From the NCBI GenBank assembly GCA_001001205.1, contig LCKE01000025.1:1-34057 (forward strand): 34,057 nucleotides of DNA, written 5' to 3'. Under the pieces are notes generated by a model, which made no database searches, was not told the origin of the DNA, and saw only the letters and a program-made list of their open reading frames with translations. Below are positions 1 to 34,057 of the stretch, one piece after another (positions within the stretch are counted from its first letter, which is position 1; the number at the start of each line of letters is the position of its first letter). The translations under genes were made by a program, and so were the position numbers. This DNA comes from Parcubacteria group bacterium GW2011_GWF2_45_11 (GTDB taxonomy: Bacteria > Patescibacteriota > Patescibacteriia > UBA1558 > UBA10009).

Positions 1-22
1 GAACAAACTCCACGACTGTCAT
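1..22 (-). CDS. 5' end of an unidentified minus-strand gene (partial)
   Basis: Only the first seven codons (MTVVEFV) lie in the window, so the product cannot be named. The start is supported by a strong Shine-Dalgarno sequence, AAGGAGG on the minus strand at 33-27, four bases before the ATG at 22-20. This is one of the best ribosome-binding sites in the window. The gene is preceded by a terminator-like hairpin and a closed stem structure on the same strand, so it may be controlled by attenuation or a riboswitch. Confidence 0.5.
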
Positions 23-44
23 ACTCCCTCCTTAGCGTAAGGAA

Positions 45-74
45 CAAAAAATCCTCCCGAACCCTATCGGGAGA
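45..74 (-). terminator. Terminator-like hairpin in the leader of the left-edge gene
   Basis: On the minus strand a perfect 7-bp stem (CTCCCGA at 73-67 with TCGGGAG at 60-54, six-base loop) is followed by GA and a run of six T (51-46), the form of a Rho-independent terminator. It lies upstream of the SD and ATG of the edge gene, where it could act as an attenuator. An alternative strand, AATCCTCC at about 100-93, can pair with GGAGGATT in the distal arm and run-off, so two mutually exclusive folds are possible. Confidence 0.55.
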
Positions 75-120
75 ATTCTTAAGATATATAAGGAGGATTG
101 GACTAACTCAACCGGTAATT

Positions 121-188
121 ACATACCCAAAGAAACCGCCTGACAAGGCCGGAAGAATTAGGACAACAATTTTGGCTTTTTGGTATGT
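121..188 (-). promoter_or_regulatory. Structured leader element, candidate cis-regulatory RNA
   Basis: ACATACC (121-127) and GGTATGT (182-188) form a perfect 7-bp closing stem. It continues inward as AAAG (129-132) with CTTT (176-179). A small inner hairpin GCCT/AGGC (138-141 with 146-149) lies inside. The fold begins about nine bases after the transcription start predicted from the TTGACA promoter at 227-232 and precedes the terminator hairpin and strong SD. That order (promoter, closed fold, terminator, SD, gene) is typical of riboswitches and attenuators. I do not recognise a known riboswitch class, and the fold could be fortuitous. Confidence 0.35.
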
Positions 189-203
189 TTTTCATCTGTA
201 TTT

Positions 204-232
204 AACTTACCTGATGATGATATTTTTGTCAA
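204..232 (-). promoter_or_regulatory. Candidate sigma-70-type promoter for the left-edge gene
   Basis: On the minus strand a perfect -35 TTGACA (232-227) is followed after 17 bases by TAAGTT (209-204), a poor but possible -10. The predicted start is near 197, just before the stem structure at 188-121. The -10 is weak and this call rests mainly on the -35 and the context. Confidence 0.35.
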
Positions 233-365
233 CAAAAAGCCGAGATAATAATTCTAGATACCGTATCATTAAACCGGCAGAATATGTCAATTGACTAACC
301 TCTTGACTAACCAGGCCATCAGCTTAAGCTTTTAAAAAAGAACGCACATACCAGGGGGAGGATCC

Positions 366-728
366 ATGAGCAGGCTAATCTGGGCCAGTGCTTTAATTAC
401 CATCGCACTGGTGTGGTACACGGCCGGGCTGGTCTTAAGCCTGAAAAAGAAGCGCCCGCATTCGTTCTGGTGTTTCTTTATCGGCTGGCTGGCCTTTGAT
501 TTGCCAGGGACGATACTGATGTACCTCATCGCCGGCAAAATCACCCTCAACTGCCACACCGTGCCCGGCATGATAGGTTTTGTTCTGATGGCCATCGCCG
601 CCGGGCTGGCTCTGAAACAAATTTTGAATTTCAAGGAACCGTTAATGAAACTGTTCACGCCAATTGAAGCTATAGGTTATATCATTCGGCTGTGCAGTTA
701 TCTGGTGGGCATAGCCATCAGAATCTAA
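366..728 (+). CDS. Small four-helix membrane protein, HsmA/TIGR03987-like
   Basis: A 120-residue, strongly hydrophobic protein with four likely membrane segments at about residues 4-24, 33-55, 64-85 and 100-118. The central pattern (Phe-Asp-Leu-Pro-Gly-Thr at 44-49, a Leu-Met-x-x-Ile-Ala stretch, then His64 and Gly68 leading into helix 3) resembles the small uncharacterised membrane family I know as HsmA/TIGR03987. The assignment is from memory of the pattern, and no biochemical role can be given. The start is supported by a clear SD (GGGGGAGG, four bases before the ATG). The gene stands alone, with a good terminator directly after it, and is separated from the copper operon. Confidence 0.6.
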   Translation: MSRLIWASALITIALVWYTAGLVLSLKKKRPHSFWCFFIGWLAFDLPGTILMYLIAGKITLNCHTVPGMIGFVLMAIAAGLALKQILNFKEPLMKLFTPIEAIGYIIRLCSYLVGIAIRI

Positions 729-729
729 C

Positions 730-761
730 AAGGCCTCACCCCGCGTGAGCCTTATTTTTTT
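730..761 (+). terminator. Rho-independent terminator after the small membrane protein gene
   Basis: AAGGC-CTCAC and GTGAG-CCTT form a stem with one bulged C and a short CCCGC loop, followed by TTATTTTTTT. It lies two bases after the stop codon at 728 and isolates this gene from the csoR promoter downstream. Confidence 0.8.
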
Positions 762-867
762 AGGCAATTTTACCGGACAACCTCTTATTTAAAAAAGGCT
801 TCAGACGTTAATTTGATTGCCCTTACCCGCCTAAAGCTTGTGTTCCCAATAATCCACAGCCGGCCAC

Positions 868-896
868 TTGACATATACCCCCATGGGGTATATTAT
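868..896 (+). promoter_or_regulatory. csoR-copA promoter with CsoR-type operator in the spacer
   Basis: TTGACA (868-873), a 17-base spacer and TATTAT (891-896) make a near-consensus sigma-70 promoter. The spacer holds a dyad with C and G tracts, ATACCCCCATGGGGTAT (875-891), the kind of GC-tract palindrome bound by copper-sensing CsoR repressors. A bound tetramer would cover the region between -35 and -10. The predicted transcription start (about 903) coincides with the csoR ATG, so the csoR message is probably leaderless. Operator identity is inferred from family knowledge and from the gene that follows. Confidence 0.85.
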
Positions 897-902
897 ATTT
901 TT

Positions 903-1178
903 ATGAAATACATAAGGAACAAAAATAAGGACAAAATCATCAGGCGGCTCAAGCTGATTGAGGGCCAGGTTCGGGGCCTGCAAAAAATGATTGAGCAGAA
1001 CGCTTACTGCATTGATGTTATCACCCAAACCTCGGCGGTCAAGCAGGGGCTTTCCGGGGTTGAAGATTTATTGCTGGAAAATCACCTCAGCGGCTGTATT
1101 CTCAATCAGGTCAAAGCCGGACAGGGTAACAAGGCCAAAGAGGAAATTCTCAAGGTTTACAAACTAAAAAGAAAATAA
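903..1178 (+). CDS. csoR: Copper-sensing transcriptional repressor CsoR
   Basis: A 91-residue all-helical CsoR/RcnR-family (DUF156) repressor that in its family releases DNA on binding Cu(I). All three Cu(I) ligands are visible and fall at the numbering of the characterised mycobacterial CsoR: Cys36 in YCID, then His61 and Cys65 in HLSGC. The N-terminal R-R-L-K-x-I-E-G-Q-V-R-G helix is the family's signature. An upstream in-frame start at 813 would put the N-terminus through the promoter, so the ATG at 903 is preferred. There is no SD, which fits a leaderless transcript. The gene sits directly behind its own operator and one base before copA, so it likely autoregulates the whole operon. Confidence 0.93.
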   Translation: MKYIRNKNKDKIIRRLKLIEGQVRGLQKMIEQNAYCIDVITQTSAVKQGLSGVEDLLLENHLSGCILNQVKAGQGNKAKEEILKVYKLKRK

Positions 1179-1179
1179 T

Positions 1180-3468
1180 ATGCCAACCAATACTTACCAA
1201 GTTAAAGGCATGCACTGCGCTTCGTGCTCGGCCATGATTGAAAAGACTTTTAAAAAAGTGGGGGGAGTGAACTCTGCGGAGGTAAATTACGGCACGGAAA
1301 CAGCCAAAATCTCCTTTGACCCCCAAAAAACAAGCCCGCAGGCGCTGTCCCGGCAGATTGAACCGCTGGGATACTCGTTGGTAATGCCAACGGCCGCTGA
1401 CATGTCCATGTCGGACGAAGAGCACGCCGGCCATTTGGGCCTTAAGCAATCCAAAAAAGAAAAGCTGGCCGAGATCGCGGCCATGCGGACAAAAATTATT
1501 TCGGCTATCCCCCTGACCCTGGTCAGCCTTTTTATCATGGCCTGGGATATCCTGGCTCAATTTAAAACCGTTAATCCGCCGACGGCCAGCCTGGAAGAAT
1601 TTTTTCATTACCTTTTGCCGATTATGGCCACCTACATGCTCTTGGTGGTCGGCCAGCCATATCTCCTGGGTTTTTACCGTTTTCTCCGCTACGGCAAAGC
1701 CAACATGGATACCCTGATCGGCCTCGGCACGGCCACCGCCTATCTTTACAGCTTTAGCCTCAGCGCTTTTGCCGAACCGCTACGGCCGTATATTAACGTT
1801 GATCAGACATACTATGATGTCACCATTATAGTCATTGCTTTTATTACCCTGGGCAAATACCTTGAAGCGAGGGCAAAAATAAAAACCGGCAACGCTATAG
1901 AAAAACTCCTAAACCTTCAAACCAAAACCGCCCTGGTCATCCGCGATGGTCAGGAGCTGGAAATACCGATCAATCAGGTTAGCCACGGAGATATTATTGT
2001 GATCAAACCGGGCGCGCGGCTGCCGGTTGACGGCCTGGTGGCTGACGGTTCGTCCTTTGTGGACGAATCAATGGTCACGGGCGAACCTATGCCGATAGAA
2101 AAAAATGCCGGCGACGCCGTGGTCGCGGGTACAATTAACACTACCGGCTCTTTTACCTTTACGGCGACCAAAGTGGGCGCGGAAACCTTGTTGGCCCATA
2201 TTATTAACATGGTTGAGGCGGCCCAAGGCAGCCGCGCGCCCATCCAGGCTTTAGCCGATAAGATTTCGGCCGTGTTCGTGCCGATCGTTTTAGCGCTGGC
2301 CGTTCTCGCTCTGGCAATCTGGCTTTTGAGCGCGCCAACACTTGGTCTGGCCATCGCCCTGTCGTACGGTCTGACCTCATTTGTCGGCATCCTGGTAATC
2401 GCCTGCCCTTGCGCTCTCGGCCTGGCCACGCCCACGGCGATTATCGTCGGGGTGGGCAAGGGCGCGCGGGAAGGCATTTTAATTAAAGACGCCGCCACAC
2501 TGGAAAAACTTCATCAAGTTAATATCGTGGTGGTTGATAAAACGGGAACGATCACCAAAGGCAAACCGGAGCTGGTGCGCTTGGAAAACTTTTCCCGGTT
2601 ACCCGACGAAAAAATAATTTCCATCCTGGCCGCGCTGGAAAGCAAGTCTGAACATCCTATTGCTTACGCCGTGGCTGAGTACGCCAAGGCAAAAAATATC
2701 CCCGCCGAAACCGTTTCCGGCTTTGCCGTCATTAAAGGCAAAGGCCTTAAGGCGCTTGTCGGGCAGACAGAATATTTTGCCGGCAATATTAAACTCCTGG
2801 CCGATCTTGGACTATCCTTTGACTCTAACAAAATAGCGGCGGAGACCTCGCAGGGCAAAACGCCCATTATGCTAGCCAGCGCCACAGAAGTCATAGGACT
2901 GGTCATGGTGGCGGACGCCATTAAACCCGAAGCCTTTGCGGCGGTTAACGATCTGCACCGCCTCGGAATCAGAACGGTCATGCTGACCGGTGATCACCAA
3001 AACACGGCCCTAGCCATCGCCCAAGAGGTAGGCATAGACGAAGTGGTCGCCGAGGTGCTACCCGACGACAAACTTAAAAAAATAAAGGAGCTGCAGGATC
3101 AAGGACGGATCGTGGCCATGGCGGGCGACGGCATTAACGACGCACCCGCGCTCGCTCAGGCGGATATCGGGATCGCTATGGGCACCGGCACAGACGTGGC
3201 CATTGAGACGGCCGGGATTACCCTTTTGCACGGCGATATTTCCAAACTGGTTAAAGCCATCCGGCTTTCCAAATTCACCATGCGCGGCATCAAGCAGAAC
3301 CTCTTTTGGGCCTTTATTTATAACATTATCGGCATCCCGCTAGCCGGAGGCTTGTTTTATCCGATCTTTGGCTGGCTGTTGAATCCGGTTTTTGCCGGAC
3401 TAGCCATGGCCTTTTCCAGCGTTTCGGTTGTCAGTAATTCATTAAGGCTTAAAGCTAAAAAATTATAA
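1180..3468 (+). CDS. copA: Cu(I)-exporting P1B-type ATPase CopA
   Basis: A 762-residue P1B-1 ATPase that pumps Cu(I) out of the cytoplasm using ATP. In order: one N-terminal heavy-metal-associated domain with M-H-C-A-S-C at 11-16; a Met/His-containing linker at about 69-86; membrane helices at 104-124, 145-165, 173-195 and 212-228; the actuator TGE at 300-302; the membrane metal site Cys-Pro-Cys at 409-411; the phosphorylation site DKTGT at 453-457; the nucleotide-domain Ser-Glu-His-Pro at 490-493; the GDGINDAP hinge at 649-656; and C-terminal helices with Tyr-Asn near 714 and the S-S-x-S-V-x-x-N-S motif near 746-753. These are the usual PIB-1 copper determinants. Length is normal for a one-HMA CopA. 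It starts one base after csoR and is followed three bases later by the next copper gene, so translation is likely coupled. Confidence 0.96.
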   Translation: MPTNTYQVKGMHCASCSAMIEKTFKKVGGVNSAEVNYGTETAKISFDPQKTSPQALSRQIEPLGYSLVMPTAADMSMSDEEHAGHLGLKQSKKEKLAEIAAMRTKIISAIPLTLVSLFIMAWDILAQFKTVNPPTASLEEFFHYLLPIMATYMLLVVGQPYLLGFYRFLRYGKANMDTLIGLGTATAYLYSFSLSAFAEPLRPYINVDQTYYDVTIIVIAFITLGKYLEARAKIKTGNAIEKLLNLQTKTALVIRDGQELEIPINQVSHGDIIVIKPGARLPVDGLVADGSSFVDESMVTGEPMPIEKNAGDAVVAGTINTTGSFTFTATKVGAETLLAHIINMVEAAQGSRAPIQALADKISAVFVPIVLALAVLALAIWLLSAPTLGLAIALSYGLTSFVGILVIACPCALGLATPTAIIVGVGKGAREGILIKDAATLEKLHQVNIVVVDKTGTITKGKPELVRLENFSRLPDEKIISILAALESKSEHPIAYAVAEYAKAKNIPAETVSGFAVIKGKGLKALVGQTEYFAGNIKLLADLGLSFDSNKIAAETSQGKTPIMLASATEVIGLVMVADAIKPEAFAAVNDLHRLGIRTVMLTGDHQNTALAIAQEVGIDEVVAEVLPDDKLKKIKELQDQGRIVAMAGDGINDAPALAQADIGIAMGTGTDVAIETAGITLLHGDISKLVKAIRLSKFTMRGIKQNLFWAFIYNIIGIPLAGGLFYPIFGWLLNPVFAGLAMAFSSVSVVSNSLRLKAKKL

Positions 3469-3471
3469 GTT

Positions 3472-4491
3472 ATGCAAACATACACCTTTCATGTTCACGG
3501 CATGCACTGCAAGTCATGCGTGGCCATTACGGAAAACGTGCTGGAGGATCTACCGGCAGTCTCGCGGGTTAAAGCCTCCATCAGGCATCTTAATGTGGAA
3601 GTGACGGGCGACTTTGGCGACCAAAAACCGGAGCAAGTAGCGCAAGACTTGAGCGCGGTCTTAAAGCCGCACGGCTATACCCTGTCCCTGGAGAAAGAAA
3701 CACGTTCGGTTCAATGGTCCGACTTTAATCTGGCCATACCGATCGCCGCCGGGTTCATAGCCGTGTTCATTATTTTGCAAAAACTCGGCCTCGTCAATCT
3801 GGTCACTACCTCGCGCCCGAGCTACGGTGCGGCCTTTATCATCGGCCTGATCGCTTCGGTTTCAACCTGCATGGCGGTTGTTGGCGGGCTGGTACTGTCC
3901 CTGGCCGCTAATTACGCCAAAAGCGGCGACAAGGTGCGGCCGCAAGTCTTATTCCATCTCAGCCGCCTGGCTTCATTTTTAATTCTCGGCGGCCTGATCG
4001 GCGCCCTCGGTGCGGCTTTCCAGCTTAACCAGACCGTCATCTTCGCCCTCAGTCTGGCCGTGGCCATCGTACTCTTGATTCTCGGCCTTAATCTGCTAAA
4101 CATCTTCCCCTGGGCGAAAAAGTTACAGCCGACCTTGCCCGGCTCAATCGGCAAACGCGTCACCGGCCTCAAAAACATCAACCACACTTTAACGCCGCTG
4201 GTGGCCGGCGCGGCGACATTTTTCCTGCCCTGCGGCTTTACTCAGTCCATGCAGATTTATACCCTCACCACCGGCAGTTTTTTGACCGGAGGCTTAATAA
4301 TGTTCACCTTCGCGCTCGGCACGCTGCCGGTGCTGGCACTCTTAAGTTTCAGCTCGCTTGGCCTCCACCAATCAAGGCACTCCGGAGTGTTCTTTAAAGC
4401 GGCCGGCCTGGTGGTCATATTTTTCGGCCTCTTTAATCTGATCAACGCCCTCGTGGCCGCCGCCATTATTCCCCCGCTGTTCAATTTTTGA
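3472..4491 (+). CDS. HMA domain fused to DsbD/UreH-like (TauE/SafE-annotated) membrane protein
   Basis: A 339-residue fusion. Residues 1-72 are a heavy-metal-associated domain with M-H-C-K-S-C at 11-16, very like that of CopA next door. Residues 85-335 are a six-helix membrane domain of the DsbD_2 type (PF13386-like), usually annotated 'sulfite exporter TauE/SafE' or 'UreH-like'. It has the two intramembrane cysteines expected of a DsbD/CcdA-type inverted repeat: Cys133 in S-T-C-M-A-V-V-G-G and Cys254 in F-L-P-C-G-F-T-Q. Together with the copper operon setting this points to copper handling or thiol/copper transfer across the membrane rather than sulfite export. That function is inferred. It lies three bases after copA and upstream of an anchored cupredoxin; in related proteins these parts occur together. 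Confidence 0.85.
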   Translation: MQTYTFHVHGMHCKSCVAITENVLEDLPAVSRVKASIRHLNVEVTGDFGDQKPEQVAQDLSAVLKPHGYTLSLEKETRSVQWSDFNLAIPIAAGFIAVFIILQKLGLVNLVTTSRPSYGAAFIIGLIASVSTCMAVVGGLVLSLAANYAKSGDKVRPQVLFHLSRLASFLILGGLIGALGAAFQLNQTVIFALSLAVAIVLLILGLNLLNIFPWAKKLQPTLPGSIGKRVTGLKNINHTLTPLVAGAATFFLPCGFTQSMQIYTLTTGSFLTGGLIMFTFALGTLPVLALLSFSSLGLHQSRHSGVFFKAAGLVVIFFGLFNLINALVAAAIIPPLFNF

Positions 4492-4547
4492 TAACATAGC
4501 TCCGTTGTCCTAACCTCAAATAAATAAATCAACACTCCAAGCACCAC

Positions 4548-4602
4548 CCTAAAGTTATATAAATATGCTTCAACCGGCGGCGGATAAACTTTAGGACGCC
4601 GG
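4548..4602 (+). other. Overlapping alternative hairpins in the cupredoxin leader
   Basis: The 122-base gap before the cupredoxin gene holds a perfect 8-bp inverted repeat CCTAAAGT/ACTTTAGG (4548-4555 with 4588-4595). A second stem, CCGGCG/CGCCGG (4574-4579 with 4597-4602), interleaves with it. The two stems compete or could form a pseudoknot just before the ATG at 4614. No strong promoter or SD was seen here. A regulatory role is a guess. Confidence 0.3.
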
Positions 4603-4613
4603 AAAAAATACTT

Positions 4614-5015
4614 ATGAAAATTACAACCATAGTGATATCAGTCATCATTACCATCAGCCTCCTTGGCGCCGCTATTTTGCTGTCTCGGGAAAGTGCCAAC
4701 TCGCCGAATAACACCGCGGCAGATGCTGGTAACCTCAGCCTGATTGACGGCCAACAGATTATCACCATCAACGCCAAGGGCGGTTATTCGCCAAAATTTA
4801 CCGCTGCCAAAGCCGGCGTACCCACCACCCTCAAAATCAATACGCAAAATACCTTTGATTGTTCATCCGCCCTGACTATTCCCAGCCTGGGATACCAAAA
4901 TTATCTGCCGCCATCCGGCGAAACACTGATAAATTTGCCGTCGCAACAGGCCGGCACCAGCCTCAGAGGGCTATGCTCCATGGGTATGTATAATTTTACC
5001 GTCAATTTTAATTAA
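4614..5015 (+). CDS. Membrane-anchored cupredoxin-like copper protein
   Basis: A 133-residue protein with one N-terminal membrane segment (about 5-23), a short Ser/Asn-rich linker and a cupredoxin_1-like beta domain (about 46-132). Candidate copper ligands are Cys83 in T-F-D-C-S-S and the C-terminal cluster Cys121-Ser-Met123-Gly-Met125. The classical first His ligand is not obvious, so this is a Cys/Met-type site rather than a plastocyanin-type one. The G-Y-S-P-x-F near 57-62 and S-L-G near 91-93 match the cupredoxin domain often found fused to, or next to, TauE/SafE-type copper proteins. It probably acts outside the membrane as a copper chaperone or sink for the export system. Gene order, same strand and the terminator downstream make it the last gene of the copper operon. 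Confidence 0.82.
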   Translation: MKITTIVISVIITISLLGAAILLSRESANSPNNTAADAGNLSLIDGQQIITINAKGGYSPKFTAAKAGVPTTLKINTQNTFDCSSALTIPSLGYQNYLPPSGETLINLPSQQAGTSLRGLCSMGMYNFTVNFN

Positions 5016-5035
5016 GCCCGCGGGCGACGGTGAAT

Positions 5036-5077
5036 AAAAAAAGAGGGGACCAGGCCGGAACGATCCTTTCTTTTTTT
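5036..5077. terminator. Bidirectional terminator between the copper operon and prfB
   Basis: A-tract plus GAGGGGA (5036-5049) pairs over 14 positions with TCCTTTC plus T-tract (5064-5077), with two G-U pairs and a 14-base loop. Both strands end in a run of seven T, so it can stop transcription of the copper operon from the left and of prfB from the right. Confidence 0.7.
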
Positions 5078-5123
5078 AGGTTACTGATTCTTTAAATAAG
5101 CGCAGGTAAAATCCACCGGCTAT

Positions 5124-6218
5124 TTAATATATTTGACTAAACAAAAAACGTCTAATAAATTGGTCCAAATTACCGGACAAAACTTTCTCCGGCTCGGATT
5201 CTTCGTAATCGGTCCGATGGTCTTTAACCATTTTGTAAGGATGAAGAACGTAAGACCGGATTTGATTACCCCAGGCCGCTTCGGTAAATTCGCCCCTTAA
5301 ACGCTGGCGCTCCGCTTCCTGCTTGGCTTCGTTATACTGGGCAAGCTTGCCCCTTAAAATCTTCAGGGCGATTTCCTTGTTTTGACGCTGACTGCGTTCA
5401 TTCTGGCAGGAAACTCTGATGCCCGTAGGCACATGGGTGATTCTGATAGCTGAATAGGTGGTGTTGACCGACTGGCCGCCATGGCCGGTGGCGGTGTTGG
5501 CTTCAATTTTTAAATCTTCGTCCTTGAGTTTGATTTCATCAATGTCTGCCAGCTCCGGGATTACTTCCACCATGGCAAAAGAGGTGTGACGGGCGTGATC
5601 GGCATCAAACGGCGAAAGCCTGACCAAACGGTGAACGCCGGATTCGGCTTTTAAATAACCGTAGGCGTAATTGCCCCTGACTTCCAGGGTGACTGATTTA
5701 ATGCCGGTTTCACCGCCCTTGGACTGGTCTAAAACCTCGGCTCGCCAGCCTTTGTTTTCAATAAACTTAAAATACATCCGCAAGAGCATTTGCGCCCAGT
5801 CCTGCGCATCATCGCCGCCGGCGCCGGCATAAATTGAAACCACGGCCGTATTTTTATCATACTTGGCGTTTAAAACGGTGGCCAGCTCCAATTGTTCAAA
5901 CCGGCCTAATAATCGCCCTAACTGTTCCTCAACTTCCTTATTTAAATTAACCGCCTCGTCATCTTCGTCTTCTTGCGCGATCTCCAGCAGGCTCTGCGCT
6001 TCCTTTGACAGATTCTGCCAGGTGTTAATCTCTTCCTTAAGGTCGGCCACCTTTTGAGAAATCCAGGCCGCTCTTTTTTGATCATCCCAAAAGCCTTCCT
6101 CAACCATTTCCGTTTCAAGATTTTTGATTTCAGCGGCTTTGTCCTGAAGATTAATCCTGGACCTTAAATCCTCAATCTTAGCTTTCAAACTTTCAATTTT
6201 ATCCACCAATTCTTTCAT
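5124..6218 (-). CDS. prfB: Peptide chain release factor 2
   Basis: A 364-residue class I release factor that reads UAA/UGA and triggers peptidyl-tRNA hydrolysis on the ribosome. The codon-recognition tripeptide Ser-Pro-Phe at 202-204 marks it as RF2 rather than RF1, and the catalytic Gly-Gly-Gln is at 247-249. The N-terminal 110 residues are the usual coiled-coil domain. The frame is continuous from the ATG: there is no in-frame UGA near codon 26, so the autoregulatory +1 frameshift known from many bacterial prfB genes is absent. Its presence fits UGA stop codons used in the window (for example the membrane copper gene ending at 4491) and argues against the UGA-to-Gly recoding of some CPR lineages. 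It is a single-gene unit, convergent with the copper operon. Confidence 0.96.
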   Translation of the reverse strand: MKELVDKIESLKAKIEDLRSRINLQDKAAEIKNLETEMVEEGFWDDQKRAAWISQKVADLKEEINTWQNLSKEAQSLLEIAQEDEDDEAVNLNKEVEEQLGRLLGRFEQLELATVLNAKYDKNTAVVSIYAGAGGDDAQDWAQMLLRMYFKFIENKGWRAEVLDQSKGGETGIKSVTLEVRGNYAYGYLKAESGVHRLVRLSPFDADHARHTSFAMVEVIPELADIDEIKLKDEDLKIEANTATGHGGQSVNTTYSAIRITHVPTGIRVSCQNERSQRQNKEIALKILRGKLAQYNEAKQEAERQRLRGEFTEAAWGNQIRSYVLHPYKMVKDHRTDYEESEPEKVLSGNLDQFIRRFLFSQIY

Positions 6219-6301
6219 ATTGATTTAGGGCATTCGCCGGCGCCCATGACTGTGGTGCCGGGCATTAAACCCTTTCAAAAATAAAGTCTTGTTACATGAT
6301 G

Positions 6302-6335
6302 CCCACCCGGCTCGCCGTCGTGGCTAACGGGCAGG
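6302..6335. repeat. Intergenic GC-rich imperfect palindrome, copy 1
   Basis: The 180-base stretch between prfB and the glnA promoter has no gene. It holds a GC-rich element with complementary ends (CCCG near the left, CGGG near the right) around CTCGCCGTCGTGG. A similar element with CTCGTTGTTGTGG occurs at 11005-11033, again between genes. The pair looks like a small dispersed intergenic repeat family, but two diverged copies are thin evidence. Confidence 0.35.
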
Positions 6336-6401
6336 CTTTATGTTTTGTGACTAAATCTTAGCAAAAATAAAGCTGAATATCAATTATCCCCAAAAAATTA
6401 T

Positions 6402-6430
6402 TTGACTATTGGCCGAGGCTTGTTTAAAAT
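6402..6430 (+). promoter_or_regulatory. Candidate promoter for glnA with a 300-base leader
   Basis: TTGACT (6402-6407), 17 bases, then TAAAAT (6425-6430) give a good sigma-70-type promoter, with transcription expected from about 6437. The glnA ATG is at 6738, so the leader would be about 300 nt, which is long for this compact genome. Confidence 0.6.
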
Positions 6431-6446
6431 ATAGGCATTAAAGATT

Positions 6447-6730
6447 ATGCGGCCATCAAGACAAAATTATAATAATTTGAATCGACTCACAAGGAGCTCG
6501 CATTTTTTAATATAATCCACTTTTCCCCAGACATTACTAAAGAGCTCCTTCCACAAGAGGAGCTCTTCGCTTTATCCGGCACCTTTGCAAATAACCTCTT
6601 GGTTTTGCCCAGTGTCACCTTATGGAAACTTTTACAGGGCCTAATACCCAGCACCAATATTGATGCTGGGAATACCCTCAAAAAAAAAGCGCTAGATTTA
6701 TTTAAATTTAAGCAATTAATTAATAATTAA
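6447..6730 (+). other. Leader ORF with in-frame slippery heptamer upstream of glnA (speculative)
   Basis: An ATG at 6447 opens a 22-codon ORF ending at TAA 6513-6515. Its zero frame contains the canonical -1 slippery heptamer T-TTT-TTA (6503-6509). The -1 frame is then open for about 73 further codons to a TAA at 6728-6730, seven bases before the glnA ATG. An SD-like AAGGAG (6491-6496) lies just before the heptamer, as seen at some bacterial frameshift sites. The resulting roughly 93-residue peptide resembles nothing I know. It could equally be a gene remnant with a one-base indel, or chance, since the opposite strand is also open here. Confidence 0.25.
6540..6567 (+). promoter_or_regulatory. 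Perfect hairpin in the glnA leader
   Basis: AAGAGCTCCT (6540-6549) and AGGAGCTCTT (6558-6567) form a perfect 10-bp stem with an 8-base loop. A third copy of the core, AGGAGCTC, lies upstream at 6492-6499 and could compete with the distal arm. There is no T-run after it, so it is not a terminator. It could be a regulatory or frameshift-stimulating element, although it is about 30 bases from the slippery site, which is far. Confidence 0.45.
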
Positions 6731-6737
6731 CAAACGT

Positions 6738-8072
6738 ATGACAGCAGAACAAATAGAAAGCCTGCTTAAAACAGAAGGGGTCAAAGCGATTTTACTGCAA
6801 TTTTCCGACTTAACCGGCCGGATTAAAGTCGTGGAGATTGAGGCTTACCGTTTTCAGGAAGCAGTAGACAAAGGCATCTGGTATGACGGCTCATCGGTGG
6901 CGGGCCACGCCAGAATTTACGAAAGCGATATGCTCTTAAAGCCGGACCTGGGCACTTTTGCTATTTTGCCCTGGACCAACACCGATTTTAAGGCGGCGCG
7001 CCTGATTTGCGATATTTACACCACCGACCAGGAACAGTTTGAAAGCGACCCAAGGTTTATCCTTAAAAAAACCCTCCAAGAAGCGGCCGCCCTGGGCTTT
7101 AACTATTACACGGCGGCGGAACTGGAATTTTTCCTGTTTGAAAAAAGCGAACTGCCCCAGCGCCTGGCCCCTCATGATCATAAAGGCTATTTTGACTATA
7201 CGCCGGTCAGCCGCGCTTCCCGCATCTGCCGCCGCGTCATGGATTCCCTGCAGGCCTTTAATATCAAAGGCGAGGCCTACCACCATGAAGTGGCCGAGGG
7301 GCAACATGAAATAGATACCCGTTACGACCTGGCTTTAAAAAGCGCAGATAATATTCTAACCATCAAATCGGCCATCAAGGCTTACGCCAACGGCGAATCA
7401 TTAAAAGCGACTTTTATGCCCAAGCCGCTCAAGGGCATTAACGGCTCCGGCATGCATATTCATCAAAGCCTGTTTTTGCTTAAAGGCAATGAAACGCCGC
7501 AAAATGCCTTTTTTAGCGCCGATGACAAATACCAGCTGTCGGAAACCGCCTATCAGTTTATCGCCGGACAATTGCGTCATGTTAAGGCCCTAACGGCCAT
7601 CACCAATCCGTCGGTTAATTCGTACAAGCGCCTGGTGCCCGGTTACGAAGCGCCGGTCAACATCTGCTGGGGCAGAATCAACCGCTCGGCTTTGATCCGG
7701 GTGCCCAAAATAACAAAAAATAGCCCGGCCTCAACCAGAACCGAACTGCGCAATCCCGATCCCACGGCCAACCCGTATCTGGCCTTTGCCGGAATGCTGG
7801 CCTGCGGCCTGGACGGCATTAAAAACAAACTGACTCCCCCGGCGCCGGTGGAAGAAAACCTTTATCAGATGAGCGAACAGGACAAGCTGAACAAAAATAT
7901 CGCCACGCTGCCGGACAGCCTCCAGGCGGCCATGGCTGAACTTGATAAAAACGAGGTCCTAAAAAATCTCCTGGGCCAGCACACTTTAACGGCCCTAAAG
8001 GCGGCCGCGGCCAGGGATATTGATCAGGCCCGCCAGGAAGTCACCCCCTGGGAAATCAGCCGCTATTTATAA
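6738..8072 (+). CDS. glnA: Glutamine synthetase, type I (alpha-like, not adenylylated)
   Basis: A 444-residue enzyme that makes glutamine from glutamate, ammonia and ATP. Family signatures are in place: Asp-Gly-Ser-Ser at 50-53; the metal/glutamate residues Glu128 and Glu130 in A-A-E-L-E-F-F; H-E-V-A-E-G-Q-H at 183-190; the ATP/glutamate segment G-S-G-M-H-I-H-Q-S at 236-244; N-P-S-V-N-S-Y-K-R-L near 290-299; and R-T-E-L-R-N-P-D at 334-341. Length and the E-N-L-Y-Q-M-S tail near 373-379, in place of the N-L-Y-D-L-P adenylylation site, indicate the shorter GSI-alpha form. Arg59 in A-R-I-Y-E-S-D corresponds to the feedback-related Arg62 of Bacillus GS. No SD is visible. It is a monocistronic unit between a long leader and a strong terminator. 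Confidence 0.95.
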   Translation: MTAEQIESLLKTEGVKAILLQFSDLTGRIKVVEIEAYRFQEAVDKGIWYDGSSVAGHARIYESDMLLKPDLGTFAILPWTNTDFKAARLICDIYTTDQEQFESDPRFILKKTLQEAAALGFNYYTAAELEFFLFEKSELPQRLAPHDHKGYFDYTPVSRASRICRRVMDSLQAFNIKGEAYHHEVAEGQHEIDTRYDLALKSADNILTIKSAIKAYANGESLKATFMPKPLKGINGSGMHIHQSLFLLKGNETPQNAFFSADDKYQLSETAYQFIAGQLRHVKALTAITNPSVNSYKRLVPGYEAPVNICWGRINRSALIRVPKITKNSPASTRTELRNPDPTANPYLAFAGMLACGLDGIKNKLTPPAPVEENLYQMSEQDKLNKNIATLPDSLQAAMAELDKNEVLKNLLGQHTLTALKAAAARDIDQARQEVTPWEISRYL

Positions 8073-8102
8073 TAACCAAGACTAGTTGATTGGGTGAACA
8101 TC

Positions 8103-8137
8103 AAAAAAAGCGCGATCGTTGCCGATCGCGCTTTTTT
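8103..8137. terminator. Bidirectional terminator between glnA and the HtrA gene
   Basis: AGCGCGATCG (8109-8118) and CGATCGCGCT (8123-8132) form a perfect 10-bp stem with a 4-base TTGC loop. It is flanked by an A-run on the left and a T-run on the right, so it can terminate both convergent transcripts. Confidence 0.93.
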
Positions 8138-8154
8138 AGTCAGGACTAAACTCT

Positions 8155-9456
8155 TTATTCTTGAAATTCTCTCAGTTCCACGGGGATGGTTTTTTCCTGA
8201 CCGTCATGAGATACTTTTAAATTGATAACATCGCCGGGCTGATACTTGGCCACCTCCTTAGCCAAAGAATGAGCTTGATCCAATTTAACCCCCTCAACTT
8301 CCAAAATAATATCATTTTCTTCCAGGCCCGCCTGATCGGCCGGAGAACCCGGCACCACCGCCAGCTCAGCCGGCGTATCGCCTCGGACCAGCAAAGCGCC
8401 GTAATCATAGGCCAAATTATTCTTTGCCTGAATCTGGCTGTTTAAAGGCAAATATCTAACGCCCAAATAAGCCCGGACAATCCTGCCGTTTTCTTTAACG
8501 CTGGCAATAACGCTCTTGGCGCTGTTGATGGGAATGGCAAAACCCACCAATTGCCCCTGGGAATTAATGGCCGTATTAATGCCAATCACCTCACCGGCAA
8601 GATTGATCAGCGGACCGCCGGAATTGCCCGGATTGATGGCCGCATCAGTTTGAATGACGCCCTCCAGCTTTTCGCTGCCGCTGGCGCTACCGGCGACTAT
8701 ATCCCGGCCGATGCCGGAAATTATACCCTTGGTGACCGTGTTGGAATATTCGCCTAAAGAAAAACCGATGGCGATGACGGTCTGGCCTATCTGAATTTGA
8801 TCGGAATCGCCCAAGTCCACCGTCGGCAAATCCTGGGCCTCAATTCTCAAAAAAGCAAAATCATTCAGCGGGTCACGGGCCACCACTTCAGCCTCATAAC
8901 TGGTGCCGTCGCTCAGGACCACCGAATAATCCGCCGCAATATCGTCAACCACGTGCTTATTGGTTAAAATCAGACCGTCGGCGCTGATAATAAAACCGGT
9001 GCCCCCGCCTACCTTCTGCTTTTCCGGTTCAGCCTGATTCTGTTCGGGTTGCGGCACCGGCGTGGTTTGGAAAAACTGATCAAAAGGAAAGCTAAAAAAC
9101 TGATCAAAGGGAAAACTTAAACTGTCACTGTTATATGGCTGCAGTTCTTTACTGACGATGATGCTGACCACGGCCGGAGTGACCCGGCTGACCGCCTGGG
9201 TGGTGGCCTCCTCGGTATCAATGCCCGCCGGCGCCGGCTGACCCAAGGCGGCGGTGGAACTATCTGGCTGATGGCCCGGACGGATAATAACGCCCAAGGG
9301 ATCAGACAGCCACTTTGCCCACGATCCCGAATAAATCGTGCCGGTGACAAAGCCGGAAACTCCGCCGGCCAGGGAGCCGATGACCAAACTCACAATAACC
9401 ACGGTGGCAAAAACCCCTTTAGGCATTTGCATTTTTGATTCATTGGGTTTAGACAT
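8155..9456 (-). CDS. HtrA/DegP-type membrane-anchored serine protease with PDZ domain
   Basis: A 433-residue envelope quality-control protease. An N-terminal membrane anchor lies at about 14-40. The trypsin-like domain spans about 88-315 with the triad His168 (T-N-K-H-V-V), Asp199 (N-D-F-A-F-L) and Ser279 (G-N-S-G-G-P-L). One C-terminal PDZ domain is at about 328-428 (G-S-P-A-D-Q-A-G-L at 370-378). The short linker between anchor and protease core carries an exact tandem duplication of eight residues, S-F-P-F-D-Q-F-F, at 114-129. It is the last gene of the minus-strand string that includes ftsZ and nrdR, 55 bases after the small membrane protein, with a weak hairpin between. It is likely to degrade or refold misfolded exported proteins, of which this genome has very large ones. 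Confidence 0.94.
   Translation of the reverse strand: MSKPNESKMQMPKGVFATVVIVSLVIGSLAGGVSGFVTGTIYSGSWAKWLSDPLGVIIRPGHQPDSSTAALGQPAPAGIDTEEATTQAVSRVTPAVVSIIVSKELQPYNSDSLSFPFDQFFSFPFDQFFQTTPVPQPEQNQAEPEKQKVGGGTGFIISADGLILTNKHVVDDIAADYSVVLSDGTSYEAEVVARDPLNDFAFLRIEAQDLPTVDLGDSDQIQIGQTVIAIGFSLGEYSNTVTKGIISGIGRDIVAGSASGSEKLEGVIQTDAAINPGNSGGPLINLAGEVIGINTAINSQGQLVGFAIPINSAKSVIASVKENGRIVRAYLGVRYLPLNSQIQAKNNLAYDYGALLVRGDTPAELAVVPGSPADQAGLEENDIILEVEGVKLDQAHSLAKEVAKYQPGDVINLKVSHDGQEKTIPVELREFQE
9070..9117 (-). repeat. Tandem 24-bp duplication in the HtrA linker
   Basis: Two adjacent 24-base units encode S-F-P-F-D-Q-F-F twice (residues 114-129). The DNA copies differ at a few positions, so the duplication is not brand new. 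It lies in the low-complexity linker before the protease core and keeps the frame. Confidence 0.85.
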
Positions 9457-9472
9457 ACATTTATGGGTTAAT

Positions 9473-9494
9473 AAAACCCCCGCGAAGAGGTTTT
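9473..9494 (-). terminator. Weak hairpin between the small membrane protein gene and the HtrA gene
   Basis: On the minus strand AAAACCTC and GGGGTTTT form an 8-bp stem (one G-U pair) around a 6-base loop, with only a short T-run. It may cause partial termination or mark a processing site before the HtrA gene. Confidence 0.4.
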
Positions 9495-9511
9495 TGCTAA
9501 CTCTAAATTGC

Positions 9512-9880
9512 TTAATAGTTTTGATCCAACAACTGCTGGTAAGCTTTCAGGGGCCCGCCCTGTTCATTGATCATTTGAATCAACTGCTGTTGGTCCAAAC
9601 CGGTGCCGCCCAGCAAACTCTCTGAACCTGCCGACTGGAGCATGCTGGCGGGCAAAAATTTACCCATGATGCTGTTGACAATGGGCTGCCAATAAAATAT
9701 CCCCAAAATAATAGGCACAATTATAAAAACCACAATGCTAATAGAGCTCATAACGCGACCCCATAAGATATAGCTCTTGACCTTTTTGGAGATATGATAA
9801 ATTTCTTTACTATAAGCCAAATTCTGCTCCAACAGGATCTTAACCTGCTCTTCCAAAGGGGCTCCCTGGATATTGGGCAT
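9512..9880 (-). CDS. Small single-pass membrane protein of unknown function
   Basis: A 122-residue protein that I do not recognise. Residues 1-36 look like a charged amphipathic helix (Glu/Lys-rich, possible coiled coil), residues 43-64 are a strong membrane segment, and the C-terminal 55 residues are Gln/Leu/Gly-rich (G-L-D-Q-Q-Q-L-I-Q-M-I near 94-104). It lies 46 bases after the DUF4430 gene and 55 bases before the protease gene, on the same strand. Such proteins are common between cell-division and envelope genes in CPR genomes, but no role can be assigned. Confidence 0.7.
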   Translation of the reverse strand: MPNIQGAPLEEQVKILLEQNLAYSKEIYHISKKVKSYILWGRVMSSISIVVFIIVPIILGIFYWQPIVNSIMGKFLPASMLQSAGSESLLGGTGLDQQQLIQMINEQGGPLKAYQQLLDQNY

Positions 9881-9926
9881 ATATTTATACTACGTTATTT
9901 ATTAAAAATTATTTTGCCGTTTAAGG

Positions 9927-10400
9927 CTATTCAACTAATTTAACGTATTTAAATTCAATAACGTCTCCTGATTTTAATTGAATTTTGTCTAAGTGTCCCG
10001 CTTGCCAGGAGTTATTCAGCCAGACCTGCCATTTTTTACCATTGGCGGACGTGACGTAACCGTTGATAGAGAGCCTGGCGGCCCCGGCGGCTGTCTGGTA
10101 ATCTTCGTAAGTTATCTTAAAAGTTTTGTCGGTTATGGAAACTTTATTTAACAGGTCTAGAGCTGAAGCGCCATAGATCAGCTTGACTTCCGGATAAACT
10201 CTCACGCGACCGTCGCCGTAATCCATCATTAAGCTGACCTGAATGTTCCTGCTTCTGGTAATTATGCCGCTTAAGCCCCCGTCTGGGCTTAAAATGGTTA
10301 CGGTTTGTTCCTGGCCGATTAAAATACCGGCGATCCAAATAACCACCGCCAAAACGCCGCCGATGATGATTCTGGTTAATTTGGTTAAATGATTCTGCAT
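9927..10400 (-). CDS. Membrane-anchored DUF4430 domain protein
   Basis: A 157-residue protein with an N-terminal membrane anchor or signal segment (about 10-28) and a C-terminal DUF4430 (transcobalamin-C-terminal-like) domain. Characteristic pieces are A-L-D-L-L near 80-84, G-K-K-W-Q-V-W-L-N near 120-128, and the closing L-K-S-G-D-V-I-E-F-K-Y. The domain is widespread in secreted and surface proteins, and its ligand here is unknown. It follows nrdR by eight bases and so is probably co-transcribed, although the two functions have no evident link. No cysteine for lipidation is present. Confidence 0.82.
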   Translation of the reverse strand: MQNHLTKLTRIIIGGVLAVVIWIAGILIGQEQTVTILSPDGGLSGIITRSRNIQVSLMMDYGDGRVRVYPEVKLIYGASALDLLNKVSITDKTFKITYEDYQTAAGAARLSINGYVTSANGKKWQVWLNNSWQAGHLDKIQLKSGDVIEFKYVKLVE

Positions 10401-10408
10401 ATTATTTC

Positions 10409-10936
10409 TTAGGCGTTTTTGCCGGAGGGTTGGCGACGGATCGTTCCTTTGGCTTGAACGGCGCCAGGCATGACTTTTGAGTTTTTTTTGTTCAAGAGCT
10501 CCTCCAGTTCTTTTTGAAAAGTCTTAACATCCTCAAACGCCCGATAAACAGAGGCAAAACGAATATAAGAAACCTTATCAAAACTTTTCAGCCTTTTCAT
10601 GACCTGTTCGCCGATAAATTGGCTGGTGACTTCATCTTTTTTCTTTTTCTGAATATCCCTCTCAATGGTGTTGATCAATTTTTTAAACTGGTCCTGGCTA
10701 TAAGGGCGTTTTTGCAAAGCCCGCCTTAAACCTAGTTCCAGCTTGTCCCGCTGATACGGTTCTTTGACTCCGTTCCGCTTAATCACGGTCAAATTAAGAA
10801 TCTCAATTTGTTCGTAAGTGGAAAATCTAAAACCGCACTTTTGACATTCACGCCTTCTTTTGATGGCAAAGCCCTGTTCAGTCAAACGCGAATCATTAAC
10901 TTTGGTATCTTGAGCTAAACAAACTGGACATTTCAT
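10409..10936 (-). CDS. nrdR: Transcriptional repressor NrdR
   Basis: A 175-residue regulator of ribonucleotide reductase genes that senses ATP/dATP. The N-terminal zinc ribbon has its four cysteines at 3, 6, 31 and 34 (CPVC and CQKC) with the R-R-R-E-C segment between. An ATP-cone domain follows at about 49-139 (V-I-K-R-N-G near 51-56). The last 25 residues, basic and rich in Gly/Gln, extend past the usual NrdR length of about 150. No ribonucleotide reductase gene or NrdR box was seen in the window, so its targets lie elsewhere. Its place directly downstream of ftsZ suggests shared expression with cell division. Confidence 0.95.
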   Translation of the reverse strand: MKCPVCLAQDTKVNDSRLTEQGFAIKRRRECQKCGFRFSTYEQIEILNLTVIKRNGVKEPYQRDKLELGLRRALQKRPYSQDQFKKLINTIERDIQKKKKDEVTSQFIGEQVMKRLKSFDKVSYIRFASVYRAFEDVKTFQKELEELLNKKNSKVMPGAVQAKGTIRRQPSGKNA

Positions 10937-11004
10937 AGTTGAGTCAGGCGTTACTTGTTATTAGTTATGAGTTACGGCTGATTGGGTTAAGCCTTAAGAG
11001 TTAT

Positions 11005-11033
11005 CCGCCCGACTCGTTGTTGTGGCGGGCTGG
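11005..11033. repeat. Intergenic GC-rich imperfect palindrome, copy 2
   Basis: The 181-base gap between ftsZ and nrdR holds CCGCCC/GGCGGG-type arms around CTCGTTGTTGTGG. It resembles the element at 6302-6335. The same gap contains AT-rich TTATTAGTTATGAGTTAC, reminiscent of the repeats between ftsA and ftsZ. No gene was seen here. Confidence 0.35.
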
Positions 11034-11117
11034 CACGATACACGCTACGCTACCTGGATTTATTAGAAAAATTATGATAATCGTGCGTAAACCGTCCCTC
11101 ATAACTTTTAACTCCGG

Positions 11118-12287
11118 CTATTTCCCCATTTTTTTTCTGATAAAAGTGGGGATGTCCAGTTCTTCTTCCTGTTTGGTTTTTGGAGGCAAATCAACTTTGT
11201 CGGCATCTTCGGCCTTGCTTGGTTTTTTGGAGAATAAACTTTTAGCCACGACCGTGGCCTTATCTTCCACCGCTTTATACTGGGGGTAAGCGTAACGGTC
11301 TTCTTGTCTGGAGCTTTCCGGTTCGGCTTCGCTACGGGCGGAATTAAAACCCGTGGCAATAACCGTAATTTTTACCTCGTCGTTAAGGGATTCGTCAATG
11401 ATGGCACCAAAAATCACTTTGGCGTTGGGATCAACGGAAGAGGTAATCACTTCGGCCGCCTCATTAACTTCATGCATTGATAAATCGGTGCCGCCGGTGA
11501 TGGTAAACAGCACCCCTTTGGCCCCCTTGATTGATAATTCCAAAAGTGGGCTGTCTATGGCCGTCCTGGCCGCTTCCACAGCCCGGCTTTCACCGCTGGC
11601 TCGGCCAATGCCCATCAAGGCCGAACCGGCCTCTTTCATAATGGCCTTGACGTCGGCAAAATCAACGTTAACCAATCCGGGAATAGTGATTATTTCGGAA
11701 ATACCCTGAACCCCCTGCTTCAGCACCTCGTCCACGATGGCGAAAGCGTCCAGCAGGGAAGTTTTTTTATCAATCACCTGCAAAAGCCTGTCGTTAGGTA
11801 TGGTAATAATGGTATCAACTTTATCAATCAGATTGTCCAAACCCCGCTCGGCGATGCTCTTTCTTTGAGCGCCCTCAAAAGAAAAAGGCTTGGTCACCAC
11901 CGCCACGGTTAAAGCGCCGGCCTCCTTGGCGATATCAGCCACAATCGGAGCCGAACCCGTGCCGGTGCCGCCGCCCAGGCCGCAGGTTAAAAAAACCATG
12001 TCGGCCCCTTCCATGATCGTCCTGATTTCTTCTTCGCTCTCTTCCGCCGCCTGCGCGCCCAGTTCCGGATCCATGCCGGCGCCCAGGCCGCGGGTGGTGG
12101 CTCGGCCGATATGCAGTTTATGAGTCGCTTCATTATTATTTAAAGCCTGCGCGTCGGTATTGACGGCGATAAATTCAATGCCCTTGAGTTTAGACTTGAT
12201 CATCCGGTTACCCCCCAAGCCGATAACTTTTATTTTTGCAAAGGTTTCAATATCCGGTTTTATTTCTATGGATTTAGATTTTGCCAT
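11118..12287 (-). CDS. ftsZ: Cell division GTPase FtsZ, with shortened T1 loop
   Basis: A 389-residue tubulin homologue that forms the division ring. Most signatures are canonical: A-V-N-T-D-A-Q-A-L at 41-49, the T4 loop G-G-G-T-G-T-G at 105-111, the Phe-Ser-Phe-Glu-Gly stretch near 135-139, the T7 catalytic loop N-V-D-F-A-D at 207-212, a disordered linker from about 317, and a conserved C-terminal peptide ending D-I-P-T-F-I-R-K-K that normally binds FtsA and other tethers. The oddity is the first nucleotide loop: I-G-L-G-G runs straight into N-R-M-I (21-30), whereas FtsZ proteins have G-G-G-G-x-N-A-V before this helix. Six residues (18 bases, around 12207-12215) are missing in frame. This is either a real deletion affecting GTP binding or an assembly fault. 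It is downstream of ftsA, the usual order. Confidence 0.95.
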
Positions 12288-12312
12288 GTTTTTGTAAGTA
12301 ATTAGTAACTAG

Positions 12313-12363
12313 TAATTAGTAACTGGAGATGAATCCGGCACTCGCCGGATAAATTACTAATTA
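12313..12363. promoter_or_regulatory. Nested double hairpin between ftsA and ftsZ
   Basis: An outer perfect 10-bp stem (TAATTAGTAA at 12313-12322 with TTACTAATTA at 12354-12363) encloses an inner perfect 7-bp stem (ATCCGGC at 12333-12339 with GCCGGAT at 12344-12350, 4-base loop). Just beside it a 14-bp unit, AGTAATTAGTAACT, is repeated exactly in tandem (12297-12310 and 12311-12324), so the outer arm has two alternative partners. It fills the 97-base ftsA-ftsZ gap and could be an RNA processing or attenuation site setting the FtsA:FtsZ ratio, or an intergenic repeat element. Confidence 0.6.
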
Positions 12364-12384
12364 TCGATTACCAATCGCCAACCG

Positions 12385-13632
12385 CTATGGCAGCAAGGAC
12401 TTAAACCAGCGCTTCATTTTACTGACCGCGTCGTCCACGGAAGAAAAATTGGGCAAACGAAACTTGGCCGACTTATGCGAGCTTTGACTACCCCAGATTG
12501 CCAGGCCGATGGCGGTGGCGTAGCTCGGATCGTTGATTTTATCAATGGAACTTTCGGCGGCGCCTTGAGGCAGCCCGATCACTACCGGCAGTTTCAATTT
12601 TTCTTTAGCCAGGTCAATCAAGCCGTTAAGCTTGGCGCCGCCGCCGGTTAAAACCACGCCGGCCGGCAACAGGCCAAAACGGTCTATTTTTTTAAGTTCG
12701 GCGTTAATTAGGCTGAAAATTTCCTCGCACCTGGCCTGAACGATTTCCGAAACGTGCTTAACGGAAATCATCGTGCGCTCTTTTTCCTGATCGGAAAATT
12801 TGGCCAAATCAATTTCATCGCGCTTATTGACCTTACGGCTGTCGGCCTGAGCGACTTCCAGCTTGATTATTTCGGCCGCGTCCACCGAAGTTCTGAGGCC
12901 GATGGCGATATCCGAAGTTATATGGCTGGAGCCGATGGGTAAAACCGCCGAATGCAAAATATCGCCTTCTTCATAAACGATCATGGTGGTGGTGTGATGG
13001 CCAAGGTTGACTAAGGCCACCCCCAGCTCCCGCTGTTTTTTATCTAAAGTGCTTTCGGCGCAAGCCAGGATACCAAAAACTAAATCGGTGATATCAACGC
13101 CGGTGCGGTAAATACTTTTGGTCAAATTCTTGATTTGGGCCGACAGGCCGATAATAATCTGCGTCGCAACTTCCAAACGCACGCCGGTCATGCCTACCGG
13201 ATCCTTAATGCCGGTTTGATTATCTACTTTAAAATCACGGGGAATAACGTGCAAAATTTCGTGATTCGGGGGCGTGGCAACCGCTTGCGCCGCTTCTATC
13301 GCCCGTTCCACGTCCTCTTCGGTAATTTCCTTATCGGCTTTGGCCACGGCCACAACGCCGCTGCTCTCCAAAGTTTTAATATGCGTGCCAAAAATGCCCA
13401 CCACCGCCGATTCCACGGGCAGGCCGGCCATGCGCTCCAGCTGTTCCAAAACTTCGGAAATGCTGGAAACGGCATCCTCAATATCCGTCACCATGCCCTT
13501 GGCAATGCCGGCGGAAGGCCGTTCAGCCGCGCCAATAATTTCCAAATTATTATCTGGAGTTTTTTTAATCAGAACAGCCCTGATATTATGCGAACCAATA
13601 TCCAAACCGGTTATATAGTGATCTTGCGGCAT
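12385..13632 (-). CDS. ftsA: Cell division protein FtsA
   Basis: A 415-residue actin-like ATPase that tethers FtsZ to the membrane and recruits the divisome. It begins with the actin-fold phosphate-1 motif G-L-D-I-G-S-H-N-I-R-A. The SHS2 (1C) domain is at about 85-170, with the V-V-G-I-F-G-T-H-I segment at 77-85. A phosphate-2-like D/G-rich region (L-V-N-L-G-H-H-T-T-T) is near 227-236, and the adenosine motif V-V-L-T-G-G-G-A-K-L is near 324-333. The C-terminus V-S-K-M-K-R-W-F-K-S-L-L is a typical amphipathic membrane-targeting helix. It is followed 97 bases later by ftsZ. A good promoter lies upstream at 13744-13772, giving a leader of about 105 nt. Confidence 0.95.
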   Translation of the reverse strand: MPQDHYITGLDIGSHNIRAVLIKKTPDNNLEIIGAAERPSAGIAKGMVTDIEDAVSSISEVLEQLERMAGLPVESAVVGIFGTHIKTLESSGVVAVAKADKEITEEDVERAIEAAQAVATPPNHEILHVIPRDFKVDNQTGIKDPVGMTGVRLEVATQIIIGLSAQIKNLTKSIYRTGVDITDLVFGILACAESTLDKKQRELGVALVNLGHHTTTMIVYEEGDILHSAVLPIGSSHITSDIAIGLRTSVDAAEIIKLEVAQADSRKVNKRDEIDLAKFSDQEKERTMISVKHVSEIVQARCEEIFSLINAELKKIDRFGLLPAGVVLTGGGAKLNGLIDLAKEKLKLPVVIGLPQGAAESSIDKINDPSYATAIGLAIWGSQSSHKSAKFRLPNFSSVDDAVSKMKRWFKSLLP

Positions 13633-13743
13633 TGTATTTAGGAATTTGAAGTTTAGGATTTTTAGAAACGTAAAACAAGAAATAAGAAACCAAATCTAAA
13701 GATTATCCAGTTTCTAATTTCCAGCTGGCAATTTCTAAGCTTT

Positions 13744-13772
13744 ATTATACTAAAAAAAAGCCTTGCCGGCAA
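13744..13772 (-). promoter_or_regulatory. Promoter for the ftsA-ftsZ transcript
   Basis: On the minus strand TTGCCG (13772-13767), a 17-base spacer and a perfect TATAAT (13749-13744) form a convincing promoter. Transcription would start near 13737, in the 208-base gap between ybeY and ftsA. The spacer has a run of eight T. The -35 overlaps a self-complementary TTGCCGGCAA. Confidence 0.75.
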
Positions 13773-13840
13773 CTGTTAAACTTTTCCACAAACTTGATTT
13801 ATGTTGAACAAATTTATTGTTCTGGTTTGTCAAATAAGTT

Positions 13841-14251
13841 TTACCTCAGCTTAGCGTCAGGCCGGAGAATTTCACCCTGCAAATCAACCATCCGCTTGAA
13901 CTTCTTTTCCGTTTCGTGGGTATAACCCCGCAAATGAAGCAAACCATGGATAAACAACCAGCCAATCTCTTGCTTCACCGGAATTTTGTTTGTTTTTGAC
14001 TGACGGACGGCCCGGGCATAACAGATGAATATCTCGTCAATTTCGGTAAATGACAAAACGTCTGTGACCGCGTCCTGGTGGCGGTAAAGACGGTTTAATT
14101 TTCTTATCATCTGGGGGCCGATAAAAACCAGGGAAACCGGCCAGTCGGCTTTTATTTTTAACTGACAAGCGGTGGCCTGAGCCAGCTTATTTAAAAAGCC
14201 CCCCCAAGCGAGAGGCATTTTAACCTGATAACTGATTTCCAGTTTAAGCAT
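13841..14251 (-). CDS. ybeY: Endoribonuclease YbeY (rRNA maturation)
   Basis: A 136-residue single-strand endoribonuclease for 16S rRNA 3' processing and ribosome quality control. The zinc site is visible as H-G-x-x-H-L-x-G-Y-x-H with His102, His106 and His112. The upstream L-N-x-x-Y-R-x-x-D-x-x-T-D-V-L-S-F signature is at 52-68. The residue before the last His is Thr111, where Asp is usual (G-Y-D-H). The metal-binding histidines are all kept, so activity is expected. Length is near the short end for the family. It starts 16 bases after the TSP3 membrane protein gene, suggesting co-transcription. Confidence 0.93.
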   Translation of the reverse strand: MLKLEISYQVKMPLAWGGFLNKLAQATACQLKIKADWPVSLVFIGPQMIRKLNRLYRHQDAVTDVLSFTEIDEIFICYARAVRQSKTNKIPVKQEIGWLFIHGLLHLRGYTHETEKKFKRMVDLQGEILRPDAKLR

Positions 14252-14267
14252 AAAAACAATTCAGAGT

Positions 14268-15650
14268 TTAAACACCCTCCTCCGGCACCGTTGGCTCAGT
14301 AGAAGTTGAAGCTGCCTCGGCCGCCGGCGGTTCCGCTGAATCAACAAAAATGAAAGTTTTAAGAAACAGCTGGTAAGTGCTGTAAAAATTCATTTGGGCG
14401 GCGGCGCCGATATTATAAGTAATGATGTAAATATTAGAACCCACGCCCAAATAGGTGGTTAAACCGTTAGGCGACTGCACCGCCGGCAAATTATCAACTA
14501 AAAGAGTATTAAGATTTTTAGCCACTGCGGCCTCGTTTTGTTCCAGGTACCAGTTATAAGCCGAAAGGCCCAAGGGATTAGGTTGAATCATAATTTCCAC
14601 AAATTCGCCGATAGCGGAATTAAAAATAATCTCTTTATTATCACCGGCAAAAGGCCTGGCCGTCCAGGTAGCGGGATAAAACAGGGAATAATGATACTCG
14701 CTGTTTTTATAAACATTTATTAAACCGGAATCAAATAATCTGGCGCCGCCGCCTTTAGTTGGATCGTATAATGACAAAATTTCGTTTAAATCCTCATAAC
14801 CGTCGCCGTCGGTATCCCTTAAAGCGGAATCTGTCTGATATAAATTCTCTTCAACGTCGGTTAAAAGATCGCCATCCGCATCCTGACCAATGGCCGGTGG
14901 TACGTCTGCCAAAGGCGTCTTCGGCAAATCCGGCAAATTGGCATCAGGCGGGACGCTGACACCCTCTGTTTCGGCTGGTATAACGCCGGACGAGCTTAAC
15001 TGATACTTGCCGGGCTCTAAAACTAAATTACCCAAAGTGCCGCCCGACTCAAGGGCGAAAGTGAAAATAAAATCTGATTTATCATCATTGGTTGAATAAG
15101 CATAGGCTTCGCCGTCCAGAGCGGGATTCTCAGGCACAATATTCAAATAATCCCTGAGCAGGGTGCTTAAAGCGCTGGGATAAACGCCCTGCTGGTCAAA
15201 ATACATATTCAAAGCGGAACGAACGTCAAAAACATCCGTTAAACGTTGCTGATCGCGGCGCGCGGGGGTGTTGGTATCCTGATTAACGTTATTATTGGAG
15301 TTGCTGTTAACGTTATCATTAACATTGCCATTAGCAGGCGGAGTTATGTTGGTATTCTCCGCCGGGTTGGTCACAACCGGCCGGACAACAATCTCGGCCT
15401 GCTTTTGCCCGCTTAAAAAAATAACCACCGCGGCGATGACTGCCCCTAAAACGATAAAAATAACAATGCTTAAAATAACCCAGCTGATCCGGCCTTTCTT
15501 TTTAGGGACCCGGCCGGGCTGTAAAAATTTAGCTGGCATGGTATGAACATCGGTCCCCGGTATATCCTCGGCCAAAGTTTCCTCGTTTTCGCCTTCCACT
15601 TGATAGTTTGCCAAAATAGGATCTTCCTCTTTTTCGGTAGGAGTGAACAT
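14268..15650 (-). CDS. Single-pass membrane protein with pilin-like and TSP3 calcium-repeat domains
   Basis: A 460-residue protein that I cannot name. An acidic cytoplasmic N-terminus (about 1-46) is followed by a membrane helix (about 56-80), an Asn-rich linker (92-126) and a region starting R-R-D-Q-Q-R-L-T-D with D-V-R-S-A-L-N-M-Y-F (about 130-200). That region resembles the post-helix part of type II secretion/type IV pilin-like pseudopilins. Then come two thrombospondin type 3-like calcium loops (D-A-D-G-D-L-L-T-D and D-T-D-G-D-G-Y-E-D, about 256-290). The last 170 residues include a Tyr-rich segment (Y-H-Y-S-L-F-Y-P) seen in PsbP-like lipoproteins. The ATG at 15650 is chosen over an in-frame TTG at 15656. 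Same strand and neighbourhood as the surface block; a role in surface architecture is inferred. Confidence 0.8.
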   Translation of the reverse strand: MFTPTEKEEDPILANYQVEGENEETLAEDIPGTDVHTMPAKFLQPGRVPKKKGRISWVILSIVIFIVLGAVIAAVVIFLSGQKQAEIVVRPVVTNPAENTNITPPANGNVNDNVNSNSNNNVNQDTNTPARRDQQRLTDVFDVRSALNMYFDQQGVYPSALSTLLRDYLNIVPENPALDGEAYAYSTNDDKSDFIFTFALESGGTLGNLVLEPGKYQLSSSGVIPAETEGVSVPPDANLPDLPKTPLADVPPAIGQDADGDLLTDVEENLYQTDSALRDTDGDGYEDLNEILSLYDPTKGGGARLFDSGLINVYKNSEYHYSLFYPATWTARPFAGDNKEIIFNSAIGEFVEIMIQPNPLGLSAYNWYLEQNEAAVAKNLNTLLVDNLPAVQSPNGLTTYLGVGSNIYIITYNIGAAAQMNFYSTYQLFLKTFIFVDSAEPPAAEAASTSTEPTVPEEGV

Positions 15651-15987
15651 AGTCAATATTTTTTATTTTCAATTATCCGTGATGTGTTTAACCAATAATA
15701 TAATCACGAAGCATGTCACGCGTATCATGTAGCATTTTTCCAACCCCCCCCCTAACTCGCCACGCTTAGCCGACGCCGCCTCCAGGCGAACGAGCCATCA
15801 GCGTGTCCGTGGATTATTTAGCGGCCTCTTCGCGTATCATTATTTTTATTTTAAATTTATTTGGGCTAAAGCAAGAATTATTATCTCATCAAGGGATTAA
15901 AATAACAAGAGGAGAATATCTGAAATTCATCCGGTAGCCCCTGAAGTTACGTAAACATGCTTCAGGGTGGCGATCAGGTTGCCGGAT
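15651..15987. other. Gene-free interval with poly-G tract and a hairpin
   Basis: No gene was seen in these 337 bases. On the minus strand there is a run of nine G (15752-15744) about 100 bases upstream of the membrane protein start at 15650, in a GC-rich patch that contrasts with AT-rich flanks. At the right end CCCTGAAG (15939-15946) and CTTCAGGG (15960-15967) form an 8-bp stem inside a longer ATCCGG/CCGGAT pairing (15929-15934 with 15982-15987). This overlaps the end of the gene stopping at 15988 and may be its transcript end or a processing hairpin. Confidence 0.55.
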
Positions 15988-17001
15988 TTATTCTTCAAAA
16001 TTCAAATCCAGTAATTTTCCCGGTCCTAGGGGGTTATAGCCGGCATCAACCTCGGCGCCGTCCAGGTAGCCGTCATTATCCGAATCGGGATTTAAAGGAT
16101 TGGTATGCCAAACTTTGACTTCCTCGCGGTCAAACAGGCCGTCGCCGTCGGAATCCGGTTCAAAAGGATCGGTGCCATAGCTCTCTTCTTCCTCATCGCT
16201 TAAGCCGTCCTTATCCGAATCCTTGCCGGACTGGGAAGTTAAGCATTCTGCTGGCAAGGCGCAGCCATTTTCGTCATAACTTGTTACAATCTCGCCAGCG
16301 GGACAAAAATCCGGCGCCGGAGCTGTTAATTGAGGGCAATCCGGTTCAGCATTGGTATTTTCGTCAATTACCTCAGGATCATCCTCTTGGCCTAAATTTA
16401 AATTGGCTTCTTCGGGCTGTTGATTGACATTGGCAGGCAACAAATTTTCCGGATTAACCTCGGGCGATTGACCGGCTAAGCCGCCAAAAAATTTACTGTA
16501 AGCGTAATAACCGGCCGCCCCCAAAACCAGGACAACAATCAAAACAATCAGCCAAATCTTTTTGCCGCCGGAACCATGATCTGATGCAAGATCGTCGGGC
16601 AGTTCGGTTAAAGGCCTGAGCGGCCCAGCCGGCGGCGGCGTGGATTTAGAGCCGACCGCTTCCAAAGTGGGAATATTATCGGTTTCTCTGAACATATCCT
16701 CCGCGTGGTTGACCTTTGGCAGATCGGGCAATTCCAAACCCGGAGGCGTGGCTCCTGGGCGGGCATTAGTGGCGCCGTCAAAGGATTTTGGTTCAGGCGT
16801 CCTTGGGCTTGCCTGGGATAGTTTAGGCATAACCGTGGGTTCGGGATCCTGAGGCAAACCAGCCGGCGCTAGTGATTCATTCTGATTAACTGAATAAACC
16901 GGCCGAGGTCCTGACGAACCAACCGGCTTGATGTCATCCAGGGAATTAAGGGGATTTGATTGACCCGGCGCTTTGCCGGGAGCATTTTGATCGTCAAACA
17001 T
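15988..17001 (-). CDS. Proline-rich single-pass membrane protein with TSP3 calcium repeats
   Basis: A 337-residue protein, family not named. Residues 1-145 are Pro/Asp-rich, low-complexity and probably cytoplasmic. A membrane helix lies at 148-168. The outer part has an acidic Asn-rich linker (175-220), a four-cysteine segment (Cys222, 233, 247, 253) and three thrombospondin type 3-like calcium loops: D-S-D-K-D-G-L-S-D (261-269), D-S-D-G-D-G-L-F-D (283-291) and D-S-D-N-D-G-Y-L-D (306-314). The layout copies its downstream neighbour (tail, helix, Asn-rich linker, calcium loops), so the two are likely functional partners. It sits between the cysteine-repeat lipoprotein and the poly-G interval. 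Confidence 0.8.
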   Translation of the reverse strand: MFDDQNAPGKAPGQSNPLNSLDDIKPVGSSGPRPVYSVNQNESLAPAGLPQDPEPTVMPKLSQASPRTPEPKSFDGATNARPGATPPGLELPDLPKVNHAEDMFRETDNIPTLEAVGSKSTPPPAGPLRPLTELPDDLASDHGSGGKKIWLIVLIVVLVLGAAGYYAYSKFFGGLAGQSPEVNPENLLPANVNQQPEEANLNLGQEDDPEVIDENTNAEPDCPQLTAPAPDFCPAGEIVTSYDENGCALPAECLTSQSGKDSDKDGLSDEEEESYGTDPFEPDSDGDGLFDREEVKVWHTNPLNPDSDNDGYLDGAEVDAGYNPLGPGKLLDLNFEE

Positions 17002-17067
17002 AGCGCTATAATTAAAATTTATAATTGAAATTTATAATTTACCTGTTCAACCTCTCATGATTATAAC

Positions 17068-17835
17068 TTAAGGTAACTCGGAAAAACATGACAGCTTATA
17101 ATTGTCTAAGGGTACTTGATCACACAAAGCTGAATTATTAGACTGTCTGGCCTGATTGGAAAAAATAATGCTGTAGCATTCATCAACCAGATTATTGTTC
17201 TGTATGTATGACAAATCACAATAACTCAAATCGTTATGATTAGTCATCACGCCGGATCGGCAATCACTTTTTCTGGTCTCGCTATTAATGTTATCACACA
17301 GGGCGATATTGTCATTATTCAGGGCTGAGACGTGACTGACCAAATCAACGCAACCAGACTTAGCGGCTTGGTTTTGAATCAAGTCGCAATATTTTAAATC
17401 ATTTCTGGAGTAAGCAAAATTTTCATAACACTTATCTTGCTGGCCAGATAACTGACTGCACAAATCAGGATTATCTAAAATAAAAACCTGCTGCAACTGG
17501 ACCCTGTCTAAACATTCCGTAGAATCTGGCTCAGCGCAAACTCTCTGGACTCTGTTTAAATAGGCCGCATTATCTGTTTGTTCCAATGTTAGCAAATCCT
17601 GATCGGACAAATTATCCAAAATCGTCGGCGGCTCCATCAACTGATCAGCATTTTTAATAACTGACTGATCATTGGTCTTGCTCCGGGAAGTTGGCAGATT
17701 AGCCATGTTGTCTGATTCTGCCTGATTCGGCACCATTGTCTGCTCGGCTGTCTGGTTAGCCTTAAAACAACCGGTTAAAATTAAAGGTAAAATGACTAAC
17801 GACACCAAAAATTTTATTTTTTTTATTGATGGCAT
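17068..17835 (-). CDS. Lipoprotein with repeated cysteine-pair units
   Basis: A 255-residue exported protein. A lipobox L-I-L-T-G-C places the lipidated Cys at 23 after a hydrophobic signal sequence. After a Ser/Asn/Gln-rich linker (24-85), the C-terminal 170 residues are a tandem of short helical units of roughly 30-40 residues. Each has an N-x-x-L-C or L-x-Y-C start and a second Cys 7-14 residues later, with recurring Asn-Asp before L-x-x-C. At least five such pairs are visible. Even cysteine number and exported location suggest stacked disulfide-bonded helices, loosely like Sel1-type solenoids. I do not recognise the family. It begins six bases after the giant surface-protein gene, strongly suggesting co-expression and perhaps an anchoring or assembly role. 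Confidence 0.8.
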   Translation of the reverse strand: MPSIKKIKFLVSLVILPLILTGCFKANQTAEQTMVPNQAESDNMANLPTSRSKTNDQSVIKNADQLMEPPTILDNLSDQDLLTLEQTDNAAYLNRVQRVCAEPDSTECLDRVQLQQVFILDNPDLCSQLSGQQDKCYENFAYSRNDLKYCDLIQNQAAKSGCVDLVSHVSALNNDNIALCDNINSETRKSDCRSGVMTNHNDLSYCDLSYIQNNNLVDECYSIIFSNQARQSNNSALCDQVPLDNYKLSCFSELP

Positions 17836-17841
17836 AATAAA

Positions 17842-20800
17842 TTAATCCGCCGGGGTAGTTAGCGGCTCAAAATTAGAGTTGCCCACAAACGGCCAATGAC
17901 TCCAGGGACAATAATAATATCTAGGATTAGATAAAATTATCTGAGCGTCAGGCCCGCCGCTAAAGTTTATTTCGATAGTGCCGGTGTTGTTAGCACCCTG
18001 CTGACAAACAGTATTGGTATTGCCACTCGGATTTTCCTGCAAATCAATAATAAAATCGGTAACTAAATTATTAACCGGAGTTACAATACCTTGACTAATA
18101 TCATTATATTTCAAAGCTACTTCATCTACCGGAATAGCCCCGGCAATGGCCTGATACATTGAATTAAGTTGAGCGGCATTTAAAGTAGCGTAAGCCCTGT
18201 TAAAAACATCATTCTCATTTTGCCATTCGCAATCAATACCGCAGCCAGACTGGCCGTCGCAGTCCTCAAATTGAGCGTAATTTACAGTAGCGCACTGGGT
18301 AACACCGTCACCGCATGTGCCATTAGTGGCATCCCGACAAATATTACCACCGCAAGTACAGTTGGATGGCACTTGTTCGGCTTTACTAGACAAACCATTC
18401 ATATAAGCAATTAAAAGGTTATCATTGGTTAAAGCGACCGTAAAAATGTCAAAGCCATTGTTTCTCAAAGCGTCTGCTTCATCCAAAGCCTCATGGTCGT
18501 TACTAAAGTTGCCATCTGTCATAAATATAACAATTTTATTCTGCACTCCTCCCCAATCCAAATCAGAGGTAATGGAGCCAAAAGCCTGATCATGCCAAGT
18601 GTTACCTAAAGTATTGGAATAAGCATTAACAAAATCTTTTAGCTCTGATTTTTCATCCAAACCTCTAAAATCTGAATCCAGACTGACGATATCACCATAC
18701 GAGATCAGCGCCACCTGAGCCGAAGGGTTGGTATCAAACAGGGTATCCAAAGCGTTACCCGTACCGGCGATAGCTGTTTTAAGCATTTGCATCGTAGAAC
18801 TTGGGCCTGATCCCATGCTACCTGACCTGTCCGAGACAAAGACTATGCCTGTGGAAGCGCCGCCCACATTATCTATTGCCATATCCACCAGCAAATTACC
18901 ACTCAGCTTACATGATGGCAAAGTGACCGAAGTGCTTTCCCCGGCATGCAGAGTCACCGGCCAGTTATCAAAATCATTATCCTCAATCACAAAATGATCC
19001 AAATACCCCCAATCAGCTTCACCGTTAATGAGATCACGGGTACAATGCCAGTCCATGGAACAAGCCGCGTCACCGCAAATAGCCGTACCATAATCGGCCG
19101 GCAGAGAGGTATTTAAATTATAACCTTCAACCAAATCACGGTTAGCCTGGGTGTTAAGCTGATCGGGTTCAGGGCAGGCCAAGCCGCACTCGCCGCAGTC
19201 GGTAACGCTGGTGTTTAAATTGGATTCGCAAGCACTATCGCCGTCGCAATCCGCCCACGGCGGCTGCAAACAGCTATAAGCGCAACTGCCGACGTTACAG
19301 GCGGTGCCGGTTTGCGCCGGACCGGAATGGATGACCTCGTCAACGTAAAACTCGGCGGCGCCATCAAAAGAATAAACGAATATTTCGGCGGAGTTATAAC
19401 CGTTGGCGCCGCCGGCGCTATTACTGGTGGCCAGCCGGTTCTCCAGTTTAAACCAGCCGGTTTGGCCCGCGGGCGAAACCCAATCGCTTTGCGGCAAACG
19501 GTCGGTGCCCCAAAAAGTTAAAGCCGCTCTGCCGCTGACCACGTAAACCCAGACCGAAAGATCATAAGTTGTTAAAGGCTCATAAGAAACATCCTGCCAA
19601 ATACCCTGACTGCCTCCAGTTGCGGTAATATGCACGGAATAACTGCCATCATGAACGTGCTGGCTGACAATTTCATAAGCAGCTGGGGGGGCTGGGTTGA
19701 CGGTTAGTTGCCAGGGACTTAAATAACCCGTTTCAAATGAAGTATTGGCAATAAACTGCAATGGGCTTAGGCAACTGTTACCGCAAAAGCCGCAGTTATT
19801 GGCATCGTTTAAATAATTGGTTTCACAATCGGCCGGAGGATTTTCACAATTCAGATAATCGCTATAAGGATCGCAGGCATAACCGCAACTGCCGGAAACG
19901 CAGCTGACAATGGTGTAATCGCTATACAAAGGATCAAATTCGGCTCTACAATCATTACCACAGGCACTGCAGTTCTCGGGATCAGAAGAAATCTGAACTT
20001 CACAGCCGTCATCATCATCATTAAAAAGATCACAGGCGCTAAAGCCGTCCTCACAGCCTGTCACCTGGCAGCTGTTGCTGCAAACGGTATTCGGCGGGCG
20101 GTTAGCCCCGTCGCACTCTTCGCCGGGTTCAATGGTGCCGTTGCCGCAACTGCCGGTATAAGGCGCGCCGCCGCCGGTACAATAAACGCGGCACTGTTCG
20201 TTATGATCTGCCGGCCGGCAAGCCGGATTACCACTAGCGCAATCCCAGGCTCCCAGACCGTTGGCACCATCACACTCTTCGCCATAATTAATATCCACCG
20301 TCCCGTTGCCGCAGTAGCCGCCCAAATCTTCGCAGGCCAAACTGCAATCATATTGATTGTTGAGGTTGTTACCCAAGCCAAAGCCCTGGGCGCCGATGGG
20401 CGCCGAAGTGTCACAGCCTTCGCCAGCATCAACCAAACCGTTACCGCAGTAGCCGCCGCAATAAGCCGGATATTCGCCCACGGGCTCAAACCACTGGCAG
20501 TTATCCTGGCAGCCTAAAATCTGCGGATTAGCCCAATCATAGCCCAAGGGGCACCAATTATGATGCTGGCCGGGCTCGCATTCTTCCGTTGGCGGTTCTA
20601 CCACGCCATTGCCGCAGGCCTGGCCGATAACCGTTTGGTCACAGCCTGCTACCTGGTCCGGGCTTAAAATCAAATGATCGGTATTTAAGAAAACGTAGCC
20701 GCTGTTATTCTGCGGCTGCCAAACCTCAGCCACCCCCCCCCCGGCGTAAGGCATTTCCATTTTGGCGGATAAAAAGTAAGTCGGCACGCCGTTAGTTAAA

Positions 20801-23800
20801 GGCCCGTCCTGATCCAGCTGATATTGATAGCGGTAAAAATAAGAGGCGGCATCGCAGGCAAAAGCTCCCTGCTCGTTATTAGCGGAAGGGTTCCAACAGG
20901 TGTTAGGATCATAGCCGCAAGCGGCATCCTGAGGAACCAAAGAGACATCGTCAATATAAAACTCGTTACCGGTAGCCGTACTGTAAGTTAAGACACTGAT
21001 TGCCTGATCCGGCGATTCATCATTGGTATCAATTTCCGTTTGCAATTGATACCAGCCCGTCTGATCAGCCGGAGTGGCAACGCTGACGTTATCACCGTAT
21101 TTTAATTGCGCCTGGCCGGAAACTACGTAAATCCAGGCTGAAAGGTTATATAAAGAATCTTCCGCCAAACTAACCGGTTGGCTAACGCCCGCGCCGGCAG
21201 TATTACTATACAGAATCTGCAATGATTGTTCTCCGGACTTGATATAATCAGCCTCGGCGTTAATGATCCGGCTGGCTCCGCCCTCGGCTGTCCAACTCAG
21301 AATATCACTTTCAAAGCCGGGGTTGATTAAATTAACGGTACAGGCCAAACAGCCGTTAAAATTATTAAGCGGATCAACGGGCAAATCAGTACCCACGGCT
21401 TGGCCTAAAGTCTGGTTCCAGGACGGCCATTTGGAGGTGCTCATGCCAGGCAAATAACTGCCGGCCGCCAAGCTGGGATAATTACTTCTTAAAACAATAC
21501 TGTCAACAAAAAATTCGGCCGGCCCTTCATGAGATCTGAGATAAAGTCCGTTATCATAACCGTTGGCTTCAAGAGCGGCGCCGATAGTTTGTAAAACATT
21601 ATGGAGCTGAATCCAGCCGGTATAATTTAGCGGGCTATACCAGCCGCCATGATCATTGCCGTAAAAAGTCAGCTGGACTTGGCCGGAAACAACGTAAACC
21701 CAAGCCGACATATCATAATTGGTATTTGGTTCCAAAAGCATCATTTGATAAATACCTTCAGTATCAGCGTCAGCGGTGATATGCAATGATTTGCTCCCAC
21801 GTTTAACTCCGGTAAAATCTGTATTAACCTCAACTACAGGGGTATTTTCAATCTGCCAGTTATCTAGCCCTTGTTCAAAATCGTTATTTTGAATTTTGTC
21901 CTGATGACTCAGGCTGTATTGATCAAGACTTTCCTGCATGGTTGAAAGGCCGGCCAGGCGTTCAAGATCGTTGGTAATATAATCCTTAAAATAAGGATCC
22001 TGAACATTAGTATTAAATTCCAAATTTTCCGCTAACCGGTTAAAGATATCAAGAGTGGTCTGGCTGGCGCCCGAATTGTAGGAAATCAGAAAAACATTGG
22101 TATAGGCCTGAGTAACATTATCGCCGCCGTCAAGGTTAATGGTGGTGCCGGCCACGTAAACGGTCCGGCCGTCCTGAATGGCCGGATAACCGTCTATGGT
22201 CAAATTGGCTAAGGCGCCCTGCTGAGCAACGGGAATATTCTTTTTATACCAGTCGGCCGGGCTTAAATGATAATAATTGCTGTAAACCCTTAAACCGATA
22301 ATATCGTCGGAGACGGCAACGGGTATTAAATATTCTTTAAGCAAATCATCCTGCGGCCCGTCATAAGCATTGCCGGCGCTTGAGGTAATGACCCAGCCGT
22401 CGCTCCCCACCTGGCCTAAGTCGGCGCCTTCATAAATGGCGGGCAAATCATCCTGCGTGCCATAATCACCGTTATCGCGGCAGTAATGCAAAGCAAACTT
22501 AAAACCCGTATGGGGATTATTTTCGTCATAATACCTTAAATCAGCATTTTGATTATAAGACGGCCAGGGATTTTCGCATAACTCAACCACGGCTACGCCC
22601 GCATCGGACAAATTCTCGCGGTTATACCAGGGCGGGAAAACCGCCTGGGCGGTAATATCAGTTTCGCCGTTATTGTTAGCCGCCAAAACGACCGAGGAAT
22701 CATTGGCAAAATCGGCGCAGTCGGGATAATAATCCTCAAAAACAGAACAATCGGCCGTCAGGGCGATACCGGTATCTTTGGAACTCCACTGCCAGTCCCA
22801 TTCATAAACACCCGGGATTGGACTTAAAGCCTGGCTACCCTGCGGCGCGCTGGCATAGCCGGTCGCCTGATAAACTTTATCAACATCGCCAAACTGATCG
22901 TAATCTTCACCCTCATAAAGATTATCAGCCGGATTATCATGGCTAGAAGTAAAGGTCCAGCGGTTATCGCCCGTTTGCGCGTTGGCGGTTACGGCCACAA
23001 AACTCAACTCGCACACATCCTCGCCGGTGCCGAAATAATAAGCATAATTATCCCCGTTGTTCGGATTAACCAACTCCAAACCGTTAAGGCTCTTAAGGCC
23101 GTCAGCGCCGCCTAAAACCAAAACCCTGATCAAGGCCTCAGCCGGCAAAGGCCTGGTTAAGTTAAACCTGGCTTGAGCGGTCCCGGCAACATGGCTGAGC
23201 GCCCAATCGCCGTAACCGCTTACAGGACACCAGTAGCCGCTGGCGGGCAGGATAAAAATTTCTATTACCTCATTAGCGGCATACGCCCGGCCTAAAAATC
23301 TGTTAAAAAGGTTGCCGAATAAATCCGGCATAAAATTATTGATAAAGCGGGCAATCAACGTTCTGAAAATAAGGGTTTTGCCGGACAAAGGCGATTGGCT
23401 GTCAGACAAAGCAATCTGCTCGCAAACGCCGCTTAAAGGCAACTGAGCCGTCTGCCAGGCGGGCATATAGCCACGGTCAGTCTGGCTCAAAGTATTATTA
23501 TTTTGGGAGCTGTCCTCAAGCTGGTTGCCGTTGCCTTCATTCATTTCCCAAGCGGCAATCAAAGACGCCTGCAACTGACCCCCAACGCCGAGCGGTTCAT
23601 TAGACTGCTCCTGAATCAAACCGCTGATATTCAGCGGCAAGCCCACGGCAAATTTATATAACCGGAACGAGGCCAAAGAACCGTTAAAAGATGTCGGTCC
23701 GGGTCCGTAAGCGCCAAGACCGGCGTCTTCATTATTGGATAAATCGCCCACGGAACTGATGATAGCGGACGAATCATCAACCTGACCGTCAATATAAAAT

Positions 23801-23883
23801 CTGGCCAGGCCGTCACGATCGGCCGTTAAAACAAGGTGATGCCAGGCGTCATCATTCACCGTCCTCACGGAAGTAAAAGCCAC
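17842..23883 (-). CDS. Giant surface protein, C-terminal half (frameshifted): LamG, lectin-like, Cys-rich and vWA domains
   Basis: A 2013-codon ORF opening with a GTG but starting mid-domain, so it is read as the second part of the gene upstream. Its first 80 residues complete a LamG domain (D-A-W-H-H-L-V-L-T, R-F-Y-I-D-G). Three carbohydrate-binding-like jelly-roll modules follow, each opening F-E-x-G/S-x-x-x-x-W, at about 660-800, 850-980 and 1378-1518. Four C-G-N-G-x-(V/I)-(D/E) cysteine-rich repeats lie at about 1082-1282, and G-C-E-V…C-x-x-C-G-N-x-C segments of the type common in myxobacterial surface proteins come after. A von Willebrand A domain (about 1675-1835) has an intact MIDAS, D-R-S-G-S, and M-T-D-G. 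No C-terminal membrane anchor or sorting motif is seen. A run of ten G encodes Gly-Gly-Gly near residue 1049. Likely roles are adhesion to host cells or polysaccharide. Confidence 0.88.
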   Translation of the reverse strand: MAFTSVRTVNDDAWHHLVLTADRDGLARFYIDGQVDDSSAIISSVGDLSNNEDAGLGAYGPGPTSFNGSLASFRLYKFAVGLPLNISGLIQEQSNEPLGVGGQLQASLIAAWEMNEGNGNQLEDSSQNNNTLSQTDRGYMPAWQTAQLPLSGVCEQIALSDSQSPLSGKTLIFRTLIARFINNFMPDLFGNLFNRFLGRAYAANEVIEIFILPASGYWCPVSGYGDWALSHVAGTAQARFNLTRPLPAEALIRVLVLGGADGLKSLNGLELVNPNNGDNYAYYFGTGEDVCELSFVAVTANAQTGDNRWTFTSSHDNPADNLYEGEDYDQFGDVDKVYQATGYASAPQGSQALSPIPGVYEWDWQWSSKDTGIALTADCSVFEDYYPDCADFANDSSVVLAANNNGETDITAQAVFPPWYNRENLSDAGVAVVELCENPWPSYNQNADLRYYDENNPHTGFKFALHYCRDNGDYGTQDDLPAIYEGADLGQVGSDGWVITSSAGNAYDGPQDDLLKEYLIPVAVSDDIIGLRVYSNYYHLSPADWYKKNIPVAQQGALANLTIDGYPAIQDGRTVYVAGTTINLDGGDNVTQAYTNVFLISYNSGASQTTLDIFNRLAENLEFNTNVQDPYFKDYITNDLERLAGLSTMQESLDQYSLSHQDKIQNNDFEQGLDNWQIENTPVVEVNTDFTGVKRGSKSLHITADADTEGIYQMMLLEPNTNYDMSAWVYVVSGQVQLTFYGNDHGGWYSPLNYTGWIQLHNVLQTIGAALEANGYDNGLYLRSHEGPAEFFVDSIVLRSNYPSLAAGSYLPGMSTSKWPSWNQTLGQAVGTDLPVDPLNNFNGCLACTVNLINPGFESDILSWTAEGGASRIINAEADYIKSGEQSLQILYSNTAGAGVSQPVSLAEDSLYNLSAWIYVVSGQAQLKYGDNVSVATPADQTGWYQLQTEIDTNDESPDQAISVLTYSTATGNEFYIDDVSLVPQDAACGYDPNTCWNPSANNEQGAFACDAASYFYRYQYQLDQDGPLTNGVPTYFLSAKMEMPYAGGGVAEVWQPQNNSGYVFLNTDHLILSPDQVAGCDQTVIGQACGNGVVEPPTEECEPGQHHNWCPLGYDWANPQILGCQDNCQWFEPVGEYPAYCGGYCGNGLVDAGEGCDTSAPIGAQGFGLGNNLNNQYDCSLACEDLGGYCGNGTVDINYGEECDGANGLGAWDCASGNPACRPADHNEQCRVYCTGGGAPYTGSCGNGTIEPGEECDGANRPPNTVCSNSCQVTGCEDGFSACDLFNDDDDGCEVQISSDPENCSACGNDCRAEFDPLYSDYTIVSCVSGSCGYACDPYSDYLNCENPPADCETNYLNDANNCGFCGNSCLSPLQFIANTSFETGYLSPWQLTVNPAPPAAYEIVSQHVHDGSYSVHITATGGSQGIWQDVSYEPLTTYDLSVWVYVVSGRAALTFWGTDRLPQSDWVSPAGQTGWFKLENRLATSNSAGGANGYNSAEIFVYSFDGAAEFYVDEVIHSGPAQTGTACNVGSCAYSCLQPPWADCDGDSACESNLNTSVTDCGECGLACPEPDQLNTQANRDLVEGYNLNTSLPADYGTAICGDAACSMDWHCTRDLINGEADWGYLDHFVIEDNDFDNWPVTLHAGESTSVTLPSCKLSGNLLVDMAIDNVGGASTGIVFVSDRSGSMGSGPSSTMQMLKTAIAGTGNALDTLFDTNPSAQVALISYGDIVSLDSDFRGLDEKSELKDFVNAYSNTLGNTWHDQAFGSITSDLDWGGVQNKIVIFMTDGNFSNDHEALDEADALRNNGFDIFTVALTNDNLLIAYMNGLSSKAEQVPSNCTCGGNICRDATNGTCGDGVTQCATVNYAQFEDCDGQSGCGIDCEWQNENDVFNRAYATLNAAQLNSMYQAIAGAIPVDEVALKYNDISQGIVTPVNNLVTDFIIDLQENPSGNTNTVCQQGANNTGTIEINFSGGPDAQIILSNPRYYYCPWSHWPFVGNSNFEPLTTPAD
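20733..20742 (-). repeat. Ten-base poly-G tract inside the giant surface-protein gene
   Basis: Ten consecutive G on the coding strand encode part of A-G-G-G-V-A. Long G-tracts within reading frames of surface proteins are classic slipped-strand phase-variation sites in other bacteria. In the sequence as given the frame is intact through the tract. Confidence 0.8.
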
Positions 23884-26800
23884 GTCATCACCCCGTCAGC
23901 GTAAAGCACTAAAGCCCAGCCGGTTTCGCCCCATTTTTCAAAAATAGGGCTTTGCGCACTCGCGGCGGTTTTTAGCCAAACCTCGGCCATAAAATCGCTG
24001 GTGCCGACGTTAAGACTCTCGGCTGCGCCGGAGTCAATAAAGACAAAATCGCCTGCTCCGTCAAAAGTCAAAACCGTCTCGTCAACTAACGGTACATTTT
24101 CGCTATGGTAACTCACGGAAATGGTTTGATTATTAACGGTCTGTTCATCCAAATATTTATCAAAATCAAGGCTGACCAAAGAGTTAAGGCAAACGTCGGT
24201 GGCGTAATTTTCAGGCGCGGTCTCAATCACGCTCGGACCGGAAACTTCGGGCATAACCGTCAGTTCGGCCCCGTTGGTTATTGTCTCAATCGTTGCTTCC
24301 ACCCAGGCGGAACCCGCGGCCTGGCTTAAAGTGTCAGCGTTATTGGGTGGTAAGGGCGATAAAGCGGCGACGTTCTCGTTGGTTAACGACCAGTGATTAA
24401 CCGGGTTGGATAAAGCCAAATCAAACTCATCGTAGCCGATGGCTTCCCAATTCTGTTCCTCACCAATAAAATTTTGGGTGCTGGTTGGGCTTAAGTTAAC
24501 ATAATCAACCTGGCACATTTCATCAACCGTGGTAAAAGTCCAATTACAGCTTTCTGCAAGACTATCCCAGTCGGCCGGACAACCCTCTGCGGTCAAGCGC
24601 AAATCCCCCGAACTAATGCCGTTGGCACCGCCTTTAACCGTAACGGTATAAACAATATCCGGCGTCCATAAATAAGTGCCGCTAGCCGGCCGCAAACTGA
24701 CAGCCTGGCGTGAACCGTTATGGGTAATCAGCAACAGCCGGTTAATCTGCGCGCCAGCCGAATCATAAGTCACCTGAAAATTACCAGGGTTAATGGCTGA
24801 CTCGTCCAAACCCAGATTGAATTCCGCGCGGGCGAGCGCGTTTAGGCAGACGTCATCACCAGCGGGCATATAATTCTCCAAAGTCAAAACTTGCGGCGTG
24901 CCAACGGTCACCTGGCCGTTAGTCCCGCTGTTATAAACGTAAGCCCCGCCCGACCTGATAGCTGATCTGATATAGCTTAAGCCGGGATTTTCGGCCGTCA
25001 CCGTAGTTTGGCCGTAAGCGCCCAGAGAAACATCGGGATCAACAGAAGCAATATTGTCGCCGGTTGAAAAAAATGGCGGCACATCATTGATATTTAACTC
25101 GGAACTCCAGTTCCAAATAGTCTCAGCCGGCAAGAGTAACAACTGGCAGGTCGCGCCGCTATAACCGTTGGCAACGTAATCATAAGTTTGGTCCACCGTC
25201 AAAGTCTGGTTGCCCGGGCTGACATTGATGCTATCAATCTGGCACCAAGTGGCGTCGGCTCTGGTTCTAAATTGCCAGGACCGCATGCCGATTAAGGGTA
25301 CCCCATCGGCGCTTAAAACGTCCTCGGCTAAACGAATTTCAAACCAGGCATCGGTCGCTAAAGCGTCAGCGGGAGTATAAACGAATTCTATGGCCGTTAG
25401 ATTGCCGCCGGGTACAATCTGATCATCATCTTCGGCCACCAAATCAGCGCAACCAAAATCGTCGCATTGATATAAGCCGACATTGCCGGTAGTTAAAGTG
25501 GAAGCGTCCATGGGAATATTAAACCGGGCATAGACGGCGGCGTTAGCGCAGACCGACTGCTCATTAGGCCAAGGGGTGGGACTGCGGTTAGAACCGTTAC
25601 TGCAACTGTAATCCATGACAATATGGGCTTCCGGCGGAATGATATTCAAAGGCGCCTCTGTCATCGGGAAAGGCGGCACATCGGAAATTTGCGCCGCCAC
25701 AAAGGCGACCTCCGGCTGTTCAACCAAACCGGCGCCATAAAGCCAGTTATGGGAATTGTTTAAAACGTCCTGATCCTGCAGTTGAGCGTCAGCGTTATCA
25801 GTGCTCCAGTCCCAGTTAAAAGTATCGGCACAAATGGCGCAATTGCCGCCATTAATACCATAAGAATTATAGGCCGCTGTCTGAAACCTAGGGATAGGGC
25901 CAAAGTTGGAATGCTGAGTTCTGTCCGGCGGATAAATGCTCACCTGATCGGCCGAACATAAGCCGTCTGCTCCCTGGGTTTTGAAACGCCAGACATAAGG
26001 CTGGGCCAAAGGAATTCTTTGAATTTCCTCATTGAGCGGATTTATAAAAATACCCTTTAGGTTCGTGGTCAAAGTAACCTGATACCAGGTATTAGGCGCC
26101 AAATTATTAACCGGATCAAAGGTCACGTATTCGGGACTGGTGTCGGTAAAGGTTGTTTCGCCCCAAGGCCAGTTGATTTGCAAACAACCGGCCTGGTCAA
26201 AGACATCTGCCAAGCCGCAATTTTCTAAAATCACGTTAACATTGCTAAAAGTGCTGTTATCCATGTCAACATTGAATTCAACGCCGAAGTTCTGATTTAT
26301 AAAAATCGTATCATAGCCGTTCCAGGGATATTTAAGAGGCGAAGGTGACGCGTTGCCGCTGACGCAACTGCCTCTTTCCACAACCTCGGGCACCAAACAA
26401 TCCCAGCAGGTGGTAAACTGCCACTCATAAAAGGCGGCATTTTCGGGTGAGCCCGGTTCAACCGATGTGGCCACGTTAAAATCAACGGCATTACTGGATT
26501 GACCGTTATTATTAACGCTGACGTTGCCGGTGACTGTGCCGGCAGGCACGGTCACGTAGATTAAATTGTTGTTACTGCCGGCCTCAGGCGCCAGATTGTC
26601 TTGATTGGAAAAATCAACAACGGCGCCGCTAAATGGTTCGCCGGCAATTTCCACGATCGTGCCAACGGGCCCCTCATTGGGATTAAGGCTGCAGATGCCC
26701 GGCGTAACCTCCAGACTTTCGTCATAAATAAAATTGTCTGACGAGACTGCCTCCTGGCCGTCTTTGATAACAACCAGCGGCGCCCCGCCTAAAATCACTT

Positions 26801-29039
26801 CGCCTGATTCAATGAACGGCACCTTGACCACGATCTGGTTATCGGACCAATAATTAGTGCCGCACTCCTGGGGAAATTCAAAATTACCTTCCTCAAAACC
26901 GTTATTGGTCAAAAATCTGACGGTGCGGACATCGGTTTTTGTCGCGCCAAAGCCTGAGCCGTGAATGGTGACGTACTGGCCCGGCGCGCCGGCGGCCGGT
27001 TCAAAATAGCTTACGGATAACGCCTCGGTCTCCTCGCCCAAAACATTAAAGTAAATACCGTTACTGCTCCCGCCTTCCACCTCCACTCTAACCGGCGCCT
27101 GTCCGGGTTGTAAATTTGGCACCTCGGCCGTCACTTCATCATGATCTAAGAAAGAGGACCAGACAGGATTGGCGGCCAGGTTCTCGCCCGGCTGATCGCC
27201 AAAATAAACGCTGCGATTTAATCCGTCACCGAACTGCGTGCCAAAAACGGTGAACTCCGACTCAAACAGGCCTGCGTCAGGCGCTAGGCCGCAGACCCCC
27301 GGATAAACCGCGTTGGGATCTAAAGTGAAATTTTCATAAATATTACTGGATAGTGTTTGACGGGTGACAACACGCCAGCCGCTTAAGCCAGCGCCGCTGG
27401 CTGACTCAGGCACCTCCACGATTATTTGATTGTCTTGCCAGGTTACGGCACAGCCTGCCACAGCCGGAGCCAAGGCCTCCGCAACATGGCCGTTGGGGTC
27501 GGTAAACCACACCTGGCCCGGCTCAGATCCAAAATGCTGGCCTAAAATGGTCACCCAGTTGCCAGGCGCCCCGTCTGCCGGATCCACCGAGAAAATAACC
27601 GGCAAGGGTACGCAATAACAGGTAGCAACATCGCAAAGATTGGAAGAACAGGCGGCGTTATCCGGGTTGACGCATTCACCGCCCAGACCAAGCTCGCCGC
27701 ACAATTCACCTTCGCAAACCGCGCAATCGCCACCGCAATCCAAACCGGTTTCGCCCAGGTCGGGATCTATCTGCCCGTTAAAACAATGGCTAGGCCTGAT
27801 CATCACTTCAATCGGATCCGACCAGGCATCATGGCCGGCGACATCATAAGCCCTGGCCTGCAAAACGTAAGTTTGATTAGTTTGATAACTGTTAGTCTCC
27901 CAATAAACAAAACCTTCGTACGATAAAGGGGGCGGCGGAGTGGGGCTGGCCGTATCCATATAGCCATTTTCTAAATAAAAATCTATTTGACTCAGACCGC
28001 CGTCATCTTCGGCATAAGCGTACAGTTCATACAGTTCATCGGCGGACAAGTTTACTCCATTGTATAAAGCGGTAGACGGATTGCCTATCACCTGAGTCAG
28101 ATTGACCGGCTCAGGCGGAGTAACGTCCACCAGCTCGCCGGTGGTAAATTCCGCTTCACAGACGCCGAAGCCGCAATTAACCGTCTGGCCGTCAAGGCTC
28201 ACTAAGGCAACGCCTTCCGTATCGCTCACTCCTATCTTATAAAGCTGATTTTCTTCCAGGCAAAATACGCCGGGAAAGCCAGGACATTCCAAGGCGGGCG
28301 TAAAAGTCACCAAACGGTCAGCCGCTAAAGTTAAAATGCCGGCGGTCTCTTCATAATTGCCGTCGCCTAAATCTTTTAAAACCCTCAGGCTTTGAGGAAA
28401 ACCGTCAGTCGGATTAATGACGCTGGCCGGATCAACATGGCGGTTAAAGGTTACCTGAACAACCACATTTTTAATATTCAAATTGCCCTGGGGACTGATT
28501 GACTGGGCGATGAAACTGCCGGACGGATCAAAATTACTGTCGCACGGCAGATTGGTGATGTAACAGCTGCCCCACTGATTATTAAGCTGACATTCGCGCT
28601 GGCGCTGGCAATCCCCCAGATTGTTGCAAGCCTCAATGGCGCCCGGCGGCTCGCAGGCTTCGCCCGGCACGGTCGCTTCGCTGATCTGGTTGATAATAAA
28701 AGTCACAATGGCAAAGGCTGAAAAAATAATAACCAAACCGATAACGCCGTTGACTAAAATCTTTTTAGCGAAGGAAATCTTATCGGCTTCGCCGCCCGAA
28801 CTCAACCAAACATAACCGCCGTACAGCATAACGATTAGGGCGATTAGTCCTAAAAAGCCCAAAAGTATCTGGATGATCCTGACGATCAATTCTTTTAAGT
28901 CAGTTGTGCCTAAACCGGTATCGCCCGCAACTTCCAGGCCCAAGGAGGCCTGGGCGCCGACCAGCTGCGGCATAACCAAAAAACTTATGATGAAAAATAA
29001 TAAGCCGATAAAGAAAATTTTTTTGGTCTGCGCTGTCAT
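23865..29039 (-). CDS. Giant surface protein, N-terminal half (frameshifted): T4SS-pilin head, Ig-like, IPT/TIG and LamG domains
   Basis: A 1724-codon ORF, the head of a protein that would be about 3730 residues with the frameshift repaired. A signal peptide (1-29) and two membrane helices (about 53-76 and 93-118) form a VirB2/TrbC-like 'T4SS_pilin' domain nearly matching that of the next gene upstream. A Cys-rich stretch follows (132-165). Then come SbsA-type (Big_5) Ig-like domains at about 172-300, 900-1040, 1130-1270, 1385-1500 and 1597-1660; four IPT/TIG-like domains between about 477 and 850, with G-x-P-G-x-x-V-T-I-x-G openings; and the first half of a LamG domain from 1654. The frame ends in unrelated residues just after Y-A-D-G at a GGGG run (23894-23891), while the rest of the LamG domain continues in another frame. 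Probably exported and membrane-held by its pilin-like head. Confidence 0.9.
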   Translation of the reverse strand: MTAQTKKIFFIGLLFFIISFLVMPQLVGAQASLGLEVAGDTGLGTTDLKELIVRIIQILLGFLGLIALIVMLYGGYVWLSSGGEADKISFAKKILVNGVIGLVIIFSAFAIVTFIINQISEATVPGEACEPPGAIEACNNLGDCQRQRECQLNNQWGSCYITNLPCDSNFDPSGSFIAQSISPQGNLNIKNVVVQVTFNRHVDPASVINPTDGFPQSLRVLKDLGDGNYEETAGILTLAADRLVTFTPALECPGFPGVFCLEENQLYKIGVSDTEGVALVSLDGQTVNCGFGVCEAEFTTGELVDVTPPEPVNLTQVIGNPSTALYNGVNLSADELYELYAYAEDDGGLSQIDFYLENGYMDTASPTPPPPLSYEGFVYWETNSYQTNQTYVLQARAYDVAGHDAWSDPIEVMIRPSHCFNGQIDPDLGETGLDCGGDCAVCEGELCGELGLGGECVNPDNAACSSNLCDVATCYCVPLPVIFSVDPADGAPGNWVTILGQHFGSEPGQVWFTDPNGHVAEALAPAVAGCAVTWQDNQIIVEVPESASGAGLSGWRVVTRQTLSSNIYENFTLDPNAVYPGVCGLAPDAGLFESEFTVFGTQFGDGLNRSVYFGDQPGENLAANPVWSSFLDHDEVTAEVPNLQPGQAPVRVEVEGGSSNGIYFNVLGEETEALSVSYFEPAAGAPGQYVTIHGSGFGATKTDVRTVRFLTNNGFEEGNFEFPQECGTNYWSDNQIVVKVPFIESGEVILGGAPLVVIKDGQEAVSSDNFIYDESLEVTPGICSLNPNEGPVGTIVEIAGEPFSGAVVDFSNQDNLAPEAGSNNNLIYVTVPAGTVTGNVSVNNNGQSSNAVDFNVATSVEPGSPENAAFYEWQFTTCWDCLVPEVVERGSCVSGNASPSPLKYPWNGYDTIFINQNFGVEFNVDMDNSTFSNVNVILENCGLADVFDQAGCLQINWPWGETTFTDTSPEYVTFDPVNNLAPNTWYQVTLTTNLKGIFINPLNEEIQRIPLAQPYVWRFKTQGADGLCSADQVSIYPPDRTQHSNFGPIPRFQTAAYNSYGINGGNCAICADTFNWDWSTDNADAQLQDQDVLNNSHNWLYGAGLVEQPEVAFVAAQISDVPPFPMTEAPLNIIPPEAHIVMDYSCSNGSNRSPTPWPNEQSVCANAAVYARFNIPMDASTLTTGNVGLYQCDDFGCADLVAEDDDQIVPGGNLTAIEFVYTPADALATDAWFEIRLAEDVLSADGVPLIGMRSWQFRTRADATWCQIDSINVSPGNQTLTVDQTYDYVANGYSGATCQLLLLPAETIWNWSSELNINDVPPFFSTGDNIASVDPDVSLGAYGQTTVTAENPGLSYIRSAIRSGGAYVYNSGTNGQVTVGTPQVLTLENYMPAGDDVCLNALARAEFNLGLDESAINPGNFQVTYDSAGAQINRLLLITHNGSRQAVSLRPASGTYLWTPDIVYTVTVKGGANGISSGDLRLTAEGCPADWDSLAESCNWTFTTVDEMCQVDYVNLSPTSTQNFIGEEQNWEAIGYDEFDLALSNPVNHWSLTNENVAALSPLPPNNADTLSQAAGSAWVEATIETITNGAELTVMPEVSGPSVIETAPENYATDVCLNSLVSLDFDKYLDEQTVNNQTISVSYHSENVPLVDETVLTFDGAGDFVFIDSGAAESLNVGTSDFMAEVWLKTAASAQSPIFEKWGETGWALVLYADGVMTWLLLP
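23891..23894 (-). other. Frameshift site joining the two giant ORFs
   Basis: The coding strand reads GAC-GGG-GTG here. Adding one G (GGGG to GGGGG), or slipping back one base, gives D-G-G-D-D-V-A-F-T and joins the two halves of one LamG domain without loss. The N-terminal frame instead meets TGA at 23867-23865. So the sequence shows a one-base deletion in a homopolymer: a sequencing or assembly error, a true mutation, or a phase-variable site. Confidence 0.85.
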
Positions 29040-29090
29040 GATGAAAAAATTATTCTAGCTATGTAAAACTGTCAGCTGAGAAATCGCCGC

Positions 29091-30872
29091 TTACGGACAA
29101 TCACCGCCCGAACCTGGTCCGCAGGCGGGATAAAAACAGTTCTGATAAATATCGCGGATGCCGGAAGTTAATCTGGGATTATAGGTGGTTAAAGGATCTA
29201 GATAGGGCGCATAGGTTCTTATGACCGCTTGATCGCGGTTTTCGGCAGGCACGTTTTCCTTATAGACGATAAAACCGGCCGCGGGATAACAGGCGGGATC
29301 AGAGGGAAACTCCTGGCCGCCGGAACAAACCTGTTTAAAGATGGCGGCATTTTCCGAATTCAAACTGCTACTCATTAATTTGCTATTGAACGGCGCTTTA
29401 ACTTGGCGGTTCAACGGCACCAAAGCCTCATCGTCTGCGGGCTCTAACGGTTCGGTCACATAAGGCGGTTCCAGCCACATCTCAGCGTTGGTCTGAAAAT
29501 TCCAAAAATAATTGTCAGCCGGCGGGCCTTCGGGCGTGCCGTTAACATCGGCGCCCAGCTCGCCGCCGCCATCAAGCGAATTGCCGGCCGCGTCGGAAAC
29601 GCCGGATAAAGGATTATAAGGATCAACTTCAGCCGCCACGGCCGTCACGTGCAAACTGGCGGCGGGTGGCAAACAATAAACTTCTTCGCCGCAGGAGTTC
29701 TGAATCGGCTGATTAAAATCATCCAAGCAGGGGGTATTAGCGACAAAAGTCACGGTCCTGAATTGATTGCTGATCACAAATTCACCGCCGACATACTTGG
29801 TCAAGCCGCCGTCCTGATAAGCCACACGCAAATTAGTAAAAGTATCGGGTATAAACTGCCCATTACCGTCCACCTCCGCCAAACCGATGGTGGCGGCCGC
29901 GTTAACCGCTTCGCTAAAATCAATTTGCACGACGGCATTCATGTAAACGTCGTTGCCTAAAGGAATGACTTCCGCCACCTGCGGCGGAGTCAGATCCAAA
30001 AAGTTGCTGACTTCAAAATACCAAGTATAGCCCCCCAGCAAGAATGCCGGCTGGCCGTTGGCTTTATCAATATTTTCCGTCAAGGTCACGGCATAACCGG
30101 TCGGGCCGGTGGCGTCGCCTAAATGCAAAAATTCATTTTGACCATAAGGATCAAAAACAAAATTTTTGTTATCCGGCGACATCGCCACCACCTGCTCCGT
30201 CTCTAGGGCCGTTTGATCGCTGAGATTGAGGATGCTGACAAAGGGATTATCCGGCGCCGTGCCCGCCAAATAACCGCAAGCGATGGCGAGGCCGGCGCAC
30301 TCGGGCGGAACCTGGCCGTAAGGATTGACGATGACGGTTTCCGTATCCAGTTCTTCCTTAAAGCCCACCATGATTAACGTATTGCGGGGGATTTCATGAG
30401 CGCCCGGCTCCGGATAAACGCTATTTAAAATACCTCCGCCTAAGGCGTTGCCGGAAATATCAAAACCGACGCTGATGGCCTGGCCGTCCCCACCGGCACC
30501 GAACATGACTTCATTAAATTTATTAATCACATAGGTGACGATCCCAAAAGCAGATAAAATAATAACCAAACCGATAACCGCATTAAGCAAAATGCTCTTG
30601 GCTTTGGAAATCTTCTCCTGTTCGCCCTCTGAGGTCAGATAAATATAACCGCCATAAATGATGATAATCACCGCCACTAAACCCAAAAACCCCAGAAGAA
30701 TCTGAATAACTCTCATGATCAGGACTTTAAGATCAACCGTGCCCAGACCGGTGCCTTCAATCGATTCCAGGCCCAATGAGGCCTGAGCTTGAACGGACGG
30801 CGCCAGATAAACAAAAACAGCCGCTGTCAGCAAAATAACTACCAACAAAGCAGCTGTTTTTTGAGCATACAA
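29091..30872 (-). CDS. Pilin-headed surface protein with SbsA/Big_5 Ig-like domains
   Basis: About 593 residues from the chosen start. A signal sequence ending V-Q-A-Q-A is followed by a VirB2/TrbC-like T4SS_pilin domain with two membrane helices (about 45-68 and 85-110). The motif A-S-L-G-L-E, the G-T-G-L-G-T-x-D-L-K-x-L-I segment and the I-Q-I-L-L-G-F-L-G-L helix are almost the same as in the giant protein. Three SbsA-type Big_5 Ig-like domains follow, opening near Y-P-E-P-G-A-H-E-I-P, P-P-Q-V-A-E-V-I-P and P-P-Y-V-T-E-P-L-E-P, then a Cys-containing tail. The frame is open to 31085, overlapping yqeY, but that extension runs through a GC-rich hairpin. The TTG at 30872 has an SD-like GGAAAG 11 bases upstream and yields a normal signal peptide. 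An ATG at 31031 is the alternative. Likely a smaller partner of the giant protein. Confidence 0.88.
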   Translation of the reverse strand: MYAQKTAALLVVILLTAAVFVYLAPSVQAQASLGLESIEGTGLGTVDLKVLIMRVIQILLGFLGLVAVIIIIYGGYIYLTSEGEQEKISKAKSILLNAVIGLVIILSAFGIVTYVINKFNEVMFGAGGDGQAISVGFDISGNALGGGILNSVYPEPGAHEIPRNTLIMVGFKEELDTETVIVNPYGQVPPECAGLAIACGYLAGTAPDNPFVSILNLSDQTALETEQVVAMSPDNKNFVFDPYGQNEFLHLGDATGPTGYAVTLTENIDKANGQPAFLLGGYTWYFEVSNFLDLTPPQVAEVIPLGNDVYMNAVVQIDFSEAVNAAATIGLAEVDGNGQFIPDTFTNLRVAYQDGGLTKYVGGEFVISNQFRTVTFVANTPCLDDFNQPIQNSCGEEVYCLPPAASLHVTAVAAEVDPYNPLSGVSDAAGNSLDGGGELGADVNGTPEGPPADNYFWNFQTNAEMWLEPPYVTEPLEPADDEALVPLNRQVKAPFNSKLMSSSLNSENAAIFKQVCSGGQEFPSDPACYPAAGFIVYKENVPAENRDQAVIRTYAPYLDPLTTYNPRLTSGIRDIYQNCFYPACGPGSGGDCP

Positions 30873-30975
30873 TTTACGTGGCGCTTTCCAGAATTTTACA
30901 ATCTTTCTGCAAAAATTTATCCAGACAATCTCAACGGCGGATGATTGCAAAACTCGCGAGAAAACGCGGGATTTA

Positions 30976-31010
30976 TCCAGCCCCGCCCCGGTTAAGCTCG
31001 GGGTGCTGGA
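30976..31010 (-). other. GC-rich hairpin upstream of the pilin-headed protein gene
   Basis: TCCAGC…CCCCG and CGGGG…GCTGGA arms (30976-30990 with 30999-31010, one or two mismatches or bulges) form a strong stem between yqeY and the next gene. There is no T-run, so it is a candidate processing or repeat hairpin in the 5' leader. It argues against the protein start at 31085. Confidence 0.45.
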
Positions 31011-31062
31011 TTTATTTACAAAAAATTGCATGGAAATTTTTAGATTTTGTTTTAACCGTCCT

Positions 31063-31515
31063 TTAGGCAAGCAATTCCTTGACAATCGGGCTCACCCGGG
31101 CGCCATCGGCCCGGCCAGCGAGCTCGGACATGACGAGTTTCATCGCCCGGCCAAAATCTTGCTGCCCCAAAACGTTATCCTTAATAATCTTAGTAACCAC
31201 GTCCTTAATGGTTTGATCATCAAGCTCGGCCGGCAAATACCGCTGAATGACCGAGAGTTCAAAAGCTTCCTGAGCCTCTAAATCCAGGCGGCGACCCTGA
31301 TGATAAACCTCAATGGCCTCCTGCCTTTTTTTAGCTTCTTTTTTTAAGACTTTAATGATATCTTCTTCTTTCAGTTCAGCCCTTTTAGCGATTTGTTCAT
31401 TTTTAAGGGCTGATTTGAGCAAGCGATAAATATCAATTTTTTTTTGATCTTTGGCCTTGGCTGACTCTAAATAATTATTATCAAGGCGCTGCGATATTTC
31501 AGTCATAAATCTCAA
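31063..31515 (-). CDS. YqeY/GatB-tail domain protein
   Basis: A 150-residue all-helical protein of the YqeY family, related to the C-terminal tRNA-binding tail of the amidotransferase subunit GatB. Recognisable parts are A-K-A-K-D-Q-K-K-I-D-I-Y-R-L-L-K near 18-33, Y-R-x-L-K-S-A-L-K-N-E, the K-K-E-A-K-K-R-Q-E-A-I-E segment, the R-Y-L-P-A-E-L hinge near 92-98 and the G-R-A-M-K-L-V-M end. The molecular role of free-standing YqeY is not settled. The TTG at 31515 has an SD (AAGGA, six bases upstream). The ATG at 31506 is the alternative with a poorer spacing. It follows rpsU by nine bases; the rpsU-yqeY pair is a widely conserved arrangement. Confidence 0.9.
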   Translation of the reverse strand: MRFMTEISQRLDNNYLESAKAKDQKKIDIYRLLKSALKNEQIAKRAELKEEDIIKVLKKEAKKRQEAIEVYHQGRRLDLEAQEAFELSVIQRYLPAELDDQTIKDVVTKIIKDNVLGQQDFGRAMKLVMSELAGRADGARVSPIVKELLA

Positions 31516-31524
31516 AAAAAATCC

Positions 31525-31782
31525 TTATTTCTTTTTAAAACCGCCCTTTCTTTTGCTATCCAAAAGCTCATCTAGCTTGCCGATCTTTCTTAAGTACTCT
31601 CGTTTCTTGTTCATCTCTCCTCTTCTGAGAGCTTTAAGCTTCTGAGCTCTTTTATTTAACTGTTTGGTAAAATATCTGACCTTTTTGGCCTGAATTATCC
31701 TACCGCTCTGCAGAAGTTTTTTGGAAAATCGCCTCATCAACGATTCAAAACTTTCTCCGTCTTTCTTTTTAACTTCTAGCAC
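31525..31782 (-). CDS. rpsU: Small ribosomal subunit protein bS21
   Basis: An 85-residue, very basic protein of the 30S subunit, close to the mRNA exit/anti-SD region. The conserved opening V-x-x-K-x-G-E-S-F-E-S-L-M-R-R-F-x-K at about 4-21 is clear. A long Lys/Arg-rich helix follows, with R-x-x-Y-F-T-K near 36-42 and a basic C-terminal extension ending G-G-F-K-K-K. The start is GTG (31782) with a good SD (AAGGAAGG) about nine bases upstream. It is followed directly by the yqeY gene. Confidence 0.95.
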   Translation of the reverse strand: MLEVKKKDGESFESLMRRFSKKLLQSGRIIQAKKVRYFTKQLNKRAQKLKALRRGEMNKKREYLRKIGKLDELLDSKRKGGFKKK

Positions 31783-31875
31783 TTTGTTTCACCTTCCTTT
31801 CTAAAATTTTTAGATTATTTTACTTCTATAACTGATTTGATTGATTAACAAAAAATTCGCTTTCTACTACCATTA

Positions 31876-31904
31876 GAGATAACATAAAATAAAACAAAAG
31901 TCAA
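31876..31904 (-). promoter_or_regulatory. Possible rpsU-yqeY promoter
   Basis: On the minus strand TTGACT (31904-31899), 17 bases, then TATCTC (31881-31876) lie in the AT-rich 129-base gap between hisS and rpsU. The -35 is good and the -10 is poor, so this is a tentative call. Confidence 0.4.
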
Positions 31905-31911
31905 ACAAAAA

Positions 31912-33264
31912 TTAGACAGTTTTATCTTCAATGGCTACCCGCACCACCGCCATTTTTTCCAAACGCTTGCGCAACTCCGGCACGATTTTTTTATAGTCAA
32001 CAACTTCCTGAATGCCGCCGTCCATATCCCTAATCATGACGGTGCCGTCAATAATTTCCTTTTGCCCTACGATAAGACAAAGCTTGGCACCCAAACGATC
32101 AGCCATTTCCAGTTGAGGTTTAATGCCGCTCTTGGAAAAGGCCTCAGTCACTTTAAATCCCGCCCGATAAAGCTCCTCAAATAAAACCAAAGCCTTGCGC
32201 CTGGCCTCTGTGCCCAGCTGGGCTAAAAATATTTCCGCCTGAGGCAAAGCCGGAACTTTTAAATCCTTCTCTTTGATCTGCCCGATTAATCTTTCTATGC
32301 CCGCGGCAAAGCCCACCACGGGCGTTTCGCGTCCGCCCAAGGATTCATAAAGTTTATCATAACGCCCGCCGCCGCCTAAAGCTATTTGGCGGCTTTTATC
32401 GCCGTTCTCGGCGTCTTCAACCGTGGTCACTTCAAAAGTTGTCCGGGTGTAATAATCCAAGCCGCGTACAATGGTGGGGTTTAAGGCGTAAGGCACTTCC
32501 AGCTCATCCAAATATTCCAAAACTTTAATAAAATGATTTTTACATTCTTCGCATAAATGATCAACCTGCTGAGGGGCGCCTTCAATAATAGTCTGATCAA
32601 GATCCTCCTTGGAATCTAAAATGCGCAAAGGATTTTTCAGCAGTCTTTTCTGAGAAACTTCACTTAATTTATTGCGATACTTCTTAAAATAATCCTTTAA
32701 AACCAGTTCATAGTCGGGCCGGCACTGCGGACAGCCGACGCTGTTCACCTGCATTATGACCGGCAAATTCAGCATTTCATTAATTTTGTAAGCAATCAGA
32801 ATAATCTGGGCATCGGTTACCGGATCGGCGTCGCCGATAGTTTCAAAATTCAACTGATGAAACTGGCGGTAACGTCCCGACTGCGGTTTATCGTACCTGA
32901 AACATGGTCCGATGCTGTAAAGCTTAACCGGCTGAGGCAGATTGATCATGCCGTGTTCAATATAGGCCCGGGCGATACCGGCGGTAAACTCCGGCCTTAA
33001 ACTGATGTTTTCCCCGCCCTTATCAATAAAAGAATACATCTCCTTTTCCACAATATCCGTGGCCTGGCCGACCGAGCGGGTGAATAACTGGGTGTCTTCC
33101 ACCAGGGGGATATCAATGCGGCTAAAGCCGTATTTAACGGCCAGCGTTTCGGCTAGCTGAGAAATGTACTGCCAATATTTTTGATCATCAGGCAAAATAT
33201 CCTTCATGCCCTTGACTAGCTGAAAGCTCCTCGTCTTTTTTTCTTTTTTAACCGGCATAATCAT
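31912..33264 (-). CDS. hisS: Histidine-tRNA ligase
   Basis: A 450-residue class II synthetase that charges tRNA-His. Class II motif 1 lies around I-P-L-V-E-D-T near 52-58; L-R-P-E-F-T at 89-94; motif 2 F-R-Y-D-K-P-Q-S-G-R-Y-R-Q-F-H at 122-136; the histidine-specific L-D-Y-Y-T-R-T at 269-275; and motif 3 G-F-A-A-G-I-E-R-L near 318-326. An anticodon-binding domain occupies the last 95 residues. Two Cys pairs (C-P-Q-C at 178-181 and C-E-E-C at 238-241) flank the insertion domain and could bind zinc, as in several anaerobe-type HisRS. Two ATGs (33264 and 33258) are equally possible starts. It begins two bases after the lepB stop codon, so it is co-transcribed with lepB. Confidence 0.96.
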   Translation of the reverse strand: MIMPVKKEKKTRSFQLVKGMKDILPDDQKYWQYISQLAETLAVKYGFSRIDIPLVEDTQLFTRSVGQATDIVEKEMYSFIDKGGENISLRPEFTAGIARAYIEHGMINLPQPVKLYSIGPCFRYDKPQSGRYRQFHQLNFETIGDADPVTDAQIILIAYKINEMLNLPVIMQVNSVGCPQCRPDYELVLKDYFKKYRNKLSEVSQKRLLKNPLRILDSKEDLDQTIIEGAPQQVDHLCEECKNHFIKVLEYLDELEVPYALNPTIVRGLDYYTRTTFEVTTVEDAENGDKSRQIALGGGGRYDKLYESLGGRETPVVGFAAGIERLIGQIKEKDLKVPALPQAEIFLAQLGTEARRKALVLFEELYRAGFKVTEAFSKSGIKPQLEMADRLGAKLCLIVGQKEIIDGTVMIRDMDGGIQEVVDYKKIVPELRKRLEKMAVVRVAIEDKTV

Positions 33265-33266
33265 AA

Positions 33267-33914
33267 TTAAAAATTATAGCTTTGGGGCTCAAAAACGGTA
33301 AAGCGATCAAAAGGAAAAGCCCTGACCCAGGCCCGGCCTTTAATAAAACTGAATTTAATCGGACCCAAACGCCTAGAATCCAGACTGTTGGTCCGGTTAT
33401 CGCCGATCAGGTAATATTCGTTTTCCCCCAGCGTTTCTTTATATTGCTCGTTAACCGGAATATTATGATCCAGGCTGTAATCGCCTTCATTCAATAAAAC
33501 GCCGTCTTCATTCTCCGCGTTATAAATATAAATTTTACCGTTCTTTATTTCTATGGTTTCGCCGGGCAGGCCTATCACTCTTTTAATGTAATAAACCTTG
33601 CGATCCTGAGGCGGATGAAAAATAACCACCTCGCCCCTTTTAGGTTCAGAAAAACGATAGCTGATTTCATCCACAATCAGATATTCGCCGTCGTGAAAAT
33701 TTGGCGACATAGAAGCGCCCTCCACGATAAAAGGCTGCACCACGAACATGCGGATGGGAATAATAATCGCCAAAGAAACGATGACGATTTTAAAAATCTC
33801 CCAGATAAAAAAACCTGCCTTTTTAAGGCCGGAAGGCCCGGCTGGCTGAGGCGTTAAGTCTAAATTTTCTGCTGGCTGGCCATTTTCTTTATCCCGCAGA
33901 TCTAAAACGTTCAT
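33267..33914 (-). CDS. lepB: Signal peptidase I
   Basis: A 215-residue membrane protease that removes signal peptides from exported proteins. A Pro-rich cytoplasmic N-terminus (1-33) is followed by one membrane helix (about 35-57). The catalytic Ser68 is in G-A-S-M-S-P, the general-base Lys111 in Y-Y-I-K-R-V-I-G-L-P-G, and the conserved G-D-N-R-T-N-S-L-D-S-R box is near 171-181. All are intact. One membrane helix and this length are typical of Gram-positive-like and CPR enzymes. It would process the many exported proteins encoded in this window. A promoter is visible 78 bases upstream, and hisS follows in the same transcript. Confidence 0.96.
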   Translation of the reverse strand: MNVLDLRDKENGQPAENLDLTPQPAGPSGLKKAGFFIWEIFKIVIVSLAIIIPIRMFVVQPFIVEGASMSPNFHDGEYLIVDEISYRFSEPKRGEVVIFHPPQDRKVYYIKRVIGLPGETIEIKNGKIYIYNAENEDGVLLNEGDYSLDHNIPVNEQYKETLGENEYYLIGDNRTNSLDSRRLGPIKFSFIKGRAWVRAFPFDRFTVFEPQSYNF

Positions 33915-33998
33915 AAAATCTAAAATTTAAAAAATATTTTAACTGACTTTATCAGAAACGAAACCGCCGGCGCCGAATATTTCCTAGTCAATTCATTG

Positions 33999-34027
33999 AT
34001 AATAACACTATTTTACCCTCAATTCAA
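33999..34027 (-). promoter_or_regulatory. Promoter for lepB-hisS
   Basis: On the minus strand TTGAAT (34027-34022), 17 bases, then TATTAT (34004-33999) form a good promoter. Transcription would start near 33992, about 78 bases before the lepB ATG. Confidence 0.6.
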
Positions 34028-34053
34028 GCTTAAAATTCCAAGCTTAAAATTCC
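34026..34053. repeat. Tandem 14-bp repeat at the right edge
   Basis: AAGCTTAAAATTCC is repeated exactly twice (34026-34039 and 34040-34053), and the next bases AAGC begin a third unit that runs out of the window. The array abuts the lepB promoter -35. It may continue further right. Confidence 0.75.
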
Positions 34054-34057
34054 AAGC

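Follow-up and report, generated by a model that had tools for sequence, protein, structure and literature searches.

The giant pilin-headed gene that appears split in the window, the 34,057-nucleotide stretch of DNA analyzed here, is probably a single multidomain surface gene of ~3.7 thousand residues interrupted by a draft-assembly error and not by a switch; on the comparisons described below, we give this explanation a probability of roughly 0.86. The window corresponds to contig 25 in a 1.14-Mb genome of 69 contigs with an estimated completeness of 93%. The two halves, which stand in the window as separate open reading frames (ORFs), are now identified as parts of the same giant pilin-headed surface gene.

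The N-terminal part, ORF1 (positions 23865-29039, minus strand, 1724 aa), contains a putative VirB2/TrbC-type pilin-like membrane head, three TIG domains, Big_5 Ig-like domains, and the first half of a LamG domain. By Pfam, TIG was matched in three stretches and Big_5 in two stretches along ORF1, and the ORF1 N terminus scored 26.3 bits against the pilin model PF18895, whose cut-off is 26.6. The C-terminal part, ORF2 (positions 17842-23883, minus strand, 2013 aa), contains the second LamG half, an Ig-like region, a conserved core, three CBM_4_9 domains, a Cys-rich region, and a VWA domain. Since ORF2 is open over 2013 codons and keeps its conserved domains, it is not decayed. It lies in the -1 frame relative to ORF1, and the coordinates confirm the 19-base overlap between the two ORFs that was noted originally. 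Examination of the ORF2 N terminus revealed no signal peptide, and scans for promoters and terminators yielded nothing useful at the ORF1/ORF2 junction. Directly upstream of ORF1 is a smaller pilin-headed gene (positions 29091-31085, minus strand, 664 aa as called), which scored 38.0 bits against PF18895, above the cut-off.

The giant gene was compared across 53 related genomes. The three closest relatives with strong matches, of the same family and designated G001, G002, and G003, carry an uninterrupted single ORF over both halves (3533, 2599, and 3014 aa, respectively), the matches to ORF1 and ORF2 falling in its first and second halves. Single ORFs, of 2725-4426 aa, also occur in several genomes elsewhere in the order and class. 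The original prediction had proposed looking in relatives for a continuous ORF of similar length, about 3730 codons; such ORFs were found, at 2599-4426 aa. It was also right that annotation would wrongly give two proteins here, the relatives carrying one ORF. Because these relatives have one uninterrupted ORF over both halves, the window gene is one gene that is broken in the window sequence: by homology, ORF1 and ORF2 are one gene, broken within one LamG domain.

The unbroken pilin-headed giant genes of G001 (JAHISB010000005.1), G003 (JAHITV010000024.1), and a Komeilibacteria genome (MHKS01000005.1) resemble the window gene in their VirB2/TrbC-like head, TIG/Big_5 array, and conserved core, but differ from it in being single ORFs. 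As in the window, a smaller pilin-headed gene precedes the giant gene in G001, G002, G003, and most others examined, and this 5' partner measures ~520-690 aa in most intact relatives. LamG is unbroken in the 3533-aa ORF of G001 and is absent in G002 and G003. In G003, it is missing as a block, such that the sequence corresponding to ORF1 residue 1649 joins that corresponding to ORF2 residue 162; since the domain is missing there as one unit, LamG is an accessory module. In a further genome, G021, the C-terminal match (L009/L026, C29 21714-22880) holds one in-frame TGA.

The interrupted LamG module (Laminin_G_3, PF13385; positions 23630-24100, minus strand, limits approximate), intact in G001 and absent in G003, allowed the break to be placed. 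G001 is the closest relative with the module preserved, and its intact domain matches one frame of the window up to ~23910 and the other from ~23892, with a joint E value of 2e-35 and ~40% identity on either side of the break. Frame-aware alignment to G001 put the frame switch at 23891/23892, within the GGGG run at 23891-23894 on the minus strand, where the LamG homology changes frame and which is the most likely lesion junction. ORF2 alone aligns to just positions 70-144 of the 151 in the Laminin_G_3 model, but when the frames were joined with unknown residues, the match extended over model positions 10-144 of 151 and scored 57-58 bits (gathering cut-off, 27.6). These results bear out the earlier claim that the break falls inside a single LamG domain. 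The first Pfam score had located the frame change downstream of the G run, at TGGCTTTTACTTCC; a further Pfam test and the frame-aware alignment overruled this placement in favor of the G run, with residues missing there. Weak matches of LamG to a clostridial neurotoxin receptor-binding model were set aside as most likely reflecting a shared concanavalin-like fold.

The frame-aware alignment scored 262 if nine residues of the reference were taken as missing and 259 if none were; therefore, the size of the lesion is not fixed by alignment alone. The Pfam LamG score was 49-50 bits when one or two unknown residues were placed at the junction and rose to 57-58 bits when seven or eight were placed there. 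Because of these domain scores and the other lesions in the same assembly, a loss of ~20-27 nt is favored, although not proven, over the loss of one G, the exact number of missing bases being one that we infer. Thus, the original suggestion that one G added to the GGGG run would mend the domain named the right site, but its single-base size was not upheld.

Lesions of this kind were found elsewhere in the same genome. A 733-kb sample of the genome was compared with the proteins of the closed relative G002. Within the 331 kb of homologous sequence, frame breaks were present in seven conserved genes: rplL (L050 ~1166), polA (L051 ~15713), recJ (L100 ~12710), typA (L112 ~12603), rfbB (L038 ~11388), a subtilase gene (L046 ~365), and a glycosyltransferase gene (L106 ~575). 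NCBIfam matches above cut-off were obtained for ribosomal protein L7/L12, DNA polymerase I, RecJ, TypA, and dTDP-glucose 4,6-dehydratase; the subtilase and glycosyltransferase matched only related models, below cut-off. Most of the lesions are losses of ~16-49 nt. The typA lesion is a single base in an A run, and therefore the lesions are not all of one kind. No second copy of rplL or polA was found in the genome. The only copy of ftsZ, which lies in the window itself (positions 11118-12287, minus strand), lacks 18 nt at a GGGGGG run (12211-12216), and with them six residues of the GTP-binding loop, as judged against G002 and solved FtsZ structures; this gap is almost certainly an assembly loss. 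The reverse test, on 332 kb of G002, revealed no broken gene, its one candidate translating like an antisense-rRNA ORF, so that the comparison, a small one, stands at seven genes versus zero. Five N-runs (54, 22, 21, 5, and 1 bases) show that the sampled assembly contains gaps.

Two features expected of an assembly artifact were observed: intact copies in relatives, and an excess of lesions that includes essential single-copy genes. Since no cell could dispense with rplL, polA, the FtsZ loop, and the rest together, an assembly cause is probable, and the broken genes of this assembly (ftsZ, rplL, polA, recJ, and typA) should not be taken as biology. Pseudogenes created by assembly are well documented, with low read coverage among their main causes (PMC11017572). 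In that study, too, intact genes appeared frame-broken through sequencing or assembly faults; however, metagenome-assembled genomes were left out of it, and the lesions here are mostly losses of 16-49 nt.

Under the assembly-error explanation, an uncultured lineage of Patescibacteria, related to the Komeilibacteria/Uhrbacteria/Falkowbacteria assemblage, would carry one giant gene, and the frame break at ~23891-23894 would be one of several short losses (mostly ~16-49 nt) scattered in coding sequence. We infer that the break would find no support in sequencing reads. The protein would most likely be made whole in the organism, its N-terminal VirB2/TrbC-like helices holding it in the membrane and its TIG, Big_5, LamG, CBM, and VWA domains lying outside the cell, where they could serve contact or adhesion. 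The giant protein is thus likely anchored in the membrane and exposed at the cell surface for contact or adhesion, the adhesive role being suggested by its domains.

A recent, real mutation in some or all cells, with ORF1 made as a truncated 1724-aa protein, is unlikely. In its favor, ORF1 is intact and retains its pilin head, variability is common among surface genes, and both halves are still open, as would be expected soon after a mutation; a real, very recent frameshift in a nonessential surface gene would look identical at the locus, and the genomes searched included no other member of the species. However, the same assembly also breaks the indispensable rplL, polA, and the FtsZ loop, and for that reason an assembly cause already explains the site at 23891-23894. 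It is also improbable that a fraction of the population truly carries the break, truncating the giant pilin-headed protein after 1724 residues; if so, cells would differ in display of the carbohydrate-binding and VWA part. The original prediction had raised a switch between a pilin-headed short form and a full form. A phase-variable switch, in which changes in the length of the G run would turn the full-length protein on and off, agrees with a break at a GGGG run, yet a run of only four bases is too short for slipped-strand mispairing, and the LamG scores favor a lesion of more than one base. On the same strand, exactly four consecutive G occur 49 times in the window, and longer G runs occur 23 times. 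Because the run is so short, a slippery heptamer is lacking, and ORF2 has no signal peptide, a switch is unsupported; it is also undercut by similar lesions in essential single-copy genes of the assembly, and we regard it as very improbable. Programmed -1 ribosomal frameshifting could in principle join ORF1 and ORF2 into one protein, given the -1 frame of ORF2 and the 19-base overlap. This mechanism is scarcely credible here: the ORF1 frame contained no slippery heptamer of the form X XXY YYZ over the ~200 bases leading up to its stop codon, a single frame encodes the protein in G001, G002, G003, and other relatives, so that the break is not conserved, and LamG appears to miss residues at the junction.

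It is likewise highly improbable that ORF1 and ORF2 are each a gene in their own right, the arrangement seen in Falkowbacteria-like relatives, and that translation of ORF2 starts at its own GTG or by reinitiation. The C-terminal part is indeed separate in ~50 related loci, and ORF2 begins with GTG, with GGTGAT just upstream. This motif is not informative, since only 46 of 341 long ORFs of the genome show any Shine-Dalgarno-like 4-mer. The earlier statement that ORF2 has no signal peptide held, and the accompanying one that it lacks a start context was roughly right, the GGTGAT before its GTG being a chance occurrence. As a separate gene, ORF2 would have to start inside LamG, a beta-sandwich domain, and without a signal peptide; in the loci that are split, by contrast, the boundary falls immediately ahead of the core domain, ~1.57 kb downstream of the break, and a signal peptide is present on the second gene product. 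In a core-region tree, the window gene also clusters with the fused genes of G001, G002, and G003 (95% SH-aLRT). The natural split boundary corresponds to approximately window position 22314, and because it is ~1.57 kb away, the natural split does not explain the break.

The distribution of the two arrangements was traced through the conserved core domain (ORF2 residues 520-635; positions 21979-22326, minus strand). A search of genome contigs with ORF2 alone gave no match; a 267-aa query that includes the core gave matches in 226 of the 286 genomes of the class, and a core-domain alignment used as query found 68 loci. In named genomes, the pilin head and core occur in one ORF at 13 loci (some in the same genomes as in the set of relatives), and the core opens a separate gene with a signal-peptide-like N terminus at ~50. 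A pilin-headed gene lies directly upstream of the separate core gene in 21 of these ~50 loci, at a spacing of -31 to about +40 nt. In the core-region tree, the fused and split states require one change, on a weakly supported branch. As judged from these loci (L120-L187), the family is one fused gene in Komeilibacteria/Uhrbacteria-like lineages and two adjacent genes in Falkowbacteria-like ones. Such fused and adjacent-gene forms across Patescibacteria lineages are easily mistaken for artifacts by automatic annotation.

VirB2-like pilins, and arrays of them, occur widely in Patescibacteria (PMC12102498). The arrays described there are tandem genes with PF18895/PF04956 matches, and the window likewise has two adjacent pilin-headed genes. 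That study treats VirB2 as a small pilin, whereas the head in the window continues into surface domains totaling thousands of residues.

Two further core-gene loci were observed. A core gene that clusters with the split Falkowbacteria-like genes (L173 547-3294) lies on a contig assigned to a Helarchaeota (Asgard) bin; its Helarchaeota placement is probably bin contamination. At another locus, the core gene is present twice, in closely related copies (L137 9869-10804 and 13914-16754), which suggests a recent tandem duplication.
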